A stretch of 64,000 bases of DNA from Latilactobacillus curvatus JCM 1096 = DSM 20019 (GTDB lineage Bacteria; Bacillota; Bacilli; Lactobacillales; Lactobacillaceae): assembly GCF_004101845.1 (NCBI RefSeq), contig NZ_CP026116.1, positions 558,001 to 622,000 on the forward strand. Direction: 5' to 3'. Position numbers and translations under genes: made by a program. Shown here piece by piece: positions 1 through 64,000 of this stretch; position 1 is the first letter of the stretch; each line of letters starts with the position of its first letter. The notes under the pieces were generated by a model, which was not told where the DNA came from, searched no databases, and worked only from the letters and a program-made list of their open reading frames with translations.

Positions 1-397
1 CCAATAGTTGGCTCGTTAATTGAGCAACAAAGCCTGTTTGATTGACTTCCCCACCAAATAAGCTGAGTTCTTCTGCATGTTCTTGCAAGAGGCGGTAGAC
101 AAGGATGTTTAACCCGGCGGTTGAAATCCGCGGAATCTGGTAGTACGGGGTATTTTTTATGAAATACCAAGCTAATCGACTTAATGAGAAGACTTGGACG
201 CGTGAGGTTGCGACATACTCACTTCCAGGGGTTTTTAGGTCATTTAAAAGTGCGACTTCAGATTCAAATTTGATATGATTCGGGACCAAATAAAAAAAGC
301 GGTCCGTGTTGGTGGCCTTAAGGTCTGTTTGTAGTTGCTTGACTAGTGTTTGATGGTGGTCATAACTAGCTGTACCAATAATAAATTTTAAGCTCAT
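1..397 (-). CDS. rexB: RexB (AddB-type) helicase/nuclease subunit B, N-terminal part
   Basis: The reading frame runs minus from an ATG at 397 off the left edge. An AGGAG ribosome site lies 10 bases upstream. The visible 132 residues begin MSLKFIIGTASYDHH and contain LVPNHIKFESEV and a later IPRISTAGLNILVYRLL. These match the N-terminus of RexB of lactobacilli and streptococci, the subunit that pairs with RexA to process double-strand breaks and recognise Chi. The nuclease domain and Cys cluster lie outside the window, so they cannot be checked. An extended -10 (TGG followed by TAAAAT, minus strand) at 421-429 is its likely promoter. rexA would be expected beyond the left edge. Confidence 0.85.
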   Translation of the reverse strand, partial: MSLKFIIGTASYDHHQTLVKQLQTDLKATNTDRFFYLVPNHIKFESEVALLNDLKTPGSEYVATSRVQVFSLSRLAWYFIKNTPYYQIPRISTAGLNILVYRLLQEHAEELSLFGGEVNQTGFVAQLTSQLL

Positions 398-420
398 GGC
401 GCCCACACTCCTTTGGCGTC

Positions 421-429
421 ATTTTACCA
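421..429 (-). promoter_or_regulatory. Extended -10 promoter of rexB
   Basis: On the minus strand TGG precedes TAAAAT, an extended -10 element, 24 bases upstream of the rexB start. No good -35 is visible, as is usual with extended -10 promoters. Confidence 0.4.
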
Positions 430-483
430 TAGATAGACAAGTGATTGGGATAAAATCCGGCTAGTCCGTTGGTAAAAAGCGGG

Positions 484-489
484 TATAAT
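484..489 (+). promoter_or_regulatory. -10 box for the mevalonate operon
   Basis: A perfect TATAAT lies 110 bases upstream of the mvaK1 start. I could not find a convincing -35 at 16-18 bases. It is the best candidate promoter for the four-gene mevalonate operon and would leave a leader of about 100 nt. Confidence 0.4.
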
Positions 490-599
490 AGGAAACCCAT
501 TAACCTGTGCCCAATTTGATTTATGTGGCGGTCATTTTTGTTTTGCAGTATAGTAGTAAGGGTATCTTCAAGTCAGAAAAAGAGATTAAGGGTGATTGT

Positions 600-1538
600 A
601 TGCAGACTGGTGTTGGCCAAAGTCATGCGAAAATTATTTTAATTGGGGAACACGCTGTCGTTTATGGACAACCTGCGATTGCCCTCCCCATCTTTGCGGT
701 TCAAGCGCGGGTAACGGTAACTCTCGAGCCGGCACTCCAGACACCGCAAATTAAGAGTACTTATTACAATGGTCCTCTAGAACAGGCTGTTGGTCAGATG
801 CAAGGCATTCGCCGGTTAATTGAACAACTGTGGCATGCATTAGATCCGAACTTAACCCCGTTTGAATTGACGATTGAAAGTGACTTACCGCCCGAACGCG
901 GGATGGGTTCTTCAGCCGCAACGGCCGTCGCCATCATTCGAGCGTTATTTGCGACTTATCATCAAGAGCTCAGTCAACAACGGCTGCTAAAGCTAGCCGC
1001 GCTCTCCGAAAATTTAATCCACGGTAATCCAAGCGGGATTGACGCCGCGACAACCGGCGCAACTACACCATTATGGTTTGTCAAAGGGCAGCCGCTTCAA
1101 CCCCTACCCATTAATTTAAAAGGGTATCTCGTAATCGCCGACAGCGGTCAAAAGGGGCAAACAGGTGCCGCCGTCAAAAGCGTTCAGAATCAAATGATGT
1201 CCAATCCAGAACAAACGCAACCCTTAATTGACCATTTGGGTTATCTAACGCAACAAGTCGCAAGAAATATTGCCCAAAACGAATTAACGGTACTTGGCGC
1301 GAACCTCAACCGTGCTCAACTTGATTTGCGGGCACTCGGTGTCAGCAATGCCCGTGTTGATCATTTGATTGATGTGGCTAATCAGACCGGTAGTTTGGGC
1401 ACTAAGTTAACGGGTGGTGGCCGTGGTGGCTGCATTATCGCCCTGGCCGCTACGCAAAGTGCTGCGGATGATTTGGCACAAGCCTTATCAGCAGCTGGTG
1501 CCATCAAAACTTGGATTCAACCACTACACGCACTTTAA
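600..1538 (+). CDS. mvaK1: Mevalonate kinase
   Basis: Phosphorylates mevalonate to 5-phosphomevalonate, the first kinase step toward isopentenyl diphosphate. GHMP-kinase signatures are visible: KIILIGEHAVVYG near the N-terminus, the P-loop PPERGMGSSAAT around residue 100 and the C-terminal KLTGGGRGGCII. Length is 312 residues, normal for the family. The frame is open upstream to 507, but ATG 600 is preceded by AAGGGTGA with good spacing and gives the family N-terminus. It is first in the operon mvaK1-mvaD-mvaK2-fni, with only 20 bases to mvaD. Enzymes of the upper pathway (mvaS, mvaA) are not nearby. Confidence 0.95.
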   Translation: MQTGVGQSHAKIILIGEHAVVYGQPAIALPIFAVQARVTVTLEPALQTPQIKSTYYNGPLEQAVGQMQGIRRLIEQLWHALDPNLTPFELTIESDLPPERGMGSSAATAVAIIRALFATYHQELSQQRLLKLAALSENLIHGNPSGIDAATTGATTPLWFVKGQPLQPLPINLKGYLVIADSGQKGQTGAAVKSVQNQMMSNPEQTQPLIDHLGYLTQQVARNIAQNELTVLGANLNRAQLDLRALGVSNARVDHLIDVANQTGSLGTKLTGGGRGGCIIALAATQSAADDLAQALSAAGAIKTWIQPLHAL

Positions 1539-1558
1539 AAAAAATTAGGAGTATTACT

Positions 1559-2533
1559 ATGGGACAATCAATTACAGCCAGAGCACATACGAATATTGCG
1601 CTCATTAAGTATTGGGGAAAACAAAATCCGGAATTGATTATTCCGTATAACAGTAGTCTTTCAATGACGCTAGATCATTTTTATACAGATACAACGGTCC
1701 GCTTTTCAACTGATTTGACTGCTGACCAAATTAGCTTTAATGGTGCCATTGCGGATACCAAAACTAGTACGCAGATGAGTCAGTTTCTCGATTTAATTCG
1801 AAAACAGGCGCATCTGCCTTTATTTGCTGCTGTGGAAACCATTAATCATGTCCCCAATGCTGCTGGGTTGGCCTCTTCTGCTTCCGGTTATGCGGCATTA
1901 GCTGCTGCAGGTAGTCGTGCAGCTGGGCTTGAACTTAACGATCGGGATCTTTCGAGATTAGCCCGCCGTGGTTCTGGCTCTGCAACCCGCTCGATTTATG
2001 GTGGTTTTGTGGAATGGCAACGTGGGACCAATGATTTGGATTCATACGCTGTTCCCGTTCAAGAAACAGTTGATTGGGACATCCAGATGATTGCGATTGT
2101 CTTAAATGATCGTCAAAAAGCCATCGCCAGTCGTGCTGGGATGGCGAATACGGTGGCCACGTCGCCCTACTACCCAGCATGGGTTGAAACCGCTCAAGCC
2201 GCAATTCCGGCAATGAAGGCCGCAATCGTTAAGAAAGATATAAATTTGGTGGGGCAATTAGCAGAACAAAGTGCGATGCAGATGCATGCGACAACCCTTA
2301 GTGCCGTCCCACCTTTCACCTATTTTGAACCTGAAACCCTACAAGCAATTAAAGTCGTGCAGACCTTGCGCCAACAGGGTGTTTCTTGCTATTATACTAT
2401 GGATGCTGGTCCAAACGTGAAAGTGATTTGTACCAGTCAGGAAACACCTCAGATTTTAGCGGCGCTTGCGCCCTATTTTAGTCCTGAACAACTCCTTGTT
2501 GCTAAACCAGGTCCTGGTGTGAGCTATCGATAA
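1559..2533 (+). CDS. mvaD: Diphosphomevalonate decarboxylase
   Basis: Catalyses the ATP-dependent decarboxylation of 5-diphosphomevalonate to isopentenyl diphosphate. The N-terminal HTNIALIKYWGKQ, the P-loop stretch NAAGLASSASGYAAL and the late MDAGPNVKVI are hallmarks of the family. Length is 324 residues. ATG 1559 follows AGGAGT by six bases; the longer open frame from 1511 would overlap mvaK1 and has no ribosome site. In the second slot of the mevalonate operon, 36 bases before mvaK2. Confidence 0.95.
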   Translation: MGQSITARAHTNIALIKYWGKQNPELIIPYNSSLSMTLDHFYTDTTVRFSTDLTADQISFNGAIADTKTSTQMSQFLDLIRKQAHLPLFAAVETINHVPNAAGLASSASGYAALAAAGSRAAGLELNDRDLSRLARRGSGSATRSIYGGFVEWQRGTNDLDSYAVPVQETVDWDIQMIAIVLNDRQKAIASRAGMANTVATSPYYPAWVETAQAAIPAMKAAIVKKDINLVGQLAEQSAMQMHATTLSAVPPFTYFEPETLQAIKVVQTLRQQGVSCYYTMDAGPNVKVICTSQETPQILAALAPYFSPEQLLVAKPGPGVSYR

Positions 2534-2569
2534 TGCAAATTTAAGTTAAACGTGAAAGGTTCTGATGGT

Positions 2570-3640
2570 TTGATAACGGCTAAAGCGCCCGGAAAGCTGT
2601 ATATTGCTGGCGAATACGCAGTAGTAGAAACAGGTTTTCCGGCTATTATCGTGGCTTTAAATCAATTTGTGACAGTCACAATTGAAGAGAGTCATGAATA
2701 TGGGAGTATTGTGTCTAAACAATACCAAGAAAATTCCCTTTATTGGCAACGACAAGGTGATGAAATGGTTTTTGATAACCGCGATAATCCCTTCCATTAT
2801 ATTTTGTCCGCGATTCGCTTAACGGAACAATACGCACGTCAAGCGGGTAAGACACTGCGCGTCTACCACCTACGGGTAAATAGTGATTTAGACTCTGCTG
2901 ATGGTAAAAAATACGGTTTAGGCAGTTCAGCCGCCGTAACCGTTGCAACGGTAAAAGCTCTCTGCGCCTTTTATGAATTATCACTATCAAACGACCAATT
3001 GTATAAACTTGCTGCTATTGCGCATTTAGATGTGCAGGGCAACGGTTCTTTAGGCGACATTGCTGCTAGTGTTTTTGGTGGCTGGGTCGCTTATCGGTCA
3101 TTTGATAAACAATGGCTTGCTGACATTCGACCAACTGTTAGTCTAACGGAGCTGCTCGAAATGCCATGGCCTAGTCTTTCAATCGAATTATTAACACCGC
3201 CAGCAGAGTTGTCACTCTTGATTGGTTGGACGGGGTCGCCCGCTTCAACCTCGCACTTGGTGGATAAAATTGCCCTTGCTAAAACAGAACGGCAAGCCGA
3301 TTATCAAAACTTCCTCGCAGCTAGCAAAGCTTGCTTAGAAGCGATGGTCGAAGGGTTTCGTCGTAATGATTTAGCCCAGATCCAAGCTGAATTACGCCAC
3401 AATCGTGCCATTTTACAAGATCTCGCTCACTTCAGTCACGTCGCTATTGAAACGCCAATATTACAGAAAATGGGCGCATTAGCCGAGACAATCGGCGGTG
3501 CTGCCAAAACATCTGGTGCTGGCGGTGGTGATTGTGGGATTGTCATTATTGATCGCGCTATCGAAACAGAGGCCCTCTTTGAACAATGGCGGGCCAATCA
3601 AATTGAACGATTGAACCTTGCAGTTCACCTCGTAGATTAG
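2570..3640 (+). CDS. mvaK2: Phosphomevalonate kinase
   Basis: GHMP kinase that phosphorylates 5-phosphomevalonate. Motifs seen: KAPGKLYIAGEYAVVE at the N-terminus, KYGLGSSAAVTVATVKAL around residue 125 and KTSGAGGGDCGIVI near the C-terminus. No ATG exists at the right place. Two starts are possible: GTG 2552, which lacks a ribosome site, and TTG 2570, which has GAAAGG ten bases upstream and places the conserved ITAKAPGKLYIAGEYA at the extreme N-terminus as in homologues. I prefer TTG 2570 (356 residues). Its stop codon overlaps the AGGAG of fni, suggesting translational coupling. Confidence 0.93.
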   Translation: MITAKAPGKLYIAGEYAVVETGFPAIIVALNQFVTVTIEESHEYGSIVSKQYQENSLYWQRQGDEMVFDNRDNPFHYILSAIRLTEQYARQAGKTLRVYHLRVNSDLDSADGKKYGLGSSAAVTVATVKALCAFYELSLSNDQLYKLAAIAHLDVQGNGSLGDIAASVFGGWVAYRSFDKQWLADIRPTVSLTELLEMPWPSLSIELLTPPAELSLLIGWTGSPASTSHLVDKIALAKTERQADYQNFLAASKACLEAMVEGFRRNDLAQIQAELRHNRAILQDLAHFSHVAIETPILQKMGALAETIGGAAKTSGAGGGDCGIVIIDRAIETEALFEQWRANQIERLNLAVHLVD

Positions 3641-3650
3641 GAGCTTACCC

Positions 3651-4700
3651 ATGGTCAGACCCAAACAATCCATTCAATCTCATCGGAAAGATGAACATGT
3701 CTTTTTAGCGGAAAAATTCCACCATGGTGATGCCATCAATGACTTTGATGGAATTCGGTTTATCCATCAAAGCTTACCCGAAATTGCGGTATCCGACGTG
3801 GATATCAGTACCGATTTTGCCGGGACTAACCGGGCCAGTCCCTTTTATATCAACGGCATGACCGGTGGTAGTCAGCAGACAAAGAAAATTAACGCACAAT
3901 TAGCGCAAGTCGCCCAAATTACCAACCTACCAATGGCAACTGGCTCCCAATCGGTAGCCATTAAAGATCCGTCACTAGCGGATACATTTAGCGTGATTCG
4001 CGAATTCAATCCCCACGGGTTTGTACTCGCTAATATTGGTGCTGGTAATGATTTGAATGTGGCTAAGCAAGCCGTTGCAATGACCCAAGCCAATGCCCTA
4101 GAAATTCACGTCAACACGCCACAAGAAATTGTCATGCCTGAAGGTGATCAAGATTTCTACTGGTTAGACGAGATTGCTAACATTGTCGCCAATGTTGGTG
4201 TGCCCGTTATCGTGAAAGAAGTTGGTTTTGGGATGAGTGCTGATACAATCGCGCAACTCAAGCAAATCGGTGTGCAATTCATCGATGTTTCTGGCCGTGG
4301 CGGGACCAACTTTGTCACAATCGAAAACGAACGGCGTCATGATAAAGCCTACGATTACTTAGCTGATTGGGGCCAATCAACGGTCGAATCGCTCTTTGAA
4401 TCACGCGCTTTCCAAAATGACGTCAATATCCTCGCTTCAGGTGGGATTCGGAATCCCCTAGATATCGTTAAAGCACTTCGACTTGGTGCCAGTGCTGTTG
4501 GGATTTCCGGTCAATTCTTGCACATGGTTTTAAAAGAAGGCCCGACACAAATGGCGGAAAACTTGCTCACTTGGCAAGCGCAGATTCAAGAGATTATGGC
4601 AATGCTTGGCGCACGCGATATTCAAGCGCTCCAAAAGGCGCCAATTATTCTCTCGCCTGAATTACGGCATTATTTGAATGAACGGCACATAACATTTTAA
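3651..4700 (+). CDS. fni: Type 2 isopentenyl-diphosphate delta-isomerase (FMN/NADPH-dependent)
   Basis: Interconverts isopentenyl and dimethylallyl diphosphate to supply undecaprenyl and other prenyl chains. The N-terminal RKDEHVFLAEKF, NGMTGGS, the FMN-barrel motif VSGRGGTNFVTIENERR and LASGGIRNPLDIVKAL identify the type 2, flavin-dependent isomerase. Length 349 residues is normal. The AGGAG ribosome site overlaps the mvaK2 stop. It is the last gene of the operon and is followed at once by a strong terminator. Confidence 0.95.
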   Translation: MVRPKQSIQSHRKDEHVFLAEKFHHGDAINDFDGIRFIHQSLPEIAVSDVDISTDFAGTNRASPFYINGMTGGSQQTKKINAQLAQVAQITNLPMATGSQSVAIKDPSLADTFSVIREFNPHGFVLANIGAGNDLNVAKQAVAMTQANALEIHVNTPQEIVMPEGDQDFYWLDEIANIVANVGVPVIVKEVGFGMSADTIAQLKQIGVQFIDVSGRGGTNFVTIENERRHDKAYDYLADWGQSTVESLFESRAFQNDVNILASGGIRNPLDIVKALRLGASAVGISGQFLHMVLKEGPTQMAENLLTWQAQIQEIMAMLGARDIQALQKAPIILSPELRHYLNERHITF

Positions 4701-4705
4701 GCAGC

Positions 4706-4742
4706 AAAAGCCCGGTAGAAGGATTTCTTCTACCGGGCTTTA
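4706..4742. terminator. Bidirectional terminator between fni and the oxidoreductase
   Basis: A 15-bp perfect stem, AAAGCCCGGTAGAAG with its complement and a 5-base loop. It serves the mevalonate operon on plus and the convergent minus-strand oxidoreductase gene. Confidence 0.9.
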
Positions 4743-4751
4743 TTTGATTGC

Positions 4752-5768
4752 TTAATTAGCAACTACGACTTTGCCAATCATTTGGTTCGTTTCGACCAGT
4801 TGATGCGCTTGCCGTAAGTTGGCTGCTGAAATTGGGCTTAAGCACTTTGTCAGGGTTGATTGCAATTTGTTTTGTTCCAATAAGGTTGCAATCTGTCCTA
4901 AGATAATGCCTTGACTCGCTAAATCCGTTGTTTGATAGTAGGTCTTTGAGAAAACCCACTCCCAAGCGAACTCGACCCGTTTTTTAGTTAATTTTTGTAA
5001 ATCGACCGGGCGATGATTTTCAGTGATTGAAGCGATGCGGCCATTGGGCTTAATCAGGCGCGCCATACTCTCCCAGTGTTGATCGATGTTATTCAACTCT
5101 AATATATAATCGACCGTTTGATAGCCGAGTGCGTGCACCTGTTCAATGAGTGATTGATGATGGTTAACGACTTGATCCGCACCATGGGCCAGCGCCCACT
5201 TTTGCGTTTCCGGACGGGAGGCAGTCGCAATCACGTGCAATCCGGCCAAATGTGCCAGTTGGGTGGCGATCGAACCAACCCCACCTGCCCCATTAATGAT
5301 TAGGATGGTTTGATCATGATTAGTGGTTCGATCTTCAAAATCAATGTGTAATTTCTCAAATAAAGCTTCCCAAGCCGTCAGCGCTGTGAGCGGCATCGCG
5401 GCAGCTTGCGCGTCCGTTAAATTCTGCGGTGCTTTTGCGACGATTCGTTCATCCACTAATTGATATTCGCTATTACTACCTGGTCGTTTAAAGTCCCCAA
5501 CATAAAAGACACGATCACCCGGTTTAAATAACGTGACGGCATTGCCAATTCCTGTGACAATCCCAACAGCGTCCCAGCCAAGAATACGGGGCGTTTTTGA
5601 TTGTCCTCTACCCCCTTTTCGAACGCCAACATCTACAGGGTTAACTGAAACAGCGGTCACTTGTACGCATAAATCGTGTGGTTTTGGTTTGGGACTGGGG
5701 AGATTAAAAGCCATTAAACTTTCTTCATTTGTAATCGGTAAATGTTTGGTAAAACCAATTGCTTGCAT
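4752..5768 (-). CDS. Zinc-free MDR-family alcohol dehydrogenase / quinone oxidoreductase
   Basis: NAD(P)H-dependent medium-chain reductase of 338 residues. A GroES-like N-terminal half (VTAVSVNPVDVGVRKGG, ILGWDAVGIV) is followed by a Rossmann domain with NGAGGVGSIATQLA at about residue 160. The catalytic and structural zinc cysteines of true alcohol dehydrogenases are absent, so it belongs with the quinone-reductase-like ZADH branch. The substrate cannot be told from sequence. The ATG at 5768 follows AGAAGG by eight bases. It is divergent from an HxlR regulator with a shared palindromic site, so it is probably induced by an electrophile or quinone through that regulator. Confidence 0.88.
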   Translation of the reverse strand: MQAIGFTKHLPITNEESLMAFNLPSPKPKPHDLCVQVTAVSVNPVDVGVRKGGRGQSKTPRILGWDAVGIVTGIGNAVTLFKPGDRVFYVGDFKRPGSNSEYQLVDERIVAKAPQNLTDAQAAAMPLTALTAWEALFEKLHIDFEDRTTNHDQTILIINGAGGVGSIATQLAHLAGLHVIATASRPETQKWALAHGADQVVNHHQSLIEQVHALGYQTVDYILELNNIDQHWESMARLIKPNGRIASITENHRPVDLQKLTKKRVEFAWEWVFSKTYYQTTDLASQGIILGQIATLLEQNKLQSTLTKCLSPISAANLRQAHQLVETNQMIGKVVVAN

Positions 5769-5836
5769 TAAAAATGCCTTCTTTCTTATTCACCATTAGT
5801 CTAAAACATTAATTGCCCCGTAACAATCGTGTATCG

Positions 5837-5854
5837 AATGTAACTAGTTACATT
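5837..5854. promoter_or_regulatory. 18-bp perfect palindrome, candidate HxlR operator
   Basis: AATGTAACTAGTTACATT is a perfect inverted repeat in the divergent region between the oxidoreductase and the HxlR regulator. Its size and position fit a dimeric winged-helix operator controlling both genes. Confidence 0.6.
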
Positions 5855-5915
5855 GTTTTCACTAGGCAAATGACTGCTAGCGGACTATAATGGCGGTATC
5901 AAAGGAGGCTATTTC

Positions 5916-6284
5916 ATGGTTCAAGAACGGCACATTTATGATTGTCAGGCGGGCTGTCCGGTTGAAAGCACGCTTCAAATTATCTCCGGTAAATGGAAAA
6001 GTGTGATTATTTATCAACTTTTGCAACATTCGGATCTCCATTTTGGTGATTTGACGCGCGCTTTACCCGATTGTTCGCGCCGCATGTTAGCCCTACAGCT
6101 GGAAGAATTAATTGCGGATCATGTGATTACTAAAACGGTGATTAGTCTCCGGCCGTTAAAGACTGAATATCAACTCTCTGAATTTGGTCAAACACTAAGT
6201 CCCGTGATTGACGCAATGGCAACTTGGGGAACTTATTATAATCAGGTTGCACAACAGGATGTTGGATACTGTAATTTGCAGTAA
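5916..6284 (+). CDS. HxlR-family winged-helix transcriptional regulator
   Basis: 122 residues. CPVESTLQIISGKWKSVIIYQLL followed by LHFGDLTRALPDCSRRMLALQLEELIADHVI is the HxlR/DUF24 domain. Cysteines at about positions 11 and 15 sit where redox- or quinone-sensing members (YodB, HypR type) keep a reactive Cys. AAAGGAGG at 5901-5908 gives the start, and a TATAAT at 5886-5891 may be its -10. The divergent neighbour is an oxidoreductase, a typical target. The inducer is inferred, not seen. Confidence 0.9.
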   Translation: MVQERHIYDCQAGCPVESTLQIISGKWKSVIIYQLLQHSDLHFGDLTRALPDCSRRMLALQLEELIADHVITKTVISLRPLKTEYQLSEFGQTLSPVIDAMATWGTYYNQVAQQDVGYCNLQ

Positions 6285-6313
6285 TGCCTAAATTTGGATA
6301 TTCGCTAAAGCAC

Positions 6314-6342
6314 TTGACAAATTAACTTGGATAATGTAAAAA
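6314..6342 (+). promoter_or_regulatory. Promoter of the XRE regulator gene
   Basis: Perfect -35 TTGACA at 6314-6319, 17-base spacer, and a weak -10 TAAAAA at 6337-6342. It precedes the small regulator/membrane protein pair. Confidence 0.5.
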
Positions 6343-6390
6343 TATAGTTGTTAAAAGTATAAGTAAACTTTGATAATGAAGTGGTGCATA

Positions 6391-6606
6391 TTGAAAGAAA
6401 CGAATTATGTCGAAAATAAAGTCTATGAATACCGAGTACTCCAACATCTTTCTCAAGAAAAATTAGGTCAAGCGGTTGGTGTTTCCAAGCAAACCATCTA
6501 TGCAATGGAAAAAGGCAACTACTCACCTAGTTTGATTTTAGCCTTTAAGCTCGCACGATTTTTTGATGTACCAATTGACGTTCTATTCACTTATCGGGAG
6601 GCGTAA
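6391..6606 (+). CDS. Small XRE-family HTH regulator
   Basis: About 71 residues that are almost entirely one helix-turn-helix: VYEYRVLQHLSQEKLGQAVGVSKQTIYAMEKGNYSPSLILAFKLA, ending VPIDVLFTYREA. This is the short regulator class usually paired with a small membrane protein. The start is uncertain: TTG 6370 and ATG 6376 lack ribosome sites, while TTG 6391 has GTGGTG upstream and gives the usual protein length. GGGAGG for the next gene overlaps its 3' end, so the two are co-transcribed. Confidence 0.75.
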   Translation: MKETNYVENKVYEYRVLQHLSQEKLGQAVGVSKQTIYAMEKGNYSPSLILAFKLARFFDVPIDVLFTYREA

Positions 6607-6608
6607 CA

Positions 6609-6923
6609 ATATGGCCCCTACTACACTTTTTAAATCAAAATGCCCATGTAATCGCTGGTGTGGCAATCGGATTAATCATCATTTCAATTCTGTTTTTCTA
6701 CTATGGTATAACTAGAATTGGACGTTCGGATGAACGCTCACAGCTTATTATGTATCGCGTTTTTAAAACGATGTTTGCAGCGTGTTTATTATCGATGATT
6801 TTATTTATGACTTTTGTGCCAGACCGCTTAACAGCAGTTCGAGATTGGTTTACAACTCTATTCAGTCTTGTATTTATCAGTGGCGCATGCGCTGTTTTTA
6901 TTGAACCACGGCGTAAAGTTTAA
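6609..6923 (+). CDS. Small three-helix membrane protein partnered with the XRE regulator; abnormal start
   Basis: The frame read from 6609 encodes about 104 residues with three hydrophobic segments (near 12-35, 55-72 and 82-98) and a basic end (PRRKV), like the DUF2178-type proteins found beside short XRE regulators. The ribosome site GGGAGG at 6596-6601 points to 6609-6613. However, the ATG at 6611 is in another frame and reaches a stop after 34 codons, while the frame with the hydrophobic protein has only ATA at 6609. The first legal in-frame start is GTG 6660, inside the first helix and without a ribosome site. Either the start codon is damaged by a small indel or an AUA start is used. Confidence 0.55.
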   Translation: MWPLLHFLNQNAHVIAGVAIGLIIISILFFYYGITRIGRSDERSQLIMYRVFKTMFAACLLSMILFMTFVPDRLTAVRDWFTTLFSLVFISGACAVFIEPRRKV

Positions 6924-6930
6924 CCCTTAA

Positions 6931-6972
6931 AAAAAAACGGTTTAGTCAATCTAATGACTAAACCGTTTTTTT
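6931..6972. terminator. Bidirectional terminator
   Basis: A-rich tract, stem ACGGTTTAGTCA with its complement and a 6-base loop, then a T tract. It separates the plus membrane-protein gene from the convergent minus gene. Confidence 0.9.
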
Positions 6973-7939
6973 AATATGTTGTTTTTCGTCCTTTTGGAAT
7001 TAAATAATAAAAGATACCGATTAAGATGAGATCAATGATCATCAATCCAATAAAAATCGCTGTTCGACCCGTTAGGTAAAAGAACCAACTACCAATTGAG
7101 AAGCCAATGATTGAGCTAACAACTAGGTGCAGCGCAAAAATTTGGGTTTGTGCCACGCGGAATTTACGATATAAACCAGTGCTGAGCCCTTTTTGTGCGT
7201 GATAACCATTGATAACTTGGCTAAATAAATAAGTGAAACCGACCGCGATGATCATGAGGACGGCAATTACCGCGATTACACCCGCATTTTGACGGAGCCA
7301 GTTGACGCCGACTAACGGCGTCGTCTTCGGTGTTAAATAACTGTGCTTAGTCGTTTTGAAAATCTTTTGGTAAGTTTTCAGATGCGCTCCCATCTGCGGA
7401 CCATCAACCAATACGGTGACTTTATTCAGTGGGCGATCATTTAATACAAATTCTGGTGACGTGGATACAAAAATGTGCTGATCAAGCGTAGTTGTCTGAT
7501 TCGTACCGACAACGCCAATCACGGATAAGTAGCGACCATGATCTTGATAATACGCTTGACTAGCTGGTTTGTAGAGTTCAGCAAGTCGTGATTGACCAGC
7601 AACGACGACTGGAATCTGTGATTTGAAATCGTAACTGGAGAAGAACCGGCCGTCTTTTAATGGGACACTCGATAACTTCCCTTTCGCATAGACATATGAG
7701 AACCGGGAATCAACGTTGAATTGAATTTGAAAATGGCTTAATTTCGCGGCATCAATTTTTTGAATGGTTTTTTGAATCGACTGTTGACTCTTAGAATTAA
7801 AAATCACAGCATTTTCTGATAAACTATTGTGATTTAAGCGTTGGCTATAGTTAGTTTTTGCACGTTGGCTAATCGTTAACATGCCTAGAACTGTTAAACC
7901 AACTAGTAAACAATCTAATATTATTTTTTTCAGGCGCAC
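6971..7939 (-). CDS. FtsX/MacB-like ABC permease-type membrane protein
   Basis: 322 residues. One N-terminal helix (residues 5-24) is followed by an extracellular domain of about 190 residues with GRFFSSYDF, VAGQSRLAELY and YLSVIGVVGT, the arrangement of the MacB periplasmic core. Three C-terminal helices follow (about 222-242, 270-292, 295-315). It resembles FtsX-type permeases of lactobacilli, but no ATP-binding partner gene lies next to it, so export function is only inferred. The start is GTG 7939 after AAAGGAGG. Possibly translated with nothing else in its unit. Confidence 0.6.
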   Translation of the reverse strand: MRLKKIILDCLLVGLTVLGMLTISQRAKTNYSQRLNHNSLSENAVIFNSKSQQSIQKTIQKIDAAKLSHFQIQFNVDSRFSYVYAKGKLSSVPLKDGRFFSSYDFKSQIPVVVAGQSRLAELYKPASQAYYQDHGRYLSVIGVVGTNQTTTLDQHIFVSTSPEFVLNDRPLNKVTVLVDGPQMGAHLKTYQKIFKTTKHSYLTPKTTPLVGVNWLRQNAGVIAVIAVLMIIAVGFTYLFSQVINGYHAQKGLSTGLYRKFRVAQTQIFALHLVVSSIIGFSIGSWFFYLTGRTAIFIGLMIIDLILIGIFYYLIPKGRKTTY

Positions 7940-7962
7940 AGTGGGCCCTCCTTTAAAGCAGA

Positions 7963-8745
7963 CTATTGAATCCAGTAAAACCGATCACGCATTAAATCGA
8001 ATGGGCGTAAGTAACGGTTAATCCGTGATAAACGGGCGTCGTTGTGATAATGGGCCGCCGTCCAAAAGGCGTGACTATTCGTGGCGCCAAAACGTTCGCC
8101 TAAGCACAACAAAACGGGGGCATTTGGCATTGCACGAAGTTGTTGCAGCAATTCATAATCAACTGGGACGCCGTTGGGTGACCAGGACATTAAGACTGCA
8201 TCGACTTGCGGACCATATTTTGGGACCGCTTGTTTGGCGTCAAGAGCTGCCACTGACGTGACTAATTGGCGCCCTGTTTCATTCTCGGCAGTCCAGGCTA
8301 AACTATCGGTACAAATCACATCAGCGCCTGCCTGCCGTAAACCAGCACTTAAATAGCCGTTACCAGCCATGACTTCTAGAAAACGCCAATTGGGAAACTC
8401 GCGGACAATCGCCGCCGTCAAATCTGTAGTGATATAGGCCCACATGCCAAAGCGATTTTGCAAATATTCACGGTAATTGTGCAGTAAGTGGTCGATTAAC
8501 TGTAACTGACGTTGAACCTCAGCCACACTAGCGGCGCTAAAAGCCCCCTGTTCAGCCTGGAGTAATATTTCTAAATACAGAGATTCATCAATTCCCAAAA
8601 CGGGTAAATTATGTATGGGCAAGCCGTCCTGTTCAATCTGCAATAAACTAGTTAAAACAGCATGAATTTGTACTTGAATGGCTGGGACGGTTGCAAAAAA
8701 ACGTTGACTCTGGCGCAATTTCTCTGGATAACTTAACTGTATCAT
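7963..8745 (-). CDS. Class I SAM-dependent methyltransferase-like protein
   Basis: 260 residues. A helical N-terminal half is followed by WRFLEVMAGNGYLSAGLRQAGADVICTD, a Rossmann motif I with the acidic residue of motif II, and VDAVLMSWSPNG as a motif IV-like segment. This supports S-adenosylmethionine binding; the substrate is unknown and I do not recognise a named family. The ribosome site is weak. It starts 41 bases past the terminator of the upstream SufT-like gene and ends 24 bases before the next minus gene, so it may be transcribed with the FtsX-like gene. Confidence 0.65.
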   Translation of the reverse strand: MIQLSYPEKLRQSQRFFATVPAIQVQIHAVLTSLLQIEQDGLPIHNLPVLGIDESLYLEILLQAEQGAFSAASVAEVQRQLQLIDHLLHNYREYLQNRFGMWAYITTDLTAAIVREFPNWRFLEVMAGNGYLSAGLRQAGADVICTDSLAWTAENETGRQLVTSVAALDAKQAVPKYGPQVDAVLMSWSPNGVPVDYELLQQLRAMPNAPVLLCLGERFGATNSHAFWTAAHYHNDARLSRINRYLRPFDLMRDRFYWIQ

Positions 8746-8785
8746 AATGGATTCCGTTTCTAATATAAGTTTCTCTTAAACGATT

Positions 8786-8810
8786 AGAAAAACCTTCCCA
8801 ATCGGAAGGC
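8786..8810 (-). terminator. Terminator of the SufT-like gene
   Basis: Minus-strand stem CCTTCC/GGAAGG with a 5-base loop followed by TTTTTCT, 14 bases past the stop of the DUF59 gene. Confidence 0.75.
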
Positions 8811-8823
8811 CAAATCGAACGTT

Positions 8824-9159
8824 TTAACGAATCCCGAGTGCAATGCGTGCATAACGGGACATCTTGCTGGTATCCCACGCTGGGTACCAGACGAGATTGA
8901 CTTTAACTTCATTGACTTCTGGAATTTTGCCCATTGCTTGATGAATCGAATCCGTTAAAACATCGGTTAAGGGACAGCCCATCGTTGTAAGGGTCATATC
9001 AATCGTACATAAGCCATTTTCATCCAGGTTTAAACCGTAAACCAAGCCGAGATTCACAATGTCAATCCCGAGTTCTGGATCAATCACGGTCTCGAGCGCG
9101 GCTAGAATCCGTTCCTTTAAGTCTTCAATTGCTGCATCATCTTGTGGTTGGTCTGCCAT
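8824..9159 (-). CDS. MIP18/DUF59 family iron-sulfur assembly protein (SufT/YitW-like)
   Basis: 111 residues. ETVIDPELGIDIVNLGLVYG and the conserved cysteine in TTMGCPLTDVL identify the DUF59 domain shared by SufT, PaaD and the N-terminus of ApbC, which help in maturing [Fe-S] proteins. The C-terminal VNLVWYPAWDTSKMSRYARIALGI is typical of the Firmicute stand-alone form. AGGAGG lies just upstream of the ATG. A single-gene unit with its own terminator. Confidence 0.88.
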   Translation of the reverse strand: MADQPQDDAAIEDLKERILAALETVIDPELGIDIVNLGLVYGLNLDENGLCTIDMTLTTMGCPLTDVLTDSIHQAMGKIPEVNEVKVNLVWYPAWDTSKMSRYARIALGIR

Positions 9160-9230
9160 GTGTCCTGCCTCCTGGTCACTCTAATAGCTCTATTATACTG
9201 GTTCAACCGACCAGTTACAACTGACGATCA

Positions 9231-9259
9231 TTGACAACAATCCGCATACCCCCTAGAAT
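9231..9259 (+). promoter_or_regulatory. Promoter of the HAD hydrolase gene
   Basis: TTGACA at 9231-9236, 17-base spacer, TAGAAT at 9254-9259. Confidence 0.8.
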
Positions 9260-9271
9260 AAAAAGACATAT

Positions 9272-9295
9272 CGTGTTTTAACCAAACACGTTTTT
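9272..9295 (+). promoter_or_regulatory. Terminator-like hairpin in the HAD 5' leader
   Basis: CGTGTTT and AAACACG pair across a 5-base loop and are followed by TTTTT, immediately before the AAAAGGAGG ribosome site. It may act as an attenuator or leader stabiliser; the stem is only 7 bp. Confidence 0.4.
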
Positions 9296-9311
9296 AAAAG
9301 GAGGCGCCGCT

Positions 9312-10118
9312 ATGCATCAAAAATTGATTGCACTGGATTTAGATGGGACTACCCTCAATTCAGATGCCCAAATTACACTTAAAACGCAACAAACTTTAAC
9401 TGAATTACAAAACGCTGGCCACATTGTCAGTATTGTCACAGGGCGCCCAAATCGTTTGAGTGAACCTTTCTACCAACAATTAGGTTTAACGTCGCCAATG
9501 GTTAACTTTAATGGGGCTTTAATGCACATTCCGGGACAAGCCTGGGCCGGTGAATATCAATATACGATTAATAAAGACATTGTCTTTAGTCTCTTCCAAC
9601 TAAAAGAACGCTTTAAGATTCAAATGATTGCCGCCGAAGGTAAAACGATGTTTTTAGCTGATCAAGCTTATGCCAACACGTTTTCTTTCTTCCCCACAAC
9701 GTTGAAGTCCGATGAAATTTTAACCCGCGAATCGCTTCGGCAAGACCCAGCGGCCGTCACGGTTTTTGTGGAACGCGCTGATCAAGATGCGTTACGTGCT
9801 GAAATTCTGCGCCAATTCCCTGACGTTTCCGTCAACACTTGGGGTGGTCCTGCTAGCGTCTTAGAAATTGTGCATCATGGGATTCACAAAGCAACCGGCC
9901 TCGCAAAACTAGCGGCACACTACGACATTGATCAATCAGATATCATTGCCTTTGGTGATGAAAGTAATGATTTGGATATGTTAGCCTATGCCGGTACCGG
10001 GGTTGCGATGCAAAACGCAATTGCACCGATCAAGGCGATTGCAGACGACATCACACCACTGACGAATGCGCAAGATGGTGTGGTCAATTATTTACGGCAA
10101 TATTTTAAGATGGATTAA
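9312..10118 (+). CDS. Cof-type HAD-IIB phosphatase
   Basis: 268 residues. Motif I LIALDLDGTTLN with the nucleophilic Asp, motif II VSIVTGRPN, and motif IV IIAFGDESNDLDMLAYAG are those of Cof-like HAD-IIB sugar-phosphate or cofactor phosphatases (YidA/YkrA type). The cap domain lies between about residues 85 and 190. The specific substrate is not predictable. AAAAGGAGG precedes the ATG. It is a single-gene unit with its own promoter, a leader hairpin and a strong terminator. Confidence 0.9.
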   Translation: MHQKLIALDLDGTTLNSDAQITLKTQQTLTELQNAGHIVSIVTGRPNRLSEPFYQQLGLTSPMVNFNGALMHIPGQAWAGEYQYTINKDIVFSLFQLKERFKIQMIAAEGKTMFLADQAYANTFSFFPTTLKSDEILTRESLRQDPAAVTVFVERADQDALRAEILRQFPDVSVNTWGGPASVLEIVHHGIHKATGLAKLAAHYDIDQSDIIAFGDESNDLDMLAYAGTGVAMQNAIAPIKAIADDITPLTNAQDGVVNYLRQYFKMD

Positions 10119-10120
10119 TG

Positions 10121-10160
10121 AAAAAGCGATTCGACAATTTCTGGTCGAATCGATTTTTTT
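10121..10160. terminator. Bidirectional terminator after the HAD gene
   Basis: CGATTCGAC/GTCGAATCG stem with an 8-base loop followed by ATTTTTTT on plus. On minus it is followed by a GCTTTTT tract and would end transcripts coming from the tautomerase gene through the repeat array. Confidence 0.9.
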
Positions 10161-10170
10161 GATGGATGAA

Positions 10171-10286
10171 ACGTGCTTTTCAAGCTAACTTTCTGTGATT
10201 AGCTACATCCGTCAAATCACCGATTTTGTCGGTAATCTGCCTGATTAGGCTAATCCTCAGAAGATACCCGGCTTATTGCACACTCT
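10171..10286 (-). repeat. Structured repeat family 1, copy A1
   Basis: Unit of 116 bp framed on plus by ACGTGCT and GCACACTC. AAGC and GCTT form a weak inner arm here; CGA/TCG and ATTAG/CTAAT form inner stems. The unit shares the spaced blocks of the family (CTT near position 20, CTCAG about 30 before the end). Listed on minus because the presumed RNA follows the minus tautomerase gene. Confidence 0.75.
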
Positions 10287-10294
10287 ATTCTGAA

Positions 10295-10410
10295 ACGTGC
10301 TCCGTCAGATATACACTTCCGGTTAGTTACATACCGCAAACGATCGGCTACGCCGCTCATTCACGGTATTAGACTAATCCTCAGCGTATGACCATCTGAC
10401 GTCGCACTCT
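10295..10410 (-). repeat. Structured repeat family 1, copy A2
   Basis: 116 bp. ACGTGCT ... GCACTCT frame; inner arm CGTCAGAT pairs perfectly with ATCTGACG; a nested TTAGT/ACTAA with TACCG/CGGTA stem and a CGGC/GCCG hairpin follow. Read on minus, its GAGTGC starts at the last base of the tautomerase stop codon. Confidence 0.85.
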
Positions 10411-10597
10411 ATTTTTCGTCGCTCTTTAGCACGCCGCCTACTGAGTAGCGGTCTGGTTGCATTTCGTTTAGGACAACGTGCACGTGTTCTGCAGGTGCGC
10501 CTGTGTTTTTAGTGATTGCTTCTGTGACGTCTGCACAGAGTTGTTTTAATTGTGCTTGGCTCCGGCCAGCGATTAAATCGATGTGTACTAATGGCAT
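10409..10597 (-). CDS. 4-oxalocrotonate tautomerase family protein
   Basis: 62 residues, the normal size for the small tautomerase superfamily. The start MPLVHIDLIAGRS exposes Pro as the catalytic N-terminal base after Met removal. The later VHVVLNEMQPDRYSVGG matches the YwhB/DmpI type. It probably forms a hexamer; the physiological substrate in lactobacilli is unknown. AAAGGAGG precedes the ATG. Its stop codon abuts the structured repeat array A, which would be its 3' UTR. Confidence 0.88.
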   Translation of the reverse strand: MPLVHIDLIAGRSQAQLKQLCADVTEAITKNTGAPAEHVHVVLNEMQPDRYSVGGVLKSDEK

Positions 10598-10730
10598 GTG
10601 TGGTGCCTCCTTTAATTGAATACTTATATTATGCCTGTTTTAACGCAATTGAGCAACGGTAATTACTGTGTTTTTAAGCAAAAGAATGTATAATAATAGC
10701 TAATATTGATTTATCTATGGAGGCATTACA

Positions 10731-12167
10731 ATGAGTGAACCCCTTTACCGTCAATTGACGGCCTGTACCAGTGTTTTAGTTGGTAAGAAAGCCACTGCAG
10801 ACGGCTCAACTTTAATCGCACGTAACGAAGATAGCCAGGCAGCTTGGCCTAAACATTTAACCATGCATCCCCATCAAAAGTTAACGACTGCCCCGCACTT
10901 TGTCTCAAAAGACACGGGTTTTTCAATCGATTTACCACTTGAAGCCGCAAAATACACGGCGACACCCGAATGGACCGATGAATATGGACTATTCGAAGAA
11001 GACGGCATTAACGAATACGGCGTTGCGATGAGCGGCACCGAAAGTGCTTATAGCAACAGTCGCGCTCTCGGCTTTGACCCCTACATCGACAACGGGATTG
11101 CTGAAGAAGCCATGATTACAGTCGTCTTACCTTACGTGAAAACGGCCCGTGAAGGTGTTGCGCGGCTAGGCGCCATCGTTAGTGAATACGGCACCACTGA
11201 AAGTAACGGGATTCTCTTTTCCGATGTCGATGAGGTCTGGTATCTTGAAATCGGCAGTGGACATCACTGGGTTGCCCAACGGATTCCGGATGATAGCTAT
11301 GCCGTGGTTGCCAATCAACTTGCGATTCAAGAAGTGCAATTCGATCAACCGGATTGGTTCATGACTTCAGAGGGGATTCAAGATTTTGCGCGTGATAATC
11401 ACCTATGGCAAGCTGATACGCCATTTAACTTCCGCGATATCTTTGGGACCAAAGACCAAAGTGACCTTGTTTACAACACACCGCGCGTTTGGTACGGTCA
11501 AAAATTGTTAACGCCATCTGTCACCCAACAACCTCAAGACTTTAACCTCCCCTTCTTACGACAAGCCGATGCGCCCATTCAAGTCGAAGATGTCGCGCGA
11601 ATTCTAGGCTCGCATTATGAAGGCACGGTCTACGATCCAATCGGTCACGGCACACCACAAGAAAAACATGCTTTCCGCCCAATTAGTTTAGCAAAGACGC
11701 AAGAATCACACATTCTCCAAATGCGCCCTAACTTACCGGTTGATGTTAGCGGTATTCATTGGTTATCAATGGGTGTCACGGCGCAAAGTGTTTACGTCCC
11801 ATTCTATGCCGGTGCCGATGACGTCCCAGTCAATTACCAAAAAGGGACAAAGGATTACAGTCAAGATTCGATCTACTGGACCTATAAATTAGCTGGTATT
11901 TTGGTGGATGCACACTACGCCAAGTTCGCCAAGGACTTGGAACAAACGCAAAAACACATCAATAGTTTGATGGTTCAAAACATCGTGGCAACTGATCAAG
12001 CGGTTGCTGCTGAAACTGATGCACACCAACGAACCCTGTTGATGACCAAAGGTTCTGCTAAGGCTGCACAACTCGCACAACACGAAATGGAACGCCTCAC
12101 CGCAAAACTGATTACGGATAGCGCGAACCTATCACCACTCAACTTTACAACGGATAGTAATTTATAG
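10731..12167 (+). CDS. pepD: C69-family dipeptidase (PepD type)
   Basis: 478 residues. ACTSVLVGKKATADGSTLIARNED is the signature of the C69 N-terminal-nucleophile dipeptidases, in which the Cys near residue 12 becomes the catalytic N-terminus after processing. Further family marks are NEYGVAMSGTES and SNGILFSDVDEVWYLEIGSGHHW. It cleaves a broad range of dipeptides in the cytoplasm; lactobacilli usually carry several copies. A TATAAT at about 10690 and TGGAGGC before the ATG support the start. A single-gene unit. Confidence 0.9.
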   Translation: MSEPLYRQLTACTSVLVGKKATADGSTLIARNEDSQAAWPKHLTMHPHQKLTTAPHFVSKDTGFSIDLPLEAAKYTATPEWTDEYGLFEEDGINEYGVAMSGTESAYSNSRALGFDPYIDNGIAEEAMITVVLPYVKTAREGVARLGAIVSEYGTTESNGILFSDVDEVWYLEIGSGHHWVAQRIPDDSYAVVANQLAIQEVQFDQPDWFMTSEGIQDFARDNHLWQADTPFNFRDIFGTKDQSDLVYNTPRVWYGQKLLTPSVTQQPQDFNLPFLRQADAPIQVEDVARILGSHYEGTVYDPIGHGTPQEKHAFRPISLAKTQESHILQMRPNLPVDVSGIHWLSMGVTAQSVYVPFYAGADDVPVNYQKGTKDYSQDSIYWTYKLAGILVDAHYAKFAKDLEQTQKHINSLMVQNIVATDQAVAAETDAHQRTLLMTKGSAKAAQLAQHEMERLTAKLITDSANLSPLNFTTDSNL

Positions 12168-12170
12168 ATA

Positions 12171-12211
12171 AAAATGGTCCCACATCGTATTTTGATGTGG
12201 GACCATTTTAT
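12171..12211. terminator. Bidirectional terminator after pepD
   Basis: ATGGTCCCACATC and its complement form a 13-bp perfect stem flanked by A and T tracts. It serves pepD and the convergent pseudogene. Confidence 0.9.
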
Positions 12212-13127
12212 TTACTCAGCAATCATCTCTCTAATCTTGTAAGTTCCACTTGCGTATCTAACTTCTACCCGATAAGGATGTCCATGGACAACTGATTTAG
12301 AAGGAGTAAATACATTTCCATTTAGGGAACCATAGTAGTTTTGGCCATTGGTGACTTCTGCCAGATAGCTGTTGTTTCCTAATACGACTATCTTATAATG
12401 CTTAAATAATTCGTTAGCAAAGGTAACGACGATTTTATTATTTTTAACACTCATGTCAGCAACTAAAGTGTTCAAGAACAGTTGCTGTGCATGGTTAATT
12501 CTTTGAGTCAATATCGTCTTTTCCGAGCCCTTAACTGCGTTAATTTGTGTTCGTAATTGATCTAATAGGTCTTGTGTGACCTCAGATTTCAACTGATCGT
12601 TTGTTTCAAATAACGCTTCAACTTGACGTTTCAGAAGAAGAATATCCTGACTAATCATTTTGAGAATGTAAGACTTGTGCGGTAATTCAGCCACTACGGT
12701 AACAACATGTGCATCCGCTTGGTTAGGAATTGTTAAGACATTATCGTCGAGCTGACCACCACTACTGATACCATTTTTGACCTCTGCAACTGGTTGGTCG
12801 TCAACAAGTACCTTAATTTTCGCATAGTCTTTAAACTTCTCATCAGTAAACGATACCACTAATGCTGATTGTGAATCCAGTTGAATATCTTTGACTAATG
12901 TAGCTAGGTATTTGTCTTCTAATTTTGTAAATAGTTCTAAGAGTTTTTCTTTATAGTCAAAAGTAGAAGGAAGAGCATCAATTCGATTTCGGAGAGCATC
13001 TAGTTTAGCTTGGGTTAGAATTGTACCAATCGGTTCTGATGCATTCAAATAGTTTAATAACTCTTCTTCAAGTGCAATACTATCAATTGAGTGTTCATAT
13101 CGTTTAAAAGTACCATTTTTATTTTGC
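12212..13127 (-). pseudogene. 3' remnant of a secreted M60-like (enhancin-type) protein
   Basis: Open on minus from the IS3 junction to 12212; the first start-like codon is TTG 13048, but the frame is open back to the junction at 13127. The remnant holds two copies of a module of about 125 residues: LDALRNRIDALPST...LVKDIQLDSQSALVVSFTDEKFKDYAKIKVLVDDQPVAEV and the parallel TQINAVKGSEK...LVADMSVKNNKIVVTFANELFKHYKIVVLGNNSYLAEV. Such modules occur at the C-terminus of secreted M60/enhancin-like proteins. The metalloprotease core with HExxH is missing. The matching 5' remnant lies across the IS, so the gene lost its centre in addition to being interrupted. The family call rests on the 5' half and is moderate. 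Confidence 0.7.
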
Positions 13128-13297
13128 TGGGCTCCTATGTCAAGAATCCGGACATAAAAGTACGAACAAATTTGACTTTCAATTTAAATTACTTAATTTA
13201 ATTTTCGGAGGCCGAAGTTTTAGTCCCGTTCAGATTTTAAAAACGCTTTAGAGTATACTAAATAAGCCCCAACATTATTGAATTTAATAGCCTGTAG

Positions 13298-14095
13298 CTA
13301 CGCTACAAGTGAAATACGATCACTGTTATACCAACGAATATAGTTATCAATTCCGGCGATTGCTTCATGAATTGTCTTAAAATCTTGGAAATTAACGTAT
13401 TCACGTTTCAAAATTGAATGAAAACTTTCAATTCGCGCGTTATCGCCGGGCTGACCCTTTCGGGAGTAAGAATGCTTGATACCATACTTCGATAAAGTGT
13501 TTTCAAATAAGTCACTTGTGTATTGGCTTCCCATATCACTATGAATAATTTGTGATTTAACTGCTTGCGCCATGACTTGGGTAATAACGTTAGTCGCTAG
13601 TTCTTTAGTCATCTGCGTATTAAGTTGGTAAGCAATAACCCGTCGGGTTACTGGATTATAGACACTAGCTAGGTAACACCAAGTATGGTTAAGGGGAATG
13701 TACGTAATATCAGTCAATAAAATACCAGATTGATCAGTTAACTGCTTAATCAAGTTTGGTCGCTGATCATAATCAGTCTGAGTGGTTGGCTTATTGATTC
13801 GTTTAACCATTCTAGATCTAATCCCTAATTCACACATTTGTTGATAGACCAGACGCTGACTAACGTGAATATCAGACTGTTGATTTAGTAAGATCGTTAA
13901 TCGTGGGTAGCCATACATTGGATATCTTAACCAAGCCGTTAACACTTCTTGTTTAATTAAATGCCGGCGGCGTTCAGTTCTACTTGGCTGCCAATGTAGA
14001 TAATCATAGTAGGTTGAGCGCGGAATTTTGAGTACTGATAAGATACGCGTAATGCGGTGCCCAGCAAGTAAATTAGCGTTGACGACTTCTAACAC
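13298..14095 (-). CDS. IS3 transposase OrfB (catalytic part)
   Basis: 265 residues with the DDE catalytic core: Asp in LLTDITYIPL, Asp in IHSDMGSQYTS and Glu in NARIESFHSILKREY, after an HTH_21 stretch (YGYPRLTILL). It is normally made as an OrfAB fusion by -1 frameshifting; its frame is open upstream through the orfA end, where GCAAAAAGC offers an A5G slippery run just before the orfA stop. The start at GTG 14095 is therefore nominal. Confidence 0.9.
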   Translation of the reverse strand: MLEVVNANLLAGHRITRILSVLKIPRSTYYDYLHWQPSRTERRRHLIKQEVLTAWLRYPMYGYPRLTILLNQQSDIHVSQRLVYQQMCELGIRSRMVKRINKPTTQTDYDQRPNLIKQLTDQSGILLTDITYIPLNHTWCYLASVYNPVTRRVIAYQLNTQMTKELATNVITQVMAQAVKSQIIHSDMGSQYTSDLFENTLSKYGIKHSYSRKGQPGDNARIESFHSILKREYVNFQDFKTIHEAIAGIDNYIRWYNSDRISLVA

Positions 14096-14115
14096 GAGGG
14101 CACGCCCTTTAATAA

Positions 14116-14367
14116 TTAGCTTTTTGCCATGAGCACCGCCGCTCGTTTTAAAATATCAAGTTCTTCTTTTAACCGTTTATTTTCTTTAATCAGAGCACGT
14201 TCATTTGATGATAGCACTTTAGTGTTGTTAGGATCAGCTTGTTTAATCCACTTAGTGACCGTTGAAACACTGACGTTGTATTCTTTAGCCAGTGAGTTGG
14301 CCGAACGGCCAGTCTGACTTAAGCTAACAATCGATTCTTTAAATTCATTTGAATATTTAATTGCCAT
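14116..14367 (-). CDS. IS3 transposase OrfA (DNA-binding part)
   Basis: 83 residues. HTH_Tnp_1 domain (FKESIVSLSQTGRSANSLAKEYNVSVSTVTKWIKQ) followed by a leucine-zipper-like coiled coil (ERALIKENKRLKEELDILKRAAVLM). It binds the inverted repeats and is fused to OrfB by programmed frameshifting. GGAGC lies before the ATG. Confidence 0.9.
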   Translation of the reverse strand: MAIKYSNEFKESIVSLSQTGRSANSLAKEYNVSVSTVTKWIKQADPNNTKVLSSNERALIKENKRLKEELDILKRAAVLMAKS

Positions 14368-14433
14368 AATAAAAAGCTCCTTTATGATGTATTATATCGA
14401 ACAGTTTGTCCGTAATTCCATCATAGGAGCCCA

Positions 14434-14862
14434 TAAATCGGGCCCTCGTTTTCAACGGTAATCGTTGTAATGCCCTTTGTTAATGGATATTGTTTTTGAT
14501 TTTCTCGTTCGGGCGAACCAATTGTGATAGATAATGAATCTTGCATCCCCTGAGCAACTGTCAAAACATCCCCTTTTTGGGCGTATAAACCGCTAGGCTC
14601 TAAACTTGAGTAGCGTAATGTTCTGCGTTGCCGGTCTTTTTCTTTAAAAACATCACCACGACCAATATAGGTTTTCATTTCTTGTGGTGCTTTTAGAGTT
14701 TGCTGGTGCCTCCCTTGGATTTGAGGCTATCTGCTAGCACGCTACTCGCTAAATTTTGGTGATTGTCACTTGGTTCAGCCTTAACTGTTTGTATAGAACT
14801 GATGGTGCTAGTTGTTAGGATTCCTAACGCTAAAATTCCGATTACATTCTTGATAGTCTCAT
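14434..14862 (-). pseudogene. 5' remnant of a secreted M60-like protein, frameshifted
   Basis: Read on minus there is a signal-peptide-like segment (KNVIGILALGILTTSTISSIQTVKA) in one frame, broken near its start (the ATG after AGGGG at about 14858 is out of frame with it) and again at about 14710, where a G-run shifts the frame. The next frame gives APQEMKTYIGRGD...YAQKGDVLTVAQGMQDSLSITIGSP...TTITVENEGPIYG, the mucin/carbohydrate-binding N-terminal domain found before the M60 protease core. It stops at the IS3 end. At least two frameshifts, an IS and an internal deletion show a long-dead gene. Host-glycan or mucin protease is the probable ancestral role. Confidence 0.72.
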
Positions 14863-15053
14863 CCCCTAAAAGTATTATTATTTTTATAACATATTCAGAT
14901 TAGCATGGACTGCTGAAAATTGTCTATTAAAAAACCCTAATGATTTCTATAATTATTCTATTAATATTAAAAATGTCAATAATGATAACTACAACTATTA
15001 CATTTAAGAATAAATCGCTCTATAATTGTGATGACAGTGTTTACAATTGTGTA

Positions 15054-15099
15054 AAATAAAATAAGACCCACCACTTATTAAGTGATGGGTCTTATTTTA
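15054..15099 (-). terminator. Terminator of sodA
   Basis: AAAATAAGACCCA stem with its complement, a few bases past sodA on minus. It is symmetric and could also end plus transcripts. The 190 bases between this and the pseudogene start are AT-rich with no gene visible. Confidence 0.85.
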
Positions 15100-15133
15100 T
15101 TCAGTTATAAATGTATTATAATGAACACCCTTA

Positions 15134-15733
15134 TTAAAGTAATTCCGCTACCAATGGCCAATTGATCATCTTCCAAAAGTTTTCGATGTAATCAATCCGG
15201 TTATTCTGGTATTTCAGGTAGTACGCATGTTCCCAAACGTCAAGTCCAAGTAGTGGTCGATTACGACTCATAAGTGGTGAATCTTGATTAGGCGTTGTCA
15301 TGATTTGTAGTTCACCATTTTGATCGATAACAAGCCATGCCCAGCCAGAGCCAAATACACCAAGGGCAGCTTCGGTGAATGCTTCTTGGAACGTCTTAAA
15401 CTTCCCAAAGCGGGCTTCAATCCGTTCGAGTAATTCCCCCGTTGGTGCTTCTGGCGCATTCGGTGTTAGAATTCGCCAGAAGAAACTATGATTGGCATGG
15501 CCCCCAGCATTATTGCGGACAGGTGTTTGAAGATTCTCAGGTAAATCATCGATGTGTGTTAACAAATCATGTAATGATTTACCTGCTAAATCGGGGTGCT
15601 TGGCTAGCGCCGCGTTGAGTTTTGTTACATAAGTCTTATGATGTTTGTCATGATGCAGATGCATTGTTTCAGAATCGATATACGGCTCTAAGGCCACATA
15701 TTCATAAGGTAGTGTTGGTAATTTAAATGTCAT
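15134..15733 (-). CDS. sodA: Fe/Mn superoxide dismutase
   Basis: Converts superoxide to peroxide and oxygen in the cytoplasm. 199 residues. LPYEYVALEPYIDSETMHLHHDKHH carries the first metal His, NNAGGHANHSFFW the second, and DVWEHAYYLKYQN the Asp and third His of the metal site, the last being the family signature. Gly and Gln positions (GVFGSGWAWL, TTPNQDSPL) suit the Mn or cambialistic type, but metal choice is inference. CAAGGAGG precedes the ATG. A single-gene unit. Not all lactobacilli carry sodA, but L. sakei does. Confidence 0.95.
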   Translation of the reverse strand: MTFKLPTLPYEYVALEPYIDSETMHLHHDKHHKTYVTKLNAALAKHPDLAGKSLHDLLTHIDDLPENLQTPVRNNAGGHANHSFFWRILTPNAPEAPTGELLERIEARFGKFKTFQEAFTEAALGVFGSGWAWLVIDQNGELQIMTTPNQDSPLMSRNRPLLGLDVWEHAYYLKYQNNRIDYIENFWKMINWPLVAELL

Positions 15734-15822
15734 TGTTCACCCTCCTTGTTATAACCTCATCATACAAGTCTATGGCGTTAAAAAGCGAATAATATGATTC
15801 TACGACCATTGAAAAAAGCTGA

Positions 15823-16350
15823 CTAATGTTTATTAGCCAACTTTTTTTGAATCCTGGGTAGCTGCGTATCGATTTCTGCCAACATCATGTTCGGTGTCTT
15901 ATGTTGGAAAAAAATGGTGTAGTCCGCAAGCCGATAATACTTTGGTCGTCGTTCGTGATACAGTTCGCGTAAACCATCGTGGCCCAATTGATTCACAAGT
16001 GGCCGCCGATCATTGCGCGAAACGCGGCGCCAATGTGCTTCATAACTCCCATTTAGGAAAAAAATGGGGATATGACTCTGTTCAAGTAAATGGCGCGTCT
16101 GAGCATCATCCACGACCCCGCCGCCGGTTGCGATAATCCCATCGTGTTGGATCAATGTCTGTAAGGCCTCAAATTCCATTTGTCGAAATGCAGCCTGCCC
16201 TTTTTCGGCAAAGATTTCGTTAATCGTCATTTGCTGTTCTTGCATGATGTAGCGATCCAAATCAATCCAGTCACAATGGTAATGATGTGCAACTTTGCGA
16301 GCAATGGTCGTTTTACCAGACCCCATAAAACCGATTAAAATCAGTTGCAT
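15823..16350 (-). CDS. aroK: Shikimate kinase
   Basis: Phosphorylates shikimate at the 3-hydroxyl. 175 residues: Walker A GFMGSGKTT at residues 8-16, the shikimate-binding DLDRYI and RQMEFEAL, IATGGGVV, and RNDRRPL of the lid. Last gene of the minus aroE-aroF-aroB-aroK cluster, 97 bases after aroB. A short gap of unannotated sequence at 16351-16447 contains no obvious element. Confidence 0.95.
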   Translation of the reverse strand: MQLILIGFMGSGKTTIARKVAHHYHCDWIDLDRYIMQEQQMTINEIFAEKGQAAFRQMEFEALQTLIQHDGIIATGGGVVDDAQTRHLLEQSHIPIFFLNGSYEAHWRRVSRNDRRPLVNQLGHDGLRELYHERRPKYYRLADYTIFFQHKTPNMMLAEIDTQLPRIQKKLANKH

Positions 16351-16447
16351 CTAGTCAATCAACCCCTATGGTTCTATTTCAAATATATTGTTGGTTCCAA
16401 GACTGCTCCGCACATACGGTCAGTTAAACACTCTTTACAAGTTAGTT

Positions 16448-17548
16448 TCATTGTAAGGTATCTGTGGGTTGGTTACCAGTTTTTTTTGAAAATAGATTAG
16501 CCGCTAAAGTCGTTAGTGGTATGGATTGAATTTTTGGAACACCAATTGCATCGAGGTAAACAAGATTAATGGCATCTCCTTGATTCTTCTTATCATGTAA
16601 AAGTTGCGTGAAGAGTCGATCACTCATAAGTAACGGGCTATCTGTCGGCAAGCCGACCGCATTTAAAACAGTTGTAATCACTGGTGTTAAATGCGCTTCA
16701 GTCAGTCCACTTTGTTCGACTAAGTGCTGCATGGCAACTAACCCGATGCTGACCGCTTCACCGTGCATCAGGCTGCCATTGGCCAGGGTTTCAACCGCGT
16801 GGCCAATCGTATGACCGTAATTTAATAATTGGCGTTGATTACTTTCTTTTTCATCGGCCATGACAATCTGTGCCTTGTAGTGCACACTTTGCTGAATTAG
16901 TGTTTCAGCCTGCGCTAGAATCATATGCGCACTTTGAATCCCTGTCACCTGTTGCCAAAATGTCCCACCGTTGAGTGCAGCCACTTTAACGATTTCCGCA
17001 TAACCGGCCAGTAATTGGCGTTGATCCAGCGACGTTAAAAAGTCGGGATCAATCAATACTAAATCCGGCTGGTAAAAAGAACCAACTAAGTTCTTGCCAG
17101 CTGGTAAATCAAGTGCAGTCTTTCCACCGACACTACTGTCAACTTGTGCCAAAAGCGAGGTTGGCATCTGAATAAATGCAATCCCCCGCATATAGGTGGA
17201 CGCGATAAACCCCGCCAAATCACCGACAACCCCACCACCTAAAGCAATCACCCCGTCATGACGGGTAAAATTCGCCGCTGCCAGTTGGGAATAAAGTGCC
17301 ATTGCTTGGTCAAGTGATTTCGACGTTTCACCAGCCGGAATAATAATCGGTGTGACTTGATAGCCAACTTGGATTAATTGAGATTCGACCGTTTCTAAAT
17401 ACAACGGGGCAACATTCGTGTCTGTGATTAATGCGATTTGACGAGGTGTCCAAACTTGCGCGATTTGTTCAGCACAGATGTGATACAAACCAGATTGGAT
17501 CCGAATCTGATAATTTTTTTGTGTGAGGTGGACATCAATTATCACCAT
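16448..17548 (-). CDS. aroB: 3-dehydroquinate synthase
   Basis: Cyclises DAHP to 3-dehydroquinate using NAD and a divalent metal. GGGVVGDLAGFIASTYMRGI (NAD and substrate loop), AEIVKVAAL and GHTIGHAVE (metal His) are clear. About 366 residues. ATG 17548 overlaps the aroF stop as TAATG, so translation is likely coupled; GTG 17560 would lie inside aroF without gain. Confidence 0.95.
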   Translation of the reverse strand: MVIIDVHLTQKNYQIRIQSGLYHICAEQIAQVWTPRQIALITDTNVAPLYLETVESQLIQVGYQVTPIIIPAGETSKSLDQAMALYSQLAAANFTRHDGVIALGGGVVGDLAGFIASTYMRGIAFIQMPTSLLAQVDSSVGGKTALDLPAGKNLVGSFYQPDLVLIDPDFLTSLDQRQLLAGYAEIVKVAALNGGTFWQQVTGIQSAHMILAQAETLIQQSVHYKAQIVMADEKESNQRQLLNYGHTIGHAVETLANGSLMHGEAVSIGLVAMQHLVEQSGLTEAHLTPVITTVLNAVGLPTDSPLLMSDRLFTQLLHDKKNQGDAINLVYLDAIGVPKIQSIPLTTLAANLFSKKTGNQPTDTLQ

Positions 17549-18549
17549 TAGTGCCGCCACTGTTTGACGACTGCATCAACGGCCCACACTTGATGACACA
17601 TTTCAAGATAAGTAGCTGGCTTTAAGGCTTGTGCGCCATCAGAAAAGGCTTTTTCTGGATGATCATGAATCTCAACTTGTAACCCACTTGCCCCAGTTGC
17701 GACTCCAGCCCGAGCCATTGGCGTCACAAGATCCCATTCACCAGTCGCATGACTCGGATCAATTAAGACTGGATAGTGCGTTAATTTTTGTAAAACTGGG
17801 ACAGCATTTAAATCAAATGTGTTGCGCGTATAGTGATTGTCAAACGTCCGAATCCCGCGCTCTAACAGCATAATTTGTTGATTACCGTTGGCAGCAATGT
17901 ACTCGGCAGCATTTAATAAATCATCAACAGTTGCTGCTAAGCCACGTTTTAAAGCAACGGGAACGTTGATTTTTCCAACAGCTTTCAATAATGAAAAGTT
18001 TTGCATATTGCGCGCCCCGATTTGAAAAATATCGGTATATTGCGCCACTAAATCAACATGCGTTTCATCCATCACTTCGGTCACAACGTCCATTTGATAA
18101 GCATCAGCAGCCTTGCGCAATGCTTTCAAACCAGCTTCGCCCATCCCTTGAAAGGAATACGGTGATGTCCGCGGTTTATACGCGCCACCCCGCAAAATAG
18201 TCGCACCGCCTTCTTTAGCAACTTTGGCCATCGCCATAATGTGGTCAGCAGATTCGACCGAACAAGGACCCGCCATCACCGTGAAGTCTGCACCGCCAAT
18301 CGTACTGTGTGCTAATTCGATGACCGTGTTTTCGGGTTGGAATAGCCGACTGCCAAGCACGTAACTCGGTTCATCCGTGGTGGTTGCCGCAATGACTTCT
18401 TCCTCTGCTGGGGTAAAATCAATTGCTTTTGCACCGATCACCGCTACATGGTGCTTAATCTGATAGACATTCGGATTTGTCGTGCGTTGTCGTGCGCAAA
18501 AATCATCAATCAGCGCTGAATCAGTATTTGGTTTAAATTGAATAATCAT
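17548..18549 (-). CDS. aroF: DAHP synthase, type I beta
   Basis: Condenses PEP and erythrose 4-phosphate to DAHP, the entry to aromatic synthesis. 333 residues. The short N-terminal ferredoxin-like regulatory segment (residues 1-70) and the barrel motifs VMAGPCSVES, ATILRGGAYKPRTSPYSFQG, ALKRG and LIDPSHATG match the AroA/AroG I-beta type of Bacillus and Thermotoga. No chorismate mutase domain is fused. It lies between aroE (6 bases upstream) and aroB (overlapping). Confidence 0.94.
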   Translation of the reverse strand: MIIQFKPNTDSALIDDFCARQRTTNPNVYQIKHHVAVIGAKAIDFTPAEEEVIAATTTDEPSYVLGSRLFQPENTVIELAHSTIGGADFTVMAGPCSVESADHIMAMAKVAKEGGATILRGGAYKPRTSPYSFQGMGEAGLKALRKAADAYQMDVVTEVMDETHVDLVAQYTDIFQIGARNMQNFSLLKAVGKINVPVALKRGLAATVDDLLNAAEYIAANGNQQIMLLERGIRTFDNHYTRNTFDLNAVPVLQKLTHYPVLIDPSHATGEWDLVTPMARAGVATGASGLQVEIHDHPEKAFSDGAQALKPATYLEMCHQVWAVDAVVKQWRH

Positions 18550-18555
18550 AAATTA

Positions 18556-19419
18556 TTAAAACTCCTTCGTTAAAGCATGATAGATGGGATCGGTTTGTAG
18601 GACCTGGCCCGTCCAGAATTGAAAACTCAACGCGGCCTGTTCAACTAACATGCCAAGCCCGTTTTGGGTTGGATGACCACTTCGAGCCGCTAACTGTAAA
18701 AAAGCAGTCTGACGTGGCGCATATATTAAGTCGGCAACTAAACAAGTCATCGGTATTTGACCAATTAAAGGTGCTGCCAGCGGTAATCCAGGGGTATTGA
18801 CCATGCCAAGATTCGTGGCGTTAATCACGCAATCAGCATTACTGAGTGCTTGTTGGAGTGCCTGTTCATCGGCATAATTATGTAGCACGATGGACATCGA
18901 ATGGTGATTAGCAATTTTTGCCAGTCGTTGTTCAACCGCCGCATAAGTCGTATTTTGACGTTTGAAGACCTGAATCGTCGCCACACCATAACGAGCGGCG
19001 GCTTCGATAACCGCGAGAGCAGCGCCCCCACCACCCAGAATAACAATTTGCTGACTAGCTAGATTGGGATATCTTTTCTGCAAAGCGCGCCAAAAACCAT
19101 CGCCATCAGTATTCGTGCCTACCAATTTACCCGATCGTAAAGCAACCGTATTGATGGCGCCAACGAGTTGCGCAGTTGGCATTAACTCGTCCATTAATGG
19201 CACAAGCGACTGTTTATAGGGCATTGAAAGATTAACGCCTGCCACACCAAGCGTCCGAATCGCTTTTGCGACATCTTGCGGCCGTGCTTGGCTATCGAAA
19301 ACCAGATACCGCGCGTCGATTTGATGTTGTTTAAAACCCAGATTATGAATCATGGGTGACAAGCTATGGTGCGCTGGATGCGCAACCAAGCCGTAAAGAG
19401 CTGTATAACCTGATATCAT
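18556..19419 (-). CDS. aroE: Shikimate dehydrogenase
   Basis: NADPH-dependent reduction of 3-dehydroshikimate. SLSPMIHNLGF with the substrate Ser pair, NLSMPYKQSL with the catalytic Lys, GTNTDGDGF and the Rossmann loop ILGGGGAALAVIEAAA are present; about 287 residues. I chose ATG 19419 (MISGYTALYGLVAHP) because AGAGG lies eight bases upstream; ATG 19443 is in frame but lacks a ribosome site. First gene of the aro cluster. A TATGAT at about 19440 with an AT-rich upstream may be the promoter. Confidence 0.94.
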   Translation of the reverse strand: MISGYTALYGLVAHPAHHSLSPMIHNLGFKQHQIDARYLVFDSQARPQDVAKAIRTLGVAGVNLSMPYKQSLVPLMDELMPTAQLVGAINTVALRSGKLVGTNTDGDGFWRALQKRYPNLASQQIVILGGGGAALAVIEAAARYGVATIQVFKRQNTTYAAVEQRLAKIANHHSMSIVLHNYADEQALQQALSNADCVINATNLGMVNTPGLPLAAPLIGQIPMTCLVADLIYAPRQTAFLQLAARSGHPTQNGLGMLVEQAALSFQFWTGQVLQTDPIYHALTKEF

Positions 19420-19573
19420 TACATTTTCCTCTAAAACTATCATACTTTACTTAATGAGATTTTTAAATGGTTGGTATCAAAAAGTCATGCTTAATACTGT
19501 TATTTTTTGTCATTATCCGGTAAGATTAACATAGATTGAAAACGGTTAATATAATAGAAAGAGGTCCTTAATA

Positions 19574-20392
19574 ATGTCGATCGAACGTCAAACGTTATCC
19601 GTTAAAGAACAAGCATTTATAGTTGATGCATATTGGTTAACACCCATTCCAGATTTCGAGCATCCAGTTAAACATCCCGTCATGATTATTTGTCCAGGCG
19701 GTGGTTTTACGTATCATTCAGGTCGTGAAACAACACCGGTCGCGTTGCGATTTTTAGCAGAAGGGTTTCACGTGATTGTTCTCCCCTACCAATTAATAAG
19801 TTCGACTGAAACCGTTTATCCGCTCGCTTTAAATCAGCTTGCTAAGACAATTGAGTGGGTGACTGATCAAGCTGGAGAATATGATATTGATTTGGATCGA
19901 ATTGTTTTGACTGGTTTTTCAGCTGGTGGACATGTGGTCGCTACCTATAATGGCATTGCGACCGATCCAATCCACCGAGCTGATTACGGGTTAGACGATT
20001 ACCGTGGTCATCATGCAGCGATTGTCTTAAATTATCCTGTGATTGATTTTGACGCTGGTTTTCCAATTGATGATGCAACTAAGCAACAGATTACAGTGGA
20101 CCAAACTTTATGGCACGCACAAAAAAATATCACAGCAGCAGCTAAACCAGCTTTTATTTGGCAAACAGCCACAGACGCCCTTGTTCCAGCAACGAATTCA
20201 CTTCTATATACACTTGCATTACAGCAACATAAAATCCCTGTTGAATACCATCTCTTTGGAGCTGGTGTTCATGGCCTTTCGCTTGCTAATCATGTGACTC
20301 AAACACCAGGCAAACCAGAATATGCTAATACTGTAGCAGCTCAGTGGGTCCCACTTGTATTGGACTGGTTTAAACTGATGGCAATTTTATAA
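19574..20392 (+). CDS. Alpha/beta-hydrolase, acetyl-esterase-like
   Basis: 272 residues. PVMIICPGGGFTYHSGRE forms the oxyanion-hole region, LTGFSAGGHVVATY carries the nucleophile Ser, ATDALVPATNS the acid and GAGVHGLSL the His. This is the BD-FAE / acetyl xylan esterase-like (Aes) group in lactobacilli. The substrate, probably small acyl esters, is not predicted. AGAGG precedes the ATG. A single-gene unit ending in a strong terminator. Confidence 0.88.
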   Translation: MSIERQTLSVKEQAFIVDAYWLTPIPDFEHPVKHPVMIICPGGGFTYHSGRETTPVALRFLAEGFHVIVLPYQLISSTETVYPLALNQLAKTIEWVTDQAGEYDIDLDRIVLTGFSAGGHVVATYNGIATDPIHRADYGLDDYRGHHAAIVLNYPVIDFDAGFPIDDATKQQITVDQTLWHAQKNITAAAKPAFIWQTATDALVPATNSLLYTLALQQHKIPVEYHLFGAGVHGLSLANHVTQTPGKPEYANTVAAQWVPLVLDWFKLMAIL

Positions 20393-20399
20393 GAACCTA

Positions 20400-20444
20400 A
20401 AAAGCAATGGATACAGTAATATTAACTGCATCCATTGCTTTTTT
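20400..20444. terminator. Bidirectional terminator between the esterase and rpoN
   Basis: GCAATGGAT-CAGT stem and its complement with an AATATT loop, flanked by A and T tracts. Confidence 0.9.
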
Positions 20445-20446
20445 GC

Positions 20447-21673
20447 TTATTTACGGTCTGCCTTATTAGCAATACCTAATTCTTGACGATATTTAGCGAC
20501 GGTTCTTCTAGCAACTTTAATGTCATACTTAACTTTTAACTGGTCCGCGATTTTTTGATCAGACAATGGATGATGGGCTTCTTCTTCCTTAACAACTGTT
20601 TGAATTGCAATGTGCGTCTGTGTCAAGGTGGGACCTTCCTCTAAAGTTGTACTCCGTTTGGTCAACAAATTCCGCAGAAGATAGATACCATTAGGCGTCC
20701 GAATTGATTTTTCTTTAATCGTTCGGCTAATTGTTGATTCACTGAGCTGCAATTGATTTGCGATATCCCGTAGAATCAATTGATTAGGATATGCTTGTTT
20801 TCCAGTAATATAATCCCACTGTGCCTTGATTAGGACTTCAGCAACCATTAATAATGTTTGCCCGCGCTTATGCAAACTCGTGTTTAACATCTGATACTCG
20901 GCATATTTTTGCTGAATGTATTGTTTGGTAGCGACATCGACTTCCTTTTGGAACTGCACGTAACTTGCATGTTCAAAAATCAGCGTTGGTCGCCCAAATT
21001 CAGTCAATAGTAGCTGATATCGTGAGCCATTCATCTTAATAATGACATCTGGCACTTGAAAATTAGTTGGTGAGTCATCAAACATATTTCCTGGTTCAAG
21101 ACTCAGTGCACCTATTTTGTGTAAAATCGATTGCATGTCATCTTGACTAATGGCTAACTGAGTTTGAATTTGTTTAATATCACCAGCTAATAATTGTTCA
21201 AAATAATCAGTTATCACCAAAATACTAAGATCATCAGCCGGATAAATAGCAGAGGCCTGTAGTAATAACACTTCTTGTGCATCACGACCACCAACCCCGA
21301 TTGGATCAAGTTGTTGTAGTAACGTCACAACGTCTTGATAAGTGGTCTGATCAATTTGATTTTCTTGGATAAAACGGGCTTCATCCACCTTTAAATAGCC
21401 ATTTGGTTCAACCTCCAAAATCAGCCGTTGCAAAAGTTGCTGTAATTTACCTGCTTTAAACCGATAACCGACTTGTTCCAACAAATAATCGTATAAATTA
21501 CCTGTTCCGTGAGCCGCTAGCTGATCAAAATTGAATTCTTTTGTACAGGCTTCGACGGACCCGACCTCAAACAAGGGGTTCTCTAAACTACGAGCTTTTA
21601 AATAATCCAGTAGGTCGAGACTATTAGATTGCAAAATTTTTAAGGATTGTTGCAATGTGGTAGATTGCAAATT
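20447..21673 (-). pseudogene. rpoN: RNA polymerase sigma-54, N-terminally truncated by an IS30 element
   Basis: The frame covers core-binding, HTH and DNA-binding domains with an intact RpoN box ARRTVAKYR near the C-terminus and the region I stretch TLQQSLKILQSNSLDLLDYLKARSLENPLFE. The usual first 20 or so residues of region I, rich in Gln, are missing: the reading frame runs straight into the IS30 end at 21674, and upstream of that, in the reconstructed target, it meets a stop. Region I is needed for -12 recognition and activator response, so function is probably lost or abnormal. In lactobacilli sigma-54 mainly serves mannose-class PTS operons. Original length would be about 430 residues; 407 remain if a CAA-preceding TTG is used. 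Confidence 0.85.
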
Positions 21674-22602
21674 TAATCCGAATTTTTGGACAAATTTGTC
21701 AGCATAACCTGATACGGTGTTTGCCAGTCGAGTATTTTAAGCGGTCGCTGGTTAATTTGGAGTAACGTCGTCGTTAAATCTTGAGCACTAATGTGCTCAA
21801 AACGAGTCCCTTTAGGATAAAAATAACGTAAATTCCGATTAAAGCGTTCATTACTACCACGTTCAGCTGGCGTATAAGCATGGCAGTAATAGGTCTTAAT
21901 ACCATATTGTGATTCAAGTGATACTAGCCCACTAAACTCAGTGCCACGGTCCACAGTAAAGCTGTGCACCGGACCATTAAAAGTGGTTAGGAACTTAGTT
22001 AGTACTTCATTAACAGTCGCTGTCGTCCGATCTTTTAACCGGTATGCCCAAAGGAACCGTGATTTTCGATCGATTAAAGTTAATAAAACTGCCTTACTAT
22101 GCCCACGAGGACCAACGACTGTATCTAGTTCAAAATCGCCGATGCGCTTACGTTGATTAATCATCATGGGACGCTGTTCAATTGATCGCCCCAAAGATTG
22201 ATTATATTTGGATCGTTGGTCAACGTTACGCCGTTGGCGTACGCCATGTTCAGGTAGATCATTCAAGGAGAAACCAATTCTCCCCTGATTTAGCCAATTA
22301 TAAATAGATTTAGTAGCTAGTTTAAATTCGTGAGCAATCATTCCTGGTGACCAGCTTAGACGTAAATGGTTGAGAATTTTTTGCTTTAACCCATCGCTCA
22401 GCTTAGTTTTCCGACCACATCGTGATCGCTTGTATTCGGCATCTGTTTGTGCTAATTCAGCCTGATAAGGTTGACATCGAGATAATTCATAAGAAATTGT
22501 TGACGGTGATCGGTTCAGCCGAACGCCCATTTGGATATTGGACAGCCCTAATTCACAAAAGGTTTCGATTTTAATTCGTTCGGAATAGGTTATACTAGAC
22601 AA
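21673..22602 (-). CDS. IS30-family transposase
   Basis: 309 residues. N-terminal HTH (YSERIKIETFCELGLSNIQMGVRLNRSPSTISYEL), then the DDE core: Asp in IGDFELDTVVG, Asp in FTVDRGTEFSG, Glu in PAERGSNERFNRNLRYFYPKG. The stop codon uses one base outside the element, the final A coming from the ATT target duplication. AGGAGC lies upstream. It appears intact and may be mobile. Confidence 0.93.
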   Translation of the reverse strand: MSSITYSERIKIETFCELGLSNIQMGVRLNRSPSTISYELSRCQPYQAELAQTDAEYKRSRCGRKTKLSDGLKQKILNHLRLSWSPGMIAHEFKLATKSIYNWLNQGRIGFSLNDLPEHGVRQRRNVDQRSKYNQSLGRSIEQRPMMINQRKRIGDFELDTVVGPRGHSKAVLLTLIDRKSRFLWAYRLKDRTTATVNEVLTKFLTTFNGPVHSFTVDRGTEFSGLVSLESQYGIKTYYCHAYTPAERGSNERFNRNLRYFYPKGTRFEHISAQDLTTTLLQINQRPLKILDWQTPYQVMLTNLSKNSD

Positions 22603-22686
22603 AAGATCAGCTCCTAAAAGATGGGTTTGTGGTAAACACCATTTTAAAGGAAGCTGATCTTTTTTGTCCGAACAGCGTTCGGATTA
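21674..22686 (-). mobile_element. IS30-family insertion sequence
   Basis: 1013 bp bounded by TAATCCGAA and TTCGGATTA, with a 3-bp target duplication ATT at 21671-21673 and 22687-22689. It carries one transposase on minus. It resembles ISLsa1 of L. sakei; identity not verified. Removing it and one ATT leaves GGTAGATTG and CAATCTACC as perfect inverted arms around 9 bases. Confidence 0.9.
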
Positions 22687-23391
22687 ATTTTACAATCTAC
22701 CTTATTACCAAGTCCAGTTGCTGCGCGTGCTGGCGGATCTTCGGGTGGCTCTGGTGGTTCGGGTGGTAGCGGTGGTGGGTCTTCACCGACATCCAGTTAT
22801 GTTGGCGGCCGTAGTCGTGATTATTATTACGATGATGCGGGATGTCGGCATTACTACAAGTCCCCAATGCGTCGTTTATTCGATAGTATAGTCACCCTGC
22901 CTTTCGTATTCGTCTCCCTTGGGATCATGATTTGGCGTAAAGTGCGTGACTGGTTAACCGGACGTAGAAAACGGGCACTGGCTGATACCATGCCGTTAGA
23001 TGCTGAAACCGCGGCGCGCTTTGAAAATGCATTCTATCAAATTGAAACAGCTTGGCCCTCAAATGACTTAAGCAACGTGGCGGACTTAATGACGCCCCAT
23101 TTTCAGCACCAACAACAACGCATCTTAAACCGTTATCAACGGCACCATAAACATAACCAACTTGAGAGTATCGCCATTGTTTCAACTGAGTTATTATTAC
23201 CTGAAAAACCGAACCGCCAAGATATTCTAGTGACAGCGCAAATGCGCGATTACTTCACTGATGAGCGGCAGACAGCCACGGTTAATGACCAACGTCGTGA
23301 AGCGGCTTATATTGAACGTTTCAGCGAAATTTGAACGTTTAAATTAATTGATGGTCAATATCGTGTCGCTCATATTAATCAATCCCTATAA
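22687..23391 (+). pseudogene. Tim44-like domain protein, 5' end removed and a Trp-to-stop mutation
   Basis: The frame begins at the IS30 edge with the rest of a signal peptide (ILQSTLLPSPVAARAGG), a Gly/Ser-rich linker, one membrane segment (FDSIVTLPFVFVSLGIMIW) and a Tim44-like C-terminal domain (ARFENAFYQIETAWPSNDLSNVADLMTPHF). At 23332-23334 a TGA interrupts ...YIERFSEI; reading on gives TFKLIDGQYRVAHINQSL and a natural TAA at 23389, so the TGA most likely replaces the conserved TGG. The first ATG (22867) has no ribosome site. Two independent lesions mark this as dead. Confidence 0.8.
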
Positions 23392-23420
23392 AAGAGCTAC
23401 CAGTTGGTGGTTCTTTTTTG
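23390..23420 (+). terminator. Terminator after the Tim44-like pseudogene
   Basis: AGAGCTACCA pairs with TGGTGGTTCT (two G-U pairs), followed by TTTTT. Confidence 0.7.
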
Positions 23421-23527
23421 TTATTTAATTGGTTAAGTTTATTGCGTTAAACAACTTTTTCTCTTAAAATAGACCTTATCGATTTAAAAATTGTTTATCC
23501 ATTTTGATTAGAAAGTGAGGTCATTTG

Positions 23528-24247
23528 ATGACCCTCCATGTTGGCACTGGCCAGACACAAACGGCCGTTTCCTTAATGCCGCGTAACCTAGACGATTGTG
23601 TGCGTGAAATGGCACTCGTTGAGCAAAAGCAAGCTGCGATTGATATTCTAGAATGGCGCTTAGACTATTGGCAAACACCAGCGACCTTATTAACGGCTGG
23701 TCACCAAATTGCCGCCTGCAAGCACCCCGTTATTTTAACGCTCAGAACAACCCATGATGGCGGCCTGTCTGATCCAACCGACTATTTAGACCGCTATACA
23801 GCTCTATTATCGGCTCAAATCGGCGATGTGGTTGATATTGAGTGGTCTTTACCTGAGGCAGTTAGAAAAGCCGTCAGCGCGCTTGCACGTGCGAATGGCT
23901 ATCAAGTGTTACTAAGCCATCACGATTTAAAGACAACCCCTGATAATCTAACACTTCAAAAACAACTCGCAGCAATGCATGCGACGCACCCAGATATGTT
24001 AAAACTAGCAACTACCGCTCAAAGTAATGAGGATACTACTCGGTTAATGGCGATTACCCAGTCTTTTACACATGATCACACAACCCCACTGATCACGATG
24101 GCGATGTCTGAATTTGGCTTAGCCTCTCGCATTTTTGGTGGTCAATTCGGTTCAGCTGTGAGTTTCGGTTACCTTGAACACCCCAGTGCACCAGGCCAAT
24201 TACCCATTGAACAACTCAAAGGCTTGTTGACAATGCATCAAAATTAA
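23528..24247 (+). CDS. aroD: Type I 3-dehydroquinate dehydratase
   Basis: Dehydrates 3-dehydroquinate by a Schiff-base mechanism. 239 residues. Substrate-binding ILEWRLDYW, catalytic His in LSHHDLKTTP, Schiff-base Lys in MLKLATTAQS, and FGSAVSFGYL close the site. ATG 23528 follows GAGGT; the TTG just before it is less likely. It supplies the step missing from the aroE-aroF-aroB-aroK cluster 4 kb away, from which it is separated by the esterase, rpoN remnant and IS30. A single-gene unit with a strong terminator. Confidence 0.94.
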   Translation: MTLHVGTGQTQTAVSLMPRNLDDCVREMALVEQKQAAIDILEWRLDYWQTPATLLTAGHQIAACKHPVILTLRTTHDGGLSDPTDYLDRYTALLSAQIGDVVDIEWSLPEAVRKAVSALARANGYQVLLSHHDLKTTPDNLTLQKQLAAMHATHPDMLKLATTAQSNEDTTRLMAITQSFTHDHTTPLITMAMSEFGLASRIFGGQFGSAVSFGYLEHPSAPGQLPIEQLKGLLTMHQN

Positions 24248-24251
24248 CCGC

Positions 24252-24295
24252 ACAAAAAAAGCCCCGCACAAATTCAATTTGTGCGGGGCTTTTTA
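24252..24295. terminator. Bidirectional terminator between aroD and pepT
   Basis: Nearly perfect 17-bp stem containing AAAGCCCCGCACAAATT with a 1-base loop centre, flanked by A and T tracts. Confidence 0.93.
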
Positions 24296-24304
24296 GATTG
24301 TTGA

Positions 24305-25546
24305 TTAGTTCCGTTCAACGTTTAAATCATTCATCTTAAGCATTGTATCAACGGCCTTTTCCATTGTTTCGATTGAAACAAATTCGTAGCGACCGTGCAT
24401 GTTTTCAGCACCAGCAAAGATGTTAGGGGTTGGAATACCCATGAATGAAATCTTAGAACCATCTGTCCCACCACGAACAGGTTCGATTAATGGTTTGATA
24501 TCAACGGCTTCCATTGCATCTTTAGCAAGATCAACAACGTCCATGTGATCTTTTAAGACTTCTGCCATGTTGTAGTATTGATCTTTGATTGTTGCAACAA
24601 CGCGGCCTTCACCGTATTTAGCATTCATTTGATCAGCAACTTTAGCAGCAAATGCTTTGCGTTCTTCCAAACCATCACGTTCGAAATCACGAATGATGTA
24701 AGCCATGTGTGCTTCATCAACTGTGCCTTCAAGGCTTAATAAGTGATAGAAACCTTGACGACCGTCTGTTTTTTCAGGGACTTCATCGCTTGGTAAAGCA
24801 TTTTGGAAATCAACAGCCACTTGAAGGGCATTGATCATGATGTTTTTAGCTTCACTAGGATGCACGTTTTTACCTTGAATATCGACTTTCATGGCAGCAG
24901 CGTTGAATGTTTCGTATTCAAGTTGACCGATTGGACCGCCATCCATTGTGTAAGCAAAGTCGGTTGCGAAATCTTTGGCATCAAAGTGATCAGCGCCAGT
25001 TCCGATTTCTTCATCGGGGCCAAAACCAATCTTGATGTCGCCATGTTTGATTTCAGGATGTTGGACTAAGAAGTCCATGGCTGTCATGATTTCAGCAACC
25101 CCAGACTTATCATCTGAACCTAATAATGTTGAGCCGTCAGTTGTGATTAAAGTTTGGCCTTTATAATTTTTCATATTTGGGAATTCTTTAGGATCTAATA
25201 CGAATTTACCCGCATCATCTAATTTAATAATTGATTCGCCATCATAGTTTTCGACGATTTGTGGATTGACACCTTTGGCATTGAAGTCGGCAGTATCAAC
25301 GTGTGATAAAAAGCCCATTGTTGGCACTTTTTTATCAATATTACTTGGTAATAGCGCTGTTACATAGCCATTACTTTCGTTGTATTTCACATCACTTAAT
25401 CCGATTTCCTTCAAGTCGTCCATCAATTTGTGTAAAAATACCACTTGTGTTTGGGTTGATGGGCTCGTTGTTGCGTTTTCATCTGAACGTGTTTCAGTTG
25501 TGATATATTCTAGAAAACGAGGAATCAATTTTTCATATTTAGCCAT
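24305..25546 (-). CDS. pepT: Peptidase T (tripeptidase, M20B)
   Basis: Releases the N-terminal residue of tripeptides in the cytoplasm. 413 residues, normal size. Zinc-site motifs: [11 protein letters not shown] (His, Asp), [11 protein letters not shown] (bridging Asp), [14 protein letters not shown] (general base Glu-Glu), and a C-terminal His in NMHGRYE. AGGAGG precedes the ATG. A single-gene unit by spacing; part of the usual peptide-use set of lactobacilli together with pepD in this window. Confidence 0.95.
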
Positions 25547-25590
25547 GGTGTAGCCTCCTAGATATTATTTAATACTAATTCTATTCTAAC

Positions 25591-26724
25591 CTACTTCGCA
25601 TTAAAAATAAATGTAAACGGATCAGTTTTTTGCTGTGATTTAATGAATGTAACCGACCAACCACGCTGTTTGGCCCACTTTTCAAAAATTCCTGTCATCT
25701 TATCCTTCACAATACTTTCGACATGATGACCAGGATCAATTACTGACAAACCAGCTGCCAACATATCGTGACCAGTATGATAATACACATCACCGGTAAT
25801 GTAGACATCCGCACCAGCTTGTAAAGCGGCTGGGAAGAATTTACCCCCATCGCCACCGACAACGGCGACTGTCTGAACTATTTTGTCCGGTTCATTTGAA
25901 ATTAAGCGCAGACCTGTTAAATCAAATGTTTCGCAGACAAATTGCGCATAATCCCGGACCGTCATTGATTGAGCGACTTGACCAATGCGCCCAATACCAA
26001 TCGGTTGTTGTTGATTAGCTAATGGAATCACATCATAAACGGGTTCTTCATAAGGATGCGCCGCAAGCATCGCCTGAACAACTTTGGTTTGCATGGCCAC
26101 TGGCAGAACAACTTCGATTTTAACTTCGGTAACCGCTTCTAGATCACCTGATTGGCCGATATAAGGATTTGCTGCGTCCGTTGGTTGAAAACGCCCTATT
26201 CCGGTCGTACTAAAACTGCAGGCTTGATAATCGCCAATATGTCCCGCATCAGCTTGATTCAATGCCATCCGCATCTGTTCAGCATGTGACTCAGGGACAA
26301 AGACCACCAATTTTACTAATGATTGGTAGTCCGTGATGTTAAACGGTTGCACATCGTTTAGTTGTAAAGCTTCAGCTAGCCAATCATTCATGCCGCCGTT
26401 AGTCTTATCCAAATTCGTATGGGCGGCATATACCGTGATGTCATGCGTTAACACATCCGCATACATCTTGTTTTGCGGATCACTTAGATCGAGATTCCGC
26501 GCTGGGCGAAACATTACTGGATGGTGGGCAAAAATAAAATCAACATTCTGTTCAATCGCTTCTTGAACGGTTTCTGGGCGGACATCAAGGGTTACTAACA
26601 CCCGTTCAATGCTTTTATCGCGTCGCCCGATTTGAAAACCGGTGGGGTCATTGCCTTCTTTTAATGCCAATGGTGCGTAGTCTTCAATCGCAGCAATTAA
26701 GTCACTCGCGACTAATTTTCCCAT
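25591..26724 (-). CDS. Nif3-like dinuclear metal-centre protein (YqfO/DUF34)
   Basis: 377 residues, the three-domain form with a PII/CutA1-like insert (about residues 125-230). Metal-binding motifs FAHHPVMF, YAAHTNLDK and the C-terminal TGDVYYHTGHDML are present. The hexameric family has been linked with GTP cyclohydrolase I-like or metal-chaperone functions, but the real role is unsettled. It overlaps trmK by 13 bases, an arrangement very common in Firmicutes and consistent with translational coupling. Confidence 0.9.
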   Translation of the reverse strand: MGKLVASDLIAAIEDYAPLALKEGNDPTGFQIGRRDKSIERVLVTLDVRPETVQEAIEQNVDFIFAHHPVMFRPARNLDLSDPQNKMYADVLTHDITVYAAHTNLDKTNGGMNDWLAEALQLNDVQPFNITDYQSLVKLVVFVPESHAEQMRMALNQADAGHIGDYQACSFSTTGIGRFQPTDAANPYIGQSGDLEAVTEVKIEVVLPVAMQTKVVQAMLAAHPYEEPVYDVIPLANQQQPIGIGRIGQVAQSMTVRDYAQFVCETFDLTGLRLISNEPDKIVQTVAVVGGDGGKFFPAALQAGADVYITGDVYYHTGHDMLAAGLSVIDPGHHVESIVKDKMTGIFEKWAKQRGWSVTFIKSQQKTDPFTFIFNAK

Positions 26725-27419
26725 GTTTTCATCTCCTCGATTAATGCAATTTCATGTTCAACTGCTTTGACTTTATCAGTAGGTACGACTTGTGCGTTTT
26801 GTAATTGTTGCAATAAATGACGCCGTTTTTTCAACATTGTCCCCCACTTCAATTGGAAATCAGCAGGTTGTGTTTGGCGGAGAACAGGGCCAAACACTCG
26901 ATCACTTTCGCTTAATGGTGCAACTGATGGTTGGGGTTCGCCGACAATCACTTCGTAGATATGCCCGTCTTCAGCGACAATCGCTTCATCAACGATTGCA
27001 TAGTCATGTGCATTCAACCATTCACGGACAGTACTTTCCATGATATTGGGTTGTAACACGAGTCGTTCATGGCCGTTCAGATGATCCAATCCACGGGTTA
27101 AAATTTCCGTGATCAATAAACCACCCATGCCGGCAATCACGATGCAACTCACATGGTCTTCTTCAGGATTCAATACCTCGACGCCATCGCCTAAGCGGAC
27201 TTGAATCTGTTGTTGTAAGTGCCATTGATTAACGTGAGTCTGTGTTGATTCAAACGGACCGGCAACTACTTCACCGGCAATGGCGCCCTTCAACCGGTTT
27301 TGTTCCGTAAGCCAAATTGGTAAATATGCATGATCTGAACCGATATCAGCAACAATGCTATCTTGTGGGACAAACTGCGCAACCGCAGCTAAACGCTTTG
27401 ATAAATGAATTGGTGACAA
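26712..27419 (-). CDS. trmK: tRNA (adenine-22-N1)-methyltransferase
   Basis: 235 residues. Rossmann motif DSIVADIGSDHAYLPIWL, CIVIAGMGGLLI and LVLQPNIMESTVREWL match TrmK/YqfN, which methylates A22 of tRNA, followed by a C-terminal coiled coil. The start is TTG 27419: GGAG stands eight bases upstream and no ATG is available at the right place. First gene of the trmK-nif3 pair. Confidence 0.9.
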   Translation of the reverse strand: MSPIHLSKRLAAVAQFVPQDSIVADIGSDHAYLPIWLTEQNRLKGAIAGEVVAGPFESTQTHVNQWHLQQQIQVRLGDGVEVLNPEEDHVSCIVIAGMGGLLITEILTRGLDHLNGHERLVLQPNIMESTVREWLNAHDYAIVDEAIVAEDGHIYEVIVGEPQPSVAPLSESDRVFGPVLRQTQPADFQLKWGTMLKKRRHLLQQLQNAQVVPTDKVKAVEHEIALIEEMKTWEN

Positions 27420-27521
27420 AAATAAAACTCCATTCTAGAAACTTTGATTGTTATAGTTAGTATACCAAATTTTAGACGGCATACGCAGTCAAAGTGAACA
27501 CTTGATTCTGGATAGCAGAAG

Positions 27522-27550
27522 TTGCTTTAGGCAAAATTTAGTTTTATACT
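27522..27550 (+). promoter_or_regulatory. Promoter of the small membrane protein pair
   Basis: TTGCTT at 27522-27527, 17-base spacer, TATACT at 27545-27550. Confidence 0.65.
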
Positions 27551-27560
27551 GAAATTAAAT

Positions 27561-27574
27561 CGAAAACGCTTTCT
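27561..27574 (+). promoter_or_regulatory. cre-like site (CcpA)
   Basis: CGAAAACGCTTTCT matches the catabolite-response consensus TGWAANCGNTNWCA except at the two outer bases; the core GAAAACGCTTTC has GAAA/TTTC symmetry. It lies 10 bases past the -10, a position for repression. Confidence 0.55.
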
Positions 27575-27594
27575 ATACATTAAGGAGTGGTCTC

Positions 27595-27798
27595 ATGAGT
27601 TGGTTACAACTATTCTGTGTTTTCATGATTGGTTTAGGCATTTTTCAAATTTATAAGTCGTATCAGTATTATCAAGACTTAAAATTACACGCAGATCAAA
27701 ATACTTCTGTCTTTGCGCCAGCAGCGCTCTGTTCGAGTGCTTTCATGGGGCTTGTCTTTATTGGGATTAGTCTTGCTAGTTTATTGAATTGGTTATAA
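27595..27798 (+). CDS. Small two-helix membrane protein, paralogue 1
   Basis: 67 residues, two hydrophobic segments (about 3-20 and 46-65) separated by a polar stretch with YYQDLKLHADQNTSVFAPAALCSSAFMGLVF. It shares TSVF-P-AL--A-MG-VF with the next gene, so the two arose by duplication. No named family is recognised. AAGGAG precedes the ATG, and a cre-like site lies in the leader, suggesting control by carbon source. Confidence 0.7.
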   Translation: MSWLQLFCVFMIGLGIFQIYKSYQYYQDLKLHADQNTSVFAPAALCSSAFMGLVFIGISLASLLNWL

Positions 27799-27890
27799 AC
27801 GTCAATTAGCCCCTTCTTTTTGAGCTTTATTAGTTTTCGGAAATCCTAGTTAACATAAGATAAATTATTTACAGTGAAGGGGGTGGTAAC

Positions 27891-28088
27891 ATGAACTGGT
27901 TACCAATTATTGGGATTTTAATGCTAATCATCGGTGTTTTCCAACTTTCAATGACCATTAAAACATTCAAGACTTTGAAGGTTGAAGCAAACCACAGTAC
28001 TTCAGTCTTCATGCCCATGGCGTTATGGTCAGGTGCATTGATGGGGATTGTATTTTTAGTAGTGGGGATTGGTGCTCTGCTTGTTTAG
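27891..28088 (+). CDS. Small two-helix membrane protein, paralogue 2
   Basis: 65 residues with helices at about 3-20 and 42-63, and the shared TSVFMPMALWSGALMGIVF segment. A strong ribosome site (GAAGGGGGTGG) lies upstream. It is 92 bases from paralogue 1, with which it could be co-transcribed, and ends at a strong terminator. Function unknown; size and topology resemble stress-induced small membrane proteins, but that is only suggestion. Confidence 0.7.
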   Translation: MNWLPIIGILMLIIGVFQLSMTIKTFKTLKVEANHSTSVFMPMALWSGALMGIVFLVVGIGALLV

Positions 28089-28096
28089 ATACACGC

Positions 28097-28136
28097 AAAA
28101 AAGGCCGCAAGCTAGGTTAGCTTGCGGCCTTTTTAT
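28097..28136. terminator. Bidirectional terminator
   Basis: AAGGCCGCAAGCTA stem with its complement, flanked by A and T tracts. On plus it ends the small membrane genes; on minus it would end rpoD transcripts after repeat array B. Confidence 0.9.
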
Positions 28137-28147
28137 TGATTGCCTAA

Positions 28148-28262
28148 ACGTGCTTTTTAGTTCAACAACTTCCGCTTAATCTAACATTGCCATTAATTCT
28201 AAAATCTGAATTAATGACAATATTGTATTAATGCTCAGTTGCTCCCGTAACTAAACGCACTT
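28148..28262 (-). repeat. Structured repeat family 1, copy B1
   Basis: 115 bp, frame ACGTGCT ... GCAC. Inner arm TTTAGTT/AACTAAA; CAACT/AGTTG; and an apical hairpin CATTAATTC/GAATTAATG. Very similar in sequence to copy C1 more than 33 kb away. Confidence 0.88.
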
Positions 28263-28270
28263 TATCGAAA

Positions 28271-28386
28271 ACGTGCTCTAGCAGGCATATTTCTGCGGCT
28301 AGCTACGTCAGTCAAACAACCAACATCGTTGGTTATTCGCCTGACTATGCTAACCCTCAAAATATAGCCGCCTGCTTACGCACTCT
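28271..28386 (-). repeat. Structured repeat family 1, copy B2
   Basis: 116 bp. ACGTGCT ... GCACTCT frame, inner arm AGCAGGC/GCCTGCT, then ATATTT/AAATAT, GTCAG/CTGAC and the apical hairpin AACCAA/TTGGTT. On minus it starts one base after the rpoD stop codon. Confidence 0.88.
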
Positions 28387-28387
28387 T

Positions 28388-29497
28388 TTATTCTAAAAAG
28401 TCTTTTAATTGTTTTGAACGTGATGGGTGGCGGAGTTTCCGTAATGCTTTGGCTTCGATTTGACGAATCCGTTCTCGCGTAACGCCGAACACCTTACCCA
28501 CTTCTTCTAATGTCCGTGTCCGACCATCATCAAGGCCGAAACGTAAACGTAAGACGTTTTCTTCACGGTCTGTTAAGGTATCTAGGACACTTTCTAATTG
28601 TTCTTTCAACAATTCATAAGAAGCATGTTCTTCAGGACTGGTTGCATCTTGATCTTCGATAAAATCGCCTAAGTGTGAATCGTCCTCTTCACCAATTGGG
28701 GTTTCAAGGGAAACAGGTTCTTGAGCGATCTTCAAGATTTCGCGCACCTTATCCGTATTCATATCCATTTCAGCACCAATTTCTTCAGGCGTTGGTTCGC
28801 GGCCCAAATCTTGAAGTAATTGTCGTTGAATCCGGATTAACTTGTTAATCGTTTCAACCATGTGGACAGGAATCCGAATGGTCCGGGCTTGATCGGCAAT
28901 CGCACGCGTAATCGCTTGACGAATCCACCATGTGGCATATGTTGAGAATTTGAACCCTTTACGGTGATCGAATTTTTCAACGGCCTTCATTAAGCCCATG
29001 TTCCCTTCTTGAATTAAATCCAAGAATTGCATGCCACGGCCAACATACCGTTTAGCGATTGAAACCACCAAACGCAAGTTAGCTTCGGCAAGGCGTTGCT
29101 TGGCTTCTTGATCACCTTGTTCGATTCTCAAGGCTAAGTCAACTTCTTGTTGGGCGTTTAAAAGAGATACCCGCCCAATTTCTTTTAAGTACATCCGCAC
29201 AGGATCGTTAATCTTAATCCCGGTTGGTGCAGTCATATCTTTTAATTCTTTAGCAGAAACCTTTTCCTTTTTAAGGGTAGCGGCACTTGGATTCCCATCT
29301 TCATCGACAATCCCAATCCCTTGGTCTTCCACTTTTTGCATTAATTCATTGATTTCATCAGCTTGTAGCGCAAATGGTTTCACGATTTTTGCAACGAGTT
29401 CATCATTGGTGATTTCTTTCTTTGGTTTGTATTCCTTAATTAAAGCCTTAACCGCAGTATCAAATTTCTTCGTGTCAGCTTTTTTATTATCAGCCAT
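28388..29497 (-). CDS. rpoD: Primary sigma factor (sigma-70/SigA)
   Basis: Directs RNA polymerase to housekeeping promoters. 369 residues: a short region 1.1 without the E. coli insertion, region 1.2-2 ([46 protein letters not shown]), region 3, and region 4.2 with [23 protein letters not shown]. Preceded by dnaG with 17 bases between, as in the macromolecular synthesis operon. Followed directly by repeat array B and then a terminator, so its mRNA would carry two structured repeats in the 3' UTR. Confidence 0.97.
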
Positions 29498-29514
29498 TCA
29501 GAAACCTCCTAATA

Positions 29515-31395
29515 TCAATTTCCTAATTTCTTTTGCGAAACAAGTCTAATGACCTCCAGGGTTAAGCGCGTTTCTTCGCTCGCATTCCCCAATTTGGTCG
29601 CCTCTTTTAAGGCAATTTTCGCTTCTCTTAATTGTTCCTCAACGTTATTTTGCGCAATGACGAACAGACAGTCGTTTAACGCCTCTTGACTTGCCTCTTC
29701 TGGTAAGTCAAGCGCATCAATCTGAACGACTAAGGCTTGTAAGTCATCTGGGATATAACCCATGAAGTCGGCCAAGGTCGACTTACCTTCAGCTAAAAAG
29801 GCGCGCCATAACTCGTAAATCAGTTGGTACGGGGTATGCACAAAACTAAAATCGGCATTGTTCTCCAATTGCAGGCGCATATCGTCATTAGCCATCAACA
29901 TATGCAACACTTCTTGCTCCGCGTGTTCAACCCGGGTTAGCCGTTGTGGCTGACGCGTCGCTGTTGCCCGCGGATCACCAATGATTGGCGGTGGTCCACC
30001 CACAAATGCGTCATCCGGTTCAGGTGGCATGTCATAATCATACTGACTAGATGCCGGTGCAAGTGGTTGCTGCGTTGCCCGTTTAACGCGCAATGTTTGT
30101 AACTGCCGCTTCAACGTATCAAGGGTAATGCCGCTATCGGCTTCAATTTGCTTGAGGTAAATCTCGATTTCAAGCGGCGAATCAATTGGCGCAACGACGG
30201 ACAATGCCTGTTGCACGTAATCAAGTTGATCCTTCTCGTTATCCAGATTTAACCCTTGCTTCAAATACCGCAGTTCAAATGCAATCGGTGTTTCAGCACC
30301 ATTTTGCAAGGTTGTCTTAAATTGTTCAGCACCATATTGGCGAACATATTCATCCGGATCAGCGCCACTGGGCAAAACCACCACACTCAATTCAAGCTTG
30401 GTATTTTGCTGCAACATGGTAATTGCGCGTTTCATCGCTTCGATTCCGGGACGATCACCATCATAACAGACAATTAATTCCCGAGCCTGTTGCCCTAAAA
30501 TTCCCAACTGCTCAGTCGTTAAACTCGTCCCCATTGAAGCGACACCGTTTGAAACACCGGCTGAATACGCTGCAATCACATCCATAAACCCTTCAAACAG
30601 GTAAACTTTGCGTTCTTGGTGAATAGCAGTCTTTGCTAAATCATAGTTGAACAAAACCTTCCGCTTGTTAAAAATCACGGTTTCAGGACTGTTCAAATAT
30701 TTGGGTTGATCTGGTTGTTTCACCAAAACCCGGCCAGAAAAAGCAATCACTTCACCTTGCGCATTCCGAATCGGAAACATCACTCGGCCGGAAAAACGAT
30801 CATGCAGCTTGCCGGTCTGAGTTTCAATAAATAAGCCGGATTGACGTAGTGTCTGGTACGGAACTTCTTTATTCTGGAAGAATGAAAGCATTAAATCGGT
30901 TTGATCCGGTAAATAGCCAATACTAAACGTCTCAATTAATTGATCCGTCAAGCCCCGTTCGTGTAAGTAATCTAACGCTGGTTGGCCCGCTTCAGTACTC
31001 ATTAAAATATGCGTAAAGAGTTCATTGGCCTGACGATAGAGTTGCTTAAACTGCGTCACTTCACTTGATTCTTGAACATTTTGAGTGGGTCGATAAGTCT
31101 CCGCTAAACTGAAGCCGACAAAGTCAGCGATTTTTGTAACAGCTTCTGGAAAACTAATCTGTTCCAGTTCCATCAAGAACTTGAAGACATTCCCACCCCG
31201 TCCGCAAGAGAAACAATGAAAAATCTGTTTCTCTTCACTAACGGAGAATGATGGGGTCTTCTCATCGTGAAACGGACAAATCCCAAATAGGTTATTGCCG
31301 CTCTTCTTGAGCTGGACATACTGACCAACAACATCCACTATGTTAGTTTGGCTCCGAACATCATCAATCACGTCATTCGGAATCTTTCCCGCCAT
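29515..31395 (-). CDS. dnaG: DNA primase
   Basis: Makes RNA primers at the fork. 626 residues: N-terminal CHC2 zinc finger (CPFHDEKTPSFSV, FHCFSCGRGG), TOPRIM core with YLFEGFMDVIAAY and ELIVCYDGDRPG, and a C-terminal DnaB-interaction domain. ATG 31395 (MAGKIPNDVIDD) has AGGTGAG close upstream; the in-frame TTG 31416 is less good. Upstream of rpoD in the same unit; rpsU, the usual third member, is 8 kb away. Confidence 0.96.
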   Translation of the reverse strand: MAGKIPNDVIDDVRSQTNIVDVVGQYVQLKKSGNNLFGICPFHDEKTPSFSVSEEKQIFHCFSCGRGGNVFKFLMELEQISFPEAVTKIADFVGFSLAETYRPTQNVQESSEVTQFKQLYRQANELFTHILMSTEAGQPALDYLHERGLTDQLIETFSIGYLPDQTDLMLSFFQNKEVPYQTLRQSGLFIETQTGKLHDRFSGRVMFPIRNAQGEVIAFSGRVLVKQPDQPKYLNSPETVIFNKRKVLFNYDLAKTAIHQERKVYLFEGFMDVIAAYSAGVSNGVASMGTSLTTEQLGILGQQARELIVCYDGDRPGIEAMKRAITMLQQNTKLELSVVVLPSGADPDEYVRQYGAEQFKTTLQNGAETPIAFELRYLKQGLNLDNEKDQLDYVQQALSVVAPIDSPLEIEIYLKQIEADSGITLDTLKRQLQTLRVKRATQQPLAPASSQYDYDMPPEPDDAFVGGPPPIIGDPRATATRQPQRLTRVEHAEQEVLHMLMANDDMRLQLENNADFSFVHTPYQLIYELWRAFLAEGKSTLADFMGYIPDDLQALVVQIDALDLPEEASQEALNDCLFVIAQNNVEEQLREAKIALKEATKLGNASEETRLTLEVIRLVSQKKLGN

Positions 31396-31436
31396 TGGTC
31401 TCACCTCACTATTCAATTCAAATTGTACTAAGACTG

Positions 31437-31472
31437 TAAAAGCCGCACCTCACAATGAAATGCGACTTTTAA
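31437..31472 (-). terminator. Terminator of the DUF488 gene
   Basis: AAAGTCGCA pairs with TGCGGCTTT on minus, followed by a short T tract. Confidence 0.7.
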
Positions 31473-31548
31473 GGATTATCAGCACAAAAATACACTATAT
31501 ATCATAGCACCATTTAGGTACAGTTGCAAATAAATATAGCAAACTATC

Positions 31549-31914
31549 TCATTCGTTGTCAAGGTCCTTTTTCAAAAGTCCCATTAAGATGACAACGTGA
31601 TTATATTGCAGGTCCTTTGCCGCATAGACTAACGTGACGTTGCCCAGCTCAAGGTGCTCGTGCACTACCTTTTCAAACGCCGGCCAAGCTGGATTAGCTG
31701 CAATTTCAGCAAGGTACTTTTCTTTAAAAACGGGAAACTTAGCTGGCTCATGACCAAACCACTTGCGTAAGTCAGTCGTTGGGGTAATTTCTTTCGCCCA
31801 GGTCTCAATAGCGGCACGTTCTTTTGAAATGCCGCGGGGCCAAATCCGATCGACTAGAATTCGGTACCCATCTGAGTCTGTCGCTGCTTCATAAACCCGT
31901 TTCATTTGTAACAT
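31549..31914 (-). CDS. DUF488 family protein
   Basis: 121 residues. RVYEAATDSDGYRILVDRIWPRGISKERAAIETWAKEITPTTDLRKWFGHEPAKF is the typical DUF488 (YeaO-like) N-terminal half, and VTLVYAAKDLQYNHVVIL the C-terminal half. No biochemical role is established. AAGGGG lies eight bases before the ATG. It starts 23 bases after glyS and may be read with it. Confidence 0.85.
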   Translation of the reverse strand: MLQMKRVYEAATDSDGYRILVDRIWPRGISKERAAIETWAKEITPTTDLRKWFGHEPAKFPVFKEKYLAEIAANPAWPAFEKVVHEHLELGNVTLVYAAKDLQYNHVVILMGLLKKDLDNE

Positions 31915-31937
31915 GCTATTATCCCCTTTTGAATTGT

Positions 31938-34019
31938 TTATTTAACAATCAATTCGTTTAAATCACCTAAGGTAAGGGCGATTTGAGCGATAATCATCAA
32001 CTGTGTTAAGCGATTTCGACGAACAGCTTCATCTTCAGCCATGACCATTGTGGCATCAAAGTAAGCTTCGATTAATGGTCGTAGTGTTTGTAAGATGCCG
32101 TAATTATCAGCTAATGGGTTCGTAGCAATTGTACCACGTAAGTCTTCGACCGCTGTGTAAAGTGCTTTTTCAGCTTCATTTTCGAATAATGCAGGATCAA
32201 CCGTTAAATCAGTTGTTGCAAAGTCAACTTTTTCAGCGAGTCGTAACACACGTGTCACGGCTTCAACCGTTGCCTTGAAATCTGCATCATCTTGATGGTC
32301 TGAAAGCACTTTGGCAGCTTCGAACATCACGACTGGATCTTGACTTTGATTCTTCAAGACGGCATCTACGATATCACGCCGGACTTTAGGCCGCATGCCG
32401 TTAAAGCGTTGGCGAACACGATCCGTTAAGAAATCGCTGATCGCGTCAGCATTGGTTGACCAATCAAGGTTGAAATCAGCTTGTTGCTTAACAATGTCAC
32501 TCATCGCAGCTTGATAATCGGCCATTGGGAAGTGCCAGTTTTGGTTTTCTAAGATGCGGATAATCCCATAAGCTTGACGACGCAATGCATAAGGATCGTT
32601 TGAACCACTTGGAATCATGCCCACTGCAAAGAAATCAGCCATACTATCGAACTTATCAGCGATTGCTAAAACCGCGCCGACCTTTGTTGCAGGGAGTGCA
32701 CCTTCAGCACTAATTGGCATGTAGTGTTCGCGAATCGCTGTGGCAACGGCTGGTGTTTCACCTTGTAATAAGGCATATTTTTCACCCATGACCCCTTGCA
32801 ATTCGGCAAATTCACCGACCATGCCAGTCACTAAGTCAAATTTATAAATATCACTTGCCCGTTGCAAATCAACTAATTCTGCTTCTGATAAACCAAATTT
32901 TTGGCCTAAGAATTGCGCGATTAAACCAACACGGGTCATCTTTTCAGCCAGACTACCAATCTTGTCGTGGAATGACACGTTTTGTAACTTCGCAACGTTT
33001 TGTTCAATCGTTACCTTTTGATCTTCATGGTAGAAGAAATCGGCATCTTCCAAACGCGCTGTGAGGACTTTTTCGTTCCCAGCAATGACATTTTCCATGA
33101 AGTCGGTGTTCCCGTTGCGAACACCGATGAAAACAGGTAATAAATCACCCGCTTGGCTGCGTGCGTAGAAGTAACGTTGGTTATCCTTCATTGAGGTAAT
33201 CAACACTTCTTCTGGAATTTCAAGATACTTAGGATCGAATTGCCCATAAAAAGCAGTTGGCCATTCAACTAAGTTCGTCACTTCTTCTAACAAGTTTGCG
33301 TCTAAATCGACTTGCCAATCGTTTTCTTGGGCCATTGTTTCAATCTGAGTTTGAATTAAGTTTTGGCGTTTAGCTTCATCCGCAATTACGAATTGTGCTT
33401 CCAGCGTTGCTTCGTAATCAGTTGCTTTTGCCAATATCACGGCTTGACCTAAGAAACGGTGCCCTTGTGTTGTGCAACCAGTCGTAACGTTTAAAATACT
33501 GAAATCGATAATTTCATCGTCTAATAGAGCAACAATCCAGTGAATTGGACGGATATATTCGAAGTCGTAATCGGCCCAGTGCATCCGCGTTGGGAAGGTC
33601 ATCGCCATAATCACGGCTTTTAGTTCTGGCAAAATTGTTTCAACAGGTTTGCCGATGATTGATTTTTCAACATAGACGTATTCAACGCCTTTTAGTGCTT
33701 TAAAAGTAATGTCGTCGGTCGTTAAACCTTGGCCGCGAACAAAACCTTGCGCTGCTTTACTCCAGTTACCTTCAGCATCAAGCGCAATTTTCTTAGCGGG
33801 GCCTTTCGCTTCTTCGTGAATGTCAGCTTGCTTGTCCGCTAGGTCTTCGATCAAGACGGCTAACCGGCGTGGTGTTGCGTAAGTTTTGATGGTCCCGAAT
33901 GTTAAGTGTTGTTCTTCTAAAAAGTCGCGTACGCGCTTTTCTAGTTGTTGGATGCTAGGCATCACAACGTGGGCTGGCATTTCTTCCAAGCCAATTTCTA
34001 ATAAGAATGGTTTAGTCAT
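31938..34019 (-). CDS. glyS: Glycyl-tRNA synthetase beta subunit
   Basis: 693 residues. [14 protein letters not shown] at the N-terminus, [12 protein letters not shown] and [20 protein letters not shown]-type segments, an HD-like region and a C-terminal anticodon-binding DALR-like part match the beta subunit of the alpha2-beta2 enzyme. The correct start is ATG 34019, 8 bases inside the glyQ end, with GGAGG nine bases upstream. Controlled with glyQ by the glycine T-box. Confidence 0.96.
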
Positions 34020-34929
34020 TGTTAACGACCTCCGTGTTTGATTCTTGAGCATGTTTTAAGAGCGGGAAGCCACGTTTCTCACGTTCAGCAACGAATGCTT
34101 GCGCGATTGAGTGCGCCATCCGGCGAATCCGTGACAAGTAACCGGCCCGTTCTGTAACGGAAACGGCACCATGGGCATCCAATAGGTTGAATGTGTGGCT
34201 ACATTTCAAGACATAGTCATATGCTGGATGAACAAGGCCTAAGTCAATTAAACGTTTTGCTTCTGTTTCGTATTCATCGAAGAATTTCAAAAGCATGTCT
34301 TGGTTACTGTCTTCAAAAGCATATTTTGAATGTTCATATTCAGGTTCTTTAAAAATATCGCCATATAACACGCCATTGCCCCATTCAAGTTCGAACACGT
34401 TGTCGACATCTTGAATGTATGAAGCAAGCCGTTCAACGCCATATGTGATTTCACTTGTCACAGGATCGCATTGCAAACCACCAACTTGTTGGAAGTAGGT
34501 AAATTGAGTCACTTCCATCCCGTCTAACCAAACTTCCCAACCAACACCGGCACAACCCATTGATGGGTTCTCCCAGTTATCTTCGACGAAGCGAATGTCA
34601 TGTTCCAAAGGATCGATGCCTAGAGCCCGTAAACTATCCAAGTAAAATTCTTGGATGTTTAATGGGGCTGGTTTCATGACCACTTGGAATTGGTGATGTT
34701 GGAATAAACGGTTGGGGTTTTCGCCATACCGACCATCTGCTGGGCGCCGTGAAGGTTCTACGTAAGCGGCGTTCCAAGGTTCTGGTCCAATTGCCCGTAA
34801 GAACGTGTATGGGCTCATTGTGCCGGCCCCTTTTTCTGTATCGTAAGATTGCATTAGCATACAGCCTTTTTCAGACCAAAAACGCTGTAAGGTTAAAATC
34901 ATTTCTTGCACATTTAACTTTTTAACCAT
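34012..34929 (-). CDS. glyQ: Glycyl-tRNA synthetase alpha subunit
   Basis: Class II catalytic subunit, 305 residues: [57 protein letters not shown] (motif 2 Arg) and the tail [26 protein letters not shown] 34929 follows GAGG by seven bases; in-frame starts further up lie in the leader terminator. It overlaps glyS. The T-box upstream adjusts expression to uncharged tRNA-Gly. Confidence 0.96.
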
Positions 34930-34954
34930 TTCAATTCCTCTTTTCCGTATTTTG

Positions 34955-35160
34955 CGCATAAAAAAAGCCTATGCGACTGTTAAGTCACATAGGGACGATT
35001 ACTCGCGGTTCCACCCTACTTCAGCTCAAAGCGAGCTGCTGCTTCATTGGTATGACTCCGAAACGCCAATCCACTCAAGTCTTGTTCTAGTTCTCACTCA
35101 CCTAGAATCACTGTCTGACCGTCTTAAGGGACCCTTTTCTTCAACGTCTATTAAGTTGAT
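34955..35160 (-). promoter_or_regulatory. Glycine T-box riboswitch of glyQS
   Basis: On minus, the T-box core GGGTGGAACCGCG lies at 35004-35016 and is followed by an 11-bp terminator stem (CCTATGTGACT with AGTCGCATAGG) and seven T at 34960-34966. A GGC at 35065-35067 in the sequence expected for the specifier loop fits tRNA-Gly. Uncharged tRNA would stabilise the antiterminator. Confidence 0.92.
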
Positions 35161-35164
35161 TACT

Positions 35165-35193
35165 ATTTTAGTCGTCTTTTGGCGTGCTGTCAA
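35165..35193 (-). promoter_or_regulatory. Promoter of the glyQS T-box unit, overlapping the recO stop
   Basis: TTGACA at 35188-35193, 17-base spacer, TAAAAT at 35165-35170 on minus. The recO stop codon TAA (35168-35170) is the first half of the -10 box. Confidence 0.8.
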
Positions 35194-35986
35194 TTTCTGA
35201 CGACACTTTTTTTAATTGTGGTAATTGACTATCGAAACTGTACATCTTATCGATGAATTGCTTACTCTTGAGCGATAGGCCAACCGTGTCTTGATAAATC
35301 CGGTCGATCATCGTCTTAAGCTCCATCTGCGTTGTCTGTTTGACGTTGACCGATTGAATCTTGAATAAATCAATCACTGAAAAAAGACGCAGATAATAGA
35401 TAGCCCGTTGACTACCGTGGAATCGATTAACATCCAAGTGCCAGTGGCGTTGACAAAGCAGCCCGCCATAACTCTCAGAATAATCAAACGGCAAATCAGA
35501 ACGCCCACAAACCGCACAGACTTGCAGTTGTGGCTGCACCCCGAAGACTTGTAACATCTGAATCTCGATAATGTGCGTAATCATCGCCGCGTCAAAGCCT
35601 TCATCGATTAATGAGAGTGCCTGTTCAATCTTCGGATACCAACTGCCGAGCGGTTCGCTATCCGGAAAACCAACATCGACTAAGCCTAAGATATAGGTCG
35701 CATAGGCATTTAAAAACAAGTCATTGCTAATCGATTGAAACTGACTCGCCGACTTGACATTATTTAAAAAGGATAAGCCATCATCGCGAATGTCGCCACC
35801 GTACTCAGCTTGGGTAAATGGCAAAATAGCCGCACTCAAGCGAAACTTCGGTTTATTCGCACCGCGTAAGTAAAACATCTTTTTGCCAAAGCGATCGGTC
35901 AAAATCTTGACCAGCATATCTTTTTCTTTATAGTTCTTCCGATACATCACTAGACCATTAAAGTCTTCGAATCGATGTTCCGCCAT
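35168..35986 (-). CDS. recO: DNA repair protein RecO
   Basis: Loads RecA with RecR at single-strand gaps. 272 residues: an N-terminal OB fold (FNGLVMYRKNYKEKDMLVKILTDRFGKKMFYLRGANKPKF), a helical core and a zinc-binding motif with Cys in VCAVCGRSD and LLCQRH. It lies 9 bases after era, as usual in Firmicutes. Its last codons double as promoter of the next unit. Confidence 0.95.
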   Translation of the reverse strand: MAEHRFEDFNGLVMYRKNYKEKDMLVKILTDRFGKKMFYLRGANKPKFRLSAAILPFTQAEYGGDIRDDGLSFLNNVKSASQFQSISNDLFLNAYATYILGLVDVGFPDSEPLGSWYPKIEQALSLIDEGFDAAMITHIIEIQMLQVFGVQPQLQVCAVCGRSDLPFDYSESYGGLLCQRHWHLDVNRFHGSQRAIYYLRLFSVIDLFKIQSVNVKQTTQMELKTMIDRIYQDTVGLSLKSKQFIDKMYSFDSQLPQLKKVSSEIDSTPKDD

Positions 35987-35995
35987 TGCTTAAGC

Positions 35996-36898
35996 CTACA
36001 ATCTCTTTTTATTGTAACCAAATTCACGGAGGTATTGGTTATTGTCACGCCAATTCTTTTGAATCTTAACCCAGAGCTTCAAGTTGACTTTTTCGCCAAG
36101 TAAAGCTTCAATTTCGCGACGTGACCGAATCCCGATTTCTTTGATAATGGAGCCCTTTTGACCGATGATAATCCGTTTTTGACCATCACGTTCAACAATG
36201 ATATTCGCTTCAATCTGGAGCTTACTATTGACGCGGTCTTTCATCCGTTCCACAACCACGGCAACAGAATGGGGCACTTCTTCATGCGTTAATTCAAGAA
36301 TTTTTTCCCGAATCAATTCACCAACAACGAAATATTCTGGGTGATCCGTTAATTGATCTTCTGGGTAGTATTGAGGGCCTTCTGGGAGTATTTGTTCCAA
36401 TTCTTTTAACATTTCAGGGACATTGTTACCTTCTAATGCAGAGATTGGGTAAACCCCCTTGAAATCTAATTCATGCCGATATTGTTCAATCATTGGTAAT
36501 AAATCGTCTGGATGAATCGCGTCAATTTTGTTAACAACCAAATAAACGGGTTTTTTGACGTTCTTCAATTGGTCCATGATGTATTGATCCCCAGGCCCTT
36601 TTTTATCAATCCCACTAATCATGAATAAAATGGCATCAACTTCGTTAAACGTCGATAGCGCTGCTTGATCCATGTATTCATCTAATTCATTATGTGGTTT
36701 ATGAATCCCTGGTGTATCAACGAACACGATTTGCGCGTTGTCATCCGTGTAGATCCCTTGAATTTTATTGCGAGTCGTTTGTGCTTTTGATGACATGATG
36801 GCAATTTTTTCACCGATCATTCGATTCATAAAAGTTGATTTTCCAACATTTGGTCGGCCAACAATGGCCACAAAGCCTGAGCGATATGTTTCTGACAT
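35996..36898 (-). CDS. era: GTPase Era
   Basis: Ribosome-assembly GTPase that binds the 3' end of 16S rRNA. 300 residues with G1 [10 protein letters not shown]2 AQTTRNKI, G3 [10 protein letters not shown]4 NKIDAI and a C-terminal KH domain ([23 protein letters not shown]). ATG 36898 has AAAGGGG upstream; the frame from 36949 would read into dgkA. Member of the phoH-ybeY-dgkA-era-recO cluster conserved across Firmicutes. Confidence 0.96.
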
Positions 36899-36911
36899 AA
36901 TAGTCCCCTTT

Positions 36912-37307
36912 TTAGTTAAATATGGCGTGTCCAAAGACAATGGCGCCAATCAATAGCGCTAAAATTGCGCTGATTAAGACACTGGCTGCACTGATATCTT
37001 TAATCTGCTTAGCCAATGGATGGTACTGGTGATCGACTAATAAGTCCACGAGATGTTCCATAACTGTATTCCAAAATTCAGCCATAAAAACGATAAAAAT
37101 CGCGAAAATAATCGCTAACCAATCTAAATAATGTAACTGACAATAAATACCGAAAGCAATCGCAACGAGTGCAAACCAGGCATCACGCCGTAAATTAGCC
37201 TCAGTTTTAAAGGCGGTCCATAATCCACCGAGTGCGTGGCGTAGTGACTGCCAAAAATGTTTATTCTTGCCCGTTTGTGGTTTTTTACCGTTGTAATCCA
37301 AATTCAT
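36912..37307 (-). CDS. dgkA: Undecaprenol / diacylglycerol kinase, DgkA type
   Basis: 131 residues with three membrane helices and the catalytic [14 protein letters not shown] motif; in Gram-positive bacteria this family phosphorylates undecaprenol. The Glu in motif [10 protein letters not shown] supports the fold. Start ATG 37307 lies inside the ybeY end (23-base overlap) with AGGAGAAG upstream. It ties the mevalonate-derived lipid carrier to the cell-wall cycle. Confidence 0.92.
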
Positions 37308-37761
37308 CGAGGATCTTCTCCTGTAATGGAATCATTTGTGCTTCATCTTCACTATGAATGTGATCATAACCATTTAAGTGTAAGAAGCCGTGAACCATTG
37401 TGTACCCTAATTCACGTTCAAATGAATGTCCATAAGTTTCAGCTTGTTCAGCTGCTTTTTCTAATGAAACAAACAAATCACCGATATTCTTGGGAATGTC
37501 GAATAGTTCTTCAAAGTTGGCTGGTAATCCTTCTTCTTCAGGATCTTCTTCGATTGCAAAACTGATGACATCAGTCGCACGGTCAGTATCGCGGTATTCC
37601 TTGTTAATTTGGCGAATGCGTTCGTTCGTCACAAACGTGACAGACATTTCTGTGTCTTCAGGTAAATCTAATTGTTGCCCGGCATATTCTAAAATATCCG
37701 TGACCAGTTTTACGTTTGCTTCTGCAACTACTTTTGTTTCATCGATAATTTGGATATCCAT
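37285..37761 (-). CDS. ybeY: Endoribonuclease YbeY
   Basis: 158 residues. The zinc motif HGFLHLNGYDH (HxxxHxxGxDH) and the RQINKEYRDTDRATDVISFA segment define the family, which acts in 16S rRNA maturation and rRNA quality control. Placed between phoH and dgkA, 10 bases after phoH. Confidence 0.95.
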   Translation of the reverse strand: MDIQIIDETKVVAEANVKLVTDILEYAGQQLDLPEDTEMSVTFVTNERIRQINKEYRDTDRATDVISFAIEEDPEEEGLPANFEELFDIPKNIGDLFVSLEKAAEQAETYGHSFERELGYTMVHGFLHLNGYDHIHSEDEAQMIPLQEKILDEFGLQR

Positions 37762-37771
37762 TCAAGTGTTC

Positions 37772-38743
37772 CTACTTTCTCATCTTTTCAATCGCCGCAT
37801 AGGCGTTAATAATCTTAGCAACAACTGGGTGCCGTACCACATCTTCTGAACTGAACTGTACGAAAGCAATCTTAGGAATATCGTGCAAAATATGTTCAGC
37901 TTGCACCAAGCCGCTCATTGTTTTCTTAGGTAAGTCAATCTGGCTAATATCGCCGTTGACAATCATCTTCGAGTTAAACCCAAGTCGCGTTAAGAACATC
38001 TTCATCTGAGCAGGCGTTGTATTCTGGGCTTCGTCCAAAATAACGAAAGCTTCTTCTAGTGTTCGGCCACGCATATACGCAAGCGGTGCAATCTCAATGA
38101 CACCACGCTCTAACAAACGTTCAGTATGTTCTTTACCCAAAACGGCATACAATGCATCATAAATCGGTCGTAAATAAGGGTCCACCTTTTCCTTTAGATC
38201 ACCTGGTAAAAAGCCTAAACTCTCACCAGCTTCAACCGCAGGACGCGTTAAAATGATCCGTTCGACTAATCCTTGTTTCAACGCCGCAACGGCCATGACA
38301 ACGGCTAAGAATGTTTTCCCCGTTCCGGCGGGGCCAATCCCAAACGTGACATCGTTTTGACGAATCGCATTCACGTATTGACGTTGACCGAATGTCTTCA
38401 CGCGAATATGCTGCCCTTTACGATCCTTGATTAATGGCTCCGTGTAAAGTTCTTGGAAACCAGCAATCGTGCCTTTTTGGGCCATCTTCGTCGCACTCAC
38501 CACATCACTACTATTGAGCTTAATGCCATGTTGTAACAGCGCCACTAAGTTTTCTAAAACAGAAGCGGCTTGGTCAACTGCTGGTTGTTCGCCGCGAATG
38601 GTAATATGCTCGTCAAACGCAATCAGTTCGACAGATAAGCTTTCCTCGATGATTTTTAAAAAAGTATCGTGTGTGCCCATTAAAGCGGCCGCTAAATTTG
38701 GCGTTGCCAATTGAAATAAACGCTCATCTGTTTCAGCCAACAA
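37772..38743 (-). CDS. phoH: PhoH-like ATPase
   Basis: 323 residues. Walker A GIGPAGTGKTFLAV around residue 135, Walker B AFVILDEAQNTTPAQMKMFLTRLG, and an N-terminal KH-like segment. It is a RNA-related ATPase/helicase of uncertain role, normally upstream of ybeY. The start is TTG 38743, six bases after AAGGAG; no ATG is near. Its upstream leader contains an inverted copy of repeat family 1 beginning 16 bases before the start. Confidence 0.93.
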   Translation of the reverse strand: MLAETDERLFQLATPNLAAALMGTHDTFLKIIEESLSVELIAFDEHITIRGEQPAVDQAASVLENLVALLQHGIKLNSSDVVSATKMAQKGTIAGFQELYTEPLIKDRKGQHIRVKTFGQRQYVNAIRQNDVTFGIGPAGTGKTFLAVVMAVAALKQGLVERIILTRPAVEAGESLGFLPGDLKEKVDPYLRPIYDALYAVLGKEHTERLLERGVIEIAPLAYMRGRTLEEAFVILDEAQNTTPAQMKMFLTRLGFNSKMIVNGDISQIDLPKKTMSGLVQAEHILHDIPKIAFVQFSSEDVVRHPVVAKIINAYAAIEKMRK

Positions 38744-38758
38744 AGATAACTCCTTCCA

Positions 38759-38867
38759 GAGTGTGACTGCAACTGATTCTGAGTATTATCTAGCCCAGAA
38801 AATAAACGACTTTAGTCGATTATTAACTACACGTCGTAAAGTGAAGAATCAAGTTGCAACCGCACGT
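38759..38867 (+). repeat. Structured repeat family 1, copy D (inverted)
   Basis: 109 bp, orientation opposite to the other copies: GAGTG at the left, GCACGTTT at the right. Inner arms GCAACT/AGTTGC and GATTC/GAATC, a TCTGAG block, an apical CGACT/AGTCG hairpin and a GTGAAG block in the expected places. It lies in the phoH upstream region rather than after a stop codon. More diverged than the tandem copies. Confidence 0.7.
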
Positions 38868-38994
38868 TTCAACTTCATTTGTTTTAGAATGAAAACTACC
38901 ATCATTCTATCACAAACAACAACCGTTTTAAAAGTAGCCAGCCGCGCTAATTCACGAATTTATGGTCAATTATCAAAATCTGAATTAACGACCA

Positions 38995-39031
38995 TAAAAA
39001 AAAAGCGGGACTCCCCAGAGGAAGTCCCGCC
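38995..39031 (-). terminator. Terminator of rpsU-yqeY
   Basis: GCGGGACT pairs with AGTCCCGC around a 9-base loop; on minus it is followed by a run of nine T. Confidence 0.88.
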
Positions 39032-39036
39032 TAAAA

Positions 39037-39480
39037 TTAACTTAATTTTGATTTAACGACTTGATTGACCATAGCGCCATCAGCTCGTCCTTTGACCTTA
39101 GGCATGACATATTGCATCACCTTGCCAAAGTCAGCCTTACTTGTCGCACCAGTAGCCTGCATTGCTTCGTCAACAATGGTGACCACTGCTGCTTCATCTA
39201 GCTGCTCTGGTAAATAAGCTTGTACGATTTCAATTTCTGCTTTTGTTTGTTCAGCGAGATCTGCACGATCGCCCTTTTCAAACTCAGCTAATGAATCCTT
39301 ACGTTGCTTAAGTTGTGATGATAGTACACTTAATTCTTCGTCAGAAGATAAGTCTTGCCCCGCACTAATTTTGGCGTTAGTTAAAGCGGTCTTTAAACTC
39401 CGAATAACAGCTAATCGCAACTTATCTTTGGCCTTCATCGCCGTTTTCAAATCAGAACTTAGTTGTTCAAGTAAACTCAT
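39037..39480 (-). CDS. yqeY: GatB/YqeY domain protein
   Basis: 147 residues. LLEQLSSDLKTAMKAKDKLRLAVIRSLKTALTNAKI and AYLPEQLDEAAVVTIVDEAM, GKVMQYVMPKVKGRADGAMVNQVVKSKLS are typical YqeY. It resembles the tail domain of GatB and is presumed to bind tRNA, but its role is unproven. Lies 25 bases after rpsU, a constant pairing in Firmicutes. Confidence 0.93.
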   Translation of the reverse strand: MSLLEQLSSDLKTAMKAKDKLRLAVIRSLKTALTNAKISAGQDLSSDEELSVLSSQLKQRKDSLAEFEKGDRADLAEQTKAEIEIVQAYLPEQLDEAAVVTIVDEAMQATGATSKADFGKVMQYVMPKVKGRADGAMVNQVVKSKLS

Positions 39481-39505
39481 TCAATCATTTCCTTTATCTA
39501 AGAAA

Positions 39506-39682
39506 TTAGAACTTCTTACGTTTTCTTGCAGCTTCTGATTTCAACTTACGTTTTACACTTGGTTTCTCGTAAAATTCACGTTTACGATATTCTTGTATTG
39601 TACCAGCTTTTGATACGGAACGCTTGAAGCGACGAAGAGCATCATCTAGAGATTCGTTACTGCGAACGACTGTCTTGCCCAT
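39506..39682 (-). CDS. rpsU: Ribosomal protein S21
   Basis: 58 residues: [19 protein letters not shown], then [35 protein letters not shown]. Size, basic charge and sequence are those of bS21. Ribosome site GGGAGGG lies upstream of the ATG. Translated at the head of rpsU-yqeY. Confidence 0.97.
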
Positions 39683-39762
39683 ATGATATCCCTCCCCTCG
39701 CGTGCTAAGTATAACCGTTTACGTTCGTTAAAAATTTAACTTCACGTGAACCGTTCTTTGCT

Positions 39763-39791
39763 ATTATAGCGAATGTTGAAAATACGGTCAA
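39763..39791 (-). promoter_or_regulatory. Promoter of rpsU-yqeY
   Basis: TTGACC at 39786-39791, 17-base spacer, TATAAT at 39763-39768 on minus, leaving an 80-base leader to rpsU. Confidence 0.8.
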
Positions 39792-39891
39792 TAACCCACA
39801 GGGAATTAATTGAATATTTTTTCAAATCTAGCGATTTTTTCGATAATTATGGTATGATAGCGCTATAAAAGTGAATAAAGGAGCATGCCTT

Positions 39892-40734
39892 ATGCCAGAA
39901 TCTAAACCATTAACCGTTTTTGTGCTTTCGGACTCAGTCGGCCAAACCGCCCTCCAATTAGCACAAGCAGCGCTCGCCCAATTTCCGGACGTTAAACCTG
40001 ATCTCGTCCGCTTCCCCTTCGTTCACACGCAAGAGAAACTCATGGACGTCTTAAGCAAAGCGGTTCCTGAAGAAACAATTGTGGTCCATACATTAGCCAC
40101 TAACGGTCTTTCTGAAATCGCCGAAACCTATTGCCAAGCGAAAAAAATTGCCAGTTTCGACATGATGTCACCAATGACACAAATGATTACTGCTAAAACC
40201 AACAGCACGCCAACTGGTGAAGCTGGGGCACTACATCATTTGAACGATCGTTATTTTGATCGCATTTCAGCGATGGAATTTGCTGTTATGTACGATGATG
40301 GTAAAGACCCCCACGGTTTCTTAGAAGCAGATATCGTGTTGCTCGGTGTTTCTAGAACGTCTAAGACGCCGCTGTCGCTCTTTTTAGCCAATCGGAATAT
40401 CAAGGTTGCCAACTTACCAATCGTGCCACAAGCGCACATTCCAGACGAAATCTGGCGGGTTGATCCTAAGAAAATTATCGGCCTGATGAATACACCAGAA
40501 GTCCTCAATAACATTCGCCGGGAACGGATGATTGCTTATGGGTTAAATCCTGATACCACTTATTCAGACATGGGCGAAATTAAAGCTGAATTGGCTTTCG
40601 CCCAAGACCTGTATGATAAGATTGGTTGCCAAGTGATTAATGTTGCCAACCGTTCGATCGAAGAAACTGCCACAATTATTCTTGAACGCATGGGCCTCGA
40701 TTTTGCGGGCAGTGCGAACGATCACGTCAATTAA
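39892..40734 (+). CDS. Pyruvate, phosphate dikinase / PEP synthase regulatory protein (DUF299)
   Basis: Bifunctional serine/threonine kinase and phosphorylase that switches PpdK or PpsA activity. 280 residues with FVLSDSVGQTALQLAQAAL at the N-terminus and the P-loop-like GVSRTSKTPLSLFLANR around residue 150. AAAGGAG stands eight bases before ATG 39892; the in-frame GTG 39871 overlaps that site. An extended -10 TGGTATGAT lies at 39850-39858. The dikinase target is not in the window. Confidence 0.92.
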   Translation: MPESKPLTVFVLSDSVGQTALQLAQAALAQFPDVKPDLVRFPFVHTQEKLMDVLSKAVPEETIVVHTLATNGLSEIAETYCQAKKIASFDMMSPMTQMITAKTNSTPTGEAGALHHLNDRYFDRISAMEFAVMYDDGKDPHGFLEADIVLLGVSRTSKTPLSLFLANRNIKVANLPIVPQAHIPDEIWRVDPKKIIGLMNTPEVLNNIRRERMIAYGLNPDTTYSDMGEIKAELAFAQDLYDKIGCQVINVANRSIEETATIILERMGLDFAGSANDHVN

Positions 40735-40775
40735 AAAAAGCGTTCAAATCTGAAATCGATTTGAACGCTTTTTTA
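40734..40775. terminator. Bidirectional terminator
   Basis: AAAGCGTTCAAATC and its complement form a 14-bp stem with a 7-base loop, flanked by A and T tracts. Confidence 0.92.
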
Positions 40776-40780
40776 ATTTG

Positions 40781-41422
40781 TTAATGTTTAATCGTTAAAA
40801 AACTCGCAACCGAACTACGCTGCGAATGAAACGCATTAATCATCCCTTCACTACGGTACCCCATGGCAATCCCACCAATCAACAGTTCATTTTCCGGAAT
40901 ACCCATTGCTTTGCGGACCGCATCTGGATACTTGGCCGTTTCATAGGCAGGAATTGTATCAACTTGTTCGTTAGCCGCGGCTAACAGAATCGACTGACTA
41001 AAAGCCCCCATGTCATAAATCATCCATGGCGAAACTTTGCGCTCAACCGTCAAGTAAGTCACGGCGGGCGCGTTGAACAGATGGCGTTGTAAATCGCTAA
41101 AATTCGCTAACCCGTCTTCGCCAAGATAGGCACTGATTTCATCATTCCACACGCGACTGTTCTCAGCCATTAACGGTCCCCAGTCTGTCCGGTGAATCAC
41201 GTTTAAATCAGAGTAGCCTTTCATCCGGTTTCCCGTTCGTTCTAAATGATCGGCTAACGTTTCACCCGTCGCTACATAGACTTTCCAAGGTTGTGAATTC
41301 GTCCACGACGGTGTTCGTTGGGCGGACACCATTATTTTTTCGATTAATTCATCCGAGATCGGTTTGTTTGGGTCAAATGACCGAATTGCCTTGCGGTGAT
41401 TAACCACATCGTTAAACTCCAT
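40781..41422 (-). CDS. Nitroreductase-family FMN protein
   Basis: 213 residues. HRKAIRSFDPNKPI (FMN phosphate contact), SAQRTPSWTNSQPWKVYV, and the C-terminal IPENELLIGGIAMGYRSE are typical of the NfnB/RutE-like fold. It reduces nitro compounds or quinones with NAD(P)H; the natural substrate is unknown. ATG 41422 follows GGAGGAGG; longer frames include the ribosome site. A single-gene unit. Confidence 0.9.
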   Translation of the reverse strand: MEFNDVVNHRKAIRSFDPNKPISDELIEKIMVSAQRTPSWTNSQPWKVYVATGETLADHLERTGNRMKGYSDLNVIHRTDWGPLMAENSRVWNDEISAYLGEDGLANFSDLQRHLFNAPAVTYLTVERKVSPWMIYDMGAFSQSILLAAANEQVDTIPAYETAKYPDAVRKAMGIPENELLIGGIAMGYRSEGMINAFHSQRSSVASFLTIKH

Positions 41423-41524
41423 GTGCTTTCCTCCTCCAACTAACACTTATTTAGCGCGTTAATTACATTTTAATAACGCTCATAATACCAGTGTGTTGGC
41501 GTTTCACCTAATCATTTGATTGGA

Positions 41525-43390
41525 CTAGAAAGTCCCACCACCGGAACCGCCACCGAAACCGCCTGATGAGCCGCCTGAAAAGCCGCCAGAACCACCACTA
41601 ACACTTGTTGGATTAGCAGCACTGACCGCACTGCCAACACTACTATTGAGAGCTGTTGTAAAGGATTGACCGATGTTCAACCCCCCAGTATACCCGTAGT
41701 AATAATAATAACCCAGAGGCATTGTTTGAAGTTGTTCCGGCGTCAATCGAATCTTCAAAGCTTTAACGACCTTATCAGCAATCCCGAAGGCCGTTGCATA
41801 ACTCAAATATCGATCCCACAATAGTACATCTGGGACATTCGCCATATCGAGTGTCGAAATATCCTTTAGCATTTGTTTAAAGCCTTGCCATTCGCCCCGT
41901 TTTTCGTAACCCAATTGCGTCCATAGTTGCAAATTAAATCTACGCCAGACGGTTAAAATGAAGACAAGCCCCATCGGAATGAGCGTCCACCAAGCAACTA
42001 AGCCAATCAAAGCACCAAAAATCAAAATTAAAAATAGGGCGCCAAGGCCGATTAACCAATAATTCAAACTGGTCATTAACTCAGCGATGTGTTCTCGTAA
42101 CCACCCGCTACGACTTGCTTCAGTCGCCACTGCTGTTTGCCACCCATGGTAATGTTGATTGAACAGTTTTGCACTATGCCGTTTTGGATATTTCTCAATC
42201 TCAAATAGACTGACATGCTGCCCATCACCAATCACATCAAATAGCCAGCTAACTAACTTCTTTTCTGAATGTGATAACTGATTGCGATTGACGAGCGTTA
42301 ATGAAAATTGCGGCGTTTTTTTATGGAATAGTTCCTTCTTTGGTTCCTGAACATCAATTGTTAGATTCTTTCGAGCAACTAAGTCTAGAATCGTTGCGGA
42401 TAAGCTCTCCGCCCCTGCTGTCTCCGTAATTGGTAATGCCAACAACTGACGCACAACCGCAGGCCCATTTTCATCTGGTAAATCATAGACGTGTTCTGGT
42501 GCCTGTCCAGTATAAGTCATCACAGGAAGCGTTTTTCGAATTTTACGTAAAATTAACAAGAACATGCCGGGCGCTAAGACCACTGCTCCTATAGATAAAA
42601 GCCAATAACGGCGTTTTTGTGCTTTGCGTTCTTGATTAGCTTGTTGCGCCAAACGCGCTTCTTGTTTGATAATGGCTTCCCGACGTGATTGATCAATCTG
42701 ATTCGGATTCGCCGCAGTCACCGCCGTTGGAAAAATAATATGGCTTTCGACAAATTGGTTTGCTGGATTATTAGCGAGTTTAATTGTTACCCGGCCTTTA
42801 TCGGGTTCAACGACTTGTTGCCCATCTAAATTGCCGTGCGTCCATGATTTGAGGTCTGCTTTTTTGAATGTGGTAGGTAATTGTATTACCACTTGAACGT
42901 TTTGTAAGTCACTATCCCACGCATCGCCAATCACTTTCCAATTCAATTCCGCCGTATCACGATAATTAATAATCAGATTTTGTAACTGATATTTCAAAGT
43001 AACCGCTAATTGATTGCCATCTTGTGCAGTTTGGTATAGTTTGAACCGATAATTTTGTTGTGCATCAGTTAAGCTATAGGTGCCTTCAGTACCTGATTCA
43101 CTTTGACTAAACGGATGACCATTAACTGCGACTTGCGGGTTAACCAACTTCTTTGGTTGACCAACGTTTGTTTGGAGATTCTGGTTGATATAGACCCCAT
43201 GGATATCATCTTGGATATCAAACACCGTTTTTTGTTCGACCTGAGCACTCCCATCAGGTTGTACATCAACGTTTACCTGATAACGACTGATGTCATAGGT
43301 ATCGGCAGCCTGGACTGGCTGGCTAAAAATAAAGGTCCAAAACGCCGCTATTAAGATAAAAATACCAAACTTAGTTCGTTTTAAATTCAT
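41525..43390 (-). CDS. DUF2207 family membrane protein with a Gly/Ser-rich tail
   Basis: 621 residues. Signal peptide ([21 protein letters not shown]), an extracellular DUF2207 domain (about 30-240), a helix at about 265-283, a cytoplasmic domain, two helices around 440-485, and a tail of low-complexity Gly/Ser ending SGGGTF. The family is common in lactobacilli and of unknown function, maybe cell-envelope related. Its ATG overlaps the nfo stop as ATGA, so translation is coupled. Confidence 0.85.
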
Positions 43391-44289
43391 AGTTTGCCTT
43401 CGTTCTGCTCAACCTTCGTTAATAAATCAGGGTCGAATTGCCCCGCTTTGAGCATCGCAATTTCATACGCATATGGTGCAAAGTTATGCTTCTTATCTTC
43501 GCCAACATATGGGGTTTCTAGAATTTTAGGCACATTAACGAGTTGTTCATGCTGTAAGACATGGTTTAGCGCATCAAATCCGATTTCACCAAAACCAATA
43601 TTGGCATGACGATCTTTGTGTGCGCCTTGTGGGTTCTTAGAATCGTTTAAATGAACAACTTTTAAGCGGTCCAAACCGATAATGTGATCGAATTCATTCA
43701 AAACGCCGTCAAAATCTTCACGCACATTATATCCGGCATCATTTGTATGACAAGTATCAAACGTCACTGATAACTTTTCATTGTAAGTCACGCCATCGAT
43801 CATCTGTGCAAGTTCTTCAAATGACCGCCCGACTTCGGTTCCTTTACCTGCCATGGTTTCTAAGGCAATTTGGGCGGTTTGATCAGGTCGTAAAATTTCG
43901 TTTAATCCTTTGATAATTTGTTGAATACCAGCATCTGCACCCGCCCCAACGTGTGCACCTGGATGCAAGACGATTTGAGTGGCCCCTAATGCTTCAGCGC
44001 GTAACACTTCTTCTTGTAAAAAAGAGACCGCAAACTTGAAGTTCTCAGGCTTCACTGTATTCCCTAAATTAACGATGTATGGTGCATGAACAACAATTGG
44101 ACCTAAGTTGTGAGCTTCAATATAGGGTTTTGCTGCTTCAATATTTAATTCTTCGATTGGTTTGCGGCGCGTATTTTGTGGCGCGCCGGTATATATCATG
44201 AAGGCATTTGCACCAAAATCAACTGCACTCTCCGCTGACCCTAGTAACATCTGCTTGCCCTTCATACTAACGTGACTCCCTAATAACAT
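43387..44289 (-). CDS. nfo: Deoxyribonuclease IV (AP endonuclease)
   Basis: 300 residues. [20 protein letters not shown], the TIM-barrel zinc ligands in [38 protein letters not shown] and [22 protein letters not shown] agree with Nfo, which cleaves abasic sites in base-excision repair. ATG 44289 follows GGAGGT; the extra upstream Met would include the ribosome site. Confidence 0.95.
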
Positions 44290-44365
44290 TCCACTACCTC
44301 CATGCATTTTGATTACCTAGATTGTCACAGAAAGCGCAACAAAAAGCAAGACGAAACCTAACCCA

Positions 44366-44400
44366 TAAAAAAAGCCCGCCATTCAATTGAATGGCGGGTT
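44366..44400 (-). terminator. Terminator of the YitT gene
   Basis: CCCGCCATTCAATTGAATGGCGGG is a near-continuous palindrome stem (GCCCGCCATTC with its complement), with a T tract on minus. Located just after the yitT stop and before nfo. Confidence 0.9.
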
Positions 44401-44403
44401 ATC

Positions 44404-45282
44404 TTATTTAATCTTAGGTTCATAGAAATGCCCGAGAATTTTGACAGCTTCCGTCATGCTGACGAATGCGTGGTCATCCGCTTGTTTCATGACCATTTCT
44501 AAATCATGCATTTCAAAGCGAGAAATAACGGTAAATAACATCGTCTTTTCTTCACGGTTATATGCCCCTTCTACGTCGTGGACAATCGTAATCCCACGCC
44601 GCATTTCGTCTTGAATCATTTGAATCACAACTTTGGACTTATCGGTAATAATCATCACTTGCAGTTTTTGTTGGCGCGTGTAAACCATATCGATGACTTT
44701 GCCGTTGACAAAAATACTCAAGATACTATAGAGCGCATGTTCCCAACCAAAGAGGAACCCAGCGGCAAAAACGAGCGCCACATTAAACATGATATTGATT
44801 GAACCGACTGAACGGCCGGTTTTTTTGCGCAGTACAATCCCAATGATATCTAAGCCACCAGTGGAAATATCGTTTTTCAAGGCCATCCCGGTCCCAAAAC
44901 CGTTAATTACCGCCCCAAAAATCGCACAGATAATCGGATTAGCCGTTAGCTGTGTAAAGGGCATAATCTGTACCATAACACTTGAAAAAACAACTGCAAT
45001 AAACGTATAAATGGTGAAATGGTGGCCAATTTTGAACCACGCAAGAATAAATAATGGCACATTTAACACGAATAACATCAATGACGTTGATAATGGAAAT
45101 GGTAGAAACGGCATAAATTTCGACGTCACTGTATGAATGAATTGCGCGAACCCGGTAATCCCAGAGGCGTAAATGCCACCTTCTTCCCAGAAAAAGTTCA
45201 ATGCAATCGACACACAAATTCCGTATAAAATGGCTGCCGAAATCTTCGCCATATTTTGATGTTTCCGAGCTAAATCGTCCAC
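44404..45282 (-). CDS. YitT family membrane protein
   Basis: About 292 residues: five helices between about 15 and 180 (NFFWEEGGIYASGITGFAQF, ISTGGLDIIGIVLRKKTG are family marks) and a cytoplasmic DUF2179 domain (LQVMIITDKSKVVIQMIQDEMRRGITIVHDVEGAY). Function unknown. GTG 45282 has AGGTGTGAT upstream; GTG 45303 is a longer option. A single-gene unit. Confidence 0.87.
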   Translation of the reverse strand: MDDLARKHQNMAKISAAILYGICVSIALNFFWEEGGIYASGITGFAQFIHTVTSKFMPFLPFPLSTSLMLFVLNVPLFILAWFKIGHHFTIYTFIAVVFSSVMVQIMPFTQLTANPIICAIFGAVINGFGTGMALKNDISTGGLDIIGIVLRKKTGRSVGSINIMFNVALVFAAGFLFGWEHALYSILSIFVNGKVIDMVYTRQQKLQVMIITDKSKVVIQMIQDEMRRGITIVHDVEGAYNREEKTMLFTVISRFEMHDLEMVMKQADDHAFVSMTEAVKILGHFYEPKIK

Positions 45283-45359
45283 TTGAATATCACACCTATC
45301 CACTTTTGATGTCTTTCATTCTAGCATACCATTTGTGAATACTAAAGGATTTCTTGGAA

Positions 45360-45878
45360 TTAATGCGCCCAATTTTCACGAATGAAAGCACGGCGTGTCC
45401 CCTCGACCAATTCTGCTCTAAATGGTTCTTTTTTATAGAAATCTTGGTGATATTCTTCGGCTGGATAGAACGGTTTGGCAGCCTCAATTTGCGTGACAAT
45501 CGGTTCGTTGAAGCGACCACTATCGATTAATGCTTGTTTGGAAGCTTCCGCGATTGCACGTTGCTCAGGCGAGTTAACGAAAATCACCGGCCGGTAACTA
45601 TCGCCACGATCTTGGAACTGCCCCATGGCATCGGTTGGATCTGTTTGGCGCCAATAAATTTCAACTAATTCCGCATAAGAAATAATCGCGGGATCAAATG
45701 TAATTTCAACTGCTTCAGTGTGCCCCGTCGTATGCGAGCAAACTTCCTCATAAGTTGGATTAGGAACATGCCCACCGGTATAACCAGAAACAACCTTGAT
45801 AATCCCCGGTTGCTGATCAAACGGATGAACCATGCACCAAAAACACCCACCGGCAAAAATTGCTGTATCAGTTGCCAT
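45360..45878 (-). CDS. msrA: Peptide methionine (S)-S-oxide reductase
   Basis: 172 residues. [18 protein letters not shown] with the catalytic Cys, [29 protein letters not shown] and [11 protein letters not shown] identify MsrA. Repairs methionine S-sulfoxide in proteins. ATG 45878 overlaps the msrB stop as TAATG, implying coupled translation. Confidence 0.95.
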
Positions 45879-46309
45879 TATTGTGCCCCCTCTTCAAATA
45901 AGCTTAGATATTGACCGTAACCTTCATTTTCGAGTTGTTCGACTGGAATAAATTTTAAAGCTGCTGAGTTGATGCAATAGCGTAATCCACCAGCTTCTTG
46001 CGGTCCATCATTAAAAACGTGCCCTAAATGCGAATTAGCTTCTTCACTACGGACTTCAACGCGTTCCATCCCATAAGATTGGTCCCGGCGTTCCGTCAAA
46101 GGCGCAATTGGCTTTGTAAATGAGGGCCAACCACAGCCTGCATCATATTTATCTAACGAACTAAATAATGGTTCATGACTGACAACATCCACGTAGATGC
46201 CTTGTTCATCAAAATCATCATACTCACCGGTAAATGGGGCCTCCGTCGCATTTTGTTGGGTTACCGCATATTGTTCCGTCGTTAACCGTTGTTCTAAATC
46301 ATCTGTCAT
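45878..46309 (-). CDS. msrB: Peptide methionine (R)-S-oxide reductase
   Basis: 143 residues. [48 protein letters not shown] with the catalytic Cys near the end. The CxxC zinc sites of some MsrB proteins are absent, as in the zinc-free group. ATG 46309 has AAGGAG eight bases upstream; GTG 46318 and ATG 46315 are too close to it. Together with msrA it covers both sulfoxide isomers. Confidence 0.95.
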
Positions 46310-46429
46310 ATCCATCACTCCTTCGTGTTTATTATTATAAGCAGATACAAACAGATAGCGACAAATATGCTCAGAGTGTTCTGACAGTCTGGGATTTCCT
46401 GAGGATTAAAGTGAATTGACTGCCATCAA

Positions 46430-46467
46430 ATAAAAAAGATGCCTCAAATTTACTTTTGAGGCATCTT
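46430..46467 (-). terminator. Terminator of hisS
   Basis: AAGATGCCTCAAA stem with its complement and T tract on minus, just past the hisS stop. Confidence 0.9.
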
Positions 46468-46474
46468 ATATGCG

Positions 46475-47767
46475 TTAATTTTGATTTAACTGTTGTTGCA
46501 CTGCTTTAAAGTCAGCATAGACTTCAGCAAGTGGTACCGTAATTTCAACACCACTAATCATGTCTTTAACATGTGCTGTTTGATCAGCTAATTCTGATTC
46601 ACCGATTGTAATCACCATTTGGGCGTTTAACTTATTAGCTGTTTTAAATTGCGCTTTTGGTTTACGATCAAGATAGTCTCGATCAGCGGTTAAACCTGTA
46701 TCACGAATCTTTTCAACGATTTGGAGAGTTGTCGCACTTGTTTCAGCGCCAATTCCAACGACATACACATCGAGTTTAGATTCTGGAACCAACGCTTCGT
46801 TTTGCGCATTCATTAATAATAATAATCGTTCAACGCCTAAACCAAAACCAACCCCTGGCATGTCTGGGCCACCAAGTTGTTCAACTAACCCATTATAACG
46901 GCCACCGGCTAAGACGGTTGTGTAGCCGCGACCAAGCACCTTATTATTTGTCATAATTTCAAAAATTGTGTGATTGTAATAATCGAGTCCGCGCACCATT
47001 TCAGTATCCACTTCATATGGAATGTGCAATGTTTCAAGTAAGTGCTTAACCGTTTCAAAGTGCGCCGTTGCTTCTGGTGTTAAGTAATCCAAAATAACAG
47101 GTGCATCCTTCACAATTTCTTGGTCCTTAGCATCTTTACTATCTAAGACGCGCAATGGGTTCTTGTGTAGACGAACTTTAGAATCGTCACTTAATTCATC
47201 AAAATGTGGTTCAAGATAGCTGACAAGGGCTTCATGATAAGCCGCGCGACTTTCCGCATCCCCTAAGGTATTGATGGCCAGTTTTAAATCCGTAATATGG
47301 CATTCACGTAATAAACGCATCGCCATGCTAATGACTTCAATATCGACCGCTGGATTCTCAGAACCAAATGCTTCGACCCCAATTTGATGGAACTGGCGTT
47401 GCCGGCCTGATTGTGGCCGTTCATAACGGAACATTGGTCCCATGTAATACACCTTATAAGGTTTTTGATGTTCTGGCCCATAAAGTTTATTTTCTACGAA
47501 CGCCCGTACAACTCCAGCTGTGCCCTCTGGACGCAGCGCGATATGCCGATCCCCTTTATCCATGAAATCATACATTTCTTTGCTGACAATATCAGATGTA
47601 TCGCCTGAACTCCGTGAAAAGACATCATAGCTTTCAAATAATGGTGTTCTAATTTCGTTGAATTGATAGCGGGCAAAAACGTCGCGTGCCGTTTTCTCCA
47701 CTAATTGCCACTGGTTTGAATCTCCAGGTAAAATATCCGCAGTTCCTTTTGGCTTTTGATAGCCCAT
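46475..47767 (-). CDS. hisS: Histidyl-tRNA synthetase
   Basis: 430 residues: class II motif 2 [23 protein letters not shown], the histidine signatures [10 protein letters not shown] and [13 protein letters not shown] with [11 protein letters not shown] (motif 3), and a C-terminal anticodon domain. ATG 47767 ([15 protein letters not shown]) follows GGAGG by seven bases; the longer frame reads into the leader terminator. Regulated by its T-box leader. aspS, often downstream, is absent here. Confidence 0.96.
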
Positions 47768-47792
47768 GATCATTCCTCCAAATGGATACCAA

Positions 47793-48006
47793 ATAAAAAA
47801 ACACCCCTGTCGTTGAACAAGGGTGCTTAAATGCACGGTACCACCTTAATTTTAGCTTAATTATATAACGTTGTTGCCAACGGTGTGCGACCACACAGAC
47901 CTCAAAAGCAGTCTCGGCGTGCCATTGATTTCTTGCAGCTGTGAAATCATCTCTGTCGTAGGGGGCTTAGCCTTTACTTTATCACTGGTCATCACTTATT
48001 CTTATT
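47793..48006 (-). promoter_or_regulatory. Histidine T-box riboswitch of hisS
   Basis: On minus the T-box core AAGGTGGTACCGTGC (47833-47847) precedes a terminator stem (GCACCCTTG with CAGGGGTGT) and a run of seven T. A CAC at 47919-47921 is a plausible His specifier. The distal arm GATTTC/GAAATC is visible. Confidence 0.9.
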
Positions 48007-48012
48007 GTTATA

Positions 48013-48041
48013 AGATTAACGTTATTTCAAAAAAAAGTCAA
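48013..48041 (-). promoter_or_regulatory. Promoter of the hisS T-box unit
   Basis: TTGACT at 48036-48041, 17-base spacer, TAATCT at 48013-48018 on minus. Confidence 0.75.
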
Positions 48042-48098
48042 TCAATCTTGAATTTTTTGTAACTTTTTCGCTGAAACTCTTTAGAAAGTTGAGTTTTT

Positions 48099-48107
48099 TG
48101 CTATAAT
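48099..48107 (+). promoter_or_regulatory. Extended -10 promoter of the amidase gene
   Basis: TGC immediately before TATAAT (48102-48107), 44 bases upstream of the ATG. Confidence 0.55.
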
Positions 48108-48150
48108 TAACCTTATAAATTAATAAAACATAACAAAGGTGTTGAAAAAA

Positions 48151-49482
48151 ATGCAGAAACCTTTGAGCTGGTTTAAACACTATCCGGCCGTTATTATATT
48201 AGCATTACTCGTTTTTGTCGGTCTCTTTGTGACCCACGCGCTGGCTGCTTACCAACAAATTACGATTAAAGCGAACGTCGTAAACGTTCGCCAAGGCCCT
48301 GGATTATCTTATGATGTCATGAGTCAAGCCAATAAAGGCGAAACAATGAATGTTATCTCACAAAAGAATAATTGGTACCAAGTGCGCTTAAGTGGTGATA
48401 AGATTGGCTGGGTTGCTAGCTGGTTAGTCGATAACACCGAAGTCAGTGCCACTTCAAACCGAGTCGCTAAGGTCACCAACAGTTTTGCCAATGTCCGCCA
48501 AAGCAGTAGTGCCGATAGTCAACTACTCGGTAAGTTAAATCAAGGTGACGAAATTACAGTCTTATACCAACAAAACGGTTGGAGCCAGATTAAATACAAC
48601 TCAGCAGTTGGTTGGGTACAAAGTGATTTAATCGAAGTTTCCGACCAAGCTCCGGCGACTGTTCAAAAAACGACAACCGCTGAATCTGAGTCTACGGATA
48701 CTGATACAAGTAGCTCCGCGATTAAATCAGTGACCACCCAACTGGATAATACCAAGCTACGCACTGGTCCTGATGTTTCGTATCAATATACCCAAAGCTA
48801 CCCGGCCAATACCAAGCTAACTTATATCAATAAGAGTGGTACTTGGTATCAAGTTAAAGATGCCGATGGTAATACCGGTTACGTCGCAAGTTGGGTTGTC
48901 ACTCCTTCTGAGAAGAATGAAGTTGTTAAGACTAGCGCTACTTCCCTTTCTGAAGCCACCATTGTTTTAGATGCTGGTCATGGTGGCACCGACGTCGGTG
49001 CACTTTCAACTAAGTCTAAGTATGAAAAAGACTACACATTAGCGACCGTCGATGCGATTGCTAAAAAATTAAAAGCGGCTGGTGCTAACGTCGTGCTAAC
49101 GCGTTCAAATGATAGTTTTGTCGATCTCGAACCGCGACCTGCTCTTGCCAATAAATTAAAGGCTGATGCCTTTATCAGCGTTCATTTTGATTCAAGCAAT
49201 GAAGCCAATGAAGCATCCGGGACAACAACCTACTACTATTCAAGCAGTAAGGATATGAGCCTCGCGAAGGCCATCAACAATCAGACTAAGACATTACCGC
49301 TTAACAATCGCGGCATTGAATACGGCAATTATCAAGTCCTTCGCGATAATCAACGGCCTGCTGTTCTCTTAGAACTCGGCTACATCAATTCTGATAAAGA
49401 CTTTAGTTATATTAGCAGTGCTAATTACCAAGCTAAAGTCGCTGATGCCGTTTATACCGGCTTAACCGACTATTTCAAATAA
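48151..49482 (+). CDS. Secreted N-acetylmuramoyl-L-alanine amidase with three SH3b repeats
   Basis: 443 residues. N-terminal membrane/signal segment (AVIILALLVFVGLFVTHALA), three bacterial SH3 domains (VNVRQGPGLSYDVM at about 45, FANVRQSSSADSQLL at about 115, TKLRTGPDVSYQYT at about 205), a Ser/Thr linker, and a C-terminal Amidase_3 domain with zinc ligands in DAGHGGTDVGA, SVHFDSS and the catalytic Glu in LLELGYINS. It likely trims septal or lateral peptidoglycan. AAAGG lies before ATG 48151; GTG 48139 would overlap the ribosome site. Confidence 0.92.
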   Translation: MQKPLSWFKHYPAVIILALLVFVGLFVTHALAAYQQITIKANVVNVRQGPGLSYDVMSQANKGETMNVISQKNNWYQVRLSGDKIGWVASWLVDNTEVSATSNRVAKVTNSFANVRQSSSADSQLLGKLNQGDEITVLYQQNGWSQIKYNSAVGWVQSDLIEVSDQAPATVQKTTTAESESTDTDTSSSAIKSVTTQLDNTKLRTGPDVSYQYTQSYPANTKLTYINKSGTWYQVKDADGNTGYVASWVVTPSEKNEVVKTSATSLSEATIVLDAGHGGTDVGALSTKSKYEKDYTLATVDAIAKKLKAAGANVVLTRSNDSFVDLEPRPALANKLKADAFISVHFDSSNEANEASGTTTYYYSSSKDMSLAKAINNQTKTLPLNNRGIEYGNYQVLRDNQRPAVLLELGYINSDKDFSYISSANYQAKVADAVYTGLTDYFK

Positions 49483-49548
49483 CTAAAAAAGAACCGTTGA
49501 AGTGAACCCCCGATATTGGACCAAAATCCAATATCGGGGGTTTTTATA

Positions 49549-50067
49549 TTGACTAAATATTCTAAAACATTAAAAATAAAAGTTGTTCAGGATTATCTAA
49601 CGTCATCCTTAGGTTATGAATTAATAGCGAGAAAATATGGTATTAAGAGTAACTCACTAGTTGTCTCGTGGGTTCAACGTTATAAGGCCTTTGGCCCAAA
49701 AGGACTAGATGTCCTATCACCCGAAAAAACATTTGATGGCTCATTTAAGATGAATGTTTTAAAATGGATGAAAACGAATAAGGCTTCTTATCCGAAAACC
49801 GCACTTCATTTTAATATCTCAAATGTCGGGACCATCTGGCAATGGCAACATATTTGGGAGACTGAGGGTGCTGATGCCTTATATCGTTTCAAAGGACGGC
49901 AAACAATTATGTCAGCTGATAAACAATCAAAAAAACGGCAACAAACAGAGTTAGAACGTCTTAGAGAAGAAAATGAATTGCTACAAATCGAGAATGAATA
50001 CCTAAAAAAATTAAGAGCCTTAGTCCAGGAAGAAGAAAACAACAAGCGCAAGTTATCCAAGAGCTAA
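49549..50067 (+). CDS. IS150-group transposase OrfA
   Basis: About 172 residues with two HTH domains (LKIKVVQDYLTSSLGYELIARKYGI and the one ending NISNVGTIWQWQHIWETEGADAL) and a C-terminal leucine-rich coiled coil (RQQTELERLREENELLQIENEYLKKL), the IS150 plan. The start is probably TTG 49549 after GGGGG. The orfB frame is -1 and open across its end, at an A-rich stretch near 50035, so a fusion by frameshift is expected. Confidence 0.9.
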   Translation: MTKYSKTLKIKVVQDYLTSSLGYELIARKYGIKSNSLVVSWVQRYKAFGPKGLDVLSPEKTFDGSFKMNVLKWMKTNKASYPKTALHFNISNVGTIWQWQHIWETEGADALYRFKGRQTIMSADKQSKKRQQTELERLREENELLQIENEYLKKLRALVQEEENNKRKLSKS

Positions 50068-50108
50068 GGCTTAAACACAAACTAGTAAAAATTCTAAAAA
50101 TAGTTGGT

Positions 50109-50921
50109 ATGGCCAAAAGTACGTATGAATACATTATTAGTCATGAACCGAACGGTTCATCTGACCAATCTGTTAAACAAACCATCCAAATAATCAAGAA
50201 GAATCATCCAGCGTACGGTTATCGTCGTGTAACTGGTGAATTACATCGTATGAATATCTTAGTAAATCATAAAAAAGTACTTGTCTTAATGCGAGAACTG
50301 CAATTACTATCAACTGCATTTAACAAACGTACTCGTAAATATAATTCATATAGAGGCAATGTTGGCACCGTTGCTAAGAACTTGATCAACCGTCGTTTCT
50401 TCACTGATCGTCCTTATCAAAAACTAGTAACAGACGTTACTGAAGTTCGCTGGGGAACCAAGACAATTGATGAACGCGCCTATTTCACATGTATTTATGA
50501 TTTATTCTCAGGTGAAATTCTCAGCCATCAAGTTAGTAAACACCCTACTGTTGAATTTACTACAACTGTTTTGAATCGAGCAGTTAAGAAAATCCCTAAG
50601 AATTTAAAATACCGGACAACAGTCCACTCAGATCAAGGATTTCAATACCAGCATCAAGATTGGACTCATATCTTGAAAGAACATCGCATTTTTCAAAGTA
50701 TGTCTCGCAAAGCAACATGTTTAGATAATGCAGCAATGGAGAGCTTTTTCCATATTATGAAAGCCGAAGCTTTCTACCAAAAAGAAACCGATACTTATGA
50801 AACGCTAGTTTCACAAATATCGGTTTGGATTGATGATTATAATTTTTCAAGAATTAAAACAAAACTGGGTTGTAAAAGTCCGATTGAATATCGAATTTTT
50901 ACAACCCAGAAAGCTGCTTAA
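50109..50921 (+). CDS. IS150-group transposase OrfB
   Basis: 270 residues from the first ATG; the frame is open upstream through QELRLKHKLVKILKIVG for the frameshift product. DDE core: Asp in LVTDVTEVRW, Asp in VHSDQGFQYQ and Glu in NAAMESFFHIMKAE; HTH_21 (HPAYGYRRVTGELH) precedes. Appears intact. Confidence 0.93.
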   Translation: MAKSTYEYIISHEPNGSSDQSVKQTIQIIKKNHPAYGYRRVTGELHRMNILVNHKKVLVLMRELQLLSTAFNKRTRKYNSYRGNVGTVAKNLINRRFFTDRPYQKLVTDVTEVRWGTKTIDERAYFTCIYDLFSGEILSHQVSKHPTVEFTTTVLNRAVKKIPKNLKYRTTVHSDQGFQYQHQDWTHILKEHRIFQSMSRKATCLDNAAMESFFHIMKAEAFYQKETDTYETLVSQISVWIDDYNFSRIKTKLGCKSPIEYRIFTTQKAA

Positions 50922-50979
50922 AGTTTCGTCCAATATTTGGGGTTCACTTCACGTCAGATTAAATCTGACGGTTCTTTTT

Positions 50980-52410
50980 TTACATAATTGGGGCAAACAA
51001 ACGCGCTAAGTTCTGTGACCAACGTTCTTGATTGCTTTGCTCTTGTATCCGTTGTTTCGTAAATGGTAAGCATTCTTTTAAATCAGCCGTAAAAGATTGT
51101 TCAAGTTCAGTTGCGAGTTGTGCATCATATAAAAAAGCGGTCGTTTCAAAATTCAATCTAAAACTGCGAATATCTAAATTAGCCGTCCCAACCGCTGCTA
51201 GTTGCCCATCAACTAACATTACGCGTGATTTAAATCCGGTTGATTCAGAGAAGTAAATCTGACCGCCCGCCTTCACGATTTGTCTAGCGTAATACAAACT
51301 CGCATGATGAATCATTTTATGTTTTGCACGTTTGGCCATCATGATCTTCACAGTCACCCCAGAATTAATGGCTAACACTAACGCCGCCAATACAGAATCA
51401 TCCGGAATAAAATATGGGGTCTGAATCCACAGCCGTTTTTTAGCGGCAGCAATCATCTTCAAAAAGCCTAACTTAATCTCATCGAGTTCTCGATCAGGTC
51501 CACTTGATACCAGTTGCATGCTAGTCTGCCCGTGTTCATCTGAGTTAGGAAAATATTGCGGACTGTAATACACCTTTTCCTGACGCGTAGCCGCATTCCA
51601 GTCCATGAAAAAGCGAGCTTGAAACGATAACACACCATCGCCGGTAATCCGAATCCGCGTATCTCGTGCAGGAATATTAACGTGATGATTATTCTGGTTA
51701 AAATCGCCAAGGTAGGCGGTATTGCCATCAATTACTGCCAATTGCCGGTGGTTACGAAAGTTAAAGCGTAGATTAACGAACCGGAACCGAGAACTAAAAA
51801 ACGGGACAACTTGGCCGCCGGCTGCTTCCAATGGCTTAAAGAACTGCCGGGATAAATGTTGCGACCCAAATGCATCATACATCACACGCACTTTTACCCC
51901 CCGCAGTGCCTTGTAAGCCAATAGATTGACCAGTTGACGCCCGTGTTCGTTGTCATAAAAAGCATAGTATTCAAGATGGATATGATCTTGCGCCCGATTG
52001 ACATCCGTTAACAACTGTTGATACGCCGCCTTCAAATCCGTTAAAATTGTTACATTGTTTTCCTGGGTCACAACCGCGGTATTTGATACTAAGAAGAGGT
52101 TGATTAAGCTCTGCGTTTCTGGCGGTAACGTGTGTTGCTTCTGCGCTTGGCGTAACGCTGCTTTTTGGGAGGTCACCAAGGCATCAATGCCGAGCCGTTC
52201 TTGTGTTTTCAAATCGACCATATGATCTTCCGGTAATTTTTTTCCGAAAAATAGATACAAAACAAAGCCGATAATTGGTAAGAAAATCAATACCAAGAGC
52301 CAGGCCCAGGTTGCTGCAATATCACGTTGTTGGCGAAATACGGTGATAACAGCCCCGATTGTATTTGCAATCCAAATCAGTGCTATCCCCCAGATAATGA
52401 TTGCTGTCAT
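50980..52410 (-). CDS. cls: Cardiolipin-synthase-like phospholipase D protein with altered HKD motifs
   Basis: 476 residues. Two N-terminal membrane helices (4-25, 34-53) and two PLD domains place it with ClsA, which joins two phosphatidylglycerol molecules. The first motif reads NHRQLAVIDG where HRK is expected (Lys to Gln), and the second reads FKSRVMLVDG where HSK is expected (His to Lys, Lys to Arg). The second site lacks the His that opposes the nucleophile, so synthase activity is doubtful. GTANLDIRSFRLNFE is conserved. It may be a degenerate paralogue; another cls elsewhere would be needed. Confidence 0.85.
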   Translation of the reverse strand: MTAIIIWGIALIWIANTIGAVITVFRQQRDIAATWAWLLVLIFLPIIGFVLYLFFGKKLPEDHMVDLKTQERLGIDALVTSQKAALRQAQKQHTLPPETQSLINLFLVSNTAVVTQENNVTILTDLKAAYQQLLTDVNRAQDHIHLEYYAFYDNEHGRQLVNLLAYKALRGVKVRVMYDAFGSQHLSRQFFKPLEAAGGQVVPFFSSRFRFVNLRFNFRNHRQLAVIDGNTAYLGDFNQNNHHVNIPARDTRIRITGDGVLSFQARFFMDWNAATRQEKVYYSPQYFPNSDEHGQTSMQLVSSGPDRELDEIKLGFLKMIAAAKKRLWIQTPYFIPDDSVLAALVLAINSGVTVKIMMAKRAKHKMIHHASLYYARQIVKAGGQIYFSESTGFKSRVMLVDGQLAAVGTANLDIRSFRLNFETTAFLYDAQLATELEQSFTADLKECLPFTKQRIQEQSNQERWSQNLARLFAPIM

Positions 52411-52422
52411 TCTTCATTCATC

Positions 52423-53229
52423 CTATTCTTTAAACCACTTTGCTTTTAATTTGGCTAGCGTACCATTTGCTTGTAAGACCCGATAACGTCGGTTGATAAA
52501 TTGACGTAATTGTTGATCTTGCGGACGCATCCCAACAGCAAACTGTTCTGCTGCAAAAGGACTGTCGATGGCTTGAAAATCGCTGCCGTTGTGGCGTGAC
52601 TTAATTTCAAATTGCGCGTAGACTTCATCAATTAAGAGCCCCTTAATCCGATCGGCCTGTAAGTCGATAAACGCATTGTTATAAGTATCATATAGGATTG
52701 GTGCATGGTTGGCAATTCTTTGCTGTAATCGTTTAGGATAACGCTCTAGTTGTTCCATCCCAGATGAGCCCGTTTGAACGCCTAATGGTTGGTTGGCTAA
52801 ATCAGCCATTTGATTAACAGGGTGTTTCTTGAGCGACACAATCATTTGCCGATTAGTCAGATACGGGTCACTAAACGCAACCCGTTTTGCCCGTTGCGCC
52901 GTTTTAGAATAACCACTCCAAATTAAATCAATCGTTTGATTATTCAATTCCGTTTCTTTCATATCCCAATCAATCGACTGAAAGTCAACCCGAATGCCAC
53001 TCCCCTTAAAAATCGCCCGTGCCAAATCAACATCAAAACCGGTTAATTGACCATTCTTCTCACGGTAAGTCATTGGCACAAAACTATCATCAATCCCGAC
53101 GACTATTTTTTGGCGTTTTTGAATCGTTGCCCATTGATCAGCCTGCTGATTGCGTTGTGCGCACCCTGCTAAACCAATCATGCTCATCAATAAAGCCGCT
53201 ATTAATGCTGTTTTTTTAAGCTTCATCAT
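52423..53229 (-). CDS. Amino-acid ABC transporter, substrate-binding lipoprotein
   Basis: About 268 residues. Lipobox LIGLAGC-type (MIGLAGC, Cys near residue 22) and an SBP_bac_3 fold: VVGIDDSFVPMTYREKNGQLTGFDVDLARAIF, DLIWSGYSKTAQRAKRVAFSDPY. It overlaps the ATPase gene by 14 bases; ATG 53229 follows GGGG by eight bases. With the ATPase and permease it forms a three-component importer (one permease) of polar amino acids. The T-box upstream suggests control by an uncharged tRNA. Confidence 0.88.
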   Translation of the reverse strand: MMKLKKTALIAALLMSMIGLAGCAQRNQQADQWATIQKRQKIVVGIDDSFVPMTYREKNGQLTGFDVDLARAIFKGSGIRVDFQSIDWDMKETELNNQTIDLIWSGYSKTAQRAKRVAFSDPYLTNRQMIVSLKKHPVNQMADLANQPLGVQTGSSGMEQLERYPKRLQQRIANHAPILYDTYNNAFIDLQADRIKGLLIDEVYAQFEIKSRHNGSDFQAIDSPFAAEQFAVGMRPQDQQLRQFINRRYRVLQANGTLAKLKAKWFKE

Positions 53230-53869
53230 TTTGTTGAACCCCGTTTGGTTGTAATTCAAAGATTTGATCAGCAATCTGGTTGGCAAATTGAATATCATGG
53301 GTGACAACAATTTGTGTCATTCCCTGCTGTTTCAAATCTAAAATGAGTTGTGCGACACTTGCCACTAACGATGGATCAAGTGCGCTGGTTGGTTCGTCAT
53401 AACAGAGAATCTCCGGTTGCATCGCCAATGCGCGGGCAATTGCGACTCGTTGACGTTGACCGCCTGATAGTTGGAACGGATAAGCCATCGCCTGAGCACT
53501 TAACCCTAGTTGCTGTAATAATTTTGCGCCATCTGCTTTAGCCTTTTTAGCGGGTTGTTTTTTGACCATGATGGGTGCCAGCGTCACATTCTCAAGGACA
53601 GAAAGATGTGGGAATAACCGAAAATCTTGGAAGACAACGCCAATGCGCGCCCCTTGTTCCCGATTACTAGGTTCGTAAGGTTTACCATCAATAATAAACC
53701 GTCCGCTATCGGGTTGATCAAGCCCACTCATTAACCGTAATAAAGTTGATTTGCCAGCACCACTTGGACCGACAATCGCTAAAATACTCCCTGATTCAAC
53801 TGATAAATTTAAGTCGTTCAAAATTTGCCGACCTTTGAAGGATTGATTGATATTTTCTAATTGAAACAT
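53216..53869 (-). CDS. Amino-acid ABC transporter, ATP-binding protein
   Basis: 217 residues. Walker A GPSGAGKSTLLRLM, Q-loop, signature LSGGQRQRVAIARALA, Walker B ILCYDEPTSALDP and switch VVTHD place it in the PAAT (HisP/GlnQ) class, though it is shorter than usual (about 240). GAGG lies before the ATG. Middle gene of the three. Confidence 0.92.
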   Translation of the reverse strand: MFQLENINQSFKGRQILNDLNLSVESGSILAIVGPSGAGKSTLLRLMSGLDQPDSGRFIIDGKPYEPSNREQGARIGVVFQDFRLFPHLSVLENVTLAPIMVKKQPAKKAKADGAKLLQQLGLSAQAMAYPFQLSGGQRQRVAIARALAMQPEILCYDEPTSALDPSLVASVAQLILDLKQQGMTQIVVTHDIQFANQIADQIFELQPNGVQQNDEA

Positions 53870-53881
53870 GTTGCCGCCTCC

Positions 53882-54526
53882 TTAGCGATAATAACGATAA
53901 TAGCGTTCCAAACGCCGTAATGCCCATGTACAAATGGCTGTTAACAATAAATAAATAATCCCGACTAGCAAAAGTGGTAAGAGATTGACATCACGCGCAC
54001 TTGCGACATTGCCAGCCCGCAGTAAATCCCCAATGCCGATAACATACACTAACGATGAATCTTTAATCAAGTTGATCACTTCGTTACCGACAGACGGTAA
54101 GACAATTTTAACCGTTTGGGGCACGATAATTTTAGCGATTGTTTGTGGGTAAGTTAAGCCTAAGACCTCAGCTGCTTCGATCTGACCATTATCAACGGCT
54201 TGAAAGCCGCCCCGGAAAATTTCGGCAAAATACGCAGCATAATTCAAAATAAAAGCGATTAAAGCAGCATCGAACCGGTTAAAAACAATTCCGACCACGG
54301 GTAAACCATAAAATACAAAAATTAGTTGTAATAATAACGGTGTCCCACGCATCAGCCACACATATAAATCTAAAAGATAATGCAGTGGTTTAAACTTAGC
54401 TAATAACCCTAAACTTAATAATAAACCAAGTGGAATCGCGCCAATAATCGTTAGGCCAAAAACAGCCAACGTCATCTGCGCCCCACTTAATAATGCTGGT
54501 AAAATCGATAAACTATAGTCAATCAT
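53882..54526 (-). CDS. Amino-acid ABC transporter, permease
   Basis: 214 residues with five helices and the EAA loop (AAEVLGLTYPQTIAKIIVPQ) of the HisM/HisQ family. The signature segment GTPLLLQLIFVFYGLP is present. First gene of the unit behind the T-box. A single permease means a homodimer. Confidence 0.92.
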   Translation of the reverse strand: MIDYSLSILPALLSGAQMTLAVFGLTIIGAIPLGLLLSLGLLAKFKPLHYLLDLYVWLMRGTPLLLQLIFVFYGLPVVGIVFNRFDAALIAFILNYAAYFAEIFRGGFQAVDNGQIEAAEVLGLTYPQTIAKIIVPQTVKIVLPSVGNEVINLIKDSSLVYVIGIGDLLRAGNVASARDVNLLPLLLVGIIYLLLTAICTWALRRLERYYRYYR

Positions 54527-54544
54527 GACAGACTCCTCTCATTT

Positions 54545-54905
54545 GTCCAAAATAAAAAGCCCTCTTTGCGTTTAAAACACAAAGAGGGCTAAATTTCGCG
54601 GTGCCACCTCAAATTTTTGTTTGCCTCACAACAAACAACTCAGTTAGTTTTAGACCAATAAAAAAAGTCCCCTGGATTTCTCCAAGAGGACGAATTTATC
54701 GCGGTGCCACCTCAGTTTAATAAACTGCTCACGCAGCTTAAACTTATGTAGTTTCTAAAACTACAGCGATAACGGGCTAACGGATCATCTTTATTCGATG
54801 ATCAAACTCACGGTTGTGCCATTAATCTCAAGGGCCGACTTCCACCACGCATCAGCTCTCTGAACCTCAAGAATTAATTTGGACCGTTCAACGTTTAATG
54901 TATTG
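54545..54905 (-). promoter_or_regulatory. T-box riboswitch with one stem I and two antiterminator/terminator modules
   Basis: On minus, stem I with AGAGAGCTGATG and GGTGGAAGTC is followed by two identical 15-nt T-box cores TGAGGTGGCACCGCG, at 54700-54714 and 54597-54611. Each is followed by its own terminator: GTCCTCTTGG.. with CCAGGGGAC and T7 (54661-54690), then AGCCCTCTTTG/CAAAGAGGGCT and T5 (54554-54590). Only about 50 nt separate the first terminator from the second core, too short for a second stem I. The specifier may be CAC (54816-54818) or AAC (three bases downstream); the UGGC of the core pairs best with a G73 tRNA. Confidence 0.85.
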
Positions 54906-54911
54906 TTATTC

Positions 54912-54940
54912 ATTCTATTCAATATTGCATCAAAAGTCAA
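54912..54940 (-). promoter_or_regulatory. Promoter of the T-box/ABC transporter unit
   Basis: TTGACT at 54935-54940, 17-base spacer, TAGAAT at 54912-54917 on minus. Confidence 0.75.
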
Positions 54941-54950
54941 TGGTTAATGT

Positions 54951-55745
54951 TTATTGCTTACCGAAAAGACGGGCCCAGAAACCAACCTTGTGTTGTTTCA
55001 AAGTCATCAATGGAACTGTTTCGCCTAGTAAACGACGGGCAATATTCCGATAGCCTTGGCTTGCTGGGTTTTTCGGATCCATCACAATTGGTTCGCCGGC
55101 ATTGGACGTCTTGATAACCGCATCATCATCAAAAATAATGCCTAACAATGAAATTGAAAGATGTTTGGTAATTTCATCAACATCCATCGTTTCGCCTTCA
55201 TTCATCATATGACGCCGAATCCGGTTAATTACTAAGCGTGGCGCAATCCGCATTTCTTCTTCTTCTAGCAAGCCGACAACGCGGTCAGCATCACTAACAG
55301 AAGAAATTTCGGGAGTTGCAACCACAATTGCACCGTCTGCACCGGCAATCGCATTTTTAAAGCCAGATTCAATCCCAGCAGGACAATCAAGAATCACAAA
55401 ATCGAATTCTTCTTTTAATTCATTCACGATGGCGGTGACTTCATCAGGCGTTAACGCTTCTTTATCCGCATTTTGAGCGGCTGGCAATAAGTAAATTTTT
55501 TCATCAAAACGTTTATCTTTAATCAGTGCTTGGTGCAACTTAGCACGGCCTTGGGCGACATCCACGATATCATAAATAATGCGGTTGCTCAATCCTAAGA
55601 CAACATCTAAATTACGCAGACCAATGTCTAAATCTAACAAGCAAACCTTCTTATCTAAAAGCGCAAGCGCCGTCCCAATATTGGCGCTTGATGTTGTTTT
55701 ACCAACGCCGCCTTTACCGGATGTAATAACCAAAGCTGTTCCCAT
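54951..55745 (-). CDS. minD: Septum site-determining ATPase MinD
   Basis: 264 residues. Deviant Walker A SGKGGVGKTTSSANIG, DLDIGLRNLDVVLGL, LDCPAGIE, and the C-terminal amphipathic helix KVGFWARLFGKQ for membrane binding. With MinC it blocks polar FtsZ rings; no MinE is present, as in Firmicutes, where DivIVA/MinJ act. Two bases separate it from minC. Confidence 0.96.
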   Translation of the reverse strand: MGTALVITSGKGGVGKTTSSANIGTALALLDKKVCLLDLDIGLRNLDVVLGLSNRIIYDIVDVAQGRAKLHQALIKDKRFDEKIYLLPAAQNADKEALTPDEVTAIVNELKEEFDFVILDCPAGIESGFKNAIAGADGAIVVATPEISSVSDADRVVGLLEEEEMRIAPRLVINRIRRHMMNEGETMDVDEITKHLSISLLGIIFDDDAVIKTSNAGEPIVMDPKNPASQGYRNIARRLLGETVPLMTLKQHKVGFWARLFGKQ

Positions 55746-55747
55746 TT

Positions 55748-56419
55748 TTATTGCTCCTTCATTTTACGATATAATTTTGGATTAATCTGTTTCAAATCCG
55801 TTAACTCACCGTAGTCGATAACATGTAAATCATTGATGAAACTTACACTCTGTGCCGTAAATGGCGTCTTCTTGTGATCGAGAATCTCAACTGCGTCTGC
55901 TATCCGCAATTGTAACGCGTGTGATAAATCACCTGCAACAACTGCTTCTGCATTATCTGGAAAACCAGCGTGCACAATCCCGGCAACTTCACCAAGTACG
56001 AAGATACTGCCCGTTGCTTTTAACGTTGCGCCTTGGTGTAAATTACCGACGAATAAGACATCGCCAACATAATTGACCTCTTGGCCGCTTCGTAAAACAT
56101 TGGGTTCAACGTGAATACTATTTTCCCGCCGATCAATCTCAGCCTGTTCAATCGTCATGACTTCCGATTGAATGCTTGTCCCATTAAATTCTGGAAACTG
56201 CTCAAAGACGGTCGCCAGTGCTTGCTTTTGCGCATCATTCAACAAGCGTCTACCAGTGGTCAGCTCCAGTTCAATCTGATCGCTCCCCAACTGCGGTTGC
56301 TCTAAGCGAATCTTATTCAATAATTCCGCTAGTGCAACTAATGCTTGATCGAAATCCGCACCCGCATCAATGTTTAATTCAAAACCTTCTTTGCGTCCTC
56401 GTAACGTGACTGCATCCAT
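55748..56419 (-). CDS. minC: Septum formation inhibitor MinC
   Basis: 223 residues: an N-terminal domain and the C-terminal beta-helix (VLRSGQEVNYVGDVLFVGNLHQGATLKATGSIFVLGEVAGIVHAG). Inhibits FtsZ under MinD recruitment. Sits between mreD (16 bases) and minD. Confidence 0.95.
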   Translation of the reverse strand: MDAVTLRGRKEGFELNIDAGADFDQALVALAELLNKIRLEQPQLGSDQIELELTTGRRLLNDAQKQALATVFEQFPEFNGTSIQSEVMTIEQAEIDRRENSIHVEPNVLRSGQEVNYVGDVLFVGNLHQGATLKATGSIFVLGEVAGIVHAGFPDNAEAVVAGDLSHALQLRIADAVEILDHKKTPFTAQSVSFINDLHVIDYGELTDLKQINPKLYRKMKEQ

Positions 56420-56435
56420 AGAAAAATCAAACCCC

Positions 56436-56981
56436 TTACCGTTCTGATTTTAATTTTAGCAATAAATATTTTAAAGGCAAATACAAAAAGACAAAATAAA
56501 CCAAATTTAATGCAATTGTCGGTGCTAAAACATTACTAATAAATTCGACTGGTGTTACTGTTGCATAACCAATCAAGCGATTCATGATGTAAATCGTACT
56601 CTCGAGTAATGTTAAACACAAGACATCGATTAGCCCAATGAAAAAGGCTGAGTCAGGTAAATATTGTTTTAAATAACGCACTGTATAGATAATGAGCGGC
56701 ACTGCAAAAGTGTACATCCCGATCATCCCCGTATAATACAAATCGTATAAAAGACCAATCCCTGCTGCATACCACGTAAGTTGGCGTTCCTCTGGTAAAA
56801 CAAAGGCCGTTACCACTAACACGAGCATAAATAGCCGGCTAATCAACGTATGATCTGGTGTATATAACCATTGTTCACATAAATGACTGATGGCGCCATC
56901 CAAATAAAACGCAACGAGTAAGTAGATTGGTAATAAATAGCGCCGTTGTAATCGCGTCACACCCATGCTACTCACCTTCAA
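56436..56981 (-). CDS. mreD: Rod shape-determining membrane protein MreD
   Basis: 181 residues with five to six membrane helices and little charge, overlapping the mreC end. Position between mreC and minC and the hydrophobic profile (LLYDLYYTGMIGMYTFAVPLIIY) give the call; the family diverges strongly. Confidence 0.9.
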   Translation of the reverse strand: MKVSSMGVTRLQRRYLLPIYLLVAFYLDGAISHLCEQWLYTPDHTLISRLFMLVLVVTAFVLPEERQLTWYAAGIGLLYDLYYTGMIGMYTFAVPLIIYTVRYLKQYLPDSAFFIGLIDVLCLTLLESTIYIMNRLIGYATVTPVEFISNVLAPTIALNLVYFVFLYLPLKYLLLKLKSER

Positions 56982-57828
56982 TCGTTCGTTTGATGACAGT
57001 CACAACGGTTAAATTGTTTAAATCAGCAGCTGGGGTCACATAAACAGTTAATGCTAACCCAAAATCGTCTTTCTTAACTGCTGCTACCTTACCAAGGTAC
57101 AAGCCTTTAGGGGTTAATCCACCTAAACCAGACGTGATTACTTTGTCACCTTTTTCGATTGCCGCATCGGTCTTAATCTGCCCGAGCTTCAATTGTTTCC
57201 GGTCAGCATTGTAACCGGACATGATCCCATTAACTTGCTTACCATCTTTGGTATTCACCACAGCAGCAAATCCGTTACTACTTTGATCCGTACTTGAAAC
57301 GAGTTCAACCTTCGAATTAGTCTTGTTGACTTCAACAATCCGTCCAATAATCCCAGACTCAGACATGACGGGCATATCTTTTTTAAGTCCAGCTAAGGCC
57401 CCTTTATTGATAACCAATGCATTTTGCCAATTATCAGGATTCCGGGATAAAACAGACGCATTAACGGTTGTATAATCCGTCAAGGTGCCTTTTAAGCCGA
57501 GTTCCTTTTTCAAACTTGCATTTTCTTCTTTGAGGGTTTGGGTTTGAACCTTGGTTTGAGCTAAATCATCAAGTTGTGCTTTAAGTTCTTTGTTTTCCTG
57601 GTACGTATTAATCAAGTCTGTTAAGGCATCTACCCCTCGACCAATCCCATTGGCCGGCACGCTAATGACTTGGTTAGTGATGCCCGTTACGTCGTTGCCA
57701 AATTGGCGTACGAAACTCGGACTCTTTTTGTTATTGCGTAAACCAACTGACATTGCGATGAAGCCCATGCAGACGATTAGCATGATTAATAACACAATTA
57801 ACTTCTTATTTGAAAAAAATTTTTGCAT
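56968..57828 (-). CDS. mreC: Rod shape-determining protein MreC
   Basis: 286 residues. One N-terminal helix (KLIVLLIMLIVCMGFIAMSV), a coiled coil (YQENKELKAQLDDLAQTKVQTQ) and the double beta-barrel with SVLSRNPDNWQNALVINKGALAGL and VITSGLGGLTPKGLYLGKV. The start ATG 57828 is preceded by a weak GGTGG; ATG 57849 is an option but has no spaced ribosome site. It lies 158 bases after mreB, the gap being filled by repeat family 2. Confidence 0.95.
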   Translation of the reverse strand: MQKFFSNKKLIVLLIMLIVCMGFIAMSVGLRNNKKSPSFVRQFGNDVTGITNQVISVPANGIGRGVDALTDLINTYQENKELKAQLDDLAQTKVQTQTLKEENASLKKELGLKGTLTDYTTVNASVLSRNPDNWQNALVINKGALAGLKKDMPVMSESGIIGRIVEVNKTNSKVELVSSTDQSSNGFAAVVNTKDGKQVNGIMSGYNADRKQLKLGQIKTDAAIEKGDKVITSGLGGLTPKGLYLGKVAAVKKDDFGLALTVYVTPAADLNNLTVVTVIKRTIEGE

Positions 57829-57857
57829 GGTTTCTTCGCCACCATCCATCCTTAATA

Positions 57858-57972
57858 TCGTAAAGGTGGGACAAAAACCGGTGATCAGTAGTCCTTCCTA
57901 TAGCAATCGATTCACAACCCGAATCTGTCACTAATTTAGGCGCTACGTCAACGCTGACCGCTTCTTGTCCCA
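57858..57972 (-). repeat. Structured repeat family 2 (GTGGGACAA hairpin)
   Basis: About 115 bp with perfect terminal arms GTGGGACAA and TTGTCCCAC, an inner GATTC/GAATC hairpin, and a plan much like family 1 but a different consensus. It lies between mreB and mreC and in the transcribed region. I recall similar GTGGGACA elements in lactobacilli, without a name. Confidence 0.75.
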
Positions 57973-57986
57973 CTTCTACTGAACGA

Positions 57987-58991
57987 TTAATTTTTCTTCA
58001 TAACATCGATATTCTTTAATGATTCGCCAGTTCCGACTGCAACACAGTCTAAAGGATCTTGAGCGATAAAGACTGGCACTTTAGTAGCATCTGAAATCAC
58101 TTCTGGTAAGTGTTTCAACAATGCGCCGCCACCAGTTAAGACAATCCCGTGATCAATCACGTCGGCTGCAATTTCTGGTGATGTTTCTTCAAGTGTTTCT
58201 TTGATGGCTTCGATAATGGCTGTGACAACTTCTTTGATGGCTTCAGCAATATCAACAGCTTGAATGTCCACTGTCTTAGGTAGCCCAGTTACTAAATCGC
58301 GACCACGAATGCTCATCGCTTCAATTTCCTTAGCGCGTTCTGGTGATGCTGAAGCGATTTGGAATTTGATTTGTTCGGCTGTTCTTTCACCAATCAACAA
58401 GTTATTGTTTTGACGGATGTAAGAAATGATCGCGTCATCTAACTTGTCGCCAGCCATTCGAATTGAACGGCTTGAAACAATCCCACCTAATGAGATTGTG
58501 GCAACGTCTGTTGTCCCGCCACCGATATCAACGACCATGCTACCAGTTGGATCCATCACAGGAAGACCGGCACCAATTGCAGCTGCAAATGGTTCTTCAA
58601 TGACGTATGCATCACGAGCGCCTGCCACCTTAGTTGCATCGATTACAGCACGTTTTTCAACTTCAGTCACACCACTTGGTACGCAGACCATTACAAATGG
58701 CTTGCTAGATGAGCGACCTAATGATTTTTCGATAAAATATTTAAGCATGGCAGCAGTTGTATCGTAATCTGCGATCACGCCATCTTTCATTGGGCGAATT
58801 GCCACAATACTACCAGGTGTCCGGCCGATCATGTCGCGGGCTTCTGAGCCAACAGCAATCACGTCACCAGTTTGTGTATTTTTAGCGACAACAGAGGGTT
58901 CTCTCAAGACAATGTCTTTACCGTCCATGTATACGAGTGTGTTTGCGGTACCTAAGTCAATACCGATATTTCTAGTCCCTAATCCGAACAC
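57987..58991 (-). CDS. mreB: Cell-shape actin MreB
   Basis: 334 residues. Phosphate 1 [18 protein letters not shown], connect 1, phosphate 2 [18 protein letters not shown] and adenosine [17 protein letters not shown] motifs of the actin fold. Forms filaments that steer lateral wall synthesis. First of mreB-mreC-mreD-minC-minD. GGAGAG lies upstream of the ATG. Confidence 0.97.
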
Positions 58992-59156
58992 TATTTTTCT
59001 CTCCTTCAGTTACCAAACGTTTTTATAGTCATTGGCATTATATCATAATTTTACGTAATAAAAAACGCAATGTAACTACTATGTTAACGGATTTTCAGAA
59101 AATTTGACAGGTCTCGCCTAAAATTAACAGATTCTTAAAGAAAAAAGCGTTCTCTT

Positions 59157-59831
59157 TTACTCCACTAAGTAACCCTCTTCTCGCAAACTGAGATACTGCT
59201 GGCTTCCAATAATCAAGTGGTCTAGGCATACAATGCCCATCAGTTCACCACAGGCGACAATTCGTTTAGTGAAGGCAATATCTTGCGTTGACGGCGTCAA
59301 CTGGCCGCTTGGATGATTATGCACCAAAATAAATTTTGCTGCAGAATAACGGACCGCTAATTTAAAGACTTCCCGCGGATGCGCAACTGAACTATCGAGT
59401 GTGCCAATATAAATCTGTTTCATCTGAATAATTTGATTTTTAACGTCTAAAAAAACAGCTAGCAGTTGTTCTTGCGTTTCGCCCGCTAGTGTTTCAATCA
59501 TGCGACGGCCAACCATTTGGCTCGATGCGACCACACCAAACCGGAGAGTTCGTTGCGTTTGCAATCGGTGACTCAATTCACAGATGGCTTGGATTTCAAT
59601 CGCTTTGACTGGTCCAATTCCTGCCAGTGTTTCCAACTGCGTTAAACTTGCTTGTTCTAAATCCCGAAAGTCAGGATAATGCGCTAGCAATTTGCGCGCC
59701 ACCTCACCAACAGATAGGTGACTATTACCAGAACGCAAAATGACGATTGCCAATTGCTCGTTCGATAAACTTGCTGCGCCGTACTGCATTAATTGTTCTC
59801 TTGGTTGTAATTGTCCTGTATTCCCCGCCAT
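59157..59831 (-). CDS. radC: RadC-family JAMM protein
   Basis: 224 residues. N-terminal helix-hairpin-helix (LETLAGIGPVKAIEIQA) and the JAMM zinc motif ILVHNHPSGQLTPSTQD. The former radiation-repair role is not supported; function open. It lies upstream of mreB as in many Firmicutes. AGGC(A) stands before the ATG; the ribosome site is weak. Confidence 0.93.
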   Translation of the reverse strand: MAGNTGQLQPREQLMQYGAASLSNEQLAIVILRSGNSHLSVGEVARKLLAHYPDFRDLEQASLTQLETLAGIGPVKAIEIQAICELSHRLQTQRTLRFGVVASSQMVGRRMIETLAGETQEQLLAVFLDVKNQIIQMKQIYIGTLDSSVAHPREVFKLAVRYSAAKFILVHNHPSGQLTPSTQDIAFTKRIVACGELMGIVCLDHLIIGSQQYLSLREEGYLVE

Positions 59832-59844
59832 TGTTTGCCTCCCA

Positions 59845-59872
59845 CAAAAAAAGACGCATGACGCGTCTTCTT
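59845..59872 (-). terminator. Terminator of the folC-HAD unit
   Basis: AAGACGCG-TCAT-GCGTCTT stem followed by seven T on minus. Confidence 0.88.
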
Positions 59873-59903
59873 GGTTTAACTAACAATACGTTAATTAACG
59901 GGC

Positions 59904-60554
59904 TTATTTTTCTAAATACGGAATCACTTGAGCCAAATCCCCAACGGTCGCAAGTGTTTGCTGATTGGTTATCGCAGTTGGTGCAATTAAATCAGGGACC
60001 ATAATCACCGGAATGGCAGCTTTACTAGCGGCCATCACACCATTAGGTGAGTCTTCTAATACTAGGGCACTAGGCGCTGGTAAGGCTAATCTATCCAACG
60101 CTTTTAAAAAGATTTCGGGGTTCGGTTTGCCGTGAGTCACTTCGTCTCCCGCAACAATTTGACTAAACCGTGATTGTAGGCCAGTACTTTGCATAAAGTC
60201 ATCGACCATGCTGCGGAAATTGCTCGATGCAATCACCCGACTAATCCCCTGATTATCACAGTAATCTAGTAAATCGACTAACCCTGGCTTAATTGCAACA
60301 CCATCTGCTTCAACAACCGTTGCTACGTTACGGTATGAACGATCAATAAATTCTGTTGCGGCCGTTGCCGAACCAAGCTTTGCTTTAAAATAATTGCGTA
60401 AATACGTATCAGTGGTCCCTAAGATGGCATGGTGATCTTCAGGTGTAAAATCAAAGCCCATTTCTTTAGCGGCCCGAATATTGGCTTGGTAATAAATCTT
60501 CTCCGAATCAACCAATAGACCGTCCATATCAAAAATAATTCCTCTAGTTGTCAT
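59904..60554 (-). CDS. HAD-IA hydrolase, beta-phosphoglucomutase-like
   Basis: 216 residues. Nucleophile in IIFDMDGLLVDSEKIYY, VIASSNFRS (motif II), and ALVLEDSPNGVMAA (motif IV); helical cap between about 18 and 80. It resembles the beta-phosphoglucomutase/sugar phosphatase branch; phosphatase with broad sugar phosphates is most likely. Starts 3 bases after folC with GGAGAA upstream, so it shares folC translation. Confidence 0.9.
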   Translation of the reverse strand: MTTRGIIFDMDGLLVDSEKIYYQANIRAAKEMGFDFTPEDHHAILGTTDTYLRNYFKAKLGSATAATEFIDRSYRNVATVVEADGVAIKPGLVDLLDYCDNQGISRVIASSNFRSMVDDFMQSTGLQSRFSQIVAGDEVTHGKPNPEIFLKALDRLALPAPSALVLEDSPNGVMAASKAAIPVIMVPDLIAPTAITNQQTLATVGDLAQVIPYLEK

Positions 60555-60557
60555 TGA

Positions 60558-61859
60558 CTATTCTCCTTTAAAATATTGGCGAATCGTACTAATTAAATAT
60601 AGCGAACCCGTTACGAGTAATACATCATCAGCCGACACATCCGCTAATAATTCGGTTAATGCAACCGGCCAGTCCGGTTCAAATGTAATCGTCTCATCAA
60701 CTGCTGCATATTGGGCCGCTGTTGCCGCGCGTGGATTATCAGGAACCGTAGTCAGCACCATCCGCGTCGCTATTTTTTTGAGCTGTGGTAACATCTCATC
60801 CAGATTTTTATCACCAAGCGCTCCGAATAACAGGTAAATGTCACGATTTTTAAATTGATGCCGCGTTGTCTGAACCAATTGCGCCACCCCTTCCGGATTA
60901 TGTGCACCATCCAAGATAATTAACGGCTCATCGTTGATTTTTTCGAAGCGCCCAGGCCAGTTAACCCGTTTTAAAGCACGTTTGATGTCTCGAACCTCTA
61001 GTTTTTGTTGCGTCAACTGTAAGTAACACCAAAATACTTGTAATGCAACCGCGGCGTTTTCAATTTGATAATCCCCCATCAGCGGAATCTGTAATTGTCG
61101 ATACGTTACCGCGTCATTTTGGAAAGTTAACTGTTGCCCCCAAGTAGGTAACGTTTTGACCGCAGCACTCGAAAAATCACAGCCACTAATGGCTAACGAA
61201 CTATTCAAACGAGTTGCCGTTTCCTCAACCACCGTCAGTGCTTCTTTTGGTAATTGACCAATCACGACTGGATGACCAGCCTTAATGATCCCGGCTTTTT
61301 GAGTCGCAATTTCTGCAAATGTCTTGCCTAATAGAGCCTGATGATCAAGACCAATCGACGTAATAACTGATATCAGCGGCGTCAACACATTAGTCGAGTC
61401 ATACAAACCGCCAATTCCGACTTCCACAACGGCGACATCAACCTGCTGTTGTTTGAAATATAGAAACATCATTGCTGTGATCCATTCAAACTCGGTCACT
61501 TCAAATTCGGGGTCAGTTGTTTGAATCTGGGCAACCGTTGTCTGAATTTGTTGCGTAACAGTTACTAAATCGGCATCACTGATTGGTTCCTGATTGATAA
61601 CAATTCGCTCGTTGAACCGCATAATAAACGGCGATGTGTAACGACCGACTTTTAAACCTAACTCTTCAATCAAACAACTGACCATTTTGACAACGGATCC
61701 CTTGCCATTAGTGCCAGTCACATGAATGAATTGTTGGTTTTCTTGCGGATTACCGAGACCTGCCAACAATTGCGTCATTCGGTTCAGGTTCGCTTCTTTA
61801 TGTAATCTGGGGCGCGAATGAATATACGCCAAAGCTGTTTCGTAATCTGTCACTAACAT
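60558..61859 (-). CDS. folC: Folylpolyglutamate / dihydrofolate synthase
   Basis: 433 residues. P-loop VTGTNGKGSVVKMVSCLI, GRYTSPFIMRFNERI (omega-loop region), EVGIGGLYDSTNVL, and DGAHNPEGVAQL of the Mur-ligase fold. Adds glutamates to folates. ATG 61859 with AAAGGAG seven bases upstream is preferred over TTG 61865. An extended -10 (TGC before TAAAAT) is visible at about 61890. Confidence 0.94.
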   Translation of the reverse strand: MLVTDYETALAYIHSRPRLHKEANLNRMTQLLAGLGNPQENQQFIHVTGTNGKGSVVKMVSCLIEELGLKVGRYTSPFIMRFNERIVINQEPISDADLVTVTQQIQTTVAQIQTTDPEFEVTEFEWITAMMFLYFKQQQVDVAVVEVGIGGLYDSTNVLTPLISVITSIGLDHQALLGKTFAEIATQKAGIIKAGHPVVIGQLPKEALTVVEETATRLNSSLAISGCDFSSAAVKTLPTWGQQLTFQNDAVTYRQLQIPLMGDYQIENAAVALQVFWCYLQLTQQKLEVRDIKRALKRVNWPGRFEKINDEPLIILDGAHNPEGVAQLVQTTRHQFKNRDIYLLFGALGDKNLDEMLPQLKKIATRMVLTTVPDNPRAATAAQYAAVDETITFEPDWPVALTELLADVSADDVLLVTGSLYLISTIRQYFKGE

Positions 61860-61934
61860 CGCCAATCTCCTTTAACAAACTGTCTCTATTTTAGCATAGA
61901 TTGCACGCGAATCGATGCTTAAAAACTGGCGCAC

Positions 61935-61968
61935 ACAAAAAGACCACCTCAGTTTTTAAGGTGGCCTT
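61935..61968 (-). terminator. Terminator of valS, after repeat array C
   Basis: GGCCACCT/AGGTGGTC stem with a 9-base loop and T5 on minus. It follows the three repeat copies, leaving a 3' UTR of about 390 nt for valS. Confidence 0.85.
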
Positions 61969-61969
61969 A

Positions 61970-62086
61970 ACGTGCTTTTGGTTGCAACAACTTCCGCTTA
62001 ATCTAAAAATTCCGTTAATCCTAAAACCTGAATTAACGGAATTTTTGTATTGATGCTCAGTTGCTACCCGCAACCAATCACACTTC
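61970..62086 (-). repeat. Structured repeat family 1, copy C1
   Basis: 117 bp. Inner arm TTGGTTGC/GCAACCAA, CAACT/AGTTG, and an apical 15-bp stem whose halves are AAAAATTCCGTTAAT and its complement. Same internal text as B1 (AACTTCCGCTTAATCTAA), with different arms. Confidence 0.9.
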
Positions 62087-62094
62087 TTTCACTA

Positions 62095-62211
62095 ACGTGC
62101 TCCTCGAGCAGCCTTTTCCGGTTAACTGCAAAATGGGCATCATGGCAAAAAACGCCACAATGCCCATTTTACTGTTAATCCTCAAAGCCTAACCAGCTCG
62201 AGTCGCACTTC
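62095..62211 (-). repeat. Structured repeat family 1, copy C2
   Basis: 117 bp. ACGTGCT ... GCACTTC frame, inner arm CTCGAGC/GCTCGAG, apical stem AAAATGGGCAT/ATGCCCATTTT. Confidence 0.9.
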
Positions 62212-62218
62212 TTTTTTA

Positions 62219-62330
62219 ACGTGTTTTCATCAACAGCTTCCTGTGCTTTGCTACACTTATCAAATCGGCGCTTACAGCGCCAATTCGCTAAGTTAGGCAA
62301 ATGCTCAGAAGCTAACCGTTGATGATGCAC
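62219..62330 (-). repeat. Structured repeat family 1, copy C3
   Basis: 112 bp. ACGTG ... GCAC frame, inner arm TCATCAAC/GTTGATGA, AGCTTC/GAAGCT, apical GGCGCT/AGCGCC. On minus its GTGC begins at the base after the valS stop codon. Confidence 0.9.
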
Positions 62331-64000
62331 TTATGCATTTTTTAATTCTGCTACTCGTTTTTCGACTGATTGGTATTGTTGTTCGTAGTCTGCTTGTTTG
62401 TCGCGTTCTTCTTGGACCACTTTTTCTGGTGCGCGGTCTGTGAAGCCCTTGTTTGACAACTTGCCTTTAGCACGTTTGATTTCACCGTCTAAACGTTTCA
62501 ATTCGCCTTCTAAACGGGCGATTTCTTCGTCTAAGTCGAGCAATTCAGCCAATGGCACATAAACTTCTGCACCACTGATAATGGCTGTCTTCGCCAATGC
62601 TGGTGCTGTTAAACCTTCAGCAATTTCAAGTGACTTAGGATGTACGAAGCGTTCGATGAAGTCTTGGTTTTGTTTGAAGATCGTCATTAATGGCGCATCT
62701 TGAATGTTGACCAAGACATCAATTGGCTTGCTTAGTGGTGCATTGGCTTCGGAACGGATATTCCGGACACTTCTAATTAGATCGATTAACGCATTCATTT
62801 GCGTTGTTGCTTCTGGATCGTCTAATTCAGCGTGCACTTCTGGATAAGCCGCATTGACGATTGAATCGCCAGTATGTGGCATACTTTGCCAGATTTCTTC
62901 CGTGACAAATGGCATCACTGGGTGTAATAGACGCAATGTTTGGTCTAAAACATAAGCCAAGTTATAACGTTTATTGGCAATGGCTGCTTGGTCGTCTCCG
63001 TAAAGGACTTCCTTCGCCATTTCAATATACCAGTCACAGAAATCGTTCCAGATAAAGTTATACAATGTCCGGCCCGCTTCACCAAATTCGAAGCTTTCAT
63101 AAAGCCGTGTAACATCTGCCACCGTTTGGTTCAATTGGCTTAAGATCCATTTGTCCGTTAAATCAAGGTTAGCGGCATCTGGCATCTTCGTTGGCGCTGG
63201 TGTGTCTTCAAGGTTCATGATGACGAAACGACTTGCGTTCCAAATCTTATTGATGAAGTTCCAGGCAGCATCCATCTTCGTGTAACTGAAACGAACATCT
63301 TGGCCTGGTGTTGAGCCACTCGTTAAGAACCAACGCAATGCATCGGCACCGTATTTTTCAATGACTTCCATTGGGTCAATCCCATTACCAAGTGATTTAC
63401 TCATCTTACGGCCTTGTTCATCGCGGATTAAACCGTGAATGAGGACGTGTTCGAATGGGCGTTGTTCTGTAAATTCGAGACTTTGGAAAATCATCCGTGA
63501 GACCCAGAAGAAGATGATATCGTAGCCAGTTACCAACGTATTGGTTGGGAAGTAGCGTTTGAAGTCAGGCGCTTCAGTGTTTGGCCAACCCATTGTTGAA
63601 AATGGCCATAAGGCACTACTGAACCATGTGTCTAGGACATCAGAATCTTGAGTCCAGTTTTCGATATCTTTTGGTGCTTCTTCGCCGACATACATTTCAC
63701 CAGTTTGTTTATGGTACCAAGCTGGGATTTGGTGCCCCCACCATAATTGACGCGAAATAACCCAATCATGAACGTTTTCCATCCATTGTGTGAAGGTATT
63801 TTCGAATCGTTCTGGCACAAAGTTCACCTTTTGATCGGTTGCTTGGTTCTTCAAAGCCATTTCAGCAAGTGGCTTCATCTTAACAAACCATTGCGTTGAA
63901 AGCCGGGCTTCAACTTGTACACCGGTCCGTTCAGAATGACCAACACTATGTGTCATTGGGTCGACTTTAATCAAATAACCTTGTTCCTTCAAGTCAGCAA
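62331..64000 (-). CDS. valS: Valyl-tRNA synthetase, C-terminal two thirds
   Basis: Frame open to the right edge; the visible part is about 556 of the usual 880 residues. [28 protein letters not shown] (KMSKS loop), [10 protein letters not shown] and [20 protein letters not shown] with the anticodon-binding region and the C-terminal coiled coil ([28 protein letters not shown]) are typical of ValRS rather than IleRS. The HIGH motif lies outside the window. No start is given since none is real here; a T-box would be expected further right. Followed by array C. Confidence 0.95.

Follow-up and report, generated by a model that had tools for sequence, protein, structure and literature searches.

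The two tandem repeats that follow rpoD in Latilactobacillus curvatus belong, as judged from their sequence and predicted fold, to a family of structured ~117-nt repeats spread through the Lactobacillales, with the rpoD array being one occupied site among many and nothing about it being special to rpoD. The units are a small structured dispersed repeat of a known type, and we give roughly an even chance to a reading in which they are mobile-in-evolution, cis-acting mRNA 3'-boundary elements, comparable to the REP sequences that lie close to stop codons.

In the window analysed here, a stretch of 64,000 nt of the L. curvatus chromosome, rpoD has dnaG upstream and terminates in a TAA codon at 28388-28390, with two repeat units separated by a 5-nt spacer (TCGAT) immediately beyond (Table 1). 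Both units fold far better than expected on the rpoD strand, with z-scores of -8.1 and -7.8 for the first and second unit respectively against 200 dinucleotide shuffles, whilst the opposite strand folds more weakly. These z-scores, together with the coordinates and the covariance-model scores, confirm the original prediction of two structured repeats after the rpoD stop codon, although each unit measures 117-118 nt once its conserved ends are included, rather than the 115 and 116 bp first assigned. The terminator at which the array was said to end is also present, as a hairpin with a predicted fold of -29.2 kcal/mol, but it lies 12 nt past the second unit; it was missed in a pattern scan, its T tract probably having been absorbed into the stem. 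The arms TTTAGTT/AACTAAA and AGCAGGC/GCCTGCT were read correctly, as was the core text common to an rpoD unit and a unit of array C ~34 kb away. The description of these arms as unique holds for the two copies within the window but not genome-wide, where arms and cores recur in other combinations.

Table 1. Positions in the window of rpoD, its terminator, and the repeat units; bit scores are those of covariance model R1.
Feature	Position	Strand	Evidence	Remarks
rpoD, primary sigma factor, 369 aa	28388-29497	minus	ORF; genus orthologues 96-100% identical	
rpoD array unit 1	28269-28386	minus	106.6 bits	AGAGTGC start one base past TAA
rpoD array unit 2	28146-28263	minus	104.5 bits	
Bidirectional intrinsic terminator	28098-28134		sequence and fold	12-bp G+C-rich stem flanked by A/T tracts
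Array A unit 1	10293-10410	minus	104.5 bits	T/AG junction; at stop of small tautomerase-like gene ending in VLKSDEK
Array A unit 2	10169-10286	minus	93.9 bits	
Array C unit 1	62217-62333	minus	96.2 bits	
Array C unit 2	62093-62211	minus	89.5 bits	
Array C unit 3	61968-62086	minus	104.3 bits	core text common with distal rpoD unit

A BLAST search with the rpoD array matched 46 places in its own genome (G000). Units were gathered by motif and fold, aligned, and built into a covariance model (R1), and R1 together with a reading of the hit regions put the count for this genome at 91 arrays holding at least 167 units; three of the arrays are on the 18-kb contig C2. Arrays consist of single (34), double (40), triple (15), or quadruple (2) units of 117-120 nt, with tandem spacers mostly of 6 nt, and the units make up about 1% of the genome by length. 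One further weak R1 match of 41 bits, on the plus strand of the window at 38758-38869, overlaps an ORF and may be a decayed unit or a chance fold. In a sample of the Lactobacillaceae, R1 detected units in 59 genomes out of 121, covering 20 of the 40 genera, the other 62 genomes being without them, with weaker matches of the same architecture in other Lactobacillales families, and Enterococcus faecium plasmids reached by BLAST with one divergent Lactobacillales relative. An Enterococcus-type array is also found in a plasmid-named Klebsiella pneumoniae record (CP069368.1, 23304-23530), likely to be mislabelled or contaminating Gram-positive DNA. The R1 search of 199 other Bacilli, which doubles as a specificity control, returned no match, and nor did a search of phage records for units. 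Against Rfam 15, at gathering and E-value thresholds, the window gave no match and five unit-bearing loci gave chance-level matches only, and no published name for the family was found in the open-access literature, subscription papers lying outside the search. The family, which also lacks annotation in the records inspected, is apparently undescribed.

Each unit is modelled as a long hairpin of 36 pairs plus the outer arm. A GUGC/GCAC clamp lies on the outside, then come a variable arm, a CGGUUA bulge on one side only, another arm, the conserved internal loop (UGAG.A / CG.A), and finally a variable core. Across 142 distinct units, standard pairs occupy 95.2% of pair cells, compared with 70.7% in shuffled controls and only 31-45% when the columns are slid by 1-3, with a covariation score of 0.696 (0.232 shuffled) and 1262 pair cells in which both sides have changed, these pair counts leaning towards the model structure because the alignment (A4) was fitted to it. 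An independent MAFFT alignment (A1) presents the same picture, with double changes in 28 of the 36 pairs. Among unpaired positions, conservation is seen at the A that precedes GUGC on the outside, the G within the CGGUUA bulge, some residues of the UGAG.A / CG.A loop, and the A that precedes GCAC. A K-turn reading of this loop is not claimed, as it looks 3x4 rather than having the standard 3-nt bulge. Among non-Watson-Crick cells, G-U exceeds A-C ~six-fold (457 and 76 respectively), and the sense fold is more stable than the antisense fold in 136 of 142 units. The main target of selection therefore appears to have been the strand that is co-transcribed with the upstream gene; a DNA hairpin that is strand-specific and tolerates G-T could account for some of the G-U excess.

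The arrays are positioned with considerable precision on stop codons. Taking the longest sense ORF ending nearby, the first AG of the unit completes a TAG stop (a T/AG junction) in 33 of the 91 arrays, and 52 of the 91 begin at most one base past the stop or overlap it by no more than 3 bases, the ORF calls behind these positions being crude. Exact sequence matches located 14 arrays on a gene-annotated conspecific record, CP117684, where 11 lie no more than 7 nt from the end of a sense CDS or overlap it by no more than 2 nt, the docked CDSs including groL, ccpA, mutS2, rnhC, rpiA, rpsN, and a nucleoside transporter. Of the other three, two occupy 5' leaders, those of rpsN and an amino acid permease gene, and the third runs antisense to the genes beside it. 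The gene rpsN (30S ribosomal protein S14; G000:C1:1722891-1723668) carries two-unit arrays in both its 5' leader and at its stop codon. Docking extends to other genera and families; on the E. faecium plasmids the array follows a polysaccharide deacetylase gene and starts on its stop codon. Intercistronic arrays account for 22 of the 91. Whilst intrinsic terminators are likewise 3'-UTR hairpins, a U tract directly follows the last unit in only two arrays and is missing from the other 89, with a separate terminator 3' of the array in 48 of the 91, which rules out the array itself as an intrinsic terminator. A readthrough signal is similarly ruled out, the frame beyond the stop codon staying open for a median of 8 codons before the next stop, with no frame preferred.

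The suggestion of a regulatory 3'-UTR element stands insofar as the array is predicted to be transcribed and structured and shows signs of RNA-level selection (fold, covariation, and strand bias), but does not extend to control specific to rpoD. That the array serves rpoD in particular, regulating the mRNA of the primary sigma factor from its 3' UTR, is scarcely credible. Its position on the rpoD strand, 3' of the gene and stopping before the rpoD terminator, would suit such a role, however 165 more units sit at other genes, and the stop codon of rpoD in four Latilactobacillus relatives, L. graminis (G003), G001, G004, and G005, is followed directly by the terminator. Of 58 rpoD loci compared, units occur at three (this genome, G002, and G046, a species of another genus), leaving 55 empty. 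The original prediction held that the lack of the array at rpoD in close relatives would indicate random insertion; the lack is observed and tells against a role particular to rpoD, but insertion does not look random, with the whole family docking on stop codons in sense orientation.

The E. coli REP/BIME (REPIN/RAYT) sequences resemble this family in being dispersed palindromic repeats, many of them just past stop codons and between operon genes. They differ in that the REP palindrome is ~35 nt, whereas the units here form a ~117-nt hairpin with conserved internal loops, are almost always in sense orientation, are docked on the stop codon itself, and occur in a genome lacking RAYT/Y1. Among REP traits, the 3'-UTR site near a stop is present and the short palindrome of ~20-40 nt is absent; in its proposed action the family comes closest to the REP found near stop codons, yet it is not REPIN/RAYT. 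EFAR, a double hairpin with an L shape, inserts into stem-loops. Going by description, the units may be related to EFAR/Efa-1 of Enterococcus faecalis: the E. faecalis repeats too are intergenic, modular, and structured, they come from a related family, and a divergent relative of the units occurs on the E. faecium plasmids. Efa-1 is a 163 bp repeat present in 65 copies (PMC2267715). The BOX elements of Streptococcus pneumoniae, built of boxA, boxB, and boxC modules, are likewise stem-loop repeats of similar length that abound between genes within the Lactobacillales (PMC2267715), however R1 found nothing convincing outside the named families in the order and class samples.

Comparison among relatives, in most cases with one genome per species, reveals turnover of unit content at fixed sites. 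Over 200 kb compared with G004 and G005, the C-termini of genes at filled and empty sites are mostly identical, with one gene lengthened by a few residues into the unit, and where a gene ends in ACESCVI each of three species has a different unit at the site. The tautomerase site has a first unit that is 98.3% identical between this genome and G005, the gene being 85.3% identical, whilst between G005 and G004 the gene is 98.2% identical and the units only 55%; either units have therefore been exchanged separately from the genes, or the constraint on some of them is unusually strong. In 42 pairs of mosaic units the outer arms are identical and the cores unrelated, the reverse kind being absent, which shows modular recombination. 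Twenty units are at least 95% identical to copies at different loci. This genome matches two L. curvatus-named records at 99-99.5% identity, and L. sakei was rejected as its species on that ground. Between this genome and CP117684 (99% identical over 19.9 kb) the unit number is the same in 24 of 25 arrays, the remaining array differing by exactly two units, at unit borders. CP117684.1 is a 592-kb record named plasmid p1_CACC879 that carries the housekeeping genes groEL, ccpA, mutS, and aspS, and looks like a piece of chromosome, being 99% identical to the chromosome studied here. The nearest sister species, G001, is ~90% identical to this genome, and of 27 shared sites that were read, three have units in fair shape, ten have decayed remnants at the same stop codon, and 14 gave nothing by BLAST. 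A good share of the arrays therefore predate the split, having been maintained here and lost there. The family has decayed en masse in G001, in many cases through deletions inside a unit that leave its ends in place.

Under the 3'-boundary reading, each unit would be transcribed as part of the mRNA of the upstream gene and fold into a long hairpin beginning at the stop codon. Once the last ribosome has left, the hairpin would close at the end of the ORF as the 3' boundary of the message, shielding it from 3'-to-5' exonucleases and leaving no unstructured gap behind the ribosome, with tandem units providing redundancy. The same logic could apply between genes in operons. The conserved internal loops probably bind protein, or interrupt the long helix and so protect it from RNase III. 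A 3'-boundary role cannot hold for all copies, given the two 5'-leader arrays and the antisense array among the 14 annotated, and that 62 of the 121 Lactobacillaceae genomes do without the family counts against the boundary model.

Whether the net effect would be stabilising or a brake on translation, the sequence alone allows either. A hairpin at the stop may hinder finishing ribosomes, leading to stalling, cleavage, and ribosome rescue, and with 52 of the 91 arrays lying 0-3 nt from the stop, the units are well inside the range (<16 nt) at which E. coli REP lowers translation (PMC12306157). We consider such a brake unlikely, as copies follow essential, highly expressed genes such as groL, rpsN, and rpoD, where it would presumably be costly. 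A purely selfish dispersed repeat with no host function, for which docking reflects target choice and the removal of harmful insertions, retains an appreciable though minor probability. The patchy distribution, the copies on plasmids, the near-identical copies at different loci, and the swapping of units beside a gene that is 98% identical between relatives all fit this account. Against it, individual old copies at the sites in common with G001 have retained their pairing in this genome, there is a six-fold preference for the RNA strand, and neutral copies should decay alike in both sisters, although recurrent gene conversion could still rescue the selfish reading.

A very improbable alternative is that the units act at the DNA level, as single-strand or cruciform hairpins forming an attC- or REP-like recombinase target, with the RNA fold incidental. 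The mosaic units and the exact two-unit strain difference point to recombination at unit borders, however the strong strand asymmetry, sense with the host gene, and the lack of a Y1 transposase in this genome or in G004 and G005 argue against this. A more ambitious extension of the boundary model, which we put forward tentatively and regard as possible rather than probable, is a docking system spanning the Lactobacillales, in which interchangeable ~117-nt RNA modules at stops, often completing UAG, would move among sites and among species without regard to the host gene; a trans-acting factor would read them, and its loss, as perhaps in G001, would let all the copies decay. The contrast between intact and decayed copies in sister species offers a direct route to such a factor. 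The family as a whole would rank very high in abundance among the structured RNA elements of lactic acid bacteria, and would offer a testable case of the encounter between the 3' end of an mRNA and the terminating ribosome.

The exact docking poses the question of how a small repeat finds stop codons without a resident RAYT or reverse transcriptase. No match to the Y1 transposase/RAYT domain (PF01797) was found in G000, G001, G004, or G005, and across the 121 genomes Y1 presence does not track unit presence, which rules out REPIN/RAYT as the mobiliser. Reverse transcriptase (PF00078) was likewise not found in G000, G001, G003, G004, or G005, which speaks against a retroelement or group II intron derivative. 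New copies would arise from a route of mobilisation or recombination other than a resident Y1 transposase or reverse transcriptase. The three arrays on contig C2 (1900-2140, 11057-11292, and 12279-12395) equal, together with their flanks, the chromosomal arrays at 1481425, 1590349, and 1589246, as if gene and array had been copied together between plasmid and chromosome.
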